A stretch of DNA of 64,000 nucleotides from the NCBI GenBank assembly GCA_015057505.1, contig SVEG01000006.1:110391-174390 (forward strand). The letters are read 5' to 3'. The notes under the pieces were generated by a model. It was given only the letters and a program-made list of their open reading frames with translations, searched no databases and had not been told where the DNA came from. Below, in pieces: positions 1-64,000 of the stretch. Positions within the stretch are counted from its first letter, which is position 1. Each line of letters opens with the position of its first letter. The translations under genes and the position numbers were made by a program. The stretch is from Lachnospiraceae bacterium. Lineage in GTDB: Bacteria; Bacillota; Clostridia; Lachnospirales; Lachnospiraceae.

Positions 1-794
1 GGCATGATTTTGGAAAGTCCGATTACGAATTCCTTGTATTCAGGGTACTTATCTTCACCGATGGTCTTTACAGTAAGCATGTTACAAGCATACTCGCCGT
101 CCTTGACTGCATGCGAAGCTGCAATCCAAACTGCTGGATGGAACCAGTATACGGTAAGGAGTAAGATGCGGACAAGTAACCATATGTTATCAAGCTGTTT
201 GGAGTGGCTTGAATAATGTGCGATTACAAAATCAGCTTGACCGTTGTCTATAAGGTCCTGACCGATGTAAATTTTCTTTGAGAAAAATCCGAACAAAAAA
301 CAGTCACGTCTGTTGTCCATGATGTAAACAGGTATCTTGGAGTCACATTCGTAGCGGTTTTTGTAATTACGGACTTTCAGGTAGAAACTGATTCTTGTTA
401 TCAGGAAAAACAAAAACATAATCACGGAGCCGATAATCCAAAAACCTCTGAGAGAGAGTGCATGCCCGTTGGTAAGAAGAGTGGTTTTCTGCCCTTCAAG
501 GATATCTGCCGCAGTAGTTTCGTCTTCATATTCGGTTGACGGTGCAAACGGAGTGTCAGGCGGAAGTTTATTGAGCTCGCCGGCAATTTCGCTGTCTGCA
601 TCACTTGGATTAATCGCCATAAGCGGAACAGACGGAAATGCAACCGGAAGCACCATTCTTATGACTACAAGAAGCCAGAGTGCGTAACGGATGACAGGTT
701 TGACCCTGTTTTTAAGTAATGGCTTAATCAGAATAAGAATAAGCACTAATATCGATGGAAAAATGAAAAGCTCCAAAATATTAAATAATCTCAT
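1..794 (-). CDS. M56/BlaR1-like membrane peptidase-family protein, truncated by window edge
   Basis: Reading the minus strand from ATG at 794 (preceded by AGAGGA) gives an open frame to the window edge: MRLFNILELFIFPSILVLILILIKPLLKNRVKPVIRYALWLLVVIRMVLPVAFPS...; later ...CFLFGFFSKKIYIG...VIAHYSSH...TVYWFHPAVWIAA, an M56-type architecture. It is absent from the ORF track because it has no stop in the window. Confidence 0.75.
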   Translation of the reverse strand, partial: MRLFNILELFIFPSILVLILILIKPLLKNRVKPVIRYALWLLVVIRMVLPVAFPSVPLMAINPSDADSEIAGELNKLPPDTPFAPSTEYEDETTAADILEGQKTTLLTNGHALSLRGFWIIGSVIMFLFFLITRISFYLKVRNYKNRYECDSKIPVYIMDNRRDCFLFGFFSKKIYIGQDLIDNGQADFVIAHYSSHSKQLDNIWLLVRILLLTVYWFHPAVWIAASHAVKDGEYACNMLTVKTIGEDKYPEYKEFVIGLSKIM

Positions 795-1010
795 AAAAAT
801 CCTCTTTTCTGCGGGTGAATTTTGTTCCCGCAATTTATTCGTCTTGAAAGAATGTAATAATCCTGAAAATATCCTTCCCGAATATAATTTTACAACATCC
901 GGACGATTATTGCCATACATAAATAAAAAAACAAACTTTTTTTATAAAAGAGTAGAATTAAACTTTAAAATGCATTAAAATAAATACTTAGAGAAGTTAG
1001 GAAAGGTTCG

Positions 1011-2726
1011 GTGAAGTTTGTGAAGAGTTTTAAGAAAATCATGGCAGTATTTATGCTTGCTGTGGGAGTTTTTGTTGTAGGAGGAGCGGTAACCGGTGTC
1101 AAGGCGGCCAAGAATCCGGAGGATATAATATTTAAGAGTTTTAAGGATAATGAAGGCCTTGTGGAAGGCAGTTGGGAATATGTTATTCCGGCAAAACCGG
1201 GTGAGAATTTCAATATAGAGATTACATTTACCGGAAGTATAAGTGCCGATACAACACTTAGTTTTACATATGATTATGTTACGGATGATCAGATGGTTGC
1301 CAATGTGCAAAAAGCGGACAGCAGCGACAGAAGCGGACTTTTTAATGAGTCTGTGTCAAAGGGTAAGGAAGAGGTAAGAAGCTTTAGTGTTGCGGCTATG
1401 ACGGGAGATATTGTTATTACGGCATCCGGCCAGGGTAAGATATTAAGTATTAATGCTGTTAAGCAGAATGAGAAAACAAAGGGTGATAAGGTAACAGTTT
1501 ATACAATTGGAGATTCTCTTGTACAGACTTATTCCGAGAGATATGCACCGCAGACGGGCTGGGGTCAGACGATGGAACTTTATTTTAATGATAATGTGAA
1601 GTTTGTAAATAGAGCGCTTGGCGGAAGAAGCACGGGGAATTTTTTAAGACAGGGAAGACTTAACCAGGTACTTTGCGAAGTGGTTCCGGGAGATTATGTA
1701 CTTATCGAGTTTGGGCATAATGATGCAGATTCCAGTAAGGTTGACCGGTATGTTTCAACACCTAATTTCAAAGAGAACCTTAAGCTTTATATTCAGGCGA
1801 TCAGGGATAGAGGTGCGACACCGATACTTGTTACACTTTGTAACCGTAATCAGTATGTAGCGGCTACGGACGAGTTTAGGGTAAGCTATCCCGACTATGT
1901 GAAAGCCATGAAGGCAGCGGCCGAAGAGTCAGAGACACTTTTGATTGACCTTAATGCGATTACGGTTGAACGTTTTCATGGTTTAATAAAAGAGCTTGGC
2001 AAGAACATCACTAACGAGATTATTTATAATCATGCGATAGCCGGTGCATATGAGGGCGATTATGCCAAGGGTGTTGCCGACAATACGCATTTACAGTATT
2101 ACGGGGCGAAGCTTGTTGCGGGTTATGTGGCTGAGGAATTACAGAAGCTTAATCTTACGGGTCTTTCAGAGAATTATGTGCCGCTTGCTGTAGGCGAGAT
2201 TCCGTCAGCGCCGACAGGCATTACCGAGAAAAAAGTATCCGGCTTTGTAAGCCGTATTAAGTGGAAGGAAAGTATAGGTGCTGATTATTACAAGGTGCTT
2301 GTTGCAGAGATAGCAGAAGTTGTAAAAACAATTCCTTGTGATGACGATTCAAAGGAAGAGGCGTCATCTGTGAAATATGAAGAACCGGAATATGCCCTTG
2401 TAGGAGATTTTACTATCGCAGGATACACCACGGTATGTGATTTCTCATACAAGGCGGCAGAAGAAGGTAAGCATTATGCTTACAAGATAGTTGCAATCAA
2501 CGCTGCAGGTGAGTCAGAAGAATCGGAGATTTTTGATTTTGGTTTGCTTCCGGATGAGAAGGCGGATGACGGACAGCCGGGCACAGATGAAGGTACACAG
2601 GACGATAAGAACGATAGTGAAAAAGACGGCGGAATTAACCCGGTAGTTATTGCCGTTATAGCGGTTGCGGTCGTGGCAGTGATTATCGCTGCAGTAATAA
2701 TTCTTAAAAAGAAAAATAAGAAGTAA
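1011..2726 (+). CDS. Secreted/anchored SGNH (GDSL) hydrolase, rhamnogalacturonan acetylesterase-like, with C-terminal TM segment
   Basis: GTG start, signal peptide, GDSLVQTY block and GHND block, Fn3-like region, C-terminal hydrophobic segment + KKKNKK; followed by a GH105 gene. Confidence 0.8.
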   Translation: MKFVKSFKKIMAVFMLAVGVFVVGGAVTGVKAAKNPEDIIFKSFKDNEGLVEGSWEYVIPAKPGENFNIEITFTGSISADTTLSFTYDYVTDDQMVANVQKADSSDRSGLFNESVSKGKEEVRSFSVAAMTGDIVITASGQGKILSINAVKQNEKTKGDKVTVYTIGDSLVQTYSERYAPQTGWGQTMELYFNDNVKFVNRALGGRSTGNFLRQGRLNQVLCEVVPGDYVLIEFGHNDADSSKVDRYVSTPNFKENLKLYIQAIRDRGATPILVTLCNRNQYVAATDEFRVSYPDYVKAMKAAAEESETLLIDLNAITVERFHGLIKELGKNITNEIIYNHAIAGAYEGDYAKGVADNTHLQYYGAKLVAGYVAEELQKLNLTGLSENYVPLAVGEIPSAPTGITEKKVSGFVSRIKWKESIGADYYKVLVAEIAEVVKTIPCDDDSKEEASSVKYEEPEYALVGDFTIAGYTTVCDFSYKAAEEGKHYAYKIVAINAAGESEESEIFDFGLLPDEKADDGQPGTDEGTQDDKNDSEKDGGINPVVIAVIAVAVVAVIIAAVIILKKKNKK

Positions 2727-2741
2727 CCAAAGGAGATAGCA

Positions 2742-3788
2742 ATGGATAAGAAAGAATATCAGGTACTTGCCGATAAGGTAATCGGAATGTTAATGAATAA
2801 TGGGGCAGACATGAAGAGCAACAACCATCTTGCAATGGATAATTGGGAGTGGCCGACAGGTGTTGCTTTATACAGCTTATATAAGGTATACGAGAAGTCC
2901 GGTGACGAGTCTTATCTTAAAATGCTTGAGGAGTGGTATGCAAAGCAGCTCGCAAAAGAGGTTCCGCCTCATCGCAATGTTAATACTGTAGCTCCCATGC
3001 TTGGTATGGTGTGCGTATATTCCGTCACCAAGAACGAAGAATATTTGCCGCATATCTACAGTTGGGCAGATTGGGTAATGAATGAGATGCCAAGAACCGA
3101 GTATGACGGACTTCAGCATATGACAATTCTTAATCATCATCATGAGCAGCTTTGGGATGATACACTTTTTATGGCGGTATTGTTCCTTGTTAAGGCAGGT
3201 AAGTTGCTCGGAAGAAGAGATTGGGTTGAGGAAGCTAAGTACCAGTTCTTAATCCATATCAAATATTTACAGGACAAGATTACAGGACTTTTCTATCATG
3301 GCTGGACTTTTGACCGTCGTCACAATTTTGCAGAGGCATTCTGGGCACGTGGTAACAGCTGGTTTACAGCAGGTGCGGTAGAGTTTATTGAGATTCTCGA
3401 TGACAGGGATGATGCAACTTCCAAGTATGTTCACGCTGCATGGCTTGACCAGGTTAAGGAGCTTCAGAAGTATCAGGGAATCAGAGGCCTTTTCAATACA
3501 CTTCTTGATGATGAGAGTGCTTATTACGAGACTTCTGCGACAGCAGCAATTGCTTACGGTGTACATAAGGGCTTAAGAATCGGTCTTCTTGAAGGTGAGA
3601 TTTATGAGAAGATGTCAGAGAATGCAATTAACGCTGTTGTTAACAAGGTTGCGGAGGACGGAACCGTAGAGGGTGTATCCTTCGGAACAGGCATGGGTCA
3701 TAATTTGCAGTTTTATAAGGATATTGCGGTTCGTCCTACAGCATACGGACAGGGACTTACTTTCCTTATGTTAACTGAACTTATTTAA
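2742..3788 (+). CDS. Glycoside hydrolase family 105 (unsaturated rhamnogalacturonyl hydrolase-like)
   Basis: 348 aa; (a/a)6-barrel-like sequence with MDNWEWPTGVALYSLYK, HHHEQLWDDTLFMAVLFL, FWARGNSWFTAG typical of YteR/YesR family. Confidence 0.85.
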   Translation: MDKKEYQVLADKVIGMLMNNGADMKSNNHLAMDNWEWPTGVALYSLYKVYEKSGDESYLKMLEEWYAKQLAKEVPPHRNVNTVAPMLGMVCVYSVTKNEEYLPHIYSWADWVMNEMPRTEYDGLQHMTILNHHHEQLWDDTLFMAVLFLVKAGKLLGRRDWVEEAKYQFLIHIKYLQDKITGLFYHGWTFDRRHNFAEAFWARGNSWFTAGAVEFIEILDDRDDATSKYVHAAWLDQVKELQKYQGIRGLFNTLLDDESAYYETSATAAIAYGVHKGLRIGLLEGEIYEKMSENAINAVVNKVAEDGTVEGVSFGTGMGHNLQFYKDIAVRPTAYGQGLTFLMLTELI

Positions 3789-3799
3789 AGGTTTACAGT

Positions 3800-3835
3800 T
3801 TAGCCATGCGGGCATAATTTGGCCTGCATGGCTAA
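3800..3835. terminator. Strong hairpin after GH105 gene
   Basis: TTAGCCATGC ... GCATGGCTAA inverted repeat with an inner GGC/GCC extension; no clear U tract on + strand. Confidence 0.5.
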
Positions 3836-3869
3836 ATAAAAATAAAATGAAAAAAACGCTTAAAACGTC

Positions 3870-3899
3870 TTGACATTTTAATTAGCAACAAAGTATAAT
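3870..3899 (+). promoter_or_regulatory. SigA-type promoter
   Basis: TTGACA - 18 nt - TATAAT upstream of the PurF paralog. Confidence 0.75.
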
Positions 3900-3935
3900 A
3901 CCACAGATAATATTTTGAATAAGGAGAATATAGCT

Positions 3936-5339
3936 ATGGGTGGCATATTTGGAGTAGCTTCAAAAACGAACTGTATTACGGATTTATTCTTCGGAACGGA
4001 TTATCATTCACATCTCGGTACAAGAAGAGGTGGTATGGCCGTTTTTGGTGAGAAGGGTTTTGACAGAGCCATTCATAATATTGAAAATTCTCCGTTTCGT
4101 ACGAAGTTTGAGCGAGATTATGAAGAGATGGAAGGCAATCTTGGTATAGGATGTATTTCAGATAATGAACCGCAGCCTTTGATTGTACGCTCGCATCTCG
4201 GTAATTTTGCAATTACCACTGTCGGTAAAATTAACAACATGGACGACCTTGTTAAAGAGGCCTTTGATCAGGGTAGTACTCATTTTTTGGAAATGAGCGG
4301 TGGAGACATTAATCAGACGGAGCTTGTGGCTTCATTGATTAACAGAAGAGATTCTATTGTAGAAGGTCTTTTATACGCACAGGAGAAAATCCAAGGGTCC
4401 ATGAGCATTTTAATAATGACCCCGAACTGTATTTACGCTATGCGTGATCGTTTGGGTAGGACGCCTCTGGTTCTTGGTAAAAAGAAAGAGGCTTTTTGTG
4501 TGTCTTTTGAGAATTTTGCATATCTTAATCTCGGATATCACGATTACAGAGAGCTCGGTGCCGGAGAGATTGTTAAGGTTACCCCCGAGAGTGTGGAGGT
4601 TATGTCGCCGCCAAGAGATGAGATGAAGATATGTACATTTCTTTGGGTTTACTACGGATATCCCACATCAGTTTATGAGGGCGTGGGTGTAGAAGAAATG
4701 TGTTACCGTAATGGTCGCAACATGGCAAGGCGCGATGATGTAAAGGCAGATATCGTTGCGGGTGTACCGGATTCGGGAATACCGCATGCCATAGGATACG
4801 CCAACGAATCGGGAATACCTTTTGCGAGACCGTTTATCAAATATACTCCTACATGGCAGCGTTCATTTATGCCGACCAGACAGTCTGAGCGTAACATGAT
4901 AGCTAACATGAAGCTTATAGCGGTAGAATCTTTAATAAAGGATAAGAGTCTTCTTCTTATAGATGATTCCATCGTAAGAGGAACGCAGCTTCGCGAGAAG
5001 ACAGAATCTTTATATGAAAGCGGTGCGAAGGAGGTTCATATCAGACCTGCATGTCCGCCACTTTTATATGGTTGTAAGTACCTTAACTTTTCGCGTTCCA
5101 AGTCGGAGATGGATTTGATTACGAGAAGAGTTATTGCTAAGAGAGAAGGCGAGGTTACACCTGAACTTTTGGCAGACTACTCCAATCCTGAAAGCGCCAA
5201 TTATAAGGCAATGGTGCAGGATATCTGCAAGGAGCTTATTTTTACAACATTGAATTTTAACCGTCTTGACGATATGATAGACGCAGTCGGCATTAGCCCC
5301 TGCAAGCTCTGTACATATTGCTGGAACGGTAAAGAATAG
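3936..5339 (+). CDS. Amidophosphoribosyltransferase (PurF) paralog lacking the catalytic N-terminal Cys
   Basis: Start at 3936 (SD AAGGAG) gives MGGIFGVASK...; PRPP-binding loop LLLIDDSIVRGTQ intact; C-terminal CKLCTYC. Confidence 0.85.
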   Translation: MGGIFGVASKTNCITDLFFGTDYHSHLGTRRGGMAVFGEKGFDRAIHNIENSPFRTKFERDYEEMEGNLGIGCISDNEPQPLIVRSHLGNFAITTVGKINNMDDLVKEAFDQGSTHFLEMSGGDINQTELVASLINRRDSIVEGLLYAQEKIQGSMSILIMTPNCIYAMRDRLGRTPLVLGKKKEAFCVSFENFAYLNLGYHDYRELGAGEIVKVTPESVEVMSPPRDEMKICTFLWVYYGYPTSVYEGVGVEEMCYRNGRNMARRDDVKADIVAGVPDSGIPHAIGYANESGIPFARPFIKYTPTWQRSFMPTRQSERNMIANMKLIAVESLIKDKSLLLIDDSIVRGTQLREKTESLYESGAKEVHIRPACPPLLYGCKYLNFSRSKSEMDLITRRVIAKREGEVTPELLADYSNPESANYKAMVQDICKELIFTTLNFNRLDDMIDAVGISPCKLCTYCWNGKE

Positions 5340-5345
5340 ATGGAA

Positions 5346-5478
5346 GTTCAGAGCCGGGCAGAATTACTGCAAGCCGGGCGATGAATGCTTGCATTCCGGA
5401 GAACGGTTTGCGGTAATTCTATTTGGCGAGAGCCAAATCGCGAGAAAATACGAAGTGTTTTCGAGTGTGGCTCTGAAC
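5346..5478 (+). ncRNA. Candidate structured RNA / 5'UTR element with four nested or adjacent stems upstream of carB
   Basis: P1 GTTCAGAGCC(5346-5355)/GGCTCTGAAC(5469-5478); P2 5360-5376/5404-5420 (17 bp, 2 GU); terminal GAATG-CTTG-CATTC; P3 ATTTGGC-GAGA-GCCAAAT 5421-5438; P4 GAAAATAC-GAA-GTGTTTTC 5444-5462. Confidence 0.55.
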
Positions 5479-5515
5479 CGTTAAAAAATACATAAAAATC
5501 GGAGGAAACGTTACT

Positions 5516-8500
5516 ATGGGTAAGAGAAATGACATTCACAAAGTACTTATTATAGGTTCCGGTCCTATCATCATCGGACAGGCCTGCGAGTTTGACTATT
5601 CAGGAACACAGGCGTGTAAGGCACTCCGCAGCTTAGGATATGAGATTGTTTTGGTTAACTCTAATCCTGCTACAATTATGACTGACCCTCAGACAGCTGA
5701 TGTAACATATATCGAGCCGTTGAATGTAGAGCGTCTTGAGCAGATTATTGCAAAAGAAAGACCGGATGCATTGCTTCCTAACCTTGGCGGACAGTCAGGT
5801 CTTAACCTTTGTTCAGAGCTTGCTGAGGCAGGTGTTTTGGATAAATATAATGTAAAGGTTATCGGTGTTCAGGTTGACGCTATCGAGAGAGGCGAGGACA
5901 GAATCGAGTTCAAGAAGACCATGGACAGCCTTGGAATTGAGATGGCACGAAGCGACGTTGCCTACACTGTAGACGAGGCACTTGCAATCGCCGATAAGCT
6001 TGGATATCCCGTAGTAATCCGTCCCGCATACACAATGGGTGGTGCAGGTGGCGGCCTCGTTTATAACGTAGAAGAATTAAAGACTGTAGTTGCAAGAGGT
6101 CTTCAGGCCAGCCTTGTAGGCCAGGTACTTGTTGAGGAGTCAATCCTTGGTTGGGAAGAGCTTGAACTTGAGGTTGTTCGTGACTCCAAGAACAACATGA
6201 TTACAGTTTGCTTTATTGAAAATATCGACCCCATCGGTGTACATACAGGTGACTCCTTCTGTTCAGCGCCTATGCTTACAATTTCAGAGGCAACACAGAA
6301 GCGTTTACAGGAGCAGGCATATAAGATTGTAGAAGCAATCGAAGTTATCGGCGGTACAAACGTACAGTTTGCACATGACCCGGTAAGCGATAGAATCGTT
6401 GTAATCGAGATTAACCCCAGAACATCACGTTCATCGGCACTTGCTTCTAAAGCAACAGGTTTCCCGATTGCACTTGTTTCTGCAATGCTTGCAGCAGGAC
6501 TTACACTTGATGAGATTCCTTGCGGTAAGTACGGTACACTTGATAAGTACGTTCCGGATGGAGATTACATCGTAATTAAGTTCGCTCGTTGGGCATTTGA
6601 GAAGTTCAAAGGCGCAGAAGATAAGCTTGGTACTCAGATGCGCGCCGTAGGTGAAGTAATGAGTATCGGTAAGACATATAAGGAAGCTTTCCAGAAGGCA
6701 ATCAGAAGCCTTGAGACAGGAAGATACGGTCTTGGTTTTGCAAAGGATTTCAATAGCAAAACAAAAGAAGAGCTTCTTAAGATGCTCCGTGTTCCTACAA
6801 GTGAGCGTCAGTTCATTATGTACGAAGCACTTCGTAAAGGCGCAACAATTGAGGAGATTTATAATCTTACCAAGATTAAGCACTATTTCCTTGAGCAGAT
6901 GAAGGAGCTTGTTGAAGAAGAAGAGGCTCTTATGGCCATGGGTGAGAAGGCTCTTGAGAAAGCTACTCTTGAGACAGCTAAGAAGAACGGTTTCTCAGAT
7001 AAGTACTTAAGCCAGCTTCTTAAGGTTGATGAGACAAAGATTCGTGAGACAAGAATCGGTTACGGTATTACGGAAGCTTGGGAAGGTGTTCACGTAAGCG
7101 GAACAGAAGACAGAGCTTACTACTATTCAACATATAACGCAGAAGACAAGACAGTTGCTACAGACAACAAGAAGATTATTATTCTTGGTGGAGGTCCCAA
7201 CCGTATCGGTCAGGGTATCGAGTTTGACTACTGCTGTGTTCATGCTGCACTTGCTCTTAAAGAGCTTGGATTTGAGACAATTATTATTAACTGTAATCCC
7301 GAGACAGTTTCAACGGATTATGATACATCAGATAAGCTTTATTTTGAGCCGCTTACACTTGAGGATGTTCTCAGTATTTACGAGAAAGAGAAGCCTCTCG
7401 GTGTAATCGCACAGTTCGGTGGACAGACACCGCTTAACCTTGCTGCAGATCTTGAGAAGGCAGGCGTACGTGTACTTGGTACACCGCCGGCAGTTATTGA
7501 TATGGCAGAGGACAGAGATTTGTTCCGTGCCATGATGGATAAGCTTGAGATTCCGATGCCTCAGGCAGGTATGGCAGTAACTGTTGATGAAGCAGTTGAG
7601 ATTGCAGAGGAGATAGGATATCCCGTAATGGTTCGTCCTTCTTACGTACTCGGCGGAAGAGGTATGGAGGTTGTTTACGATCAGGAAAATCTCCGTGCAT
7701 ATATGGCAGCGGCAGTAGGTGTAACACCTGACAGACCGATTCTTATCGATAGATTTTTAAGACATGCAATGGAGTGTGAGGCAGATGCCATCAGTGACGG
7801 AACAAGCGCATTTGTTCCTGCTGTTATGGAGCATATCGAGCTTGCCGGAGTTCATTCAGGTGACTCAGCTTGTATCCTTCCTTCAATGCATATTTCAGAG
7901 AAGAATCTTGAGACAATTAAGGAATATACAAGAAAGATTGCGGTTGAGATGAATGTACGCGGTCTTATGAACATGCAGTATGCAATTGAGGATGATGTGG
8001 TTTACGTATTAGAGGCTAATCCCCGTGCATCCAGAACAGTTCCGTTAGTATCCAAGGTTTGCGGTATCAACATGGTTAATATCGCAACACAGATTATTAC
8101 TTCAGAGCTTACAGGTAAGGAATCACCCGTTCCGGCACTCAAAGAGAAGAACTACAAACACTTTGGTGTTAAGGAAGCGGTATTCCCGTTCAACATGTTC
8201 CATGAGGTTGACCCGTTACTCGGACCGGAGATGCGTTCAACAGGTGAGGTTCTTGGTTTGGCATCAAACTTTGGTGAGGCATTCTTCAAGGCACAGGAGG
8301 CTACACAGTCTAAGCTTCCGACAGAAGGTACGGTTCTTATCAGTGTTAACTCGGCAGATAAGGCAGAGCTTCCCCAGGTTGCAAAAGCGTTCCATGAGTG
8401 TGGCTTTAAGCTCCTTGCTACAGGCAGAACTTACGAGACAATTATTGCAAACGGAATTCCTGCAGAGAAGGTATTTAAGCTTCAGGAAGGCAGACCCAAT

Positions 8501-8734
8501 ATTGCAGATTTAATCATGAACGGACAGATTCAGCTTGTTATCAATACACCTGCAGGAAAAGAAAGTGTATATGATGATAGTTACATCCGTAAGACAGCCA
8601 TCAAGAAGAAGATTCCTTACATGACAACCATGGCAGCAGCAATGGCCACAGCAGAGGGTATCAAGGCTGTTAAGACAAAGGGACAGATTGAAGTTTGCTC
8701 ACTTCAGGAAATTCACAAAAATATTACTGAGTAA
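5516..8734 (+). CDS. carB: Carbamoyl-phosphate synthase large subunit
   Basis: 1072 aa, duplicated ATP-grasp halves, MGKRNDIHKVLIIGSGPIIIGQACEFDYSGTQACKALRSLGYEI; SD GGAGG. Confidence 0.97.
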   Translation: MGKRNDIHKVLIIGSGPIIIGQACEFDYSGTQACKALRSLGYEIVLVNSNPATIMTDPQTADVTYIEPLNVERLEQIIAKERPDALLPNLGGQSGLNLCSELAEAGVLDKYNVKVIGVQVDAIERGEDRIEFKKTMDSLGIEMARSDVAYTVDEALAIADKLGYPVVIRPAYTMGGAGGGLVYNVEELKTVVARGLQASLVGQVLVEESILGWEELELEVVRDSKNNMITVCFIENIDPIGVHTGDSFCSAPMLTISEATQKRLQEQAYKIVEAIEVIGGTNVQFAHDPVSDRIVVIEINPRTSRSSALASKATGFPIALVSAMLAAGLTLDEIPCGKYGTLDKYVPDGDYIVIKFARWAFEKFKGAEDKLGTQMRAVGEVMSIGKTYKEAFQKAIRSLETGRYGLGFAKDFNSKTKEELLKMLRVPTSERQFIMYEALRKGATIEEIYNLTKIKHYFLEQMKELVEEEEALMAMGEKALEKATLETAKKNGFSDKYLSQLLKVDETKIRETRIGYGITEAWEGVHVSGTEDRAYYYSTYNAEDKTVATDNKKIIILGGGPNRIGQGIEFDYCCVHAALALKELGFETIIINCNPETVSTDYDTSDKLYFEPLTLEDVLSIYEKEKPLGVIAQFGGQTPLNLAADLEKAGVRVLGTPPAVIDMAEDRDLFRAMMDKLEIPMPQAGMAVTVDEAVEIAEEIGYPVMVRPSYVLGGRGMEVVYDQENLRAYMAAAVGVTPDRPILIDRFLRHAMECEADAISDGTSAFVPAVMEHIELAGVHSGDSACILPSMHISEKNLETIKEYTRKIAVEMNVRGLMNMQYAIEDDVVYVLEANPRASRTVPLVSKVCGINMVNIATQIITSELTGKESPVPALKEKNYKHFGVKEAVFPFNMFHEVDPLLGPEMRSTGEVLGLASNFGEAFFKAQEATQSKLPTEGTVLISVNSADKAELPQVAKAFHECGFKLLATGRTYETIIANGIPAEKVFKLQEGRPNIADLIMNGQIQLVINTPAGKESVYDDSYIRKTAIKKKIPYMTTMAAAMATAEGIKAVKTKGQIEVCSLQEIHKNITE

Positions 8735-8764
8735 TCAGAGTAGAATGAAGTAAATATAAGGTAT

Positions 8765-8800
8765 CCGCCGGCGGTAGTAGAACTGTCGGCGGTGCTTTTT
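8765..8800 (+). terminator. Rho-independent terminator after carB
   Basis: CCGCCGGC...GTCGGCGG then TTTTT. Confidence 0.75.
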
Positions 8801-8869
8801 ATGTGTCGGTTAGATTAAAAAAGTAAATCACACAGAAGAATTATGATGTATGGAGATGAAATTACAATG

Positions 8870-9793
8870 AACGATAAAAAGTCTTTTGTTACAAAACCGC
8901 TTGGAATAGCATTGCTTGCCTGCCTATGTTGCTTTTTGTGGGGAAGTGCAACTCCTGCTATTAAAATCGGTTATGAGTGGTTTGGTGTAGGTGCAGATGA
9001 TATTGCATCAAGAATACTTTTTGCGGGCGTGCGTTTTGTTATTGCCGGAATTCTTACAGCGATTTTTGGAAGTATTATCGCAGGTAAGCCATTGTTTCCG
9101 CAGAAAAGCTCATGGGGTATGGTGTGTAAGCTGGGACTTATTCAAACTGTATTCCAGTACATTTTCTTTTATATGGGACTTGCATATACTACGGGCGTAA
9201 AATCTGCAATTATTAACGGTTCACAGACATTTATCGCTATTCTTATGGCTTGTTTGATTTTTAAATATGAGAAGCTAACGGTTAAGAAATTTATCGGTTG
9301 CCTTATCGGGTTTGCCGGTGTAATCGTTATTAACTTCGACCCGTCGGGACTTACGGGAGGTTTTACTTTTAAGGGTGAGGGCGCTATTCTTATTGCGGCT
9401 ATTGCATATGCGCTTTCTTCTGCGCTCGTGAAAAAATATTCCCAGAAAGAAAATCCCGTAGTTCTTAGCGGATATCAGTTTGTTTTTGGCGGAATTATCA
9501 TGACAATTTGCGGCTTTGCGATGGGCGGACAGCTTAGCGGCTGGGGCTTTAAGTCAGTACTTTTGCTGGTGTATCTTGCGCTTATCTCCTCGGTTGCTTA
9601 CTCCGTATGGGGTATTTTGTTAAAGCATAATCCTGTAGGTAAGGTAGCGGTGTACTCATTTACTAATCCTATTTTTAGCGTGCTGTTATCTTTCGTGTTC
9701 TTGCACGAGAGCTCAAATTTCGGACTTGAGCTTGTGATTGCACTTGCACTTGTATGTGCGGGTATTTATCTTGTAAATAGGGTGAATGAATAA
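8870..9793 (+). CDS. DMT/EamA-family transporter
   Basis: 10-TM EamA repeats (CFLWGSATPAIKIGY; IAAIAYALSSALVKKYS). The ORF opens at 8843; ATG 8870 is the alternative start. Confidence 0.85.
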   Translation, partial: NDKKSFVTKPLGIALLACLCCFLWGSATPAIKIGYEWFGVGADDIASRILFAGVRFVIAGILTAIFGSIIAGKPLFPQKSSWGMVCKLGLIQTVFQYIFFYMGLAYTTGVKSAIINGSQTFIAILMACLIFKYEKLTVKKFIGCLIGFAGVIVINFDPSGLTGGFTFKGEGAILIAAIAYALSSALVKKYSQKENPVVLSGYQFVFGGIIMTICGFAMGGQLSGWGFKSVLLLVYLALISSVAYSVWGILLKHNPVGKVAVYSFTNPIFSVLLSFVFLHESSNFGLELVIALALVCAGIYLVNRVNE

Positions 9794-9837
9794 TCATCAT
9801 TGACAAATGGAAATTATTGGTATATCTTAATATCAAG

Positions 9838-9880
9838 GCTCGTTGTGTTTGTGCAGTCTGCGCAGGCCGACGGGCTTTTT
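9838..9880 (+). terminator. Probable terminator
   Basis: GCTCGTTG/CGACGGGC stem (GU-containing) followed by TTTTT. Confidence 0.5.
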
Positions 9881-10023
9881 CTGAAAAGTCTTTTATTTCT
9901 TTAGAGGAATAATTTTTCTAAAAGATATTTTTTCCAACAATTTGAGTACATTGATAACTTAATAAAGGACTTTACAGCCGATAAAAATGAATGATATAAT
10001 TAACAGGAAGGGATGTTGATAAT

Positions 10024-10473
10024 ATGACAGATAGCCAAAAATTAGATTTGATACTTGAAAAGGTGGGCGGTCTCGAGGGCAAAATGGATGGCTTTGAGAG
10101 CGGAATGGATAGGCTCGAGGGCAAAATGGATGGCTTTGAGAGCGGAATGGATAGGCTCGAGGGCAAAATGGATGGCTTTGAGAGCAGAATGGATGGTCTC
10201 GAAGGCAAAATGGACGGCTTTGAGAGCAGAATGGATGGTCTCGAAGGCAAAATGGACGGCTTTGAGAGCAGAATGGATGGTCTCGAAGGCAAAATGGACG
10301 GCTTTGAGAGCAGAATGAATGGTTTCGAAGGTAAAGTTAATAAGTTAGAAAATTTATTAATAAAATCTACTTCAGAATTAAAAATGATGGACAAACTGAT
10401 ATTAAGTGAAATTGAGAGGGTTCATGATATTTTGAACAAGCATATATCTGATAAAACAGTACATACAGCGTAA
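10024..10473 (+). CDS. Tandem-repeat coiled-coil protein
   Basis: 149 aa with repeated LEGKMDGFESRMDG 14-mers. Confidence 0.7.
   Translation: MTDSQKLDLILEKVGGLEGKMDGFESGMDRLEGKMDGFESGMDRLEGKMDGFESRMDGLEGKMDGFESRMDGLEGKMDGFESRMDGLEGKMDGFESRMNGFEGKVNKLENLLIKSTSELKMMDKLILSEIERVHDILNKHISDKTVHTA
10072..10323 (+). repeat. Six tandem 42-bp units inside the coiled-coil gene
   Basis: CTCGARGGCAAAATGGAYGGCTTTGAGAGCRGAATGGATRGK at 10072, 10114, 10156, 10198, 10240, 10282. Confidence 0.95.
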
Positions 10474-10533
10474 CGAGATAATAAACATATAAACAAGGTG
10501 TAAAGTCTTTTGTTAGCTGTCAAGAGGTAAACT

Positions 10534-12540
10534 ATGGGAAAGAAAACAGATAAAAAATTAGGCAGATTTTTCTTTGTATTGGCAATTGTATCATTTGTTA
10601 TTACATTGTTGGAAGGACTCTTTTATTATAACGCGCAGGCCTATCCCAATCCACTGTTTAGGTGGATGTTGATTATACAGAACAGTATTAAGGCATTCGG
10701 TTTCCGCCCGGAAATTAGTTTAAAGGATCTCGCGAAAATATTGAATGAGAATTGTGGCTTTTTTGAGGCGGCAGTAGGCTATGCATATGCATTTGCCGTT
10801 TTTACCGCGCCGTATTGTACGTTGGCAGTGGTTTATAAGTTTTTGAACCGTTTGTTGCGTTTTAAGTCAATCAGGTGGTTGTTTTCTAAAAAGAGAAGAA
10901 TTATTGTTTTTGGATATAACGAGGAAGTAAAGATTTTGCTTGCCGGAAAGCATAAGGATTATTGTATTCATCTGGTGTCTGCAGAGGTTTCAAATGATGA
11001 AGAATTGGCCCTTCTTCGGGATGGAATAGTGGTACATAGAATAGACTGCCTGAAGCTTCCCGACAGACAGCTCAAATATTTTTTTGAACGTATGGAATTA
11101 AAAAAGGCGAGAGAAATCATTTTGTTTGATTCTTCTTCTGCCAAGAATTTTTCATTGTATCAGATGTTTCATAAAGATGAGAATAAGGCTCTTTTATTAG
11201 AGGATGTTAAATTTTTCTGTCGTTGTGAGGATGACGGTATTAAGAGAATTATTGAAGATTATCACGATAGTAGAATGAAGGATAAAGATGCCAAAGGGGC
11301 AAAGGATTTAGAGATTGTCAGTATTCATGAATTGCGTGTAAGAAAGATGCTTGCAGAGCATCCTTTACATGAATATTATTTAAACAGTGGAATTGATCCG
11401 AAGAATTGGAAGTTACATCTGCTAATTATTGGTTTTGGCAAGTTGGGACAGCAGTTATTGCTTCAGGCAATGAATCTGGGTGTTGTCAGCAGCGAGAACG
11501 AAATTATAGTGGATGTTGTAGATTTTGATATACAAAATAAGAAGAGTATTTTTGCAAATAATTTTAATGAGGATTATGTGGAAATAGGTGAGGATGAATT
11601 TGTGATTCCACCTACTAAGGCGGATGGCAAATTGAGAATCAGATTCCATAAGATGGATATCCGTCATAAGCAATTTTATAAACAGTTATGTGTAAACGGA
11701 ACTTCAGAAAAGGATGGTCCGTACACCTATATCGCAATTTGTGTTGAGGATATTGATGTAAGTCTGCATTGTGTGTCAGAGGTAGAGCGTTATTTGCGAA
11801 ATTGTGCTACGGATAAAAATGCCGGAAGGGTTAGTATTGGAATCCGAATGGAATCAAACAGACAGATGGCAGAGTACTTAAAAAAGAACAATGACACTTA
11901 CAAGAACGTATTTGTAATTGAGGAGACGGAAAGTACGATTTGTTTAGAAGATTTGATTCATGACGAACTGACTTGGGATGCAAAGGAGTATAATTATATT
12001 TATAGTTCGTTGGATATTACGGCAGCAGGAAATGATATTTCTTCGGAGAGCAAGGAAGATGTTAAAGAGAAAACCACTCTGATAAATGAAAAATGGAGAA
12101 ACATGGCTATGTTTCGAAGAAATTCCAATCAGGCTGTTGCGCAACATGCTGCTGTGAAACGAATTTTGTTGGATAAGATTGACCATAATGAATTAGATAG
12201 ATATTTTGGTGAGCATGGAAGTATTCTGCAGGATAAGGGTAATGTTTGGACTTTTGAATGCTCTGAAGAGGAATTGACAGAATATCAGAGTGATATGTTG
12301 AATTATCCGTGGGTTAGCGAATTATCACGATTGGAGCATAGAAGATGGTGCTATTTTATGGCGACGCTCGGTTGGAAGAGAACGGATGCCCCGAATGCTA
12401 AAAGAAATGAAAGTCTTAAGGAGAATCCTTGCCTTTGTACATGGGAGGAACTTAGGAAATATAAAGCTGACACGTGTAAATATGATTTGATGCCACTTTT
12501 AATGGAGTATAAGAAAAAGAAAAATAATAGAACTTTTTAA
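10534..12540 (+). CDS. Membrane protein with two Rossmann/TrkA-N-like regions and C-terminal RyR-like domain
   Basis: N-terminal hydrophobic helices; RRIIVFGYNEEVKILL and LHLLIIGFGKLGQQLLLQAM; C-terminal LEHRRWCYFMATLGWKRTD...W.EL.KYK resembling an RyR domain. Confidence 0.65.
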   Translation: MGKKTDKKLGRFFFVLAIVSFVITLLEGLFYYNAQAYPNPLFRWMLIIQNSIKAFGFRPEISLKDLAKILNENCGFFEAAVGYAYAFAVFTAPYCTLAVVYKFLNRLLRFKSIRWLFSKKRRIIVFGYNEEVKILLAGKHKDYCIHLVSAEVSNDEELALLRDGIVVHRIDCLKLPDRQLKYFFERMELKKAREIILFDSSSAKNFSLYQMFHKDENKALLLEDVKFFCRCEDDGIKRIIEDYHDSRMKDKDAKGAKDLEIVSIHELRVRKMLAEHPLHEYYLNSGIDPKNWKLHLLIIGFGKLGQQLLLQAMNLGVVSSENEIIVDVVDFDIQNKKSIFANNFNEDYVEIGEDEFVIPPTKADGKLRIRFHKMDIRHKQFYKQLCVNGTSEKDGPYTYIAICVEDIDVSLHCVSEVERYLRNCATDKNAGRVSIGIRMESNRQMAEYLKKNNDTYKNVFVIEETESTICLEDLIHDELTWDAKEYNYIYSSLDITAAGNDISSESKEDVKEKTTLINEKWRNMAMFRRNSNQAVAQHAAVKRILLDKIDHNELDRYFGEHGSILQDKGNVWTFECSEEELTEYQSDMLNYPWVSELSRLEHRRWCYFMATLGWKRTDAPNAKRNESLKENPCLCTWEELRKYKADTCKYDLMPLLMEYKKKKNNRTF

Positions 12541-12546
12541 ATAAAA

Positions 12547-12619
12547 CTCCCTCTGTTGGATTCGAACCAACGACACTGCGGTTAACAGCCGCATGCTCTA
12601 CCTACTGAGCTAAGAAGGA
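12547..12619 (-). tRNA. tRNA-Asn (GTT)
   Basis: 73-nt cloverleaf TCCTTCT TA GCTC..GAGC A TGCGG CTGTTAA CCGCA GTGTC GTTGG TTCGAAT CCAAC AGAGGGA G; anticodon GTT; CCA not encoded. Confidence 0.95.
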
Positions 12620-12757
12620 ATAATACATTTTGTAACATCTACAGTATATGCGGATTATTAGAATTCTATACGGAATTAATTATTTTTTGCCGGAATATTT
12701 TAGTTCATTTTGGAAATAATATTGTAAAAATAGTCAGTAAAAAGCGATAAATTTTTA

Positions 12758-12786
12758 TTGACAATGAAATTCTGTTATGATACCAT
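12758..12786 (+). promoter_or_regulatory. Promoter of T-box leader
   Basis: TTGACA - 17 nt - TACCAT. Confidence 0.6.
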
Positions 12787-12792
12787 GATACA

Positions 12793-13020
12793 TCATAAGT
12801 TTGATTCAATACAGACCTCTCCTTTGTGGAAAACTCATCAGAGATGCAGAACCGTGGCTGAAAGTTTTGCTTGGGTAAGTAGTAGGAAGAGTAACACTAT
12901 ATTGATTTGTGGTTTACAACAGTATAATTAAAAGTGGGTGTATTAATACACCAACGTGGGTGGCACCGCGGGATTGATATCTCGCCCCTCGGAAACGATA
13001 AGTTTTCGAGGGGCTTTTAT
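12793..13020 (+). promoter_or_regulatory. T-box riboswitch leader (probable Asn specifier) with terminator
   Basis: Canonical AACGTGGGTGGCACCGCGG T-box; palindromic stem GGTGTATT/AATACACC; terminator 12984-13018; candidate specifier AAC+A at 12893-12896; bulge TGGC complements GCCA of a G73 tRNA. Confidence 0.9.
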
Positions 13021-13058
13021 ATTTGTGACATCTGCGATAAAAAGAAGGAGGCTTTTAT

Positions 13059-14801
13059 ATGAATATTTACAGAACACATACGTGTGGCGAATTAAGAAAA
13101 GAACACATTAATACTAATGTACGCTTGGCAGGTTGGGTAGATACCATAAGAGACCACGGCGGAGTTATCTTTATCGACTTGAGAGACCAGTATGGTATTA
13201 CACAGGTTGTTGTTAATGATACAGCATTGGTTAACGGTATCGGTAAGGAATTTGTTATTTCTGTTAGCGGTATGTTACAGCTTAGAGACGCAGAGACTGT
13301 TAACATGAAGATAAGCACAGGTGAAGTGGAGCTTAAGGCTACAGAACTTACTGTTCTCGGTAAGTCAAAGAATCAGCTTCCCTTTGAAATCAGCGAGTCT
13401 ATGAACACAAAAGAAGAAATCCGTTTAAAATACCGTTTCCTCGATTTGAGAAATCCGGCAGTTCATAACAATATTGTATTTCGTTCAAAAATTACAAGCT
13501 ATCTTCGTCGTAAGATGGAAGAGATGGGCTTTTTGGAGATTCAGACACCTATCCTTACAGCATCATCACCTGAAGGTGCACGTGACTTCTTAGTACCGAG
13601 CAGAAAGCACCAGGGAATGTTTTATGCATTGCCCCAGGCACCTCAGCAGTTTAAGCAGTTGCTCATGACATCAGGTTTTGATAAGTACTTCCAGATTGCA
13701 CCCTGCTTCCGTGATGAGGATGCGCGTGCAGACCGTTCTCCGGGTGAGTTCTATCAGCTTGACTTTGAGATGGCTTTTGCAACACAGGAAGATGTTTTTG
13801 AAGTTGCAGAGACAGTTTTATATGACACATTCAAAGAGTTCTCTTCAGGCAAATATGTAAGTCCGGCACCGTTCAGACGCATTCCTTACGCAGAGAGTAT
13901 GCTTAAGTATGGTTCAGATAAGCCTGATTTAAGAAATCCTTTAATTATTGAAGATTTGACAGAGTTTTTCTCAGATGTTGATTTTGCACCGTTTAAGAAG
14001 AAACCGGTACGTGGTATAGTGGCTCCTAAGTGTGCTTCAATGTCTAAGTCATTCTTTGAAAAAATGCTTGATTTTGCTATGTCAATCGGTATGAAGGGGC
14101 TTGGATATATTTCTGTTCTTGAAGATATGAAGCTCAAGGGACCGATTGTAAAGTTCTTGTCAGAAGAGAAGCAGGCAGAACTTTGCAAGATGTTGTCACT
14201 TAAGGAAGACGATACATTGTTCTTCATTTCTGACTCACCGAAGGTTGTTGACAAACTTGCAGGTCAGATTCGTACAGAGTTAGGTGTTCGTCTTGATATT
14301 ATTGATAAAGACAGATATGAATTCTGTTTTGTTACAGATTTCCCTATGTTCGGAATTAATGAAGACAGCGGTAATATTGAATTCATGCATAATCCTTTCT
14401 CAATGCCACAGGGTGAGATGGAAGCACTTGAAACAAAGGATCCGCTTGATGTTCTTGCGTATCAGTATGATATTGTATGTAACGGTGTTGAGTTGTCATC
14501 GGGTGCCGTTAGAAACCACCGCCCTGACATTATGTTAAAAGCATTCGAGATTGCGGGATATACACAGCAGGATATTGAAGACAGATTTTCTGCATTATAT
14601 AATGCGTTCCATTACGGTGCACCGCCTCATGCAGGTATGGCACCCGGACTTGACAGAATGGTCATGCTTTTGGCAAACCAGGAAAGCATCAGAGAGGTAG
14701 TTGCATTCCCGATGAACGGAAATGCACAGGACTTGTTGCTTGGAGCACCGAATACGGTAACGGAACAGCAGCTTAGAGAAGTTCATATTAAGCTTAGATA
14801 G
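13059..14801 (+). CDS. aspS: Aspartyl-tRNA synthetase (bacterial type; possibly non-discriminating)
   Basis: 580 aa; MNIYRTHTCGELRKEHINTNVRLAGWVDTIRDHGGVIFIDLRDQYG; GLDRMVMLLA motif 3; operon with gatCAB. Confidence 0.95.
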   Translation: MNIYRTHTCGELRKEHINTNVRLAGWVDTIRDHGGVIFIDLRDQYGITQVVVNDTALVNGIGKEFVISVSGMLQLRDAETVNMKISTGEVELKATELTVLGKSKNQLPFEISESMNTKEEIRLKYRFLDLRNPAVHNNIVFRSKITSYLRRKMEEMGFLEIQTPILTASSPEGARDFLVPSRKHQGMFYALPQAPQQFKQLLMTSGFDKYFQIAPCFRDEDARADRSPGEFYQLDFEMAFATQEDVFEVAETVLYDTFKEFSSGKYVSPAPFRRIPYAESMLKYGSDKPDLRNPLIIEDLTEFFSDVDFAPFKKKPVRGIVAPKCASMSKSFFEKMLDFAMSIGMKGLGYISVLEDMKLKGPIVKFLSEEKQAELCKMLSLKEDDTLFFISDSPKVVDKLAGQIRTELGVRLDIIDKDRYEFCFVTDFPMFGINEDSGNIEFMHNPFSMPQGEMEALETKDPLDVLAYQYDIVCNGVELSSGAVRNHRPDIMLKAFEIAGYTQQDIEDRFSALYNAFHYGAPPHAGMAPGLDRMVMLLANQESIREVVAFPMNGNAQDLLLGAPNTVTEQQLREVHIKLR

Positions 14802-14812
14802 GAGGAGTAATT

Positions 14813-15094
14813 ATGGACGCAAAAACTTTATCAGCATATGAAAATATGGCAAAACTCAGTCTTACGGAAGATGTTCGCCAGTGGGTTATTGATAGCTTTA
14901 ACACTCTGGAAGAGAGCTTTAAGAAGTTGGATGGTATTGATACAGAGGGTGTTGAACCGTTGTTTACGGTACTTGACTTAAAGAATGTATTACGTGAAGA
15001 TGCTTCCGCAAAATTCATTGAAAGAGATGAGTTGTTATCAAACGCTCCCGAAGAATATGACGGATATTTTCAGGTGCCGAAGACATTGGAATAG
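14813..15094 (+). CDS. gatC: Aspartyl/glutamyl-tRNA amidotransferase subunit C
   Basis: 93 aa, operon position and GatC-like sequence (LEESFKKLDGIDTEGVEPLFTVLDLKNVLREDA). Confidence 0.85.
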   Translation: MDAKTLSAYENMAKLSLTEDVRQWVIDSFNTLEESFKKLDGIDTEGVEPLFTVLDLKNVLREDASAKFIERDELLSNAPEEYDGYFQVPKTLE

Positions 15095-15106
15095 GAGGGT
15101 TCTACA

Positions 15107-16141
15107 ATGAAATTCATGATGCATGATGATATTATGGTTGCAGGAAAGGTGTGCACCGGAGGTTCTAAATTCCTTGCAGGTTTTAAATCACCTTTAAGTG
15201 CCAGAGTATATGAGAAATGTTTGGCTCACGATATGGAGTTTGAAGGATTTCTTACTCCCGATGAGTTTAGTATTGATAATTTGTTTGATGAGAAGGATGA
15301 ATTGGATTCAGCCGTAGTTGCATTAACAGAAGGCAAATGTGATGTTGTACTTTGCAATGATGTGTTCGGCAAGCTTCGTCGCCAGGCTCCGGCTAACGGA
15401 CTTATTTATATTCATCCCTCATATGGTACTGTTTCAAGATTTGGTTTGATGCAGGGTGTTGCATCAATGGACCAGATTGGTATCCTTTGCCGTAATCTTG
15501 AAGAAGGTATCGAAGTGTTAAATGTTATTTCAGGACATGATGTAAGTGACGGAACAAGCCTTCCCGCAGCAACTTATGCTTATGCAGCTAAGGCTGACAA
15601 GGCAGTTAAAGTGGTGGCTGATTCCAAGACTTTCCCTGTTGAGATTGAGGCAGGGAACATAGAGATGAAATATGCAGATTGTTTTGCACAGATTTTCTAT
15701 ATTCTCGGAAGTGCCGAGATTTGTAATAATACCAACCGTTATGACGGTGTTAAGTTCGGATATCGTGCAGAGGATGTAAACGGTATTAATGACCTTTATG
15801 TAAGATCACGTACAGAGTCATTCGGTCGCAATCTGCAGCTTGCTTCAATTGCAGGTTGTATGGTGCTTTCAAAAGAGTACTATGACGGTTTATATAACAA
15901 ATCAATGCAGATTCGGCGCTTGGTTAAGGATTATTATACAGAAATCCTGGATAATGCGGATGTAATTGCTCTTCCTGCAAAAATGGATGGAGCAACAAAG
16001 TATGAGCAGGTTGCATTATATGCTCTTGCACCTTTGTGTGGTTTTGCAAGTGTTTCCATGTTATATAATAATAAACCGACTCAGTTTATCTGTAAACGTA
16101 ACGGTGAAAATGCAATGTTTGCATTGGCACAGGGTAAATAG
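15107..16141 (+). CDS. GatA-like amidase-fold protein, shortened and missing catalytic motifs
   Basis: HPSYGTVSRFGLMQGVASMDQIGILCRNLEE..LNVISGHDVSDGTS and RYDGVKFGYRAE...SFGRNLQLASIAGCMVLSKEYYDGLYNKSMQIRRL align with GatA; the GSSGGSA and DTGGSIRQP blocks are absent or substituted. Confidence 0.85.
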   Translation: MKFMMHDDIMVAGKVCTGGSKFLAGFKSPLSARVYEKCLAHDMEFEGFLTPDEFSIDNLFDEKDELDSAVVALTEGKCDVVLCNDVFGKLRRQAPANGLIYIHPSYGTVSRFGLMQGVASMDQIGILCRNLEEGIEVLNVISGHDVSDGTSLPAATYAYAAKADKAVKVVADSKTFPVEIEAGNIEMKYADCFAQIFYILGSAEICNNTNRYDGVKFGYRAEDVNGINDLYVRSRTESFGRNLQLASIAGCMVLSKEYYDGLYNKSMQIRRLVKDYYTEILDNADVIALPAKMDGATKYEQVALYALAPLCGFASVSMLYNNKPTQFICKRNGENAMFALAQGK

Positions 16142-16152
16142 GAGGGGTTGAG

Positions 16153-17583
16153 ATGAAAAATTATGAAGTAGTAATCGGACTTGAGGTCCATGTAGAATTG
16201 GCAACAAACTCAAAATTATTCTGTTCATGTAGTGCTAAATTCGGAGCAGATGCAAATGAAAATGTGTGCCCCGCCTGTGCAGGTATGCCGGGTATGCTTC
16301 CGGTTGCCAACAAAAATGCAATTGAACTTGGTATAGCGGCGTCTCTTGTTACAAACAGCCGCATTACACCTGTTATATCATTTGATAAAAAGAACTATTT
16401 TTATCCGGATCTTTCATGCGGTTACCAGATTACGCAGCTGTTTGCACCTATCTGCCGTGATGGTCGTGTAGAGATAGAGACAAGCAAGGGAACAAAGACA
16501 ATTACCTTGAAGCAGATCCATATTGAGGAAGATGCGGGTAAGTTAGTACATTCAAGAGGTGTTTCACTTGTTGATTATAACCGTTGTAGTGTTCCGCTTG
16601 TAGAAATCGTAAGTAATCCTGACTTCCGTAGTGCGGAAGAGGTTGTGGCTTATCTTGAGAAATTACGTGCGCTTCTTACTTTTGCAGGCGTTTCAGACTG
16701 TAAGATGCAAGAAGGTTCAATGCGTTGTGATGTTAACCTTTCCGTAAGAGAAGTAGGCAGTGATGTTCTGGGAACACGTACAGAAATGAAGAACATGAAC
16801 TCCTTAAAGGCGATTGTTCGTGCTATTGAGTATGAGACACAGAGGCATATTGATGCTCTTGAGACAGGCTGCGAGGAACTTGTTCAGGAAACACGTCGTT
16901 GGGATGATAATGCGGGACAGAGTTTCTCTATGCGTAATAAAGAGAATGCAACTGATTACAGATATTTCCCGAATGCAGACCTTATGCCCATTGTAGTTGA
17001 CGAAGAATGGATTAATGAGGTTAAATCACGTTTGCCTGAGAGCGCGCATGACAAGTATGCACGTATGACCAAGGAACTTGGTATTGCTGAAATTGATGCT
17101 AAGAAGATTACAAGCAGTAAGAATCTTTCGGATATTTTTGATGCACTTATGTCAAAGGGTCTTCCTGCAAAGGATGTTGTTGCGTGGATTATCACAGAGC
17201 TCTTGTCTTTGGATACAGATGAGAATAAGTCTTATGATGATATCAGCATTAACTGTGATTCCTTTGCAAAACTTATAGAGCTTGTTAACAATAAAGAGAT
17301 TAACCGTACAATAGCCAAGAAGATTTTCGTGCTTATTTATGAGAAGGATATTGATCCGGTTGCATATGTCAAAGAGAATAATCTCGGCATGGTATCTGAC
17401 ACAAGCTTTATTGATGATGCGGTTACCGCAGCGATGAATGAGAATCCTGATTCAGTTAAGCAGTATCGTGAGGGTAATGCCAAGGTAGTCGGCTTCCTTA
17501 TGGGTAAGGTAATGCAGAAGACTGCAGGTAAGGCAGATCCTTCTGTAGTAAGAGAAATATTGATGTCTAAGCTTGATAACTAA
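16153..17583 (+). CDS. gatB: Aspartyl/glutamyl-tRNA amidotransferase subunit B
   Basis: 476 aa; MKNYEVVIGLEVHVELATNSKLFCSC. Confidence 0.95.
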   Translation: MKNYEVVIGLEVHVELATNSKLFCSCSAKFGADANENVCPACAGMPGMLPVANKNAIELGIAASLVTNSRITPVISFDKKNYFYPDLSCGYQITQLFAPICRDGRVEIETSKGTKTITLKQIHIEEDAGKLVHSRGVSLVDYNRCSVPLVEIVSNPDFRSAEEVVAYLEKLRALLTFAGVSDCKMQEGSMRCDVNLSVREVGSDVLGTRTEMKNMNSLKAIVRAIEYETQRHIDALETGCEELVQETRRWDDNAGQSFSMRNKENATDYRYFPNADLMPIVVDEEWINEVKSRLPESAHDKYARMTKELGIAEIDAKKITSSKNLSDIFDALMSKGLPAKDVVAWIITELLSLDTDENKSYDDISINCDSFAKLIELVNNKEINRTIAKKIFVLIYEKDIDPVAYVKENNLGMVSDTSFIDDAVTAAMNENPDSVKQYREGNAKVVGFLMGKVMQKTAGKADPSVVREILMSKLDN

Positions 17584-17594
17584 GATATGTACAG

Positions 17595-17635
17595 ATATGT
17601 GATGTATACAAAAGTGTGCATCACATATTTTGCTT
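17595..17635 (+). terminator. Terminator-like hairpin after gatB
   Basis: ATATGTGATG/CATCACATAT followed by TTTGCTTT. Confidence 0.6.
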
Positions 17636-17711
17636 TATGCGAGCCGACTATTGATTTATCTGTCAAAAAATTTTATAATATATAGAACATACAAAAGAAG
17701 GAGATTTTTGA

Positions 17712-18716
17712 ATGAGGAATGAAGTATTTATAAGCTATTCAAGTATTGATGCTGAATGTGCAAAAAGGGTAATTGATTATGTAGAGAAAAATGGTTACAA
17801 TTGTTATATTGCATCCAGGGATATTTCCGGTGGTCTGCACTATGCGAAGGATATAGTTAATGTAATTAACAACTGTAAAATAGTTGTTCTCATTGCATCT
17901 ACCCATAGTAACGGGTCAGAACATGTACTGAATGAAATTGATATTTGTGTAGAAAAGAAAAAGACAATCATTCCGCTTTTTATTGAGGACTTTGAGGTTT
18001 GCGATGAATTTCGTTACTACTTGGGCAGAAGTCAAAGAGTTATTGTTGAGGATGGAGATTTGAACAGTGCATTACCGAGACTTTTAAGCTCCATTAAAAA
18101 CAAGTACCCAAAAGAAATTGAAAAAGCAACTTCTGTTGTACAGGGTAATGACATTGAAGAAAGTAAAAAGACAAAAACTGTCTTCGAATACGATTCTACA
18201 AGAGGAATTATGATTAACCCTGAAGACAGGGTGCGCAATATCAGCTTCAGACAGGATACTTTCCTGCATATGATGGGCGAGATTTATTCTGATATGGCAA
18301 AGGAAATCGGTGAGGAGCATGCAAGTAAGGTGTATTATGATTGCGGACACAGCGGTGGAAGTAATTTTGGCGAACGTTTAAATCAGATGCTGGATAATGA
18401 TAACCTGTCGATTGCGGAAAAACTGCAGAAGTGGTGCGAGTTTGACTCTTGTGTGGGATGGGGTAAGTTTAATACGGATGTTACCTTGGATGAAGAGAAT
18501 GATACATTGACGGGAACTTTGTCAATTAATGAGTGTTTCTTTGTTGATAAAAAGCATAAACATAAAATATGTTCATACATTGTTGGATATTGTACGGGCG
18601 TTATTGAGGAATTGTTAGGTGAGGTTGAGGTTATATTAACATGCAAATCATGCCCGATGAAGAATAAATTTAAGTCTGAGTGCGTATTTGACATTGCATT
18701 GGTTATGGAGGATTAA
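17712..18716 (+). CDS. TIR-domain protein with C-terminal V4R-like (4-vinyl reductase type) domain
   Basis: N-term EVFISYSSIDAECAKRVIDYVEKNGYNCYIASRDISGG...SEHVLNEIDICVEKKKTIIPLF (TIR); C-term FDSCVGWGKF...CSYIVGYCTGVIEELLGEVEVILTCKSCPMKNKFKSECVFDIAL (V4R-like). Confidence 0.75.
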   Translation: MRNEVFISYSSIDAECAKRVIDYVEKNGYNCYIASRDISGGLHYAKDIVNVINNCKIVVLIASTHSNGSEHVLNEIDICVEKKKTIIPLFIEDFEVCDEFRYYLGRSQRVIVEDGDLNSALPRLLSSIKNKYPKEIEKATSVVQGNDIEESKKTKTVFEYDSTRGIMINPEDRVRNISFRQDTFLHMMGEIYSDMAKEIGEEHASKVYYDCGHSGGSNFGERLNQMLDNDNLSIAEKLQKWCEFDSCVGWGKFNTDVTLDEENDTLTGTLSINECFFVDKKHKHKICSYIVGYCTGVIEELLGEVEVILTCKSCPMKNKFKSECVFDIALVMED

Positions 18717-18718
18717 TT

Positions 18719-19714
18719 TTGAAAATATTAGTTGTATTTACAGGCGGAACAATTGGAAGTGTTGTAAATGACGGCTATATTTCGCCGTCAGATAATACAA
18801 GATATCAGCTGATAGAGAAGTATAATTCATTAGCAAAGAGAGAAGTAGATTTTGAGTATGATGAGCCGTATACATTGCTGAGCGAGGATGTTACAGGAGA
18901 ATATCTGGGAAAATTGGGAGAATGCCTTTTGGCACATAAGGACAAAGATTATGACGGAATCATTGTTACACATGGTACAGACACAGTCCAGTATTCTGCA
19001 GCAAGCATGGCGTATTTGTTGCAGGGTATTAACAAGCCGGTAATATTTGTGTCGAGTAATTATGTTCTTGATGACCCGAGAGCCAACGGATTGGATAATT
19101 TCGCGTATGCGGTTGAGTTTATTGTAAATAAACAGGGAACAGGTGTGTTTGCCGTTTATCGTAACGGCGACGGAGTTGTTTATGTGCACAGGGGCAATAG
19201 GCTTTTGCCGCATTTGCCTTGTGATGATAATTTGTATAGTGTTGGGGATATGTATTACGGTCACTATGAGAAGAACAGATTTGTTCCTAATCCGAATTAT
19301 CGTGTGACAGCAAGTGATAAAAAGTATGAGATGTCATTGCCTAAGAAGTGGAATTCGGGAATTCTTCGTATTTTTCCTTATCCGGGTATGGAATATCCGA
19401 AATTGTCTGAGCAGACAAGAGCAGTTATTTTAGACAGTTATCATTCCGGAACTATTTGCAGTATTACACCGGGTATGAAAGAATTTTTTGCTACGGCAAA
19501 AGCTAAGAATATTCCGGTATTTCTTGCAGGAAGTAATCCCGGCACGGATTATGAAAGTGTAAAGGAATGGAAGGAGCTGGGAGTGTATACACTTCCTCAG
19601 GCGTCACCTATCGCAATGTACATTAAATTATGGATGATAATGGATTTGGAAGGTATATTGGACGGAATGTCTGTAAATGACATTATGATGCTTTCTGTAT
19701 CGGAAGATTTTTAA
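18719..19714 (+). CDS. L-asparaginase
   Basis: TTG start after GGAGG; MKILVVFTGGTIGSV (TGGTIG), IIVTHGTDTVQYSA (HGTDT), 331 aa. Confidence 0.9.
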   Translation: MKILVVFTGGTIGSVVNDGYISPSDNTRYQLIEKYNSLAKREVDFEYDEPYTLLSEDVTGEYLGKLGECLLAHKDKDYDGIIVTHGTDTVQYSAASMAYLLQGINKPVIFVSSNYVLDDPRANGLDNFAYAVEFIVNKQGTGVFAVYRNGDGVVYVHRGNRLLPHLPCDDNLYSVGDMYYGHYEKNRFVPNPNYRVTASDKKYEMSLPKKWNSGILRIFPYPGMEYPKLSEQTRAVILDSYHSGTICSITPGMKEFFATAKAKNIPVFLAGSNPGTDYESVKEWKELGVYTLPQASPIAMYIKLWMIMDLEGILDGMSVNDIMMLSVSEDF

Positions 19715-19715
19715 T

Positions 19716-19748
19716 AAAGACACCGCTGTTTGGCGGTGTCTTTATTTT
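19716..19748. terminator. Bidirectional-type terminator
   Basis: AAAGACACCGC-tgtttg-GCGGTGTCTTT then TATTTTAT. Confidence 0.8.
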
Positions 19749-19866
19749 ATATTTTTTGACAGAAATATGTGTTACAGACAATAAAAATGTTGAGAATAGG
19801 ACACATTTGTTATATTATAAAGTAGTAGCTTAGAATAGGTTATATATAATTTTAGGGGAGTTACAT

Positions 19867-20961
19867 ATGAAAAAAGTTTGTATAATAGCCGGAATTATTA
19901 TTATTGCGATAATAGCCGGAATATTTGTAATTAAAATTAATGAGGCGGATACGGAGGTTACGGACAAAACCACTATGGTCGGACTTCTTTTGAACGGAAG
20001 TAAAGAGGACAAGAACTGGTGTCAGTCACATTATGAAGGACTCGAGAAAACTGCAGGGGAACTTAATCTTGCAATAGTTTGTAAGGAATACGTTACGGAA
20101 GAGAGTGTTTCTGCAGTGATTGATGAACTTGTTGAAGGTGGCTGTGAGATTATTATTGCCAATTCATTTGGGTTTGGTGAAGGAGTGGAAAAAGCTGCAG
20201 AGAAATACCCCGAGATTTATTTCTTTCACGCAACAGGTGTGGGAGAAGGAAGAAATCTTTCGAGTTATTTCGGAAGAATATATCAGATAAGGTATTTGTG
20301 CGGTATTGTGGCAGGTCTGCAGACTGAGACAAATGAAATCGGCTATGTTGCGGCGTTCCCTATTTCGGAGGTTAACCGTGGAATTAATGCTTTTACACTT
20401 GGTGTAAAAAAGGTAAATCCCGATGCAACGGTTTATGTAAGATGGACTGATTCATGGGGAGACGACGATGTAACCGGCGATGCAACGACGGCTTTGCTTG
20501 ATGCGCATAATATAGATGTGCTTGCAATGCATACGGATTCCGTAAGACCGCTTGACATTGCAGAGGCAAGAGGAGTGGAGGCGATAGGCTACAATGCGGA
20601 CAACAGCAGATTTTACCCCGGTACATATCTTACAGCGGCTGTGTGGGACTGGGAGAAGTTTTACACGCCAAACATATTAAAGTGCCTGCAGGGTAAGTTT
20701 GAAGGATATCATTACTGGGAGGGAATCGATTCCGGTATGATTTCACTTGCACCGTTTACAGAGAAGGTAAAGAATGGCACGCAGGCGATTATTAACCGTG
20801 AGATAGAATTACTTAAAAGCGGTACATTCGATGTGTTTTACGGTGAAATAGTTGATAATAAGGGCAATGTTCGTATAGCTGCGAATGAGAGCATGACGGA
20901 CAATGCAATGCTCAATGAATTTGACTGGTATGTGGAGGGAGTTATAATAGATGAGGAATAG
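19867..20961 (+). CDS. BMP-family (basic membrane protein/PnrA-like) ligand-binding protein, membrane-anchored
   Basis: N-terminal TM segment; [69 protein letters not shown]. Confidence 0.85.
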   Translation: MKKVCIIAGIIIIAIIAGIFVIKINEADTEVTDKTTMVGLLLNGSKEDKNWCQSHYEGLEKTAGELNLAIVCKEYVTEESVSAVIDELVEGGCEIIIANSFGFGEGVEKAAEKYPEIYFFHATGVGEGRNLSSYFGRIYQIRYLCGIVAGLQTETNEIGYVAAFPISEVNRGINAFTLGVKKVNPDATVYVRWTDSWGDDDVTGDATTALLDAHNIDVLAMHTDSVRPLDIAEARGVEAIGYNADNSRFYPGTYLTAAVWDWEKFYTPNILKCLQGKFEGYHYWEGIDSGMISLAPFTEKVKNGTQAIINREIELLKSGTFDVFYGEIVDNKGNVRIAANESMTDNAMLNEFDWYVEGVIIDEE

Positions 20962-22048
20962 CAAGGTGAGACAAAAAATATTACTCGTTATGATGGCGTT
21001 CTTAATTGTTGTTATTGCAGGCATTATAATTATGACAGGTTATAAAAAGTCTGTTGCACCAAAAATCGGATTAATCATAACAGGCAGTAGAACGGATGCA
21101 GGCTGGAACGGTGTGCATTATCAGGGTGTGTCATATGCCTGCGATAAGCTGGATGCAAAGCTTATTGTGAAAGAAAATGTTCCTGAGAATTCAGCGCTTT
21201 GTGCGGAAGCAATCAGGGAACTTGTCGATGACGGTGCAGGGATGATCATTCTTTCAAGCTATGCATATCCGGAAATGGTTAAGGATGTAATTGAAAGCTA
21301 TCCGGAAGTGGCTTTTTACGGCAGTTCGGCAGAATATTATGCAGATAACATGACATCGTATTTCGGAAGAATGTATCAGGCAAGATATCTTGCAGGAATT
21401 ATTGCCGGTATGACTACCAAAAATAACAGGATAGGCTATGTTGCCGCTATGCCCAACATAGAAGTAAGCAGAGGTATTAATGCATTTACGCTGGGGGTAC
21501 GAAGTGTAAATCCTGAGGCTGTCATAAATGTTGTATGGACAGGTTCGTGGGATAATGAAAAAGCAGAGACGGAAGCGACAAGCAGATTAATTAACGATAA
21601 AGACATAGATTTGGTTACATACCATCAAAATCGTCACTATGTTGCACAGACTGCAGATGCAGCAGGGATATATTCCATAGGATATAATGAGGCGGAGAAT
21701 AATCTGTCGGAGAAGTATCTTACCGCGGCAGTATGGAACTGGGAGGCACTTTATTACGGCATAGTTAGGGAATATGTGCTAGGTGAAGGCAACGACGTGA
21801 AAAGACATTGGTTCGGTATTAACACCGGAGTTGTAGGATTATCGGAGTATTCTTCGGCAATAAACGAAAATGTGATAAATGCGGTTGAAGTAGCAAAAAG
21901 CGATATCCTTGCCGGAAAGGATGTTTTTTCGGGAGTGATTTATGATAATAACGGACAACTTCGTTGCGATGAAGGGGAATCAATAAGCGATGAAATGCTG
22001 CTTGAAAAACTGGATTGGTTTGTTGATGGGGTGGAGATTTATGAATGA
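20951..22048 (+). CDS. Second BMP-family ligand-binding protein
   Basis: Paralog of the preceding [79 protein letters not shown]. Confidence 0.85.
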
Positions 22049-24542
22049 GAATAATTTTAAAAGGAGTCTTAGAAATACAGCTGCCGTTGTGGTTACCAGT
22101 TTTATTGTTTTGATTATAGTCTGCACTGCGATGGGTATGAAAATAAGGGATATTGTAGATGTACACATGGAGGAACATGTTGCTGAACAGGGTCAGATGA
22201 TTTCGAGGATTATTGACAACAGTTTTGCAGATGAACTCAGATTATTAAGTGATGCCACGGTTTTTGTTGATTTGGAGAACGGAAGTCTTGGACGAATTTT
22301 TTCTGAAGAAGAAGGTATAAGCTATGGTGTACTCAGAATTAACGGTGAACCGACTGTTGGGGAAAAGCTGGATTTTAGAGAATATGAAGGCATTTTTGAG
22401 GCAATTCACGGTAATGCTTCTGTAAGCTGCAGTAATAAAAGTGATAAGGTTTTGTTCGCAGTGCCGGTATATAACGGTGCCAATGTTAAATATGTATTGT
22501 ATAAGCTGTATGACAGCAGTGTACTTGCCAAAAAGATAGATATATCGTGTTTTGGCGGGAAAGGAGACTGTGTTATTACAGATATTGAAGGCAATATAAT
22601 TCTTAAAGAAATAGACAGCAGGATTGATAAAGAATTTTTTGAGGAAAAAAATAATGCAGAGGCTTTTGGCAGAATAAGTGATAAGATGAATATCAGTTCA
22701 ATTGCGGCAAGTCGAAGTAAAAGCCCGTATGGGGATAATGTTTTGTTTGCGGCAGAGACTGATTATTCGGGCCTTTATGTTATGGGATATGTTCCGGCAG
22801 AAGATGTAAGAGGAGACATTTCGCTCATTGTTCCGCTTGTTTTGTGGTGCTTTGGCCTTTTGTGGCTTTTGCTTCTTATTGTTACGGTTTATTTAATAGG
22901 TGCAGAGAAAAAGGTCAAAGAAAGTGATGAGCTTCTTCGTGCCAAAGAGATTGCAGAGAAGGCGAATAAGGCAAAAAGTGATTTCCTTGCCAATATGTCA
23001 CATGAAATCAGAACTCCCATTAATGCGGTCATAGGAATGAATGAGATGATACTTAGGGAGAGTGGGGACAAGAATGTGTTGGAATACGCTTCCAATATTG
23101 AAAGTGCCAGCCGCAATTTGCTTGATATTATAAATGACATTCTGGATTTTTCAAAGATTGAGTCCGGTAAAACAGAAGTGGTTGAAAGTAACTACAGATT
23201 GGGTGAGCTACTCAATGATGTTGTTAATATGATGGAAATGAAGGCGTCGGACAAGGGACTTAATTTTGAGGTGATTGTAGATGGAAATCTGCCGTCCGGG
23301 CTTTGTGGTGATGATGTAAAGATTAGGCAGATAATGTTAAATCTTTTGAATAATGCAGTTAAATACACGGCAAAGGGTGCGATACGTTTAAGAGTAAGCG
23401 GTGAAGATGTCACAGCAGATTCGGTAACGCTTAAGGTCGCCGTGGAAGATACCGGAATCGGAATTAAAGAGGCAGATAAAAACGGTTTGTTTGAAGGGTT
23501 TAGAAGACTTGATCTGGAGAAAAACAGGAATATCGAAGGAACGGGTCTGGGACTTGCGATTACAAGAAAATTCCTTGACATGATGGGCGGTAGGATTGAG
23601 GTGGAAAGCTCATATGGAGAGGGCTCTTCATTTATATTCTGGGTTGCGCAGAGAATTATTGACACTGAGCCACTTGGAGATTTTGAAGAGAATTACAGGA
23701 AGCAAAAGGAAGTGGATTACAAGTACAACCAGACTTTTGTAGCACCTGATGCGAAGATACTGGTAGTTGACGATAATCAGATAAATCTTCTTGTTGTAAG
23801 AAAGCTTCTTGAAAAGACGCAGATACAGATTACGGAGGCTATGAGTGGCAGGGAAGCCTTGGAGCTTATGCAAAGCAACAGATATGATATTGTTTTTCTA
23901 GACCATATGATGCCGGAAATGGATGGTATTGAGACTTTGAAGCTTGCAAGAAAACAGGATGGCGGCATGTGCAGGGATGTTACGATTATTGCACTTACGG
24001 CAAATGCAATTTCAGGCGTAAGGGAAATGTATTTGTCAGAAGGTTTTGATGATTACATCAGTAAGCCCATCAGTATAAAACAGTTGGAAGAGCTTTTGAT
24101 GAAATATTTGCCGGCAGGGAAAATAAGCTTTTGTATAGAGAAAGAGACGGTGGCGGTTCCGGAAGAAGAACCTGCAAATTTGTTGGATTATAACAGAGGT
24201 CTCCATTACTGTGCGGGAAGCAAAGAAGTGTATGCGGAGATTGTTAAAATGTTCTGCGATTCGTACGAAAAGAAATGTGTCGAGTTGGAGACGTATTTTA
24301 CAGGCGAGGATTGGAATAACTACACAGTCAGTATTCATGCCTTAAAATCCAATGCCCTTAATATAGGAGCAGGAAAACTTGCAGATTCGTGTTTGGAGCT
24401 TGAACTTGCAGGCAAGAAAATCAGGGCAGGAGAAGATGTGACCGGGCATACAGAGTTTATTGAGAAGAATCATGAGGCGGCTATACGGTTGTTTGGTGAG
24501 ACGATAAAGGTTGCAGAAGAGTATTTAGGGAGGACAAAATGA
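22041..24542 (+). CDS. Hybrid sensor histidine kinase (TM/extracellular sensor-HisKA-HATPase-REC-Hpt)
   Basis: [50 protein letters not shown]...[13 protein letters not shown]; Hpt [14 protein letters not shown]. Start at 22041 ([10 protein letters not shown]) preferred over 21990. Confidence 0.92.
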
Positions 24543-25897
24543 GACATATTCTTATTGTGGATGACGATAATATCAATTGCGTTATGGCAAGACATGCACT
24601 TAGTGATAATTATGAAGTGTCAGTTGTAAATTCAGGAAAAGAGGCATTGGATTTCCTTAATGGAAAAACAGTTGATTTGATACTTATGGATATTGAAATG
24701 CCGGAGATGAGTGGAAAAGAAGTTGCCGGTAAGATTAAAGAAAATGATAAATGGTGTAATATACCGATTATTTTTCTGACGGCAGATTCCGATCCTAAGA
24801 CAGAAGCAGAGTGTTTAAGCTGGGGTGCAGATGATTTTATAACAAAGCCTTTTGTGCCACTTGTCATGAACACGAGAGTCAGCAGAATTTTAGAGGTGTA
24901 CGAGCTTAGGAAGGATTTGGAGAATAAGCTTGAGAACAGAACAAAGCAGTATGAGAAGGCGACTCAGAGATCTTTTACTGATGCGCTTACGGGACTTCAT
25001 AACAGGGATTATCTTAAGAAGAAGCTTAGTGCATTTTTAGAGAATGGCGGCAGAGGAACGCTGTTTATGATTGATCTTGATGATTTTAAGCAGATGAACG
25101 ATACATATGGCCATATTGCAGGTGATAAAACCTTGCAGAATTTTGCGGAAGTATTAAATGTATATGCAAGAGAAGGAGATATTGTAAGCCGACTGGCAGG
25201 AGATGAATTTGTAACATTTTATCCGGGCCTTACGGATGAAGGTGTTGCAGCGAAAAAAGCGGAGGGAATTATTAAAAGCTTTGCCGAAAAGATGGGGGAA
25301 CTGGGATACGGTGGTGTTGTATCCGTATCCATCGGAATCATGATTACACATGGTGGAGAAGAGTTCCAGAGTCTTTATAATAAGGCAGATAAGTCCCTGT
25401 ATTTTGTAAAGAATAACGGCAAGAATGCATATCACTTTTACGGGGACAATAATGATACTGTAGAATCCATTAATACAACTGTTGATTTGGAATATGTAAG
25501 TCATATGATGAAACAAGGGTTAGGTGAACAAAAGGGTATTATGCGTTTGGCGTACGATGAATTTAAAAATATTTATGATTTTATATCACGCTATGTTTCA
25601 CGTAATAAACATAAGGTTCAAGTGGTTTTATTTACTATGAATATGGTTAAAAAAACTACAGACGTTGCGATGGAAGAGATTATGCAACTGTGGGAGGATT
25701 CTGTGGCAGAAGCATTACGCGCAGTTGATACGGGAACAAGATACAGTAGCAGTCAATACATGGTAATACTTATGGATGCCGGAATTGAAAACGGACGAGA
25801 GGTTGCCGAGAGAGTAATAGATAAATTTTTTGACAGCAACGGTGAATTAAAAGAAGAAATAATGGTTTCTTATGATATCAGGACAATACAGCCGTGA
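24539..25897 (+). CDS. Response regulator with GGDEF domain and a second degenerate GGDEF-like region
   Basis: [46 protein letters not shown] (I-site RxxD + AGDEF); C-term [11 protein letters not shown]. Confidence 0.9.
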
Positions 25898-25937
25898 TGT
25901 CAACGGATAATAAGATGTTTTAAGGCGGAGAACTAAA

Positions 25938-26924
25938 ATGATATATCCTAAATTTCTTAAAGAAAACGATACAATAGGAATTACAGCGGTAAGTGCCGGT
26001 ATAGAGGGCGAAAAGTTAAAGCAGCTTGATCTGTCCGAAGATAATATACGGGCGCAGGGCCATAAAATCGTTGAAACAAATAATGTCCGTGCCGGCGGAG
26101 TCGTAAGCAGTACGGGTAAAGAGAGGGCAAAGCAGTTAAAAGAACTTTTTGAGGATGATACGGTGCAGATGGTTTTGTGTGCGGCCGGCGGTGATTTCCT
26201 CATTGATATGCTCCCGTATGTGAACTATGAGACAATAAAAGCAAATCCTAAATGGATACAGGGCTATTCTGACCCTACAAGTCTCCTTTATTCCGTGACA
26301 ACACTTCTTGACATAGCAACGATTTACGGGTTTAACGGCGGTGGATATGGAATGAGAGAGCTTCATCGGTCGCACGAGGACAGCTTTGCAATTCTTCGCG
26401 GTGATATCGTGGAACAGGGAAGCTTTGAATTTCACGAGGGCGAAAAGGATGGCAAACTTGATGGGTATGTGCTTACCGAACCTGTTTATTGGAAGAATTT
26501 AAACGGTGAAGAAGTAAGTGTAAAGGGAAGACTTCTCGGGGGGTGCCTGGAATGCCTTGCAGATATAATCGGGACACCCTATGACGGAACAAAGAAGTTT
26601 CTCGAAAAGTATAAATCAGATGGAGTTTTGTGGTATTTTGATATATTCGGACTCCGCTCCGAGCAGGTTTATAATACGCTCTGGCACATGAAGCAGGCAG
26701 GCTGGTTCGAGGGCGCCGCAGGCTTTATGTTTGGACGGGTAATGTTCCCGGGAACATTTCTTGACATGACTTATGAGGAGGCCATCGTGCGGGCACTTGG
26801 TGATGCGCCGATAGTTTTTAATATGGATATCGGACATGTTGCACCGAGAATGACTGTGATAAACGGTGCGATGGGTGAGCTTTCTAGCAGAGGTGGTAAG
26901 GGTACGTTAAAAATGAGCTTGTAA
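25938..26924 (+). CDS. Peptidase S66 (LD-carboxypeptidase) family protein
   Basis: NDTIGITAVSAG..., VLCAAGGDFLIDMLPYVNYETIKANPKWIQGYSDPTSLLY. Confidence 0.85.
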   Translation: MIYPKFLKENDTIGITAVSAGIEGEKLKQLDLSEDNIRAQGHKIVETNNVRAGGVVSSTGKERAKQLKELFEDDTVQMVLCAAGGDFLIDMLPYVNYETIKANPKWIQGYSDPTSLLYSVTTLLDIATIYGFNGGGYGMRELHRSHEDSFAILRGDIVEQGSFEFHEGEKDGKLDGYVLTEPVYWKNLNGEEVSVKGRLLGGCLECLADIIGTPYDGTKKFLEKYKSDGVLWYFDIFGLRSEQVYNTLWHMKQAGWFEGAAGFMFGRVMFPGTFLDMTYEEAIVRALGDAPIVFNMDIGHVAPRMTVINGAMGELSSRGGKGTLKMSL

Positions 26925-26945
26925 GTAAATGGTAACAATAAAATG

Positions 26946-26970
26946 GGCGTGTCGCTATATGCGACACGCC
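26946..26970. terminator. Terminator hairpin between convergent genes
   Basis: GGCGTGTCGC-tatat-GCGACACGCC. Confidence 0.7.
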
Positions 26971-26974
26971 TTAA

Positions 26975-28945
26975 TTAATGAAGTTTAATTTCAATTTTTC
27001 GTATTCCGGCGCTTATATATGCACCGCATAAATACCCTGCTATTTCAATTTCCTGCACTTCATTGCCGTCAATTTTTACCTGAGTGTCTTCGTATGGCAG
27101 TGAGATGAATAAAATACCGTCTTCTTTAACTTCAATCGTGCCGGATATTTTGGCACCGGAGATATCGGTTATTTTTATTCCTGAGGCGTTAAGCTTTTTT
27201 ACTGCCGAACTAAGTTCTTCGGTATCTATCATACCGTTGCTTAGGATTATATCGTCGCAATCGGCGGCCTTCGTAAATATATCATTTAAGTAGGCTTTAC
27301 CGGTATATTTCTCGTTAATGTCTAGGACTGCCTTGTCTGCAACAAAAGCGACAGGAAGCACGGCTTTATTTTCTATCAGATACATGTTTTCTGAGCTTGC
27401 GATTACGCTTGATAATTCGTCCGAGATATGTGTATCCGATATTATGTATTTTACGCCAAAAAGAGCGTTAAACACAGGATTGTACTCATAGCGCACACTT
27501 ACATTTTTGGCGTAAATCGGAAGCTTCAAGTGTTGGAAAAAACTATATGCCTTGGCTGACATTGTAGATGAATAGTAGGAAAATCCAAGGTATCCGTAAA
27601 GCTGTCCGCCGTTGTCACGACAGGTTTTAAGTTCGGAGCGGAAAAATTCGTTTTCGTCAAAATCAGGAACAATATACTCTTCAAATTCGTCGATGTCGTC
27701 TTGGAGCTTAAGTAAAGAGGTATGAATACCGGTAGCACGGACATCATTTTTAAAAGTAATCACGGTATTAGCGACTGTCTCCGTTATAATCAGACAGCAA
27801 AGCAAAAAGGTAAATACCTTATAAGAGGAAAGCTCCTTTAGCGCCAGGTATGCAAGGGTCAATGCGACAAAAGCAATGAGAAAGCTCTGACGTGCGGGTA
27901 ACTGATTCGGAAAATGAAATCCGTGCCATATATAGTCAAGAATATTAAAATTAGTTGAAAATATTAGGAAAGCGAGAAGCAAACCGGATACAACTTTTGC
28001 TTTTGCAGGTATGCTTTTTATAAAAAACATAAAAATAACCAGTGTTACACATAAAATCCCGAAGTACAAATTCGGGGCATCATATTCAAGCGATACTTCC
28101 TGAAACGGGAAGAATCGCATCGCCATTTCTTTTGCGGAATGATAAAATTCCGGTTTGTAATTAAAACTTGAATCAACTGCAACCGTTCTTGAAATAGCTC
28201 TTACTAACGGAATTAATACAGGCAAATTAAGGATACCGCTTATGAGTGAAGCCACTGCAAAACGACAGCCGTCAAAAATCATGTTTTTATAGCCCTTAAA
28301 GTTAATAATTGAGATTGCAATAAAACAAAGCACACAAAAAATACACAGCATATATGCAATATAAAAGTTAGAAAAAATAGCTGTTGTAAGAGCAATTATG
28401 TAGAGAAGAGGTTTCTTTTTATTGTACAGCCTTAAAAGTCCGGCTATAACAAACGGAGTGAGTAAAACAATATCCATCCACATGAACTGATTGATGAATG
28501 CAAGAGTATATCCGCATAGTGCGTATGCAACGGAGAACGCAACCCCGCGAATACTTCCTTCATCAAATTGTTCGGACAGCCATATTGAAAAGGACAGACC
28601 GGCAAGTCCGAATCTTAACATTACTATTAAATCAACACCGACAGGAGTTATATCAAAGGGCATTATGTAGAGAAGCAGCCATAGCGGACTGTTGGTATAA
28701 TAAGCACTTTGTGCAATAAGGTTAAATCCCAGTCCGCCTGCAAAAGAGTAGCCTAAGTTACCGTTTAAAAAAGCACGGCGCATTTCGCGAAGCATAGGGA
28801 AATATTGTCCCCATGCATCAATAGCCATCAGGGATTTTTCACCGAACGGAGCAAGTTTGCACATTATAAAACCAACGCTTATAATCAAAACCGGTATTAA
28901 AAATGATAAACAAAAGTAAGTGCGTTTTTTCATGGAAATTTTCAC
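26975..28945 (-). CDS. YfhO-family multi-pass membrane protein
   Basis: 656 aa; GEKSLMAIDAWGQYFPMLREMRRAFLNGNLGYSFAGGLGFNLIAQSAYYTNSPLWLLL. Confidence 0.8.
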   Translation of the reverse strand: MKISMKKRTYFCLSFLIPVLIISVGFIMCKLAPFGEKSLMAIDAWGQYFPMLREMRRAFLNGNLGYSFAGGLGFNLIAQSAYYTNSPLWLLLYIMPFDITPVGVDLIVMLRFGLAGLSFSIWLSEQFDEGSIRGVAFSVAYALCGYTLAFINQFMWMDIVLLTPFVIAGLLRLYNKKKPLLYIIALTTAIFSNFYIAYMLCIFCVLCFIAISIINFKGYKNMIFDGCRFAVASLISGILNLPVLIPLVRAISRTVAVDSSFNYKPEFYHSAKEMAMRFFPFQEVSLEYDAPNLYFGILCVTLVIFMFFIKSIPAKAKVVSGLLLAFLIFSTNFNILDYIWHGFHFPNQLPARQSFLIAFVALTLAYLALKELSSYKVFTFLLCCLIITETVANTVITFKNDVRATGIHTSLLKLQDDIDEFEEYIVPDFDENEFFRSELKTCRDNGGQLYGYLGFSYYSSTMSAKAYSFFQHLKLPIYAKNVSVRYEYNPVFNALFGVKYIISDTHISDELSSVIASSENMYLIENKAVLPVAFVADKAVLDINEKYTGKAYLNDIFTKAADCDDIILSNGMIDTEELSSAVKKLNASGIKITDISGAKISGTIEVKEDGILFISLPYEDTQVKIDGNEVQEIEIAGYLCGAYISAGIRKIEIKLH

Positions 28946-29078
28946 CTCATGTATAATACGTTTTTTAGTAGGTGTTTTTATTGAAATAAATCCTGAATAA
29001 TTATAAAATAATGTGGGTAAAAGGTCAATTCAGATTGCATTAAGAAAGTTTAAGAATATTTTAAAGTAGGAGTTTTAT

Positions 29079-29762
29079 ATGGGACTAAACGAAGATATCA
29101 GGAAACAACTGCTTGAAATGCAGGAGGACGGTTATAAGAAATTTTCAGCGGCACTTGTGCCGGGCTGTGACAATATGCTCGGAATAAGGCTCCCGCTTCT
29201 TAAGAAGCTTGCGAAGGAACTTGCGAAGGGAGATTGGCAGGAGTATTTGCCCGGTGCCTGTGACGATTATTTTGAAGAGACGATGCTTCAAGGTTTTACG
29301 CTTGGCTTTGTCAAAGCAGATATAGCAGAAATTTTGCCTTATGTTAAGGTTTTTATACCGAAGATTAATAACTGGTCGGTCTGTGACAGCTTTTGCGCGA
29401 ATTTTAAAATTGCAACAAAAGAACGGGAAAAGATGTGGCATTTTCTTATGAACTACAGAGAAGGTTCGGAATTTGAGCAGCGTGTTGTTGCGGTTATGCT
29501 TATGGACCATTTCTTTATAGAGGAATATATTGACCGCGTGACAGAGGTGCTTGTAAGTCTTGATAATCCCGGCTATTACACAAGGATGGCGGTTGCATGG
29601 GCAATTGCTACAGCCTATGCCAAATTTCCCGGGAAGATAAAACCTGTCATTGAAGAACGAAGACTGGATACATGGACACATAATAAGGCAATACAAAAAA
29701 TGGTAGAGTCGTACAGGGTATCCGACGAAGATAAAATGTACCTTAAAGCATTAAAATATTAG
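29079..29762 (+). CDS. DNA alkylation repair (AlkD-like HEAT-repeat) protein
   Basis: 227 aa; MLGIRLPLLKKLAKELAKGDW, NNWSVCDSFCANFK, AVAWAIATAYAKFP. Confidence 0.8.
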   Translation: MGLNEDIRKQLLEMQEDGYKKFSAALVPGCDNMLGIRLPLLKKLAKELAKGDWQEYLPGACDDYFEETMLQGFTLGFVKADIAEILPYVKVFIPKINNWSVCDSFCANFKIATKEREKMWHFLMNYREGSEFEQRVVAVMLMDHFFIEEYIDRVTEVLVSLDNPGYYTRMAVAWAIATAYAKFPGKIKPVIEERRLDTWTHNKAIQKMVESYRVSDEDKMYLKALKY

Positions 29763-29775
29763 TTGAATTCATATA

Positions 29776-29813
29776 AAAAGAGTTGCCGAAAACCGGCAAC
29801 TCTTTTGGTTTTT
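29776..29813. terminator. Bidirectional terminator
   Basis: AAAAGAGTTGCCG-aaaac-CGGCAACTCTTTT then GGTTTTT. Confidence 0.85.
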
Positions 29814-30804
29814 ATAGGAAGGGTCTTTTGTCGAGCACAAGCTTTAATGGCTTAGGAGTTCTGATATAGCCGGGCAGTGCATCCTGAAGAACTGCAAGAG
29901 CACATACAATGGCGAAAAGCGTATTCAAATCGTTAAGTGTCTCAGATTCTTCAATATTCATATTAAGGAGCTGAGTAATAAGTCCGTCAGCAATCTCTTT
30001 TAATATCTTCTGGGTTTCTTCATATTTAACACCGGCTCTTCTTTGAACTCTTGCAAGCATGTATGTAAAATCAATATCGGGCCAGCCGACAGATTTTGAA
30101 AAGTCCATGCAGGCACCGTCATAATATGCTTTAATACATGTATCTAAAAGTTCCTTCGGGTAGGGAAGTGCACGTTTTGCATATTCGTAATTAAATACGT
30201 AGTGGAAAGTGCTTGCGAGATAGTGGAAAAGCGGTGCGCCTTCTAAGGCATCCTTTTTCCAGAGGCCTGTAGTGGCATCGGCATTGTTGTCGAGCCATTC
30301 AAAATAATAATCCTCCCATTCGTCGCTTGCAGTTTCGGTAAGAAGCATGGAAGCGTATATTCCGGCTCCGAGATGAGCACCGAGCCACGGATCCTTTGCC
30401 CAGTCAATACTGTCCATGAATTCAAAGAGACCTTCTTTGGTTAAATATTTTGAAAATCCGTCTGCATTGTAAAGAGGTTTGGCATCAAGCAGGTTAAGCG
30501 CACCGCTTATAAATGCTGTAGTGTGTGTTGCGAAATTGCCGGGATTTTCAAAGAGACCGTTATCCTTGTTCTGGAAATCCTGAAGAACCTTAATGAAGGC
30601 TTCACGTTCTGCAGAGTCTGTAGGAAGTTCTCCGATTGTGTACAGAATATTGGCGGCATTGGCGCATCCGTAAGGGATTGCTCCAAGGTCGCGGCTGTTC
30701 TTGGCATCCTGTGTAATCCAGCGTGCATACTTGCCGGGTTCGCCAAGATAGTGACGGTCAACGATTTTTTTGATGTCTTTTATTAATGGTCTTAAATCGT
30801 ACAT
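29812..30804 (-). CDS. Conserved hypothetical protein, possible alpha/alpha-toroid fold
   Basis: 330 aa with repeated helical segments (FQNKDNGLFENPGNFATHTTAFISGALNLL); no confident family. Confidence 0.5.
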   Translation of the reverse strand: MYDLRPLIKDIKKIVDRHYLGEPGKYARWITQDAKNSRDLGAIPYGCANAANILYTIGELPTDSAEREAFIKVLQDFQNKDNGLFENPGNFATHTTAFISGALNLLDAKPLYNADGFSKYLTKEGLFEFMDSIDWAKDPWLGAHLGAGIYASMLLTETASDEWEDYYFEWLDNNADATTGLWKKDALEGAPLFHYLASTFHYVFNYEYAKRALPYPKELLDTCIKAYYDGACMDFSKSVGWPDIDFTYMLARVQRRAGVKYEETQKILKEIADGLITQLLNMNIEESETLNDLNTLFAIVCALAVLQDALPGYIRTPKPLKLVLDKRPFL

Positions 30805-31033
30805 AATTTTCTCCTTGTGAAAGAATATTTCCCTAAATAACAGTGCACCAAGGGAAAGTGCGCGAAGTGTAATGTATAGAATAATTATATAATAAACAAA
30901 AGTGAGTTTAAAGTATTTTTATTATTTTAAGTCGATTTTGCATAAAAGTGAAAATAAAAGCAGATACTTGACGCGAAGAGAAAATAGAGTTAAAATGCGC
31001 TAATAGAAATTTAAACAGAAGAAGGACAAAAAG

Positions 31034-31828
31034 ATGAGGATAATTGATGCACATACACATATATTTCCGGAAAAAATAGCAGTCAAGGCGGCAAAGTCCA
31101 TAGGATCTTTTTATGAGGTAGAGATGTCCTATGATGCAAGTGTTGACCTGCTTTTAAAGAACGGCGCACAGATTGGTGTTGAGAAGTATCTGGTATGTTC
31201 GTCCGCAGTTACGGCAGACCAGGTTATAAGTATAAATGATTTTATTGCGGGTGAGTGTAAGAAGCATCCTGAGTTTATCGGATTTGCGGCAATGCATAGG
31301 GATTTCGAAGATTATGAGGCGGAGCTTGACCGTGCGCTCTCCATGGGACTTATCGGTGTTAAGTTCCATAATGATTTTCAGAAGTTTGATATAGATGATG
31401 AGAAAATGTTCCCAATATATGATGCGATTTCAAAAAGAGGCATGAAGGTACTTTTTCATATGGGCGATGACAGATATGATTATACAGCACCGGCACGTCT
31501 TGTAAGGGTTGCACAGGCTTTTCCTGATATGATATGTATCGGCGCGCATTTTGGCGGATATAAGCGTTGGGGTGAGGCATACGAGATGCCCGTACTCCCC
31601 AATGTATACTTTGATACTTCCAGTACTCTGGAATGGCTCGATACTGAGACAGCAAAACGAATGATAGAGCGTTTCGGTGCAGAGCATTTTATGTTCGGTA
31701 CGGACTTCCCGATGTGGGACGCTAAAGAAGAGCTTGAGAGATTTATGAAACTTGAACTTGATGAAGAGGTTAAAGAAATGATTTTGTGGAAGAATTTCTG
31801 TAAATTATACAATCTTCCGATAGAATAA
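31034..31828 (+). CDS. Amidohydrolase (Amidohydro_2-type metal-dependent hydrolase)
   Basis: MRIIDAHTHIFPEK; GLIGVKFHNDFQ; HFMFGTDFPMWD. Confidence 0.88.
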   Translation: MRIIDAHTHIFPEKIAVKAAKSIGSFYEVEMSYDASVDLLLKNGAQIGVEKYLVCSSAVTADQVISINDFIAGECKKHPEFIGFAAMHRDFEDYEAELDRALSMGLIGVKFHNDFQKFDIDDEKMFPIYDAISKRGMKVLFHMGDDRYDYTAPARLVRVAQAFPDMICIGAHFGGYKRWGEAYEMPVLPNVYFDTSSTLEWLDTETAKRMIERFGAEHFMFGTDFPMWDAKEELERFMKLELDEEVKEMILWKNFCKLYNLPIE

Positions 31829-31852
31829 AAGAGCCTGCGGTGCAAGCTCTTT
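31828..31852. terminator. Hairpin between convergent genes
   Basis: AAAGAGCcTGC-ggt-GCAaGCTCTTT. Confidence 0.5.
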
Positions 31853-31860
31853 AAAAAGGT

Positions 31861-32745
31861 TTATTTAATAAGAGATATTACTCCATGCAGATTCTGTATG
31901 GAGATTTCTTTTATTTCGGGCATATGTTCACCGTCAAGCGTCCAGGATATAGGGTTATCCGTACACACGGTTAATTCCGAAGCTTTGAAAAATTCAAACA
32001 TCTCGTTGTTAAAATCTGAAGTTGATATTGAGTGGATAATTTTATTAAGGTGAGCAATTGTCTTCGGGTTTTTGACGAGAATAACCTCAAATACTCCATC
32101 GCATAAGTCAACAATGTCCGGTTTGAGCTTTACAATACCTGCAACAGAGGTTGAATTGGTTATTGATCCGAATACATAGTCACCCTCATGTATACCGTCA
32201 GGAGTTGTAACTTTAACATGTGTCGGGTGAATTGTCGGAAGTTCCTTGATGCCCTCGAAAATATACGCCATATGGCCGATTGCATTCTTCATTTCCTGAG
32301 AAGCACTGTAAGAAGCCGCCGTAAAGGCACCAAAGGATGCGATATATGAAAAATAAGTTTCACCGAATAAACCGATATCGATATCGTGGGGTTTACCCTC
32401 TACAATCATCTCAGCGGCTTTGGCAGGATTGGATACAAGGCCCATGGTTGAGGCAAAATCATTGGTGCTGCCCGATGGAATATAACCAATGGGAGTGCAC
32501 TTGCCGGATTTCAGTACGCCACTTATTACTTCGTTGAGAGTGCCGTCGCCGCCACAACAGACAACAAGGTCATATTCGTGAGCATGTGCTTTTGCAATCT
32601 CACAGGCATGACCACGGTATTTTGTAATAAGTGTTGTTACAAGATAATCTGCCTTGCAGAAAATATTTGTAATTGTAAATAAAGCATTTTTGGCTTTCAT
32701 TGTCCCGGCTACCGGATTGACAATAAGTAATAATTTTTTGTGCAT
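31861..32745 (-). CDS. Diacylglycerol/lipid kinase family protein (DAGK/YegS-like)
   Basis: MHKKLLLIVNPVAGTMKAKN; VVCCGGDGTLNEVISGVL; PIGYIPSGSTNDFA. Confidence 0.92.
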   Translation of the reverse strand: MHKKLLLIVNPVAGTMKAKNALFTITNIFCKADYLVTTLITKYRGHACEIAKAHAHEYDLVVCCGGDGTLNEVISGVLKSGKCTPIGYIPSGSTNDFASTMGLVSNPAKAAEMIVEGKPHDIDIGLFGETYFSYIASFGAFTAASYSASQEMKNAIGHMAYIFEGIKELPTIHPTHVKVTTPDGIHEGDYVFGSITNSTSVAGIVKLKPDIVDLCDGVFEVILVKNPKTIAHLNKIIHSISTSDFNNEMFEFFKASELTVCTDNPISWTLDGEHMPEIKEISIQNLHGVISLIK

Positions 32746-32851
32746 TACGGTGCTCCTTGCAATATAATGTGTATTTTAAAAGATATTTTTTAAGCATATG
32801 TTTAGATATATAATAAAATGACTACTGTAAAAATGCAAGGGGCAATCTAAA

Positions 32852-32880
32852 TTGACATGGTTATCAAATAATGATATTAT
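32852..32880 (+). promoter_or_regulatory. SigA-type promoter
   Basis: TTGACA - 17 nt - TATTAT. Confidence 0.7.
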
Positions 32881-32914
32881 AAAACAGTAAAAAATTTAAA
32901 CTAGGAGAGAAAAA

Positions 32915-34438
32915 ATGGAGAAGAGACAGAGTTGGTCATCAAGACTGACATTTATTTTGGCGGCAGTTGGTTCAGCGGTTGGACTTGGAAATGCGTGGCG
33001 TTTTCCGGGGCTTGCTGCAAAGCATGGCGGTGGCGCGTTTTTGCTTGTGTATTTTATTGCGATGCTTGTATTTGGTGTTCCGCTTCTTATGATGGAGATA
33101 TCTATCGGAAGAAAGCTTAAAAAGGGTGCAGCGCCCGCGATGAGAGGTATTAATAAGAAATTTGAGCCCATCGGTTGGGCGGCAACGGCAAATGCTTTTG
33201 TTATCGTATGTTATTATGCGGTAGTTTTTGCATGGGTAATACTTATGGTGTTTATGAGCTATAAGTTTGCAGGAATGACCGGAGATGCTGTGTCGGCAAG
33301 TAATTTGTTTGCTGAGACAATCGAGACTACATGGACTGTTAAGGATTACGGTATTCCGTTGATTTTGATTATTCCGTTCCTTCTTGCATGGGGAAGTATT
33401 TTCTTCTGTATAAGAAACGGTGCACAGAGTGTGGGCAAGGTAGTAAAATATACGGTATTTTTACCGGTTGTTTTTCTCGTTATAATGGCGATTAAGGGTA
33501 TTACAATGCCTGGCGCAATGGACGGAATTCAGAAGTTATTCATACCGGACTTTGCGGCACTTGCTAATCCGCAGCTTTGGATAGATGCAGTGGGACAGGT
33601 TTTTTACAGCCTTTCAATAATGATGGCTATTATGTTTGCATATGGTTCATATCTTAAAGAAGATTCAAATGTTGCCGTGGATGCGGTTATCATATCTTTT
33701 TGTGATATAGGAATCAGTATTCTTGCAGGAGTTGTTATGTTCTCTACAATGGGTGGTGTAGGAATGCTTGACAACATGTCGGATTCAGGAATAGTAACAG
33801 CATTTATCGTATATCCACAGGCAATTGTAAGTCTTGCAGGTTCGGGTGTATTTAATGCTATATTCGGTGCAGTATTTTATCTTTGCCTCGTTACACTTGC
33901 AATTGATTCGGCATTTTCAATTGTTGAAGGTGTTTCTGCATCGGTTGCAGACAGATTTAAGCTTGATCCGAGAAAGACAACAAGAAACATTGTTATTATT
34001 GCAGCAGTAATCTCTTTGATTTTCATAACAAGAGCAGGTCTTGCATGGCTTGATATCGTTGATAAGTGGGCAAATGCATATAATCTTATTATTGTAGGTA
34101 TTATGGAATGTATCGCAATTGGCTGGTTCTTTAAGCCGGGTAAGGTTCTTTCTGAGATTAACCGCAATACCAAGAAGTTTAAGATGCCGGCATGGTGGTT
34201 TATAACAAGTGTTAAGTTTGTTGCACCGCTTCTCCTTACTGCATTATTCTGTTGGAACCTTTATGATTTGTTTGTAACACAGAAGGGTAATTACGGCGGG
34301 TATCCGCAGTGGGCATTGTTTGTCGGCGGTTGGCTTATAACAATTCTTGTTATGCTTAGTGGATTTGTTGTGAAGGCGATTGTTGCGGCGAAGAAGAAAA
34401 AAGGATTTGTTGAAGAAGAAATAAGTTGGGAAGATTAG
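32915..34438 (+). CDS. Sodium-dependent neurotransmitter:sodium symporter (NSS) family transporter
   Basis: SSRLTFILAAVGSAVGLGNAWRFPGLAAKHGGGAFLLVYF. Confidence 0.93.
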   Translation: MEKRQSWSSRLTFILAAVGSAVGLGNAWRFPGLAAKHGGGAFLLVYFIAMLVFGVPLLMMEISIGRKLKKGAAPAMRGINKKFEPIGWAATANAFVIVCYYAVVFAWVILMVFMSYKFAGMTGDAVSASNLFAETIETTWTVKDYGIPLILIIPFLLAWGSIFFCIRNGAQSVGKVVKYTVFLPVVFLVIMAIKGITMPGAMDGIQKLFIPDFAALANPQLWIDAVGQVFYSLSIMMAIMFAYGSYLKEDSNVAVDAVIISFCDIGISILAGVVMFSTMGGVGMLDNMSDSGIVTAFIVYPQAIVSLAGSGVFNAIFGAVFYLCLVTLAIDSAFSIVEGVSASVADRFKLDPRKTTRNIVIIAAVISLIFITRAGLAWLDIVDKWANAYNLIIVGIMECIAIGWFFKPGKVLSEINRNTKKFKMPAWWFITSVKFVAPLLLTALFCWNLYDLFVTQKGNYGGYPQWALFVGGWLITILVMLSGFVVKAIVAAKKKKGFVEEEISWED

Positions 34439-34447
34439 TAAATATAC

Positions 34448-34482
34448 AAGAGGTTGTCGGATTGACAACCTCTTTGTTTTTT
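34448..34482. terminator. Bidirectional terminator
   Basis: AAGAGGTTGTC-ggatt-GACAACCTCTT then TGTTTTTT. Confidence 0.85.
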
Positions 34483-36229
34483 AAGCGATGCTGTATTTCT
34501 TCATGTAGCGGTTGTAGGCTTCGTTGAATTCTTTAATTTCGCCGTTCTTGACATTGCGGAGGTATTCGTGGATGTCGAGGCCTTCGTGTGTCATTTCAAG
34601 CATGCAACCTGCAATGTTGGAGCAGTGGTCTGCAACGCGCTCAAGGTTGGTGATAAGGTCTGACAGGATAAAACCGAGTTCTATTGTACATTCGTTTTTA
34701 CGAAGTCTGGTAATGTGATTTTTCTTGATGGTGTCTCTTAGGTAGTCAACGACCTGCTCGAGAGGCTCAACGAGGAATGCGCTGTTAAGGTTTTCGTTGC
34801 AGAAGGCATCTAAAGCGAGGTCGAGAATTTCATTTACCGCACCAATCATAGAGTTGATTTCATGCTTGGCAACTCCTGAAAATTCTGAGTGCTTATCTTT
34901 CATTTCTTCGGCGGATTCAATAACGTTAACGGCATGGTCGGAGATTCTTTCAAAATCACCTAATATATGGAGAAGCTTAGTGGTTTCGTTACTGTCGGCG
35001 TGAGTCATATCGAGAGCGGACAGTTTGACAAGATAGGTTCCAAGGTGGTCTTCGTATTGGTCAACCTTTGCCTCGCCGGCACGAACCTCTTCGCCGATTT
35101 TTGCAGTATAGCTGTCAAAGTTATTTAAGGCCTGTTTTATTGTCGAAACAGATATCTGGGCCATTGAAGTGACGGTATCTTTGCAACGCTCAACTGCTAC
35201 TGCAGGAGTTGCAAGAAGACGTTCGTCGAGCATCTGATATTCTTCTTTTTCCTCTTTATCGGGAATCGTAATGTAAGCCATTTTTTCAAGAAGGCGACCA
35301 AAGGGCAGTAAAATTAATGTACAAAGTAAGTTAAAGATTGTATGCACGGTTGCAATGCCCTTTGCGTCAATGGCTGTATTTACAAAGGCAAAACCAATAA
35401 ATGTATTTAATGTATAGAAAACGATAAGTAAAGCTATGGTTCCGACAAGGTTAAAGTAAAGGTGTACAAGAGAAGTTCTTCTTGCGTTCTTATTGGCGCC
35501 TACAGAAGAAATCATTGCCGTAACACATGTGCCGATATTTTGGCCCATGATAATCGGGAGCGCAGAAGAATAAGTGATTGTTCCTGTAGAGGAGAGTGCC
35601 TGTAAAATACCCACGGATGCGGAAGAACTCTGAATTATGGCGGTCAAAATTGCACCGGCAAGTACACCAAGTATAGGATTGGAAAATACGGTAAGAAGAT
35701 TTGTAAAGGCAGGAACGTTCTTTAATCCTGCAACAGCAGCTGACATAGAATCCATACCTGTCATTAAAACTGCAAAACCGAGAAGAATCATTCCTGTATC
35801 TTTTTTCTTATCATTTTTAAGAAACATATACATTATGATACCGATAAGAGCGAGCACCGGCGTAAAAGATGACGGTTTTAACAGTTTCAGAAAAAGACTT
35901 GAACCACTGATTTGTGTAAGGCTCAAAAGCCATGCGGTAACAGTTGTACCGATGTTGGCACCCATGATTGTATAAATTGCCTGGTGGAGTGTCATAATAC
36001 CGGAGTTAACAAAGCCTACAAGCATGACCGTAGTTGCTGAAGATGACTGGATAACGGCAGTAACACCAAGACCTAAAAGAAGGCCCTTAATTGGATTATT
36101 TGTCATTTTTTCAAGAAGGGTTTTTAGTTGGCCACCGGCCTTTTTTTCGAGTGCGGAGCCCATTAAGTTCATACCGAACAGGAACAGGGCAAGACCACCG
36201 ATTAATGATAATACGTCAAAAAGATCCAT
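34481..36229 (-). CDS. Na/Pi cotransporter family protein with PhoU-like C-terminal domain
   Basis: GGLALFLFGMNLMGSALEK; GVTAVIQSSSATTVMLVGFVNSG; repeated AIIQSSSASVGILQAL. Confidence 0.92.
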   Translation of the reverse strand: MDLFDVLSLIGGLALFLFGMNLMGSALEKKAGGQLKTLLEKMTNNPIKGLLLGLGVTAVIQSSSATTVMLVGFVNSGIMTLHQAIYTIMGANIGTTVTAWLLSLTQISGSSLFLKLLKPSSFTPVLALIGIIMYMFLKNDKKKDTGMILLGFAVLMTGMDSMSAAVAGLKNVPAFTNLLTVFSNPILGVLAGAILTAIIQSSSASVGILQALSSTGTITYSSALPIIMGQNIGTCVTAMISSVGANKNARRTSLVHLYFNLVGTIALLIVFYTLNTFIGFAFVNTAIDAKGIATVHTIFNLLCTLILLPFGRLLEKMAYITIPDKEEKEEYQMLDERLLATPAVAVERCKDTVTSMAQISVSTIKQALNNFDSYTAKIGEEVRAGEAKVDQYEDHLGTYLVKLSALDMTHADSNETTKLLHILGDFERISDHAVNVIESAEEMKDKHSEFSGVAKHEINSMIGAVNEILDLALDAFCNENLNSAFLVEPLEQVVDYLRDTIKKNHITRLRKNECTIELGFILSDLITNLERVADHCSNIAGCMLEMTHEGLDIHEYLRNVKNGEIKEFNEAYNRYMKKYSIA

Positions 36230-36491
36230 GTTTTTTCCTCCATATTAGTGGTAGTATATGTAATTTTTGTTTTACAATTCTATTTTACAATATTAATATT
36301 GTGGAGAAAAAGCACGTTTCTGTAAAAGTTATGTTAAAAGTAGGAAAAATTGGTTACATTTTTGGCGGCAAAATAAAAGAATCCAAAGTAAATGTAATTA
36401 TATTTACAAAAAGGTTATTTTATAGTATAATAATAATACTAGTTATATTGAACGGAAAAGCTAATTTTTTACATAGAAGAAGGAGGATATT

Positions 36492-38198
36492 ATGCCGAAG
36501 ATGAAGAAGAAAAAACAAGCCAAAGTAACGAAGGCAATCAGCCAGTCGGCACAGCTTAAAAATATTGTTAAAGAGACATATCGAGTTTTGGTTGTAGGTG
36601 TTTTGTCACTTGTTGTATTTGCTATTACTGTTGTAATGCAGATACTTGTATATGCAGAACAGCTTGAGACGACGATGCTTTTGAATCAGTATAGGGATGC
36701 ATCTAAGGCATTGACCATTAATGTTAGGTCTTATGCCGTTACGGGACAGGATAGCTACTATAATGCATATTTGAAAGAGCTTAATACGGACAAGAAGAGA
36801 GAAGCGGCTTGGGAAGGTCTTAAGAAGAATGATATTACTGAGAAGGAGTGGGAGCAGTTAGAGCAGATTGCATATTTGGCAGAGGGCCTTGTTCCGCTTG
36901 AACAGACAGCTATTGATCATGTTGTAGCAGGAGATACTACTTCGGCTACGGGCGTTGTGTTCGGTTCTTCATATGAAGCAATTTTCCAGAGGGTTAATAC
37001 ACTTACGGATGCATGCGTGGAAGGTATTCAGCTTCGTATTGAAAGTAAGCAGACAACGATTTTGGTTGTGATGATCATTACCGGTGTAATGTTTGCCGGT
37101 GTAGCCGGATATATAATTCAAAGAATGATTAAGACTACATCATTTGCAAATAAGGAACTTCTTGAACCGATAGTTAAGGTTGCCGGTCAGATGAAAGAAC
37201 TCGCAAAAGGTAATTTTAATACAGAGCTTGATATGTTTGAAGATGACAGTGAAGTTGGAACGATGGTTAAGTCCATTAACTTCATGAAGAGTAATTTCTC
37301 TACCATGATAGCGGAGATTTCCGATGTACTCGGCAAGATGGGTTCAGGTAATTACGGAATAACGGTAAAAGAAGAATACGTGGGGGAATTTGTTCAGATT
37401 AAAGAATCCCTTATTAAGATAGCCGCAGATACAAGGAATGCAATCAGCACAATTCGCGAGACTGCAAGAGGTATTGATAGCGGTTCTGACCAGCTTGCAC
37501 ATGCAGCTACGGATTTAGCAGAAGGAAGTGCGATTCAGGCAGATAAGGTTTCGGAAGTTGCCAATATGATAGATACGATGGCTAAGAATATGGAAGCCAA
37601 TGCACGTGAAGCTGAAGAGACAGTTAAGATTGCCAGCGGAGCCGGAGAGGCACTTATGGCAGGCAATGTTAAGATGCAGGAACTTAAGGAAGCTATCAGA
37701 GAAATCAGTAAGCGTTCTGAAGAGATTAGTACTATTATCGGAACAATTGAAGAGATTGCCAATCAGACAAATCTTTTATCACTTAACGCGGCTATTGAAG
37801 CAGCTCGTGCAGGTGAGGCCGGCAGAGGTTTTGCGGTAGTTGCTGATCAGGTTAAGAATCTTGCAGAAGAGTCAGCAAAGGCTGCAGGAGAGACAACATT
37901 ACTTATTCAGAAGACTGTTGAAGCGGTTGATAAGGGTATTGCAATTGCAGATGCAACTGCAGCGGATATGGAAGAGATTATGATTGGCGCACGTACCGCT
38001 ACAGAGAAGATGCAGCAGATGTCGGTTACTTTGATTGATGAAGCAGGCAATATGAAGAAGATTGACGAAAATGTTGAGAAGGTTGCAGAGATTGTTGACA
38101 ATAATTCGGCTACATCACAGGAAACAGCGGCAATCAGTGAAGAGCAGTCGGCTCAGGTTGCAACAATGATTCAGCTTTTGGATCAGTTTGAGTTATAA
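36492..38198 (+). CDS. Methyl-accepting chemotaxis protein
   Basis: [43 protein letters not shown] hairpin tip; HAMP-like region. Confidence 0.95.
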
Positions 38199-38237
38199 TA
38201 GTTTTTGAACATTTTATTATTTATATTTTCTTCAAGA

Positions 38238-38270
38238 TGTCGCTGTCGTAATGGCAGCGATATTTTGTTT
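38238..38270 (+). terminator. Probable terminator
   Basis: TCGCTG...CAGCGA hairpin followed by T-rich tract. Confidence 0.5.
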
Positions 38271-38325
38271 TGAGTGATATTAATAATGGTATAATATATT
38301 TTGGGATTGGAGGATTGCGGTAACG

Positions 38326-41319
38326 ATGAATGTGAAGCTTGAGAAGAAATTTTGGGTGGCGCTTGTTGTTTTCAGTCTGATTGGACAGGTTGCATGGGTT
38401 GTTGAGAACATGTATCTGAATGTCTTTATTTATAAAATGTTTAATGCTTCGGCGGCGGATATTTCTTTGATGGTTAGTGTGAGTGCGGCGGCAGCGACAC
38501 TAACAACCGTGCTTATGGGAGCTTTTTCGGATTATATTGGAAAACGCAAGCTTTTTATATGTGGAGGATATATTCTTTGGGGTGTCTCGATTCTTGCATT
38601 TGCTTTTATTAAAGTTGATATTTTTGCACCTGTTATGGGAAGTGCCATAGCAGCAGCGGCACTTTGTGTTAATCTTGTCATAGGGCTTGACTCAATCATG
38701 ACTTTTCTTGGGTCGACGGCTAACGATGCAGCATTTAATGCATGGATGACGGACTGGGGCGACGAGAATAACCGAGGCAAAATCGAAGGTATTAATGCAA
38801 TGATGCCGCTTGTTGCGATACTTGTTGTTTTTGGCGGTTTTATGGCATTTGATTTGGATAAGAGCTCAAGTTGGACAGTCATTTTTATTTGTATAGGCGT
38901 ATTGGTGCTTATTATTGGCGCGCTTGGTATTGTGTGGATAAAGGAATGTCCTGTTGTAGAAAAAGGCAAGGAAAATCACGGCTACTGGAATACTGTACTG
39001 TACAGCTTTAAGCCGTCGGTTATTAAAAGTAATAAGTTATTATATGCGGTGCTTGCGGCATTTGCGGTGTTTGGAATCTCGATTCAGATTTTTATGCCAT
39101 ACCTGATTCTTTATTACGAGAAGAGTCTTGGCATGACAAATTATGTGTTTGTTATGGCGCCTGCTATTATTATTGCGGCAGTGATTACAGCGTTTTACGG
39201 CAAACTTTTTGATATGCTTGGCTTTAAGTCGTCAGTACTTCCGGCGGTATTTATGCTTATGGGCGGCTATGTGCTGCTGTATTTCGGCAGAAGCACGGCA
39301 GTTGTATTTATAGGTTCGCTTCTTATGATGACGGGATATCTTACGGGCATGGCTATTTTTGGGGCGATGATAAGGGGAAGAATTCCGGAGAGGAAATCGG
39401 GACAGTTCCAAGGAATGCGAATTATCGGACAGGTTTTTATACCGGGAATTGTAGGACCGGCAATTGGTGCCACGGTTCTTAAAAATGCAGAGGTAATTGT
39501 TAATAACGACGGAACTACATCGTTTTTACCGAATGAGAATATTTTCCTTGCGGCGTTTATTGTGGCGGTTGTTCTTCTTGCGGTTCTTGCGGCAATTTTT
39601 ACGATGATGAAGAACGGGCATTATGAGCTTATGAGCGAGGCGGGAGAAAGGGTTACTAAAGAAGAAAATACATGGAATAACTATCCGCGTCCGCAATTAA
39701 AAAGAGACAGTTATACAATTATAAATAAAGGTTGGAAGCTTAACGGCAGTGATATCAGGGTTCCGTTTCCGCCACAGTCAGTTTTATCGGGATATGGTAA
39801 AAAGGTTGGGAAATATCTTGAATACAGCTGCAAGTTCACTGCAGAAACAGGTAAACGTACAATACTTCATTTCGGGGCGGTTGATGAGATTGCGGAGGTT
39901 TGGCTTAACACTCAGTTCCTTGGTAAGCATGAGGGCGGATATTTACCGTTTTCATTTGATGTAACAGATGTTCTTGTAGATGATAATACACTTGTGGTCA
40001 AAGTTACGGATACCTTGTCAAAGGAATATCCTTACGGTAAACAGACCAAGAAACGTGGCGGAATGTGGTACACGCCTGTCAGCGGTATTTGGCAGAATGT
40101 ATGGATGGAGCAAGTTCCTGATGCTTATATCGAGAAGCTTAATATTGCATCCGATGAGAAAAGTGTGAAGGTCACGGTAAAAATGAGTAACGGCGAGGCG
40201 GCCTTTGTAAAGCTTAAAGTATATCTTCATAACGGCGAGGTTTTTGAAAGGGTTTGTGACGGTAGAGAGGTTTATGTAGATTTTGATGAGATTAAGTTAC
40301 AATCAGGGGAAGCGTATGAAGCCAAGCTGTGGTCCACTGAAAGTCCGTATCTTTACAGGGCAGAGGTAACTGTAGCAGAAGACAGAGTGGAGACTTATTT
40401 CGCACTCAGAAGCATCGCCGTGAAGGCTGTGGGCGGTGTGCAAAGAGTTTGTCTTAACGGAGAACCGATATTTTTAAACGGTGTACTTGATCAGGGGTAT
40501 TTTTGTGACGGAATTTTCCTTCCGGCAGAGGAAAAGGAGTATGAACGCGATATTCTGAGGATGAAAGAACTCGGAATCAATATGCTCAGAAAACACATTA
40601 AGATTGAGCCGGAATGTTTTTATTATTACTGTGATTTACACGGCATGCTTGTTATGCAGGACATGGTTAATAACGGAAGTTATTCATTTATGCGAGATAC
40701 GGCACTTCCCACAATCGGAATGGTTAAGCGTGATGATACGAAGGCGTACGTAAACAAGCGGGTTAAGGAAGTATTTGAAAAACACATGATGGAGACTTTA
40801 GAGCATCTTTACAATCATCCATGTATTATTGCTTATACAATATTTAATGAGGGCTGGGGACAGTTCGAAAGTGACAGGATGTATGCGCTTGCAAAGAGAA
40901 CGGATCCGACAAGGCTTTATGACTCGACTTCGGGATGGTTTTGGCAGAACGACAGTGATTTTGACAGTTATCATGTATATTTTGGAGACAAGAAACTACA
41001 GCCCGGCAAGCGACCGATGCTTATTTCGGAATTTGGCGGTTGTACTTATGTGGTGCCCGGTCATATTTACGCTAAGTATAACAGCTACGGCTATGGAAGT
41101 TGCAAGGACAAGCAGGAACTAAGTGAGAAGATTGCAGAGAAATATGAAGAACTCATTTTGCCTGTTGTTAAGACGGGCGCTTGCGGATGCGTATATACGC
41201 AACTCAGTGATGTTGAAGATGAGGTGAACGGCTTCTATACTTATGACAGAAAGGTGTGCAAGGTCGAACCCGAAAGAATGCGAGCTATTGCAGAAAAAAT
41301 AAAAAGAGAGTTAAACTAA
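38326..41319 (+). CDS. Single-ORF fusion: N-terminal MFS transporter + C-terminal glycoside hydrolase family 2
   Basis: 997 aa; first ~440 aa 12-TM MFS-like; remainder GH2 with sugar-binding domain (LHFGAVDEIAEVWLNTQFLGKHEGGYLPFSFDVTD), acid/base IFNEGWGQFE and nucleophile ISEFGG. Confidence 0.88.
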   Translation: MNVKLEKKFWVALVVFSLIGQVAWVVENMYLNVFIYKMFNASAADISLMVSVSAAAATLTTVLMGAFSDYIGKRKLFICGGYILWGVSILAFAFIKVDIFAPVMGSAIAAAALCVNLVIGLDSIMTFLGSTANDAAFNAWMTDWGDENNRGKIEGINAMMPLVAILVVFGGFMAFDLDKSSSWTVIFICIGVLVLIIGALGIVWIKECPVVEKGKENHGYWNTVLYSFKPSVIKSNKLLYAVLAAFAVFGISIQIFMPYLILYYEKSLGMTNYVFVMAPAIIIAAVITAFYGKLFDMLGFKSSVLPAVFMLMGGYVLLYFGRSTAVVFIGSLLMMTGYLTGMAIFGAMIRGRIPERKSGQFQGMRIIGQVFIPGIVGPAIGATVLKNAEVIVNNDGTTSFLPNENIFLAAFIVAVVLLAVLAAIFTMMKNGHYELMSEAGERVTKEENTWNNYPRPQLKRDSYTIINKGWKLNGSDIRVPFPPQSVLSGYGKKVGKYLEYSCKFTAETGKRTILHFGAVDEIAEVWLNTQFLGKHEGGYLPFSFDVTDVLVDDNTLVVKVTDTLSKEYPYGKQTKKRGGMWYTPVSGIWQNVWMEQVPDAYIEKLNIASDEKSVKVTVKMSNGEAAFVKLKVYLHNGEVFERVCDGREVYVDFDEIKLQSGEAYEAKLWSTESPYLYRAEVTVAEDRVETYFALRSIAVKAVGGVQRVCLNGEPIFLNGVLDQGYFCDGIFLPAEEKEYERDILRMKELGINMLRKHIKIEPECFYYYCDLHGMLVMQDMVNNGSYSFMRDTALPTIGMVKRDDTKAYVNKRVKEVFEKHMMETLEHLYNHPCIIAYTIFNEGWGQFESDRMYALAKRTDPTRLYDSTSGWFWQNDSDFDSYHVYFGDKKLQPGKRPMLISEFGGCTYVVPGHIYAKYNSYGYGSCKDKQELSEKIAEKYEELILPVVKTGACGCVYTQLSDVEDEVNGFYTYDRKVCKVEPERMRAIAEKIKRELN

Positions 41320-41335
41320 TAATTAGGAGAAAATA

Positions 41336-41373
41336 AAAAGACAGTTGTGAAAAATAAATACAACTGTCTTTTT
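41336..41373. terminator. Bidirectional terminator
   Basis: AAAAGACAGTTGT...ACAACTGTCTTTT. Confidence 0.85.
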
Positions 41374-41394
41374 GTATAAATGTGAAGTTTGAGC

Positions 41395-43377
41395 TTATAT
41401 TTGAGGGATTCGTGGCTTGTTTTTCTGTATTACGATTATAAGTGCCGTGCTTAGTGTGATTATGGTAACAACTGCCATTATAAGCAGGATTATGAGCACT
41501 GTGGGAGAACCGGAATTAGTTACGTCTGAGTCGGTAGCGGCTTCAATCGGAGCAAACAGTCCGCTGTCTGAAAGAAGCAACTTGGTATTTGTGTTATCAA
41601 GCGCGATTGCTTTGATATCTTCGTCGGTAAGAGTGTAATCTTCAGTAACGACAAGCGTACTTGTTGATTCCTCTGTGGGTATGTATGAAATGCCGATGCT
41701 TAAGCCATCTGTAAGTGTAAGTTTATTAGTGATTGTTACGAAAGAGTTTTTACATAAGAATATGTTGTTCGCAGTTTCTTTAATAGTGTTGTTGCAGATT
41801 TTGGCATTGCCTTCAAGCTTCAGAGAAGCATTATTATTAAACATGCCTGCACCGTATACATCAGAGGTGTTTTCTGCGATACAACCACCTGTGATTGAAA
41901 CAAGTGAACCGGGTGAAAGTGTTACGCCGCCGCCTTCATAGTGCGCGTGGTTAGCGGTTATGTAACCCTCTGACATAAGGAGGGAGGCTTTGTTACACAG
42001 GTAGATTCCTCCGCCTGAATAATCGGAGCGGTTGCCGCCGATGTCGCCGCCCGTAATTGTGACGGTTGCAGATTCAAGTGCTTTGATGCCGCCGCCTTCA
42101 TATATTGCATAATTTTGGTTAATTGTGCCGCCTTTTATTGTAAGTGTTCCGGCATCGCCAATATATATGCCACCGCCAAAGTCGGCGGAATTGCTTTCGA
42201 TGCAGCCGTCTGAAACTGTAAGTGAGCATAATCCTGAAACAAATATGCCACCGCCATTTTTTGCAGTATTAATGCCTATGCCTCCTCCGGAAATCTCAAA
42301 AGATGAGTTTTTACAAATATATATTCCGCCACCGTTATCGGCAGTGTTTTCACTGATTGTTCCGCGAGATATGTGTCCTGTTGAACTGTCGGTAAGAATT
42401 ATCGCGCTGCCGTAATTGCCGGAAATCTGACCGTTTACAATATTAATAGAGGAATTGTCGCTGATAAAAAAAGTGCCGCCGTCAAGGTTTGCGGTGTTGC
42501 TTGAAATCGTACAGCCTGATATTTCGAGAGAACAGGCATTGTCAGCATAAACGGCACTACCGCAATTATCGGCAGTATTGTCTTGGATGCTGCCGCCTGT
42601 TAGGGTAAGCGATGAGCCTTCGCGAATGTAAAACGCACCACCTGAATTTTGGGCAGAGTTTTTTTCGATTTTTCCGTTGGAAAAAGTGCAGGAACTGGTA
42701 TTATTTATATATATCGCGCCTGCAAAAGTAGCAGTGTTTTCTGAAATGCTACCTTCTGAAATGTTGATTTTACAGTTGCTTCCGGTATAGATTGCGCCGC
42801 CACGTGTTGCGTGGTTGCCTGAAATACTGCCGCCGGATATATTGACGGAGGACTGTTTGTGAAGATATATCGCACCGCCCATTTCATCCGCAGTGTTGCC
42901 TGTGATTGTACCGCCATACATATTGAACACTGCATTTGTTGCAACGAGAATTGCGCCACCGTACATAGCGCTGTTGCCGGTTATGTTACCGCTGTGGAGA
43001 TTAAGGATGCCGTTGACAACGATTGCGCCGGCAAAGGTTACTCTTTCGTCATTGATAAATCCGGCGCCTCCGGTTATACAACCGTTGCTTTTATTGTCGC
43101 ATATATTGAGAGTTGCACCTGCCTGCACACATATGTAGTATTTGTTCAAATTTAACGTATTGCCGTTCAGGTCGAGAGTGACGTTGCCGGTAATGTTAAG
43201 GACATCCTTGAGTGTAATGTTGTCGTCCAGACAGTAATTTCCCGAACTTAAAAGTTTGGTATCATCAGTAACTGAAAAAGTAAGGGCTGCTATGTCCGTA
43301 GCGTATACGGGGGTAGTTGCACCTAAAGAAAAAAAGATGAATAATAAAAAGCAAAAGGCTGTAAGTTTTTTGTTCAT
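41395..43377 (-). CDS. Cell-surface beta-helix protein with polymorphic-membrane-protein (PMP) type repeats and C-terminal TM anchor
   Basis: Signal peptide; ~20 aa repeats with SISGNxAxxGGAIY / GGGIYI; C-terminal VLIILLIMAVVTIITLSTALIIVIQKNKP. Confidence 0.85.
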   Translation of the reverse strand: MNKKLTAFCFLLFIFFSLGATTPVYATDIAALTFSVTDDTKLLSSGNYCLDDNITLKDVLNITGNVTLDLNGNTLNLNKYYICVQAGATLNICDNKSNGCITGGAGFINDERVTFAGAIVVNGILNLHSGNITGNSAMYGGAILVATNAVFNMYGGTITGNTADEMGGAIYLHKQSSVNISGGSISGNHATRGGAIYTGSNCKINISEGSISENTATFAGAIYINNTSSCTFSNGKIEKNSAQNSGGAFYIREGSSLTLTGGSIQDNTADNCGSAVYADNACSLEISGCTISSNTANLDGGTFFISDNSSINIVNGQISGNYGSAIILTDSSTGHISRGTISENTADNGGGIYICKNSSFEISGGGIGINTAKNGGGIFVSGLCSLTVSDGCIESNSADFGGGIYIGDAGTLTIKGGTINQNYAIYEGGGIKALESATVTITGGDIGGNRSDYSGGGIYLCNKASLLMSEGYITANHAHYEGGGVTLSPGSLVSITGGCIAENTSDVYGAGMFNNNASLKLEGNAKICNNTIKETANNIFLCKNSFVTITNKLTLTDGLSIGISYIPTEESTSTLVVTEDYTLTDEDIKAIALDNTNTKLLLSDSGLFAPIEAATDSDVTNSGSPTVLIILLIMAVVTIITLSTALIIVIQKNKPRIPQI

Positions 43378-43481
43378 AAATAACCTCCGAATGAAGATTT
43401 ATTGTGTTATCAGTATATCACGGGAATAATGCGTCAGACAAGCTTTATAAGAAAAAAACTGTGAAAAAACAACAATTAATC

Positions 43482-43510
43482 TTGAAGACTTGTCAGAAAA
43501 ATGTTATAAT
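43482..43510 (+). promoter_or_regulatory. SigA-type promoter
   Basis: TTGAAG - 17 nt - TATAAT. Confidence 0.6.
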
Positions 43511-43567
43511 ATGTAGACTATTAGATATTAAAAACAAAATAACACAAAGATATTACAGGGAGGATTA

Positions 43568-45025
43568 GTGATGACAGAAAGTCAATACATCAGATCGAGT
43601 AAAGCGGTATATCCTAATGTAATGCTGGTATATGTATTTATAATACTTACCTTGGTTGGAGCAATGTTGCAGAATGGATTTACAGTTAACCTGCTGTTAC
43701 AGATAATGGGTGTTGCAATTTCTATGGTTATGGCTACGGTGGGATTTGTTGCCAAACGAAACTGTAAACCGGGTATGATTCTGATTTGCGGTTCGGGTGC
43801 ATTTATGTATTTGGTTATATCAGCACTTAATAATAACGAGTATACGTTTGTTTATGGTTTTGTAATACTTGTTTCATGTATGGCGTATATCAATGTAAGA
43901 CTTATTATATGGGGAGATTCCGTACTTATAATTGGTTATATTATTCATTACATAAGGATGTTTGTGATTGGAAATGTAACGATTGATCTTATGGTAATCG
44001 GCGGAATATGTTATCTGTTGGCGGTAATCGGTTCGCTTAAGGCTATGTCCATCCTGCTAAAGTTTAATAATGAAAACATGGAATCTATTAAGGCAAGTAT
44101 GGAAGAACAGCAAAAGACGGCTGAGGTTATGCAACAAGTTGCAGAAGAGATTGTTTCAAGATTTGAAAAGTCATCAGCTAAGATGGAAACGCTCAATGAC
44201 GCGATTAAGACCAATAATAATACAATAAGTGATATTTCCGAAAGTACCAACAGTAATGCAGAGGCAATTCAGGATCAGGCTATGATGTGTTCGGAGATTC
44301 AGAAAAATACTGATCTTGCGGAGAAGAGTACAGAGAAGATGATACAGTCCTCTGATACAGCCAAAGAGACCATTGTGGAAGGCGCTGAACTTATAAAAGA
44401 ACTTAAAGATCAGGCAAGTACAGTCGGTCGTGCGAACGATAGCACGGTAACTGCCATTGAGAGACTTTCTGCAAGAGTTGATGAGGTTAAAGATATTACC
44501 AACGCAATTCTTAATATTTCATCACAGACCAATCTCCTTGCGCTTAATGCTTCTATAGAGGCGGCAAGAGCGGGTGAGGCAGGTAAAGGCTTTGCGGTTG
44601 TTGCGGATGAGATTAGAAAGCTTTCTGAGGATACTGCAGATTCTGCCAATAAGATAACAGGTATTATCGGCGAACTTGTGGAAGATGTTAAAGTAACGAC
44701 GGAAAGTATTGATATTTCAAGTAAGACCATCGATAAACAGAATGCGATGATAGATGTTACAAAAGAGAAGTTTGACCTTATCGAGAATGAGGTTAACGAT
44801 TTGATTGCCAATATATATAACACTGAGACGATTATGCAGGAGATACTTAAGGCGACAGGTATAATCAGTGATAATATCAGTCATTTGTCGGCTACCAGTG
44901 AAGAGGTTGCGGCGGCTACGGAAGAAGGTGTAAACATTTCGAAAGAAGCTGTTGAGATGGTTGAAGAGGTTAATCATCAGCTCAGACAGGTTAACAAATT
45001 AGCAGAGAGACTCAGAGAGATTTAA
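43568..45025 (+). CDS. Methyl-accepting chemotaxis protein with multi-TM N-terminus
   Basis: [50 protein letters not shown]. Confidence 0.95.
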   Translation: MMTESQYIRSSKAVYPNVMLVYVFIILTLVGAMLQNGFTVNLLLQIMGVAISMVMATVGFVAKRNCKPGMILICGSGAFMYLVISALNNNEYTFVYGFVILVSCMAYINVRLIIWGDSVLIIGYIIHYIRMFVIGNVTIDLMVIGGICYLLAVIGSLKAMSILLKFNNENMESIKASMEEQQKTAEVMQQVAEEIVSRFEKSSAKMETLNDAIKTNNNTISDISESTNSNAEAIQDQAMMCSEIQKNTDLAEKSTEKMIQSSDTAKETIVEGAELIKELKDQASTVGRANDSTVTAIERLSARVDEVKDITNAILNISSQTNLLALNASIEAARAGEAGKGFAVVADEIRKLSEDTADSANKITGIIGELVEDVKVTTESIDISSKTIDKQNAMIDVTKEKFDLIENEVNDLIANIYNTETIMQEILKATGIISDNISHLSATSEEVAAATEEGVNISKEAVEMVEEVNHQLRQVNKLAERLREI

Positions 45026-45054
45026 AATTAAGATTTACAGAAGGGATGATTGAC

Positions 45055-47157
45055 ATGCAGAATTATGATGAGACTTATTTTAGGACGAAAGCAAATAGGA
45101 GAACCGGAACGATATGGCTTATTTTGATGGTTATCGTATCCATATATTATGGAGTGAAGATGAGCCAGGGCGAAGTAGCAACCGAATGGTTTATACTGTT
45201 TTCAATTATAGGTTGGGGTACATATTTAGGTGCAGGCTTGTCGCTCAAGATTAAGGGAATGGACTTTAAATTTTATAAGTGGGTAATGGCTATAGGTTAT
45301 TTGTTTTTTTATGCGGTTATAGCATGGACCTCCATGGATGAAGTGTCGTATGTATTTATTCTGCCGTTGATTTCAATATTGGTACTTTATAAAGATACCA
45401 AGCTTATCAGGTCGATGATGTGGGGGACTCTGTTTGTGCTTATCACCAGTAACTTATATAAGGGCTGGGTTAAGGATATGATGGAGTTCGTAAGCAGTGT
45501 GGATTGTGCACTTCAGTTTGCTATCGTACTTACATGTTTTTCATGTACCAGCAGAGGTATCAAGCATCTTGTTGAATCCGATGGTGCACTTACAGGTTCG
45601 ATAGAGAATAACCTTGCCAGAGTTGTTCAGACGGTTGAGAAGGTTAAGGTTGCAAGTAATTCCGTTGTTGACGGTGTTACGGTTGTAAGGGAGCTCGCAG
45701 AGGAGAATAAGCAGGGCGCAGGTAATGTCGTAAAAGGTATGCAGGAACTTTCAAGTAATAATGAGGTTCTCAATGATAAGACGATGTCTTCCATGGAGAT
45801 GACGGGCGCAATTGATACACAGGTTAGAAATGTTTCTGACCTTATGGAGCAGGTTGTTGACCTTATCGGAGCGTCTGTAGAACATGCAAATACAAGCTCA
45901 GAAGAACTTAAGGAAGTTGTTGATACCACGAACAAGATGGCTAATCTTTCTGCAGATGTTGAGAAAATCCTCGTTGAGTTTAAAGAAGAGTTCGATAATG
46001 TTAAGCAGGAGACAAGTACAATCGAGGGTATTACATCCAAGACAAACCTTCTTGCGCTTAATGCATCTATTGAGGCGGCAAGAGCAGGAGAAGCCGGTAA
46101 GGGCTTTGCGGTTGTTGCTGATGAGATTAGAGAGCTTAGTAGCGGAACACAGGTTTCTTCAAGCAGAATTATGGCAGCGCTTGCTCACCTTGAGGACACT
46201 TCGGCCAAGATGCTTGAATCAATAGAAGAGACAATTAAGCTTATTCAGATTAATATGGATAAGGTGTCGAATGTAAATAAGAGTGTTGCGGATATTACCA
46301 ATGATGCAACAAGTCTCGGAGAGAATATTCAGGTTGTTGACAGTGCGGTTAAGGAAGTGGAGGCTTCCAATAAGATACTTGTGGATAATATGAAGCAGGT
46401 ATGTGATGTCATGGAGATTATGACAGGAAGCATTAATGATGCTGAAGAGACCACAAGGACAATGCTCAGTAAGTATGAGGAGAGTGCGAGAAGTGCAATC
46501 AACATCGAGACGGTTGTCGGTCAGCTTATGGAAGAACTCGGTGTCGGTGGCTTCATGGGTGTTCATGATGTAAGCGAAGGCATGAAGGTTGCTGTTGTTT
46601 TTAACGGTAAAGAGTATTTGGGAGAAGTTATAGAACGTGCTGATAAAGAGGTACATGTAAATCTTAATGATAAGAACCGGGAATTGATTGATAAGAAGGC
46701 TAAGAGTGAGATTTGCCAGCTTAGAATAGTTGTGAACAATGTTTTGTACAGCTGGAAGGATGTGCCGATACGACTTGCAAAGGCAGGAGAAAAGGGCTCA
46801 TATATACTTGTTATAGAATCCAATCCGCAGGTATTTAACAGAAGAAAATATCCGAGAATGCCTCTTAAAAATGCTTGTATCATTAAGTTTAAGGATACAA
46901 TTTCACAGTATGACGCCAAGATGGTAAATATCAGTGCCAATGGTTTCGCGTTTGCAGTAAGAGATGCGTTGTTTGCTGATTGCAGAGGCAAAGATGTGGT
47001 TGTGGACGTTAATGACTTTGTGGTATATGGTGTAAAACAATTGGAAGGTCGCATTATTCGTAGTTCAAATAATGACGGCGAATACATAGTGGGTTGCAGA
47101 ATGCCGCAGGATAATGAAGCAATCAGAGAGTATGTAAGTCAGAATTACAGTGAATAA
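45055..47157 (+). CDS. Methyl-accepting chemotaxis protein with C-terminal PilZ domain
   Basis: [39 protein letters not shown]-term NRRKYPRMPLKNACIIKF...MVNISANGFAFAV (PilZ RxxxR and D/NxSxxG). ATG 45055 has the better SD spacing; 45046 is also possible. Confidence 0.9.
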   Translation: MQNYDETYFRTKANRRTGTIWLILMVIVSIYYGVKMSQGEVATEWFILFSIIGWGTYLGAGLSLKIKGMDFKFYKWVMAIGYLFFYAVIAWTSMDEVSYVFILPLISILVLYKDTKLIRSMMWGTLFVLITSNLYKGWVKDMMEFVSSVDCALQFAIVLTCFSCTSRGIKHLVESDGALTGSIENNLARVVQTVEKVKVASNSVVDGVTVVRELAEENKQGAGNVVKGMQELSSNNEVLNDKTMSSMEMTGAIDTQVRNVSDLMEQVVDLIGASVEHANTSSEELKEVVDTTNKMANLSADVEKILVEFKEEFDNVKQETSTIEGITSKTNLLALNASIEAARAGEAGKGFAVVADEIRELSSGTQVSSSRIMAALAHLEDTSAKMLESIEETIKLIQINMDKVSNVNKSVADITNDATSLGENIQVVDSAVKEVEASNKILVDNMKQVCDVMEIMTGSINDAEETTRTMLSKYEESARSAINIETVVGQLMEELGVGGFMGVHDVSEGMKVAVVFNGKEYLGEVIERADKEVHVNLNDKNRELIDKKAKSEICQLRIVVNNVLYSWKDVPIRLAKAGEKGSYILVIESNPQVFNRRKYPRMPLKNACIIKFKDTISQYDAKMVNISANGFAFAVRDALFADCRGKDVVVDVNDFVVYGVKQLEGRIIRSSNNDGEYIVGCRMPQDNEAIREYVSQNYSE

Positions 47158-47161
47158 TTAT

Positions 47162-47192
47162 AAAAAACTCCTCGCTTTGAGGAGTTTTTTTG
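47162..47192 (+). terminator. Rho-independent terminator
   Basis: AAAAAACTCCTC-gcttt-GAGGAGTTTTTTT. Confidence 0.9.
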
Positions 47193-47262
47193 TTGTGAAT
47201 ATTCAAGAAAAGAGTTATAATAATTCAAAAGAAATTTTTGAGTATCATAAAGGAGAAGAACT

Positions 47263-48570
47263 ATGGCAAAGAGATACTACCAGCCGGAGATAGAAACAAT
47301 GCCGGTAGAGCAGATTAAAGCGCTGCAGAGCGAAAGACTTGTTAAACAGGTTAAGCACGTGTGGGATAATGTTCCATATTACCGCGCGAAGATGGAAGCA
47401 AAGGGAGTAACTCCCGATGATATTAAAGGAATAGAGGATTTACATAAGCTTCCTTTTCTTACAAAGGATGATTTGCGTGATGCATATCCTTACGGACTTC
47501 TCGGTAAGCCGCTTAAGGATTGTGTTCGTATTCAGTCTACAAGCGGTACGACAGGAAGAAGAGTTGTTGCATTTTATACACAGCACGATATTGATTTGTG
47601 GGAGGATTGCTGTGCAAGAGCCATTACGGCAGTCGGAGGAACGGATGAAGACGTTGTTCAGGTTGCTTACGGCTACGGCCTTTTCACAGGCGGCCCCGGT
47701 CTTAACGGCGGTTCACACAAGGTAGGAAGCCTTACGATTCCTATGTCATCCGGTAATACGGACAGACAGATTCAGTTTATGACAGACCTCGGTGCAACAA
47801 TTCTTTGTTGTACACCTTCATATGCGGCATATCTCGGAGAGTCAATTGAAGAGAAAGGCGTAAAAGATCAGCTTAAGCTTAAAGCCGGTATTTTCGGTGC
47901 GGAAGCATGGACTGAAGAGATGCGCCATGATATTGAGCAGAAGCTTGGCATTAAGGCTTATGATATTTACGGATTGACAGAGACAAGCGGTCCCGGTGTA
48001 TCCTTTGAGTGTGAAGAACAGACAGGTATGCATATCAATGAGGATCATTTCATTGCGGAGATTATTAATCCCGATACAGGGGAGGTTCTTCCGGAAGGCG
48101 AAAAGGGTGAGCTTGTATTTACAAGTATCACAAAAGAGGCATTCCCGCTCTTGAGATACAGAACGAAGGATCTTTGCGTACTTACAAGAAAGCCCTGCTC
48201 ATGCGGCAGAACTCATATTAAGATGTGTAAGCCCATGGGACGTAGCGATGATATGCTTATCATTCGTGGTGTTAACGTGTTCCCGTCACAGATTGAGACG
48301 GTACTTCTTAATGAAGGTATGACACCTAACTATCAGATTATCGTAGACAGAGTTAACAACAATGATACATTCGATATCAATGTAGAGATGTCCCAAGAGA
48401 TGTTTTCAGATAATCTTGCAGAGGTTACCGCTAAAGAGAAGCAGCTTGTTGCGGCACTTAAGGCTATGCTCGGTATCCAGGCAAAGGTGCATCTTGTTGC
48501 ACCTAAGTCCATCACGAGAAGTGAAGGCAAGGCAGTGAGAGTTATTGATAAGAGAAAACTTTACGGTTAA
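47263..48570 (+). CDS. paaK: Phenylacetate-CoA ligase family AMP-forming enzyme
   Basis: IQSTSGTTGRRVVAFYT; YGLTETSGPGVSFEC; GRSDDMLIIRGVNVFPSQIE. Confidence 0.92.
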   Translation: MAKRYYQPEIETMPVEQIKALQSERLVKQVKHVWDNVPYYRAKMEAKGVTPDDIKGIEDLHKLPFLTKDDLRDAYPYGLLGKPLKDCVRIQSTSGTTGRRVVAFYTQHDIDLWEDCCARAITAVGGTDEDVVQVAYGYGLFTGGPGLNGGSHKVGSLTIPMSSGNTDRQIQFMTDLGATILCCTPSYAAYLGESIEEKGVKDQLKLKAGIFGAEAWTEEMRHDIEQKLGIKAYDIYGLTETSGPGVSFECEEQTGMHINEDHFIAEIINPDTGEVLPEGEKGELVFTSITKEAFPLLRYRTKDLCVLTRKPCSCGRTHIKMCKPMGRSDDMLIIRGVNVFPSQIETVLLNEGMTPNYQIIVDRVNNNDTFDINVEMSQEMFSDNLAEVTAKEKQLVAALKAMLGIQAKVHLVAPKSITRSEGKAVRVIDKRKLYG

Positions 48571-48593
48571 TCGTCAGAAAGGAAGGTATGAAT

Positions 48594-49025
48594 ATGGCAG
48601 TTAAACAGATTTCTGTATTTGTTGAAAATAGAAGCGGCGGTCTTGCGGATGTTACAAAGGCGCTCGCAGACGCAGGGGTTAATATCAGGGCACTTTCAAT
48701 ATCAGAGACATCGGATTTCGGTATTTTAAGACTTATTGTCGATGATGTTTTTGCGGCAGGTAATGCTCTTAAGGAGAATGGTCATATATATTCTCTTACA
48801 GATGTTATCGCAGTTGCAGGCGAGGATAAGCCGGGTAGTATTGCTAATATTATGGCAGTTCTTGCGACCGCCAATATCAGTCTTGATTATGCATATGCTT
48901 TCTTCGCGGAGAGCAAGGAGCTTGCATATATGATTATTAAGGTTGGCGATAGGGAACTTGCTAAGAAGGTTCTTAAAGAGAATAAGATTCCCATGGTCAG
49001 CGCAGAGGAAATTGCTAATTTGTAA
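48594..49025 (+). CDS. Tandem ACT-domain protein
   Basis: MAVKQISVFVENRSGGLADVTKALADAGVNIRALSISE; second repeat VAGEDKPGSIANIMAVLATANISLDYAYAF. Confidence 0.9.
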   Translation: MAVKQISVFVENRSGGLADVTKALADAGVNIRALSISETSDFGILRLIVDDVFAAGNALKENGHIYSLTDVIAVAGEDKPGSIANIMAVLATANISLDYAYAFFAESKELAYMIIKVGDRELAKKVLKENKIPMVSAEEIANL

Positions 49026-49036
49026 TTATAATGAAC

Positions 49037-49067
49037 GGGACCGCCGAATATAGTGCGGTCTCTTTTG
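49037..49067 (+). terminator. Probable terminator
   Basis: GGGACCGC...GCGGTCTC followed by TTTTGTTG. Confidence 0.65.
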
Positions 49068-49213
49068 TTGTACAGAATTATGTCGCTAATGGTAGTTATA
49101 TGGTTTAAACAGGTAAATATGGGAAGAGGAAGAAATGGCTGAAACGGGTAGACAACATTATAGAAAAAGATTAAAATAAGTTTAAACAAAAGATTAAGGC
49201 GGAGGCTTTTATA

Positions 49214-50617
49214 ATGAAAAATAATATTAAGGTGTGTTACATAGGCGGAGGCTCTAAGCTTTGGGCGAGAATATTTATGTCGGATCTGGCGGTTACGGAA
49301 GGATTGTCGGGCGAGATGGCTCTTTATGATATAGATAAAGAAGCGGCAGAACGCAATGCCAGGATAGGAGAGCATATTAATAATAATCCCAATACTAAAT
49401 CAAAGCTCGAATATAAAGTATATGACAGACTTGAGGATGCGCTTCGCGGTGCAACCTTTGTGCTTTTGTCGATTCTTCCCGGGACTTTTAAGGAAATGAG
49501 GAGTGATGTTCATGCTCCCGAGAAGTACGGTATATATCAGTCTGTGGGCGACACTGCAGGACCCGGAGGGGTTTTGAGAGCCATGCGTACCGTGCCGATT
49601 TATGAGGAGTTTGCAAAGAAGATTAAAGATATTTGTCCGAATGCATGGGTAATTAATTTTACTAACCCCATGAGTATATGTATGAAGGTTTTATATGATG
49701 TGTTCCCGGAGATTAAGGCCTTTGGATGCTGCCATGAGGTGTTTCATGCGCAGGAACTTCTTACAGTTATGCTTAAGGAACTCCGAGGTGTTAAGGTACA
49801 CAGAAGTAAAATATATACGGATGCCTGTGGCATCAATCATTTTACGTGGATTACCGCGGCAAAGTATGAAGATATTGATTTGATGGAGCTCATACCCGAA
49901 TTTATTGATAAATTTGGCGAAGAGGGTTATTTTGAGCGAGAGGGTGAGGACAGGTTTAAATTTAAGACTGACCCGTTTGCTTATGGTAACAAAGTTAAAT
50001 TTGATCTTTATGAAAAGTTTGGCGCGCTTGCGGCGGCAGGAGACAGACATCTTGCCGAGTTTATGCCAAACAAATGGTATCTTAAAGATCCCGAGACTGT
50101 TAAAGAATGGCAGTTTAATCTTACAACAGTTGATTTTAGGGAAGAAAACCAAGCAAATCAAATTGCGGATACGATAGCAATGGCAGAGGGCAGAAAGGAA
50201 TTTAAGGTTGTTAAGTCTGATGAGGAGGCGGTTGAACTTATGACTGCGATTCTCGGAGGTGAAACAATTGTATCCAATGTCAATATGCCGAATCGTGGTC
50301 AAATGCCACAGATGCCGCTTGGCTCGATTGTAGAGACTAATTGTGTGTTTACAAGTGATTCGGTAATACCGGTTATGGCTAAGCCGCTTCCGGAAGGTGC
50401 CTGCAATCTTGTATACAGATGTTGCGTAAATATTGATATGACATATGAAGGCATTAAGGAAAGAAATCTTGATAAAATTTATCAGGCATTTGCCAATCAG
50501 CCCTTATGCAATACTTTAAGTATTGACGAATCCAAGGAATTATTTAAGGAAATGTGTATAAATACAAGGGAATATCTCGATTCGTATTATGACTTAAATA
50601 CTTATTTTGGGGTATAA
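49214..50617 (+). CDS. Glycoside hydrolase family 4 (NAD-dependent), alpha-galacturonidase/LplD-like candidate
   Basis: VCYIGGGSKLWARIFMSDLA; VINFTNPMSICMKVLYDVFP; CCHEVFHAQELL; CGINHFTW. Confidence 0.88.
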   Translation: MKNNIKVCYIGGGSKLWARIFMSDLAVTEGLSGEMALYDIDKEAAERNARIGEHINNNPNTKSKLEYKVYDRLEDALRGATFVLLSILPGTFKEMRSDVHAPEKYGIYQSVGDTAGPGGVLRAMRTVPIYEEFAKKIKDICPNAWVINFTNPMSICMKVLYDVFPEIKAFGCCHEVFHAQELLTVMLKELRGVKVHRSKIYTDACGINHFTWITAAKYEDIDLMELIPEFIDKFGEEGYFEREGEDRFKFKTDPFAYGNKVKFDLYEKFGALAAAGDRHLAEFMPNKWYLKDPETVKEWQFNLTTVDFREENQANQIADTIAMAEGRKEFKVVKSDEEAVELMTAILGGETIVSNVNMPNRGQMPQMPLGSIVETNCVFTSDSVIPVMAKPLPEGACNLVYRCCVNIDMTYEGIKERNLDKIYQAFANQPLCNTLSIDESKELFKEMCINTREYLDSYYDLNTYFGV

Positions 50618-50844
50618 AACAGCGGTTTTCATGCCGATTGGCAATGTGTAATCTTAATTTTTTGTGCAATATATCCAAAAAACAATCTTCAAATTTTATG
50701 TTATGGGGTAGAATTACAACATGATATCAAAAAAATTAAGATAATAAAAATACATGGTCAAAAAAATCAAGGAAAAAATAAATTGTGTGATGTAAAATGA
50801 GTATACACGATAAATATTAGAATAGGGACAGAAGTTTAAGTTTT

Positions 50845-51453
50845 ATGAATCAGATTACTTTTAAGCAGTATCGTAATATAGATTTGGTTATATGGACTGT
50901 ACTTTTGGTTATATTCGAGACGATTACCACATTTGCCACTACGAAGTGGTTTACCGCACAGGCGGTCGCTATATCCATAAGCCTTGCGCTTATATGTATC
51001 GTGATGATGCGGTGGAGCGGATATGCAGCGATACTTGCGGTGGTCGGAGGTTTTGTTTACTGCCTTGCTTCGGGAGCAGAGCCGAAACAGTATCTTATAT
51101 ATTGTGCCGGAAATCTGTTTTCGTTGATTGCGTTATTGCTCTTTAAGCTTTTTGATAAAGAGAAGATACGCACCGGTGTTTGGAAGCTTGTGCTTTTTGT
51201 GCTGATGGCATACATCGGCATGGCGGTCGGAAGAGGGGTTGTAACACTTTTCTTTGGCGGTGACATTAACGCATTTGTGGTATTTGCGACGACAGACATT
51301 ATTTCACTTTTGTTTGCGGAGGTTATACTTATATTACTTCGCAAGTCGGAGGGAATGATAGAAGACCAGAAGTCATATCTTCTCAGGCTCGATAGGGAGA
51401 AGAAAGAGAAAGAAAACGTTTATGCAGAACAAAAAACGGAGGAATTTTTATGA
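50845..51453 (+). CDS. Small multi-pass membrane protein, operonic with sugar ABC transporter
   Basis: 202 aa, about 6 hydrophobic segments; stop overlaps the next start at 51450. Confidence 0.65.
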   Translation: MNQITFKQYRNIDLVIWTVLLVIFETITTFATTKWFTAQAVAISISLALICIVMMRWSGYAAILAVVGGFVYCLASGAEPKQYLIYCAGNLFSLIALLLFKLFDKEKIRTGVWKLVLFVLMAYIGMAVGRGVVTLFFGGDINAFVVFATTDIISLLFAEVILILLRKSEGMIEDQKSYLLRLDREKKEKENVYAEQKTEEFL

Positions 51454-52508
51454 AACTAAAAGCCGATGATTATCTCGTATATGATGCGGGAACGGGGAAG
51501 TACAGTGAGGATGCCGAGCAGGCGGTCAGAGATGATGTTGAGAAGCATCATTGGCTGAATGTGGCAAGGACAATCGCTAAGGATTGGCGTTTGTACCTTA
51601 TGCTTGTGCCGATGATTCTTGTATTCCTGTTTTGGAGATACTTTCCGATGTATGAGCTCCTCAGTTGTTTCAAGGTAGAGGATGCCACACTTGATGTTGC
51701 GGACCAGTTATATGCGGGCTTCTCATATTTTAAGACATTGTTCTCGGGAGAATCGGGACTTTCAATTCAGTTTTGGAGAGCGTTCCGTAATACGTTCTTA
51801 CTTAGTTTTTACGGACTTTGCTTCGGTTTCCCGATGCCGATTATTGTTGCGCTTTTCTTCAACGAAATCCGTTCCAACATAGCGAGAAGTATTTATCAGG
51901 TTATTACATATTTGCCTAAGTTTATTTCAACGGTTATCATGACATCACTCGTAACGATGCTCGTTCGTCAGTCTTCACCTCTTGCAGGTATGGAGATGGG
52001 TGTTATTTCAAAGCTTCTTGTCAGCCTTGGCTGGATAACGGAAGAGGTTGGTAATGCAGGTCTTCTGAACGACCCGGGCTTCTTCAGAGCAATTTATCAG
52101 ATAAGTGGTGTTTGGGAAGGCGCAGGTTACGACAGTATCGTATACTTTGCCGCAATCATTGCTATTTCACTTACAAGCTATGAAGCTGCACAGATTGACG
52201 GTGCAGGCAAGATGGCACAGATGAGATATGTAGTATTACCTTCGATTCTTTCAACGGTAGTTATCATGCTTATCAACCGTATCGGTTCACTTCTTAGTAT
52301 CGGATACGAGAAAGTATTGTTGCTTTATAATCCCAATACTTACGTTACGGCAGATGTTGTTTCTACATTTGCACAGCGTTACGGTATTACGGACGGTCTC
52401 GTTGGTATCGCATCCTCTGCGGAGATGCTTAACAACGTAGTGGGTATGATCCTTGTTATTTCGGCTAACACGATAGCCCGCAAGGCATCAGATGTTTCAT
52501 TATATTAA
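51450..52508 (+). CDS. ABC transporter permease, LplB/YtcQ-type sugar family
   Basis: Permease EAA-like region YEAAQIDGAGKMAQMRYVVLPSILSTVVIMLI. Confidence 0.9.
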   Translation: MKLKADDYLVYDAGTGKYSEDAEQAVRDDVEKHHWLNVARTIAKDWRLYLMLVPMILVFLFWRYFPMYELLSCFKVEDATLDVADQLYAGFSYFKTLFSGESGLSIQFWRAFRNTFLLSFYGLCFGFPMPIIVALFFNEIRSNIARSIYQVITYLPKFISTVIMTSLVTMLVRQSSPLAGMEMGVISKLLVSLGWITEEVGNAGLLNDPGFFRAIYQISGVWEGAGYDSIVYFAAIIAISLTSYEAAQIDGAGKMAQMRYVVLPSILSTVVIMLINRIGSLLSIGYEKVLLLYNPNTYVTADVVSTFAQRYGITDGLVGIASSAEMLNNVVGMILVISANTIARKASDVSLY

Positions 52509-52522
52509 GGAGGTACTTCTGA

Positions 52523-53413
52523 ATGAAAAGAAAACTTGAAGTATCCGAGCTTATATTTAAGATTATCAGTTATGTGTTCCTTACGGTGTTTGCAGTATCC
52601 TGTTTGTATCCGTTTTTATATGCAATTTCAGCCGCAATCAGCGGTAGAGAGGCTGTAGAATACGGACAGATAGTATTGCTTCCGAAGGCAGTTCAGTTTG
52701 AAGCGTTCCTTGGTATGTTTAACAATAACATGTTCTGGAATTCATATACGAATACATTGTTCCTTACTTTCTTTGGTACACTTTGGGCAATGGGATTCTC
52801 AATTCTCGGTGGTTATGCTCTTTCCAAGAAGAGACTTATGTTCCGTAAGGGATTTAACTTCTTCCTCGTATTTACGATGTGGTTCTCTGCAGGTCTTGTA
52901 CCGCAGTACAGAAACTACCTCGATACCAAGGAAGTATTCAACTCGGTAGGTATCATGGACGACAAGTGGCTCGTAGTTATTGCGATGGGTATGGGCGCCA
53001 TGAATATTATCCTTCTTCGTAACGCATTTGAAGGCGTTCCGGCCGAGATTGAAGAGGCTGCTATCGTTGACGGTGCTACAGAGATGCAGGTTCTTAGCAA
53101 GGTTTATATCCCGATGAGTAAGTCAACAATTGCTACGGTTGCATTGTTCTTCGCAATTTCAAGATGGAACGGTTATTTCTGGGCAAGACAGATGATCAGT
53201 AATGCCAACGAGCATCCGCTCCAGGTATTTATCCGTCTCAAACTTGAGGAAATCCAGGATCCGGATATCATGACAGGTTGGGATAAGATATATGCAGCAG
53301 ATTCAGTTATCTATGCTCTTATCGTTTGTTCAATTATTCCGATACTTATTATTTACCCCTTCATTCAGAAGTATTTCGCTAAGGGCGTAAATATGGGTGG
53401 CGTTAAGGAATAG
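52523..53413 (+). CDS. Carbohydrate ABC transporter permease, LplC type
   Basis: VPAEIEEAAIVDGATEMQVLSKVYIPMSKSTIATVALF. Confidence 0.92.
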   Translation: MKRKLEVSELIFKIISYVFLTVFAVSCLYPFLYAISAAISGREAVEYGQIVLLPKAVQFEAFLGMFNNNMFWNSYTNTLFLTFFGTLWAMGFSILGGYALSKKRLMFRKGFNFFLVFTMWFSAGLVPQYRNYLDTKEVFNSVGIMDDKWLVVIAMGMGAMNIILLRNAFEGVPAEIEEAAIVDGATEMQVLSKVYIPMSKSTIATVALFFAISRWNGYFWARQMISNANEHPLQVFIRLKLEEIQDPDIMTGWDKIYAADSVIYALIVCSIIPILIIYPFIQKYFAKGVNMGGVKE

Positions 53414-53487
53414 TCGCGATACGGCAGACATTGGTTATTATTGCTATAAGCATTTAATAATAAATTAATTAAAAGTGGAGGTACAAA

Positions 53488-55680
53488 ATGAAAAACATGA
53501 AGAAATTGCTTGCTTTGGTTCTCGCAGTTGTTATGGTTTGCAGCATGTTAACAGCATGTGGCGGTAATACAGACCCGACAACAACAGCACCCACAACAAC
53601 ACAGGGTAACAATGAGAATCCTACAACAGGCGGAAACAACGATTCTACAACAGCTCCTACAACAACAGAGCCGGCTAAGAAGCTTGAGTACAAGAAGGGT
53701 ACAGTTCTTCGTATGGCTACAGGTTACAACAACAACAAGACAGGTATGAGCTTTGCAGCAGAAGTTGCAGGCGAGGGTATTACTCTTGCTGATGGTAAGA
53801 CATACCATGCAGGCGACTTAAAGCCTACTTGGGTTGAGGTACAGAACATTCTCGGTATTACAATCGAGGATAAATACCAGGGTAACTCAGCTACTAACGA
53901 GCTTAAGTACTGGAAAGAGCAGCTTAATCAGGTTGATATCTTAAGCGGTAACACAGTAGGTCTTACAGAAGAAGGTGTTGCAGGTAACATCGTTAACCTT
54001 ACAGAGTATCTTGATTATATGCCTAACTTCAAGGCTTATCTTGAGTCTAACCCGATTATGAGACTTTCTATCATCGGTGATACCAATACAGGTGCTATCT
54101 ACGTGGCTCCTTACTTCGATGGTGTAGATGATATCGAGCGTATGCCTCTTATGAGAACTGACTGGGTTGAGAAGCTTCTCAATGGTTCAGGCGCTTTCAC
54201 AGCAGCAGCAAGCGGTACGCTTAAGCCCGCAGCTTATGAGCCTTATATGCCTACATCAGGTAAGGTTGCAATTGATGTAGTTAAGAAAGACGGTTCAGCA
54301 GTTGAGACAATTAACAAAGATTATGATGCAGCAGGCAACATCGTTAAGAAGATGAATGATGCTCTTGCAGCAGGCACAGTTACAGGCGTTGACGCAGTTA
54401 ACATGCTTAGAGATTATATCGATAAGGCATACAACGGATACTACGGTACAAATCGTGCAGACCTTTTCATCGGTCAGAACGCAGCTTGGGATGCTGACGA
54501 ATTAGTAGCACTCCTTCGTTGTGTAGTTGCTAATGCACAGACACTTAATGGTACAGATTCAGTTCAGGGTCTCTTCTCAAGAGAAGATGCTAATACACAG
54601 AGACGTGTTGATATGTATCGTTTCGCAGGTACACTTTTTGGTGTTCGTGGCCTTGAGTCAAGACAGGATTTCCTCTATGTAGGAACAGACGGCAAGCTTC
54701 ATGACGCTCGTCAGGAAGAAGCTACATACGTAGCACTTGAGAGAATGAATGCAATGGTTAAGGAAGGACTTATTTCTTCATCATTCATTAATCAGGAAGA
54801 CGTTAAGACAGATAAGATGCTTTCAACAGATGCTGGTTTCATGCACTACGATTACAACCAGACACAGACAGTTTACAACGAGACAAAGCTTCAGGATGGC
54901 GAGAAGTACATGGCAGTTATGGTTCCTGTAGCTCGTTGGAACGATGGTTCAGAGAAATTCATGAGATTTACAGAGTCTTGGAGATCAGTTAAGACAGATG
55001 CTTGGGGTATCTCTAAGGCAGGTGTTGGTGATGACAAAGATAAGCTTCATGCTGCTCTTGCACTTCTTGATTATGCTTACAGCATTGAAGGTCAGATTCT
55101 TATGTCATACGGTCCTGATGCATTCATCAAGACAAATGCAGACGGTTCATACGTAACATTCAACTTCAATGGTCAGCAGTGGCCGGTTATCGCTGATGCT
55201 ACATATGCTGAGCTTTGGGAGAAGGCATCAGGTAACTATACAAACTATGCTCGTCAGTATCTTGGTTCAACATTGGCATTTGCTAAGAGCCAGGCATTCG
55301 AGTATCAGTGTACACATGAAGTTGGTAAGGAAGGTGCAGGTTACATCTCAACGGCTATCGGTCTCGGAACAATTAAGCATCCTGAGCTTGCTATTGCAGA
55401 GAATCCTTGGTATACATCTATCCCTACAGTTCTTCCGAATACAAACGCAGAGAACGATATCCTTAAGGGATATACAGAGCTTGCAGACAACTATGGTACA
55501 GCTAAGGGTAAGGTAAGTATCCTTGTTGACCTTATTGTTGGTGGATACTCAGGTGAAGGTACAACTTCAAGAGCAGAGACAATTAACACAGTTAAGACAA
55601 CATGGAACGGTTCAGCATACCTTATGCTTAAGCAGCAGGCTTATGACAAGCTTGTTAAGTTCTATAACGCTAACAAATAA
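53488..55680 (+). CDS. ABC transporter substrate-binding lipoprotein, LplA type
   Basis: MKNMKKLLALVLAVVMVCSMLTACGG lipobox; Thr/Asn-rich linker; 730 aa; directly follows permeases. Confidence 0.9.
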   Translation: MKNMKKLLALVLAVVMVCSMLTACGGNTDPTTTAPTTTQGNNENPTTGGNNDSTTAPTTTEPAKKLEYKKGTVLRMATGYNNNKTGMSFAAEVAGEGITLADGKTYHAGDLKPTWVEVQNILGITIEDKYQGNSATNELKYWKEQLNQVDILSGNTVGLTEEGVAGNIVNLTEYLDYMPNFKAYLESNPIMRLSIIGDTNTGAIYVAPYFDGVDDIERMPLMRTDWVEKLLNGSGAFTAAASGTLKPAAYEPYMPTSGKVAIDVVKKDGSAVETINKDYDAAGNIVKKMNDALAAGTVTGVDAVNMLRDYIDKAYNGYYGTNRADLFIGQNAAWDADELVALLRCVVANAQTLNGTDSVQGLFSREDANTQRRVDMYRFAGTLFGVRGLESRQDFLYVGTDGKLHDARQEEATYVALERMNAMVKEGLISSSFINQEDVKTDKMLSTDAGFMHYDYNQTQTVYNETKLQDGEKYMAVMVPVARWNDGSEKFMRFTESWRSVKTDAWGISKAGVGDDKDKLHAALALLDYAYSIEGQILMSYGPDAFIKTNADGSYVTFNFNGQQWPVIADATYAELWEKASGNYTNYARQYLGSTLAFAKSQAFEYQCTHEVGKEGAGYISTAIGLGTIKHPELAIAENPWYTSIPTVLPNTNAENDILKGYTELADNYGTAKGKVSILVDLIVGGYSGEGTTSRAETINTVKTTWNGSAYLMLKQQAYDKLVKFYNANK

Positions 55681-55707
55681 TAAACAGTAATCAAAATGTA
55701 ATTTGAT

Positions 55708-55743
55708 TTTACGGCGGGGAGCGTTAAGCTCCTCCGCTGTAAA
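55708..55743 (+). promoter_or_regulatory. Intercistronic hairpin after the binding-protein gene
   Basis: TTTACGGCGGGGAGC-gttaa-GCTCC(t)CCGCTGTAAA, ~15 bp with one bulge; followed by A-rich not T-rich sequence. Confidence 0.7.
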
Positions 55744-55819
55744 TAAAAAAATAACTTATTGTCGGCGAAGAGACGACAAGATAGACTTTGTCAATCTTAG
55801 ACGAAGAATGGAGACAGCT

Positions 55820-56419
55820 ATGTATAAGAAACAAATGATTCTCCAGCGAGTTGTATGCTACTTCCTTATAGCAGCAGCGACGCTTGTATTTATATATTCC
55901 TTGGGAATTATGACAGATTTATATGACATGAAATTGGACTACTATGCACAGGATTATTATACCGTAGAGGGTGGTACTCCTATGGTACCCGGAACGGAAG
56001 TTTACTATGATATGCAGGAGTTCAACCGTGATTTTACAAAGATGGGTATTGTTTTGATACTTGTTGCTTTGTCACAGTTTGTATTCCAGAATCACACTCG
56101 CAGAAAATATTACATCGCAAATTACATTACTGTCATTGCCAATACGGCGGCAGGTATCTATGCAACCAAGTGGGCACTTGACAATATATTTAAATATAAA
56201 GAGCAGTTCTTGGGGATAGACTTTGAGACACTTGAAATGTTCTCAACAATATTCAAATTCTATTTTACAAAATCGACCTTCTGGTTTGATATTAGTAAAA
56301 CAGTATTTGCTATTCTTCTTGCGGCTGTTGCATTAAATGTTATAAATCTTATATGGAAGATTATATTGATGAGAGCAGAGAAGAAGCTTTTGTCAAGCGG
56401 TAAGGAGGGTGCTGTATAA
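55820..56419 (+). CDS. Multi-pass membrane protein of unknown function
   Basis: ATG 55820 after GGAG; MYKKQMILQRVVCYFLIAAATLVFIYSLG; upstream in-frame start at 55703 less likely. Confidence 0.65.
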   Translation: MYKKQMILQRVVCYFLIAAATLVFIYSLGIMTDLYDMKLDYYAQDYYTVEGGTPMVPGTEVYYDMQEFNRDFTKMGIVLILVALSQFVFQNHTRRKYYIANYITVIANTAAGIYATKWALDNIFKYKEQFLGIDFETLEMFSTIFKFYFTKSTFWFDISKTVFAILLAAVALNVINLIWKIILMRAEKKLLSSGKEGAV

Positions 56420-56901
56420 TGGCAGATGTCAAAAATATCAAAGTCGATCGTATGCGTTATACAAAGAATAAGCTTTCTTCCACCCTTGCATATGTCGCGA
56501 TTGTTTTTAATGTATTATATTTTGTCAGCATTTATTCGTCAAATGTAGGCAATTACTATTACAATATATCGATGGGTTTATCGGTGCTTTGTAATCTTGT
56601 TTTCCTTTTGGCGGCTTTCCTTTGTTCAGAAGGTATTAAGAATTATAAGATTGGATATGCGTATTTCCTTATATTTTTAAGTATTGTACAGGTAGCACGT
56701 ATATTCGGTATTCCGAAAAGAGCGCATGGTACAATAATTACGCTTGTTGAAGAAGAAGTTAAGGTTATGACTGACAAGCAGTTTACATATGTTATTGTAT
56801 GTCTTTTGATTTCTGCTGTTGCATGTTTGGTTGCAGGTATAGTAGGTATTGTTAAGACAGTTGTGCTAGAAAAATATAAGAAGGAAATTGGACTGAACTA
56901 A
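56419..56901 (+). CDS. Four-TM membrane protein of unknown function
   Basis: 160 aa; start overlaps upstream stop (TAATG). Confidence 0.7.
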   Translation: MADVKNIKVDRMRYTKNKLSSTLAYVAIVFNVLYFVSIYSSNVGNYYYNISMGLSVLCNLVFLLAAFLCSEGIKNYKIGYAYFLIFLSIVQVARIFGIPKRAHGTIITLVEEEVKVMTDKQFTYVIVCLLISAVACLVAGIVGIVKTVVLEKYKKEIGLN

Positions 56902-56941
56902 GAGAACCTAAAGTCCGTAAAGAAAGGCGTGGCTCACAAAT

Positions 56942-58000
56942 ATGGCTTCATTAAGTTTGCAAAATCTCAATAAAATATATGATAATAATGTCCAGGCAGT
57001 TTTTGACTTTAACATGGAAATTAAGGATGGAGAGTTTATCGTTCTCGTAGGTCCCTCCGGTTGCGGTAAGTCAACTACTCTCCGCATGATTGCAGGTCTT
57101 GAGGATATTTCTTCGGGAAGACTTATCATCGACGGTGAGGATGTTACACAGAAGCCTCCGAAGGACAGAGATATAGCGATGGTTTTCCAGAACTATGCTT
57201 TGTATGCTCATATGACAATATACGAGAATATGGCATTTTCATTGACACTCCGTCATGAGAATCCGAATCTTATTCATGAAAAGGTTTTGGCAGCTGCCGA
57301 GATTCTTGGACTCACAGATCAGCTTAACAAAAAACCGAAACAGCTTTCAGGTGGACAGAGACAGCGAGTTGCTATGGGTCGTGCGATTGTACGTACACCT
57401 AAGGTATTCCTTTTTGACGAACCGCTTTCTAACCTTGATGCAAAGCTTCGTGGAGCTACAAGACGAGAGATTCTTCTTTTGCACAAGAGACTTAAAGCGA
57501 CAATGTTGTATGTAACACATGATCAGACAGAGGCTCTTACATTGGCAGACAGAATCGTATGTATGTCAATGGGATATGTACAGCAGATAGGAACACCGCT
57601 TGAACTTTATGATACACCGGCTAACCTTTTTGTTGCTTCTTTTATCGGACTTCCTCCGATGAACTTCTTTGACTGTACGGTTGCAGAAGGAAGCCTTAAA
57701 GGTGATGGATTTGAATATATGCTTAATGATCATGAGAAGGCACTTCTCAAGGATTATGCAGGTAAGGTTATTACGCTTGGTGTTCGTCCTGAGAATATTG
57801 TACATGGTAATAATTGCAAACTTAACGTTATCAGTAATGAGAACCTTGGACAGACAACACTCGTGCACGGAACCATCGGCGGACATAAGGCTACTGCTAA
57901 GTTGCGTGAATGGGCTAACTATAAACATGGCGATGTAGTAGATGTTGCATTTAACGGAGTTCATTTCTTCGATAAAGAAACTACTAACGCGATAAGATAA
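56942..58000 (+). CDS. ABC transporter ATP-binding protein (UgpC/MsmK type)
   Basis: VGPSGCGKSTTLRMIAGLEDI; LSGGQRQRVAMGRAIVRTPKVFLFDEPLSNLDA. Confidence 0.96.
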   Translation: MASLSLQNLNKIYDNNVQAVFDFNMEIKDGEFIVLVGPSGCGKSTTLRMIAGLEDISSGRLIIDGEDVTQKPPKDRDIAMVFQNYALYAHMTIYENMAFSLTLRHENPNLIHEKVLAAAEILGLTDQLNKKPKQLSGGQRQRVAMGRAIVRTPKVFLFDEPLSNLDAKLRGATRREILLLHKRLKATMLYVTHDQTEALTLADRIVCMSMGYVQQIGTPLELYDTPANLFVASFIGLPPMNFFDCTVAEGSLKGDGFEYMLNDHEKALLKDYAGKVITLGVRPENIVHGNNCKLNVISNENLGQTTLVHGTIGGHKATAKLREWANYKHGDVVDVAFNGVHFFDKETTNAIR

Positions 58001-58004
58001 AGGA

Positions 58005-58598
58005 TTGAAGACTATGGCAAAGAATAATAAATCAATAGTATCACGTATCGGATCCGGAATTAAGGAAGCAATCAGAAAATTTCTGGTTTCCCTTAAGAAA
58101 AATCCACAGGTTATTCCGTTGTTGGCACATACGGTAGCATTCCTCATTTTCTCCATGAATTTGACGGATATTTCAGATACTACAGCTAAGATATATGGTA
58201 AGCATATGGGACTTTGTGCATTTGTGGTAATGTTATTCTCAATACTTGCATATGTGTGCTTGTTTAGTGCATTCCCCAAGCGTCAGAAGCCTAATTATTT
58301 AATGCTTGCAATTATCGCGGCATTGTATGTGGCAATTATTGTTGCTGATGTTCACTATTCAGGACGTATTACGGCAGCTCTTACGAGAGCAGAAAGCCCT
58401 ATCGAGATTACAGATGTGACGGCATATATTCCTATTGCACAGAAGGTAATTTCAACACATATTATTGCAGTTATTGTTTCTGCAGTATTGATTGCACTTG
58501 AGCCGGTATATGCTAAACTTCTTAAGAAGATTAATACATCTGTTGAGATTGAATACACAGCAAATATCGACAGCATTGATATAAGTGACGAGGAATAA
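58005..58598 (+). CDS. Multi-pass membrane protein of unknown function
   Basis: 197 aa (ATG 58005 or 58014), 4-5 TM segments, starts 4 nt after the ATPase stop. Confidence 0.65.
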   Translation: MKTMAKNNKSIVSRIGSGIKEAIRKFLVSLKKNPQVIPLLAHTVAFLIFSMNLTDISDTTAKIYGKHMGLCAFVVMLFSILAYVCLFSAFPKRQKPNYLMLAIIAALYVAIIVADVHYSGRITAALTRAESPIEITDVTAYIPIAQKVISTHIIAVIVSAVLIALEPVYAKLLKKINTSVEIEYTANIDSIDISDEE

Positions 58599-58607
58599 TC
58601 AGTAATA

Positions 58608-59243
58608 ATGAGAAATAAAAAAAATATTAATACCGAGCAGAAAAAACCTGTCGCAGAGAACTATTATAATCTTAAGACTGATGCGGTAGAGCGACTTGCA
58701 AATGCTGATAAGAAAACCTATGAAGAACCAAAGACAGATCCGGGTAGGAAGTATCGTAGCAGTTCGATAGATAAGATTCCTGCATGGATTAAGGCTTTAT
58801 TTATCAAGTTTTGGTTCAATGGTGCAGTATGTTTCTTCATATTTTGGGGTCTTGGATTGTACATTAACAGTATGGAGAACATGATTCTTATCATGGCGGT
58901 AGTGCTTGGTATTATAACAGATATTTTAGTTAATAATGCCTTTCGTTTTTTTGAACGATATGACGGACAGAACAGTAAATGGATGATGTTCCCGCAGAAG
59001 AAGTTTTGGACTTTCTTTGCGAATATCGTATATGCTTTTATAGTGCTTCTCGGTGTAATATGGTTTTATAATATATTCAATGGGTTGCTTAACAGCATAA
59101 AAGGTACGGAAGGACAGATATATCTGGGTGTTGAACCTATAGTATTCGGTTTGAGTTACATGTTAATTGATTTATTCTTTATCGGAATAAAGAATTTACT
59201 TGTAAGTATAGTAACCGATGCAAAACAAAAGAATGGAATGTAA
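58608..59243 (+). CDS. Multi-pass membrane protein of unknown function with charged N-terminal tail
   Basis: 211 aa; ~4 TM; operonic spacing. Confidence 0.65.
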   Translation: MRNKKNINTEQKKPVAENYYNLKTDAVERLANADKKTYEEPKTDPGRKYRSSSIDKIPAWIKALFIKFWFNGAVCFFIFWGLGLYINSMENMILIMAVVLGIITDILVNNAFRFFERYDGQNSKWMMFPQKKFWTFFANIVYAFIVLLGVIWFYNIFNGLLNSIKGTEGQIYLGVEPIVFGLSYMLIDLFFIGIKNLLVSIVTDAKQKNGM

Positions 59244-59278
59244 TACATTTAATTTATAATTAAAGTAAGGAGTTAATT

Positions 59279-60370
59279 ATGGCATACCTCACATTACAAG
59301 GCATAAACAAAATTTATCCCAATGGTTTTCATGCTGTGCATGATTTTAATTTGGAGATTGAGCAGGGCGAATTCATAATTTTTGTCGGTCCTTCGGGATG
59401 CGGTAAATCTACAACTCTTCGTATGATAGCAGGTCTTGAGAATATCAGTAAGGGTGAGTTTTATATCGACGGAGTTCGTGCTAACGAGAAGGGTCCTCGT
59501 GAGCGTGAGGTTGCGATGGTATTCCAGAGTTATGCGCTTTATCCGCATATGTCAGTATATGATAATATGGCATTCGGTCTTACACTTCAGGGTGTAGATG
59601 ATGATATTATTGAGCAGAGAGTAATGGATACTGCAAGAATTCTTGGTCTTACAGATTACCTTGACAGAAAGCCGAGAGCTCTTTCGGGTGGTCAGAGACA
59701 GCGTGTTGCCGTAGGTAGAGCTATTATCCGTAAGGTTGGTATTTTCCTCATGGATGAGCCGCTTTCAAACCTTGATGCTAAGCAGCGTGTAACAATGCGT
59801 TCAGAGATTACCGATATCCACAGAAAAGTCGGAGCAACAACAATCTACGTAACACACGATCAGACAGAGGCTATGACCATGGCTGACAGAATCGTAGTTA
59901 TGAAGGATGGATATATTCAGCAGGTTGGTACACCTTATGAATTGTATTTCAAGCCGGTTAATATGTTCGTTGCAGGTTTCATCGGCGAGCCGCCTATGAA
60001 CTTTATCACGGCAGACGTTCAGAACGGAGCTATTAAGGTTGGCAGTACAACGCTTGCACTTTCAAATGTTCTTGCGGCAGATAAGCTTGCTACGTATGAA
60101 GGCAAGAAGATTATCTTCGGTTTCCGTCCGGAAGTAATCGAACTTGGCGCTAAGGCTGACAGTTATGTTCTTAAGGCAGATGTGGAGCTTACAGAGCTTT
60201 TGGGAGATAACACTAACGTATATGTTGATATCGAAGGCGTTAAGTCAATCCTTAAGGTTGATCCTCATGACACACCTGAGATGGATACCAACATTGAATT
60301 CTCAATTCCTTACAAGAGTGTATACCTCTTTGACGGAGATACAGAGATGGTTATTGATACAAATAAATAA
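59279..60370 (+). CDS. ABC transporter ATP-binding protein (UgpC/MsmK type), second copy
   Basis: VGPSGCGKSTTLRMIAGLENI; LSGGQRQRVAVGRAIIRKVGIFLMDEPLSNLDAKQR. Confidence 0.96.
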   Translation: MAYLTLQGINKIYPNGFHAVHDFNLEIEQGEFIIFVGPSGCGKSTTLRMIAGLENISKGEFYIDGVRANEKGPREREVAMVFQSYALYPHMSVYDNMAFGLTLQGVDDDIIEQRVMDTARILGLTDYLDRKPRALSGGQRQRVAVGRAIIRKVGIFLMDEPLSNLDAKQRVTMRSEITDIHRKVGATTIYVTHDQTEAMTMADRIVVMKDGYIQQVGTPYELYFKPVNMFVAGFIGEPPMNFITADVQNGAIKVGSTTLALSNVLAADKLATYEGKKIIFGFRPEVIELGAKADSYVLKADVELTELLGDNTNVYVDIEGVKSILKVDPHDTPEMDTNIEFSIPYKSVYLFDGDTEMVIDTNK

Positions 60371-60386
60371 TGTTTTTTGATTATAG

Positions 60387-60430
60387 CCCGATATCAGCGA
60401 AGGTTTTTGCGGATATCGGGTTAATTTTAT
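60387..60430 (+). terminator. Probable terminator at end of ABC operon
   Basis: CCCGATATC...GATATCGGG followed by TTAATTTTAT. Confidence 0.6.
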
Positions 60431-60600
60431 GGGAGTGATGGGAAATGGATGAATATATGTTGGTAATTTTGTACGGAAAAATATAAATAAATCAAGGGAA
60501 ATAAGCCAATCTTAAAAAAATTGATAAAAAACATAATAAATTCTTGAATTTTTTGATATTCAATGTTATCATAAAAGAAAAAAACTTGAGGGATAAATAA

Positions 60601-61401
60601 ATGAGAGGCAATATTACAAAATATATACCCAACTACTATTACAGTAAAGTAGTAGATATTGTTGACCACGAATCCACGCATCATTATCATCATGCGTTTG
60701 AAGTTTATTATATGAAGAGTGGAACCTGCAATTATTTTATTGGCAACCATTCGTATAAAGTTATGCCGGGAGATGTTATACTGATACCGGAGGATATAAT
60801 TCATCGTACCAATTATGGTGGTGTTGCTCATACGAGACTTCTTATAAACTGTTCGGGTTACTATATACCTGAAGCAATATCAGAGCGTATACCATCCATA
60901 GGATATCTTTACCGTAACAGTAAAGTCACGGCGCAGCTTGATGATATTTTTACGAATATAGAACAAGAGTACAACCTTGCAGATGAATTGTCCGCAGAAG
61001 CACTCAGGAGCTATACGACAGCATTGTTTTTGCTTATCTTGCGTAACAAGAATGAGCATGAGAAACGCGAGGAGAGTACGCTTATAAGTACGGTGCTCAA
61101 TTATATCCAGCATAATTTTATGAATGATATTAAACTATCTTCTGCAGCCAAATTGGTTTCTGTAAGTTCCGAGCATCTGTCACGTATATTTAAGCAGGAG
61201 ACAGGCTTTGGATTTAAAGAGTACCTTACGATTCTTCGTTTGCAGAAAGCAGAGGACATGCTTAAAAATGAACCGGGAAGAGCTGTAAGCGAGATTGCTT
61301 TTGCATGTGGATTTAATGACGGTAATTATTTTTCATATAAGTTTAAAGAGGCGTATGGAATATCGCCGACGAAAGCAAGAGAGCAGAAAGAGGAGGCATA
61401 A
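60601..61401 (+). CDS. AraC-family transcriptional regulator with N-terminal cupin
   Basis: HHYHHAFEVYYMKSGTCNYFIG...PGDVILIPEDIIH; HTH VSSEHLSRIFKQETGFGFKEYLTILRLQKAEDML. Confidence 0.92.
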   Translation: MRGNITKYIPNYYYSKVVDIVDHESTHHYHHAFEVYYMKSGTCNYFIGNHSYKVMPGDVILIPEDIIHRTNYGGVAHTRLLINCSGYYIPEAISERIPSIGYLYRNSKVTAQLDDIFTNIEQEYNLADELSAEALRSYTTALFLLILRNKNEHEKREESTLISTVLNYIQHNFMNDIKLSSAAKLVSVSSEHLSRIFKQETGFGFKEYLTILRLQKAEDMLKNEPGRAVSEIAFACGFNDGNYFSYKFKEAYGISPTKAREQKEEA

Positions 61402-62435
61402 TGAAAGTAGCTTTTTTTGATACAAAACCTTATGATATCCCGTCTTTTGATAAATATGGACAGGAACAGGGAATAACTTTTAAATATTTTGAGACTAAAC
61501 TCAATGAAGATACAGTAGATTTAGCTAACGGATATGATGCAGTATGTGCATTTGTTAACGATACAGTGGACGTTGCGGTTATAGAACGTTTGGTTGCCAT
61601 GAATATCCGCGTTTTAGCGTTAAGATGTGCAGGATTTAATAATGTGGATATGAAATATGCTTTTGGAAAAATTCATGTGCTCAGAGTGCCGGCTTATTCA
61701 CCCTACGCAGTTGCGGAGCATGCCATGGCATTGCTTCTTACGTCTATTCGTCGTATACACAAGGCATATATACGTTCAAGAGACTTTAATTTCAGTCTGT
61801 CGGGACTTACCGGATTTGATTTGTATGGCAAGACGGTCGGCGTTATCGGAACAGGTCGTATCGGCAGGGTGTTTATAGATATTTGTCGTGGCTTTGGAAT
61901 GAAAATTTTAGCTTATGATAAATTCCCGGTAAAAGGTTTGGATAACGGGGACACCGTACGATATGTGGAGCTCGATGAGCTTTTCGCGAACAGTGATATT
62001 ATATCGTTACATTGTCCACTGACAGACGAGACTTATCATACAATTGACGAAGTTTCGCTTGATAAATGTAAAAAGGGTGTAGTGATTCTTAATACATCAA
62101 GAGGAGCATTGGTAGACGCTTCTGCACTTCTTGAAGGTATCAAATCACGTAAAGTTGGTGCTGCATGTCTTGATGTGTACGAAGAGGAATCAGACTTGTT
62201 TTTTGAGGATAATTCGGGGCATATCATGGAAGATGACGTGCTTGCGAGACTTATCTCGATGCCGAATGTAATCGTTACCTCACATCAGGCGTTTTTGACG
62301 GAAGAAGCTTTAGAAAATATAGCAGAGACCACAGTAAATAATTTGGTGTGCTTTTTTGAGACAAATCAATGTCCTAATGAGCTTTGCTATCGTTGCGGCG
62401 GTGCAGAGGATTGCAAGGACGGTAAGTGTTTTTAA
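61401..62435 (+). CDS. D-2-hydroxyacid dehydrogenase (D-lactate dehydrogenase-like) with Cys-rich C-terminal tail
   Basis: VGVIGTGRIGRVFIDICRGFGMKILAYD; DIISLHCPLTDETYHTID; C-term CPNELCYRCGGAEDCKDGKCF. Confidence 0.9.
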   Translation: MKVAFFDTKPYDIPSFDKYGQEQGITFKYFETKLNEDTVDLANGYDAVCAFVNDTVDVAVIERLVAMNIRVLALRCAGFNNVDMKYAFGKIHVLRVPAYSPYAVAEHAMALLLTSIRRIHKAYIRSRDFNFSLSGLTGFDLYGKTVGVIGTGRIGRVFIDICRGFGMKILAYDKFPVKGLDNGDTVRYVELDELFANSDIISLHCPLTDETYHTIDEVSLDKCKKGVVILNTSRGALVDASALLEGIKSRKVGAACLDVYEEESDLFFEDNSGHIMEDDVLARLISMPNVIVTSHQAFLTEEALENIAETTVNNLVCFFETNQCPNELCYRCGGAEDCKDGKCF

Positions 62436-62526
62436 TAATTTCAGGACATATGCGTGGGATGGTTGAAAAAATCTTGTAAGTGACTTATAATAAAAGAAAT
62501 ATTATAAAACAGAAGGAGAAGACACT

Positions 62527-63165
62527 ATGAAAATAGCATTAATTAATGAAAACAGTCAGGCTGCTAAGAATGAAATGATTTATAATACACTTAAGAGCGT
62601 TGTAGAGCCGATGGGACATGAGGTTATTAACTACGGTATGTATGCTGCAGATGATGCGGCACAGCTTACTTACGTTCAGGTAGGTATTCTTACTGCAATT
62701 CTTATTAATTCCGGTGCAGCAGATTTTGTTATCACAGGTTGTGGTACAGGTGAAGGCGCAATGCTTGCATGTAACTCTTTCCCGAACGTACTTTGCGGAC
62801 ATATTGAATCACCACTTGATGCTTATCTTTTTTCACAGGTAAACGACGGTAATACAATTGCGCTTCCGTTTGCAGAGAATTTTGGATGGGGCGGCGAGCT
62901 TAATTTACAGTACATCTTCGAAAAATTATTCTGCGCTCCCGGTGGCGGCGGATATCCGAAGGAAAGAGTGGTACCCGAGCAGAGAAATAAGAAAATTCTT
63001 GATGAAGTTAAGAAGGTTACTCATGTAGATATGGTAACGATTTTGAAGAATCTTGATCAGGAGTTATTAAAGGGCGCAGTAAGCGGCGAGAAGTTTAAGG
63101 AGTATTTCTTCAGAGACTGCAAGTGCGATAAGCTTGCAGAGGCAGTGAAGGCGATTGTAGGTTAA
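62527..63165 (+). CDS. RpiB/LacA/LacB-family sugar-phosphate isomerase-like protein
   Basis: MKIALINENSQAAKNEMIYNTLKSVVEPMGHEVINYG; ADFVITGCGTGEGAMLACNSFPNVLCG. Confidence 0.85.
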   Translation: MKIALINENSQAAKNEMIYNTLKSVVEPMGHEVINYGMYAADDAAQLTYVQVGILTAILINSGAADFVITGCGTGEGAMLACNSFPNVLCGHIESPLDAYLFSQVNDGNTIALPFAENFGWGGELNLQYIFEKLFCAPGGGGYPKERVVPEQRNKKILDEVKKVTHVDMVTILKNLDQELLKGAVSGEKFKEYFFRDCKCDKLAEAVKAIVG

Positions 63166-63210
63166 TGATTTAAATAATAGCATAATGTTATTTTGCTTAT
63201 AGCGAGGTAT

Positions 63211-63270
63211 AAAAAACCTCCGTTTACAGATACTAGTTGCAAGGCTAGAAATTGTAAATGGAGGTTTTTT
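63211..63270 (+). promoter_or_regulatory. Hairpin sequestering the spoVT Shine-Dalgarno
   Basis: AAAAAACCTCCGTTTACA(63211-63228)/TGTAAATGGAGGTTTTTT(63253-63270): 18 bp with one GU, SD GGAGG at 63260-63264 in the 3' arm. Confidence 0.85.
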
Positions 63271-63272
63271 AT

Positions 63273-63821
63273 ATGAAAGCAACAGGAATAGTCCGTCGTA
63301 TCGACGATCTCGGCCGTGTAGTCGTCCCGAAAGAAATCAGAAGAACTCTCCGCATCCGTGAGGGTGACCCGTTGGAAATATTTACCGACAGAGAAGGGGA
63401 AATTATCCTTAAGAAATATTCTCCGATAGGTGAGATGAGCCTTTTTGCAAAGCAGTATGCAGATTCACTTGGACAGGTATCAGGATGCACGGTTTGCATT
63501 ACTGACAGGGATCAGGTGATTGCGGCAGCAGGAAGCGGCAAGAAGGAGCTTATAGAGCATTCCGTAAGCAGGCAGCTTGAGAGCCTTATGACAGAGAGAG
63601 AGACTTTAAGTGCTGTAAAGGAGAGCAAAAACTTTATTCCTATCGTTAACGATCAGCAGGAGGACTATACGGCGCAGGTCATTTATCCTGTAATTTGCGA
63701 GGGAGACGTTATCGGTTCGGTAATACTTTTAAGCAAGGAACAGAGGGCACAAATGGGTGAGACGGAGCAAAAACTTGCGGGAGTTGCCGCAGGCTTTTTA
63801 GGACGTCAGATGGAGAGCTAG
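63273..63821 (+). CDS. spoVT: Stage V sporulation protein T (AbrB/SpoVT family)
   Basis: MKATGIVRRIDDLGRVVVPKEIRRTLRIREGDPLEIFTDREGEIILKKYSPIGEM + GAF-like C-terminus. Confidence 0.93.
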   Translation: MKATGIVRRIDDLGRVVVPKEIRRTLRIREGDPLEIFTDREGEIILKKYSPIGEMSLFAKQYADSLGQVSGCTVCITDRDQVIAAAGSGKKELIEHSVSRQLESLMTERETLSAVKESKNFIPIVNDQQEDYTAQVIYPVICEGDVIGSVILLSKEQRAQMGETEQKLAGVAAGFLGRQMES

Positions 63822-63847
63822 TTTTTCAGTAAAATACGCAAATAACC

Positions 63848-63876
63848 TTGACAAACAGGCAATAAAAGTTTATAAA
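63848..63876 (+). promoter_or_regulatory. SigA-type promoter upstream of HU gene
   Basis: TTGACA - 17 nt - TATAAA. Confidence 0.8.
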
Positions 63877-63955
63877 TAAATACATGGGGTGCAAACAAAG
63901 AATCGTAAGATGAAGCACCTGAAGAAAAAGAAAATCAGAGGAGGAGATTTTGTTT

Positions 63956-64000
63956 ATGAACAAGACAGAACTCATTAATGCAATTGCAGAGAAAGCAGAA
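63956..64000 (+). CDS. HU-family DNA-binding protein (truncated by window end)
   Basis: GGAGGA then ATG: MNKTELINAIAEKAE. Confidence 0.85.
   Translation, partial: MNKTELINAIAEKAE

Follow-up and report, generated by a model that had tools for sequence, protein, structure and literature searches.

The closest described relative of the element considered here is Clostridiales-1 (RF01699), a table entry in Weinberg et al. 2010 (PMC2864571) that Rfam has listed since 2010, without further explanation, under the type "Gene; sRNA"; in our search of the open-access literature, only that entry and a few passing mentions of it were found. Comparable behavior has been described for two groups of dispersed repeats. 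The REP/BIME elements of E. coli are palindromic repeats of transcribed spacer regions, and part of them lies no more than 15 nt from stop codons, a position in which REPs are reported to stall ribosomes; REPs located in 3′ UTRs are likewise reported to stabilize mRNA (PMC12306157). The bcr1–bcr18 repeats of the Bacillus cereus group are MITE-like, some with conserved RNA structure, and are transcribed in UTRs and operon spacers, with bcr3 correlating with mRNA decay (PMC3446304).

The element of interest lies in a 64,000-nucleotide stretch of DNA from a Lachnospiraceae bacterium, which is referred to here as the window. It is 133 nt long and sits inside the 176-nt spacer (5340–5515) between carB and an upstream gene that we, like the preliminary description of this DNA, take from a reading of its sequence to be a PurF paralogue (Table 1), such that the 3′ end of P1 falls 37 nt before the carB ATG (5516). 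A preliminary description of this DNA had proposed a folded four-way junction at this position, and the fold proved to be real: all four helices were refound with the stem sizes and loops listed in Table 1, as were the spacer length and the position just before carB (there given as ~38 nt). The one correction concerns P3, whose 7 bp and GAGA loop stand as described, but which abuts P2 directly instead of starting one nucleotide after it. The minimum free energy of the predicted fold is −67.5 kcal mol–1, compared to a mean of −36.1 kcal mol–1 (sd 3.5) for shuffled sequences (z = −8.9), with 0 of 200 shuffles matching this value, and the fold of the antisense strand is 20 kcal mol–1 less stable. 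In agreement with the preliminary description, no U-run or intrinsic terminator was found at the element, nor was there a convincing promoter at the window copy. No target duplication flanking 5346/5478 was visible upon inspection, and the copy is without terminal repeats beyond P1. Elsewhere in the window, a strong 16-bp hairpin (TTTAGCCATGCGGGC...GCCTGCATGGCTAAA, 3798–3836) is located upstream of the PurF paralogue, in the gap to the gene before it, and an open reading frame at 10024–10473 is made up of tandem repeats of GKMDGFES(G/R)MDGLE, with a repetitive reading frame on the opposite strand as well.

Table 1. Features of the element and its surroundings in the window, and the places of copies and relatives of the element elsewhere in the genome.
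Feature	Coordinates	Strand	Basis or remark
Whole four-way-junction element, divergent Clostridiales-1-like ("type C")	5346..5478	+	Fold; RF01699 and R1 matches
P1 5′ arm, GTTCAGAGCC; 10 perfect pairs (5346-5355/5469-5478) plus one inner G-U	5346..5355	+	Fold; 10-mer stem shared with the ychF copy L013
P2 5′ arm, 17 bp with 5404-5420	5360..5376	+	Fold
P2 apical hairpin, TGCTTGCA tip, loop common to Clostridiales-1 (arms 5383-5387/5392-5396, loop CTTG)	5383..5396	+	Covariance-model alignments
P2 3′ arm	5404..5420	+	Fold
28-nt core around P3, identical behind asd (G000:C4:57797-57824)	5417..5444	+	100% identity, E = 1.1e-7
P3, 7 bp, GAGA (GNRA) tetraloop (arms 5421-5427/5432-5438)	5421..5438	+	Fold
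P4, 8 bp, GAA triloop, GA/GA tandem mismatch flanks (arms 5444-5451/5455-5462)	5442..5464	+	Fold
P1 3′ arm, GGCTCTGAAC	5469..5478	+	Fold
TAG stop codon of the PurF paralogue; element begins 6 nt 3′	5337..5339	+	ORF list, sequence
Upstream gene, presumed PurF paralogue (amidophosphoribosyltransferase-like)	3915..5339	+	ORF list
Downstream gene carB (carbamoyl-phosphate synthase large subunit)	5516..8734	+	ORF list, orthologues
Copy L010, behind asd			
Copy L013, behind ychF			Carries the GTTCAGAGCC stem
Copy L015, between ABC-type gene and azlC			
Copy L009/L041, behind spoIVB			
Relative L039, between dnaK and dnaJ			
Relative L204/L214, behind microcompartment-type gene			
Relative L216, short form, behind greA-like gene			
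Relative L040, before sugar-kinase gene			

The preliminary description had also mentioned that no named riboswitch of this shape was known. The lack of a named relative holds insofar as no Rfam match at or above the gathering score falls inside 5346–5478, but it is weakly contradicted by a sub-threshold match over the whole of the Clostridiales-1 model. At relaxed thresholds, RF01699 aligns to 5349–5475 over model positions 1 to 166 with 27.7 bits (E = 1.8e-4 for a 221-nt stretch), which is below the gathering score of 48 bits. In this alignment, P1, P3, and P4 fall on their counterparts in the model, as do the triloop of P4 and the GCUUGC tip of P2. A model of our own (R1), built from five type-B copies of this genus only, gave 19.3 bits at 5348–5476 (E ~0.005 per 64 kb) as its only match in the window, and its matches in other genera include canonical Clostridiales-1 copies (E ~1e-14). 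The link to Clostridiales-1 is strengthened by a chain of matches, in that the window element equals L010 over 28 nt, L010 is orthologous to L200 (located behind the asd orthologue of the sister species), and L200 in turn matches R1 with 36.1 bits (E = 2.4e-7).

The likeness extends to the closing of the junction by P1, with a long P2 followed by P3 and then P4 inside it, to the GCUUGC tip of P2 (TGCTTGCA at 5386–5393 in the window), to a P4 that has a purine-rich internal loop and ends in a triloop (GA/GA and GAA at 5442–5464), and to the Clostridiales host. In contrast, P3 of Clostridiales-1 is long and has internal loops, whereas that of the window element is a 7-bp GNRA hairpin (P3 is short in the intermediate copies L169, L174, and L200, too), and the window element has a different P1 sequence and is without terminal repeats or tail. 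Furthermore, Rfam lists Clostridiales-1 as an sRNA gene, in contrast to the repeat behavior encountered here. As judged from its sequence, the window element is thus a diverged relative of Clostridiales-1 ("type C") with apparent shared ancestry, and we do not label it a certified member because the gathering score is not reached and P3 is short. We note that the genome-wide search with RF01699 missed clear copies, for example, L204/L214 (135 bits with R1), and copy numbers based on RF01699 are therefore underestimates.

Further copies in the same genome, a possibility already raised in the preliminary description, were indeed found at several unrelated loci. Searching the 2.86-Mb assembly at the DNA level returned the exact 28-nt match behind asd together with weaker matches at two other sites, and folding of these and of the pattern matches gave the same P1–P2–P3–P4 order with different P1 and P2 sequences at L010, L013, L015, and L009/L041. 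Similar elements stand at ~10 unrelated places in all, next to genes whose names are our own presumptive assignments from reading the encoded proteins (Table 1), and the GA/GA flank of P4 recurs in L009b, L010, L013, L015, and L174. No match to the element was obtained in the phage records searched. L017 was rejected as a copy of the family, being an ileS T-box just below the cutoff, and T-box leaders slightly under the Rfam gathering score are found at L017 1531–1750 and L056 815–1060. Head-to-tail tandem repeats, either of the 3′ part (P3/P4 and the P1 3′ arm) or of a whole 159-nt unit, occur in L200 (1295–1484), L214 (1501–1900), L169, L172, and L161/L163, and the sister species carries three tandem units behind asd. 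An almost perfect ~200-nt palindrome behind a prfC-like gene (L206, ~1240–1480, G000:C32) is apparently another, unrelated MITE.

Conservation upstream of carB in relatives, to which the preliminary description had looked for support, was not observed. At the carB junction of the sister species (G001), matching flanks enclose only a 9–14-bp hairpin, GGTTTAGAT-AACA-ATCTGAATC, the arms of which align with P1, and no element was found at this junction in the other carB orthologues examined. Within the genus, both species have the element at asd, spoIVB, and the microcompartment-type locus; at dnaK–dnaJ it is full in one species and degraded in the other, and at ychF, azlC, and several other loci it is present in one species only. 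The absence at carB orthologues, taken together with this turnover between loci, speaks against a regulator specific to carB and is in keeping with a repeat subject to gain, retention, and loss. That the element had inserted into a hairpin already present at the target, as the G001 hairpin might suggest, was set aside, since the ychF copy has the same GTTCAGAGCC stem, which makes P1 part of the element; the hairpin seen in G001 is more probably a remnant. The relatives carry two classes of carB, namely, that of the window (~82–94% identity over the N-terminal 250 residues) and another at 52–62%, and several of their genomes hold both.

The placement of the copies follows the upstream gene. With gene ends taken from a simple ORF script, copies in the genus start between −10 and +16 nt relative to the upstream sense stop codon, and all 15 usable copies are nearer to this stop than to the next gene; tandem copies such as L161 and L172, which cannot be placed relative to a stop, are outside this count. 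Combining the gap ratios by Fisher's method gives p ~3e-12, which is an approximate value, as the copies are not fully independent. Of the 39 R1 contexts, which come from six genomes, 23 have the sense orientation and lie no more than 25 nt from a stop, and none is antisense to a stop. The non-MITE forms of this genus and of several others mostly start, in the sense orientation, no more than ~16 nt from the upstream stop, with the stop codon overlapping the P1 5′ arm in several copies, and the window copy conforms to this, its P1 beginning 6 nt after TAG. For the terminal-repeat type of G113, stop-adjacent sense placement was found in only one of nine cases.

Compensatory changes in P1–P4, as envisaged in the preliminary description, are strong in the related copies. 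In an alignment of 41 copies (A7), 52 of 55 pairs are changed on both sides, and 93.7% of cells are paired, compared to 65.7% after shuffling and at most 40% after sliding, although this alignment was fitted to the structure and the effect size is inflated. The asd orthologue pair, which was aligned without a model, has three changed pairs in P1, all of them compensatory (3/3). For type C, arms of different copies cross-pair at a mean of 42%, which is the only informative value here because the own arms were picked from folds. Finally, the sense strand has the more stable fold in 50 of 50 copies, covering all three types, which makes the RNA of this strand the likely selected molecule.

Canonical Clostridiales-1 elements in other Lachnospiraceae are MITEs, and a single genome can hold up to hundreds of sites with their terminal repeat. 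RF01699 is present in 36 of the 98 genomes of relatives, with up to at least 25 near-identical copies in each. We read 40 canonical copies from G063, G028, and G072, most of which end in TGATRCCAGGGTCAAAAGG...CCTTTTGACCCCTACATC, with imperfect terminal repeats (the MITE terminal-repeat ends being given as GATGYYGGGGTCAAAAGG). Perfect direct repeats of 6–7 bp flank 23 of the 31 canonical copies with a recognizable 3′ end, where ~1.5 would be expected from shuffled flank pairing, and the terminal repeat has 194 matches in G063, compared to 6 for the control. An autonomous insertion sequence sharing these terminal repeats was sought in G063, but the ten candidate stretches contained nothing other than housekeeping genes and small terminal-repeat elements. 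Two minimal repeat-to-repeat palindromes of 38 and 71 nt in the same genome (L157 435–472 and L150 2044–2114, respectively) are possibly solo ends of the same MITE, and several matches in G113 lie at the very start of contigs (C12, C18, C22, C65, and C74), as is expected if the repeat breaks assemblies. The mobile palindromic element that the preliminary description had offered as one of two options comes close to being right for the family; the window copy has neither visible target duplication nor terminal repeats beyond P1. The same description had regarded many dispersed copies with target duplications, missing covariation, or an exact Rfam match as speaking against a new RNA motif. The result is mixed: dispersed copies do occur, target duplications are confined to the distant canonical branch, covariation is strongly present, and there is no exact Rfam match.

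Taking these observations into account, we consider the identity of the element and its dispersed, structured nature to be near certain. The best explanation, to which we assign a probability of roughly 60%, is that of a mobile-derived intercistronic RNA repeat that would act at the end of the upstream message in a REP/bcr-like manner. The window element would then be one copy of a group of dispersed ~120–190-nt four-way-junction RNA repeats with a common ancestry with Clostridiales-1, a family that may spread, or may once have spread, as a non-autonomous mobile element, and whose surviving copies in this genus would mostly have lost their terminal repeats and persisted as intercistronic or 3′-UTR RNA structures. 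Presumably transcribed together with the upstream gene, the element would most likely block 3′–5′ exonucleases through its fold and/or interact with the terminating ribosome, and would thereby set the amount of the PurF paralogue message relative to carB, as is thought for REP/bcr repeats, and would sense no metabolite of pyrimidine or arginine synthesis. It is in its functional step that this explanation is weakest, and we also count against it that the carB site is not conserved (with only the hairpin in G001) and that the window copy is a weak model match with a shortened P3. At 6 nt from the upstream stop, the element lies within the REP-like distance of up to ~15 nt; REPs differ, however, in being 20–40-nt hairpins in many more copies, and they have no sequence relation to the window element. 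Likewise, no sequence relation to the bcr repeats is known, and stop-codon anchoring is not reported for these in the text consulted (PMC3446304).

It is conceivable, if doubtful, that the non-MITE branches form a translation-termination-coupled RNA class, domesticated from a MITE and found at many Lachnospiraceae genes, in which P1 would begin at the upstream stop codon and often include it, so that the terminating ribosome would open or close the junction and thereby control decay, reinitiation, or downstream expression. The main rival to the REP/bcr-like repeat is a purely selfish one, that is, a decayed MITE/REP-like element without host function, for which stop adjacency would reflect tolerated insertion sites and the structure would be kept because mobility had required it. 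The target-duplicating MITEs among the canonical relatives, the presence/absence turnover between sister species, and the partial and tandem copies are all as such a repeat would have it; we nevertheless consider it unlikely, as neutral insertion would not produce sense-only placement (0 of 39 antisense at stops), the three compensatory pairs found where the site is orthologous and fixed point to selection once the element had inserted, and the window form has no terminal repeats with which it could still move.

The other readings are far less probable. The carB-specific cis-regulator of the preliminary description, whether as a riboswitch for a pyrimidine, arginine, PRPP, or glutamine or as a protein-binding leader, draws on the 37-nt distance to carB, the compact junction with its GNRA loop, and the z-score of −8.9, but it is largely refuted by the same architecture behind unrelated genes (asd, ychF, the ABC-type gene before azlC, spoIVB, dnaK, and the microcompartment-like gene), by its absence at carB orthologues in the relatives examined, by the lack of a terminator, and by an element start that is tied to the upstream stop and not to carB. 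We also find it very hard to see an independent trans-acting sRNA gene here, despite the Rfam type label and the strongly covarying structure, given that the window copy has neither a terminator nor a promoter that would convince, P1/P2 sequences that vary between copies and leave little constant antisense region, and the fact that the copies in this genus are always behind a sense gene. Integron attC sites are folded sites directly behind stop codons, and a comparable recombination or integration site acting as a folded single DNA strand would be in keeping with the structured sites right behind stops, the tandem 3′ units, and the gain and loss between species. Against this highly improbable reading, the neighbors are conserved housekeeping genes and not cassettes, no cassette array or R′/R″ core boxes were seen, and the bias toward the sense strand, with its G-U pairs and GNRA-type loops, is in line with RNA.

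The open-access literature that we searched describes neither the short-P3 type C, nor the branch anchored at stop codons, nor the canonical form as a MITE. That an attractive "orphan riboswitch" before a single gene can be a repeat copy serves as a warning. For Clostridiales-1 itself, the evidence divides the family in two, in that some gut Lachnospiraceae carry it as transposable MITEs and others as an RNA branch that covaries, is sense-only, and is anchored at stop codons, and the role suggested for this latter branch is that it may act on message ends after translation termination.

Follow-up and report, generated by a model that had tools for sequence, protein, structure and literature searches.

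How does a tRNA-dependent amidotransferase obtain ammonia when its GatA subunit has no glutaminase site? To our knowledge, all characterised enzymes of this kind carry their own ammonia-producing subunit, either the glutaminase GatA or the asparaginase-like GatD. The question is raised by an operon in a 64,000-nucleotide stretch of a gut-type clostridial (Lachnospiraceae) genome, here called the window (GCA_015057505.1, contig SVEG01000006.1, positions 110,391 to 174,390), in which a short GatA-like gene, gatA*, lies between gatC and gatB. Sequence comparison suggests, and we think it rather likely, that the operon serves tRNA-dependent Asn synthesis under the control of a T-box, and that its GatCA*B complex no longer hydrolyses glutamine and is fed with ammonia. 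The features of the operon, in their order along the window, are as follows.

12546..12620, minus strand: tRNA-Asn (anticodon GTT), divergent from the operon (ARAGORN, Rfam)
12758..12786, plus strand: promoter-like site of the operon, TTGACA-17-TACCAT (consensus match only)
12792..13014, plus strand: T-box leader (RF00230 match, core, specifier, terminator)
12893-12895, plus strand: putative Asn specifier AAC (alignment)
12958-12970, plus strand: T-box core GGGTGGCACCGCG, exact
12984-13014, plus strand: T-box terminator
13059..14801, plus strand: aspS2, encoding a bacterial AspRS; RDHGG signature as in non-discriminating enzymes (profile, signature)
14813..15094, plus strand: gatC (TIGR00135, 77.9 bits, cut-off 47.1)
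15107..16141, plus strand: gatA*, GatA homologue without the glutaminase active site (profile, alignment, model)
16153..17583, plus strand: gatB, active-site residues kept (NF004012, 605 bits, cut-off 338; residues)
17593..17630, plus strand: terminator-like hairpin, probable end of the gat operon

GatA* and its missing glutaminase residues

The gatA* ORF encodes 344 aa without interruption. A preliminary description of this DNA, made from its letters alone, had called it a pseudo-GatA far shorter than normal inside a gatCAB operon; gene order and homology uphold this, and the family to which it belongs is distinct in length and residues from true GatA. An AGGAGG-type ribosome-binding-like site precedes each of gatC, gatA* and gatB. 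Since gatC ends only 12 bp upstream of gatA*, the absent N-terminal ~75 residues of GatA* are not encodable there. GatA* scored 168 bits against TIGR00132, below the curated GatA cut-off of 481, and 88 bits against the Pfam Amidase profile. Its best PDB match by alignment was S. aureus GatA (2df4, E=1e-36). In this alignment the catalytic K79 falls on H6 of GatA* and the nucleophile S178 on K89, the cis-Ser block GGSSGGSA is deleted, and CNDVFGKLRRQ (residues 83-93, DNA 15353-15385) stands where GatA has GSDTGGSIRQP. The earlier claims that the catalytic Lys is missing, that GSSGGSA is absent and that the nucleophile motif is replaced are thus borne out by the alignment. The equivalents of the glutamine-binding R358 and D425 (S. 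aureus numbering, checked against the alignment) are gone as well. The glutamine-binding role of this Arg/Asp pair comes from the GatFAB structure, where the residues are R334 and D418 (PMC4027206). Their loss goes beyond the preliminary description. So do three findings reported below: a T-box of Asn type, a second AspRS that appears non-discriminating and a widespread lineage with a single origin.

An AlphaFold2 model of GatA* reached pLDDT 89 and pTM 0.90, and its top PDB matches were bacterial and mitochondrial GatA (TMq 0.82-0.87). GatA* is a GatA by descent and fold, not by catalytic definition. GatB and GatC, described earlier as normal, score above their profile cut-offs. The locus resembles GatCAB in that gatC, gatB and a GatA-fold subunit share one operon, with GatC present and the kinase/amidase site of GatB intact; unlike GatCAB, its GatA-fold subunit lacks the catalytic Lys, the cis-Ser block, the glutamine-binding Arg/Asp pair and the N-terminal segment.

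The T-box leader, AspRS2 and the charging set of the genome

At the gathering threshold, Rfam reported no T-box in the leader. The T-box emerged on reading the leader by eye and rerunning the search at a relaxed threshold, where the match to RF00230 was 47.4 bits (E=1.3e-9), under the Rfam gathering score of 93. In 29 of the 33 gatA* loci whose upstream DNA is visible, the T-box core occurs with no more than one mismatch, 62-208 nt before aspS2, and the AAC triplet and a following purine align at the expected place in nearly all leaders of such loci. This suggests that the leader senses tRNA-Asn. T-box leaders were also found 5' of aspS in some operons with a complete GatA, which indicates that the control is older than the loss in GatA. 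A tRNA-Asn gene precedes aspS2 in a relative, G058, too. The U1-A72 pair of the tRNA-Asn was set aside as evidence: it fits recognition by GatCAB but also occurs in bacteria without GatCAB.

AspRS2 carries RDHGG, as do the mycobacterial, H. pylori and P. aeruginosa Asp/Asn enzymes; a residue at this site governs AspRS discrimination. The second, hisS-linked AspRS of the genome has RNLGS, near the RDLGS of E. coli. By this signature, AspRS2 would be of the non-discriminating type. One subclade of gatA* operons has aspS2 and gatC joined in a single gene, as at L043:5517-7589; the long aspS frames of L080, L081, L082 and L115 are fusions of the same subclade.

The preliminary description had offered two alternatives, a true GatA elsewhere that joins the complex or a structural, channelling or regulatory subunit. 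The window genome (G000; 2.86 Mb, 32 contigs, 99.25% complete) contains no second GatA or GatB in its assembly. Its sole other amidase-signature protein has its own triad motifs and looks secreted and membrane-anchored. A true GatA elsewhere in this genome is therefore unsupported, and the structural or channelling role is the alternative favoured. No AsnRS scored above the cut-off in G000, where the matches were LysRS and the two AspRS, and no GlnRS was found, the single GlxRS being a 488-aa GluRS-type protein; in a 32-contig draft these missing synthetases could be gaps. The top asparagine-synthetase-domain match (PF00733) was weak in G000, at 88 bits, against >220 in most relatives. Similarly, G058 (90% complete) has gatA* only and no AsnRS, with GlnRS present. 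Many relatives retain a complete GatA (9 of the 19 gatA* genomes), AsnRS or GlnRS, so the gatA* complex is not essential there; in such relatives the gatA* operon is probably an additional inducible route. In the sister genome G001, of the same genus as G000 and 75% complete, AsnRS is present and the recovered part holds no amidase-family protein and no GlnRS.

An additional inducible route to Asn-tRNA under a T-box has been described for the AspRS2/GatCAB of Clostridium acetobutylicum (Saad et al. 2012, as cited in PMC4206432). The likeness extends to the T-box leader, the second AspRS linked to a gat operon and Asn-tRNA synthesis. A possible difference lies in the GatA of the gatA* lineage, which is glutaminase-dead by sequence.

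A conserved GatA lineage in Clostridia

The distribution in relatives, which the preliminary description had proposed to look at, was examined with profile searches that covered 397 family-level and 392 order-level genomes. Short triad-less GatA genes turned up in 9 genomes of the family, and the order added about 10 more. Among GTDB representative contigs, a scan recovered 80 loci of two clearly separate kinds: 27 carry short triad-less genes, every one in a Clostridia-type record, and 53 carry full-length genes with K, S and S intact. In all, about 45 loci in Clostridia, from many assemblies, encode a glutaminase-less GatA; with the losses repeated in each member, they are more than chance. 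We found no description of a triad-less GatA family in the open-access papers searched.

Residues were compared in a joint table of 56 true GatA rows and 47 gatA*-type rows, some of the latter being contig-end fragments. Lys79, cis-Ser154, Ser178, Arg358, Asp425 and Tyr309 are invariant in the true GatA rows. The gatA*-type rows have Asp, Glu or His at position 79, and none retains Arg358 or Asp425, both of which are present in 56 of 56 true GatA. Ser178 survives in seven of them, G014 included, without the remaining triad residues. The VSR Arg, the RYDG Asp and the TRTEG Arg are kept in every gatA*-type row that covers them. As pocket residues are lost and other core residues kept, what has been lost lies mainly in the glutaminase pocket and the N-terminal segment.

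The GatB partners of these proteins form one clade of 42 (support 100/99), which adjoins the GatBs of complete Lachnospiraceae-type operons, and 100% of bootstrap trees of GatB require a single change to the triad-less GatA. Tested active-site residues are intact in all 42 partners. R79K and S94T separate them from all 23 other GatBs, and G146S occurs in 40 of the 42. Between close pairs, dN/dS of gatA* is about 0.10-0.19, with dS near saturation in these pairs; this is two to four times the value for gatB and far below neutrality. gatA* is under purifying selection. Together, these results define a conserved, single-origin GatA lineage without glutaminase.

The score far under the GatA cut-off could also be taken to mean that gatA* is a decaying pseudogene or a sequencing artefact. 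This can hardly be right, given an open frame with its own ribosome-binding-like site, about 45 homologous loci from many assemblies that form one clade, the low dN/dS and a confident fold. A frameshift, which the preliminary description had named as a possible refutation, or a truncation artefact was rejected on the same frame, site and loci.

Possible sources of ammonia

In the ammonia-fed route that we favour, a build-up of uncharged tRNA-Asn would lead the leader to permit readthrough into the operon. AspRS2 would charge Asp onto tRNA-Asn, GatB and ATP would activate the resulting Asp-tRNA-Asn, and free ammonia would amidate it to Asn-tRNA-Asn. GatC, GatA* and GatB presumably assemble as a complex, in which the amidase fold of GatA* would hold GatB and GatC as a scaffold and form the entrance to the ammonia channel. 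Since the glutaminase site is lost and yet the subunit is conserved in dozens of related genomes, GatCA*B probably uses free ammonia, and free ammonium would be the simplest donor. Yeast mitochondrial GatFAB, whose glutaminase site is complete, unlike that of GatCA*B, can amidate with NH4Cl, and did so more when its glutaminase scaffold was trimmed (PMC4027206). In G000, GatCA*B may also make Gln-tRNA-Gln. A bolder proposal, to which we give somewhat less than even credence, is that G000 obtains Asn-tRNA and Gln-tRNA from GatCA*B alone, with the translation of two codon families wired directly to free ammonium, and that an ammonia-dependent tRNA amidotransferase, with GatA as purely a scaffold and channel, has arisen in a clade of gut Clostridia.

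A second protein might instead feed ammonia to the GatA*/GatB channel. This is the chief rival reading, and the DNA 3' of the window operon contains a candidate.

17651-17679: promoter-like site before the TIR gene
17712..18716, plus strand: TIR-domain protein, probably a separate unit (PF13676, 61 bits)
18719..19714, plus strand: asparaginase/GatD-like protein without the triad Lys, a possible but not required partner (profile, residues)

The TIR-domain protein gave weak Thoeris/TIR matches; its gene and the asparaginase-like gene right behind it (17712-19714) come after the terminator-like hairpin and have their own promoter-like site. Of the 44 gatA* loci, 9 have an asparaginase-like gene at a distance of up to 3.5 kb, compared with 0 of 56 true-GatA loci (Fisher p=0.0004), a comparison in which the control loci are taxonomically broader, 17 of the 44 loci end at a contig edge and five of the nine linked genes had served to build the profile. 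The position of the gene varies; it directly follows gatB in G014, L167 and L199. Coordinates of linked genes are as follows.

L043:10261-11349, L082:4752-5909, L110:299-1372, L114:115-1149: asparaginase-like genes
L167:2590-3702, L170:15584, L180:6379, L199:10884: asparaginase-like genes
L042:5519-6436: acetamidase/formamidase FmdA_AmdA (PF03069), between aspS2 and gatC of the G058 gatA* operon

The linked asparaginase-like proteins retain the TGGT and HGTD motifs, and in all nine Gln, Pro or another residue replaces the triad Lys, giving NRLLP, SRLRQ and the like versus VTKTH in canonical enzymes. They are possibly a second degenerate enzyme, or have a different chemistry. The window protein scored 90 bits against the GatD profile, below the cut-off of 310. 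Asparaginases of the linked type occur in 49 of the 397 family genomes, including five of the nine with gatA*, and so are not specific to the gatA* system. The asparaginase had first been considered as a general partner because it lies 3' of gatB in the window, and directly so in G014; it was downgraded because most loci have no such gene, the triad Lys is absent and the window gene has its own promoter-like site.

A donor of this kind, asparaginase-like as in archaeal GatD or, at one locus, an acetamidase/formamidase, would account for the linkage in several arrangements, the similarity to GatD and the FmdA_AmdA protein in G058. The missing Lys, the 35 of 44 loci with no asparaginase-like gene nearby and the position of the window gene beyond the terminator-like hairpin make it unlikely. 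The locus is like archaeal GatDE in its GatB/GatE-type kinase-amidase and in the asparaginase-like gene sometimes near it; unlike GatDE, it retains gatC and gatA* and shows no dedicated, competent GatD, the asparaginase-like protein lacking the triad Lys and being linked in only 9 of 44 loci. That GatCA*B is instead a regulatory or quality-control complex, which has no amidase activity in vivo and acts by binding mischarged tRNA or by modulating a complete GatCAB, would suit the relatives with a complete GatA and those with AsnRS and GlnRS. We regard this as rather improbable: the active-site residues of GatB are fixed in 42 of 42 partners, the operon has its own AspRS under an Asn-type T-box, and both G000 and G058 lack AsnRS as well as a complete GatA that could be modulated. 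Loss of the amidase site is by itself silent on the origin of the ammonia, and an unrelated glutaminase or glutamine amidotransferase domain could replace it with glutamine still the donor; the listed locus flanks hold no conserved glutaminase-type neighbour, which makes this very improbable.

For the ammonia-fed complex, AsnA, the ammonia-dependent asparagine synthetase, offers a functional analogy only: it amidates aspartate with ammonia, acts on free aspartate and is not homologous to GatB. With the glutaminase deleted and its channel partner kept, the gatA* lineage would allow a test, set up by nature, of the reasons for ammonia channelling. It would also test the roles of GatA apart from glutamine hydrolysis, and the coupling of nitrogen status to decoding in ammonia-rich gut bacteria. 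A missing glutaminase may go unnoticed in metabolic reconstructions in which GatABC is scored as a route of amidation (e.g. PMC9026213).

Elsewhere in the window, positions 10024-10473 encode a 149-aa protein of repeated MDGFES/MDGLEGK units, a tandem-repeat coiled-coil-like sequence. Downstream of the asparaginase-like gene, 19867-24542 appears by eye to encode two tandem paralogous BMP-type (basic-membrane-protein-like) substrate-binding proteins and, after them, a hybrid sensor kinase.
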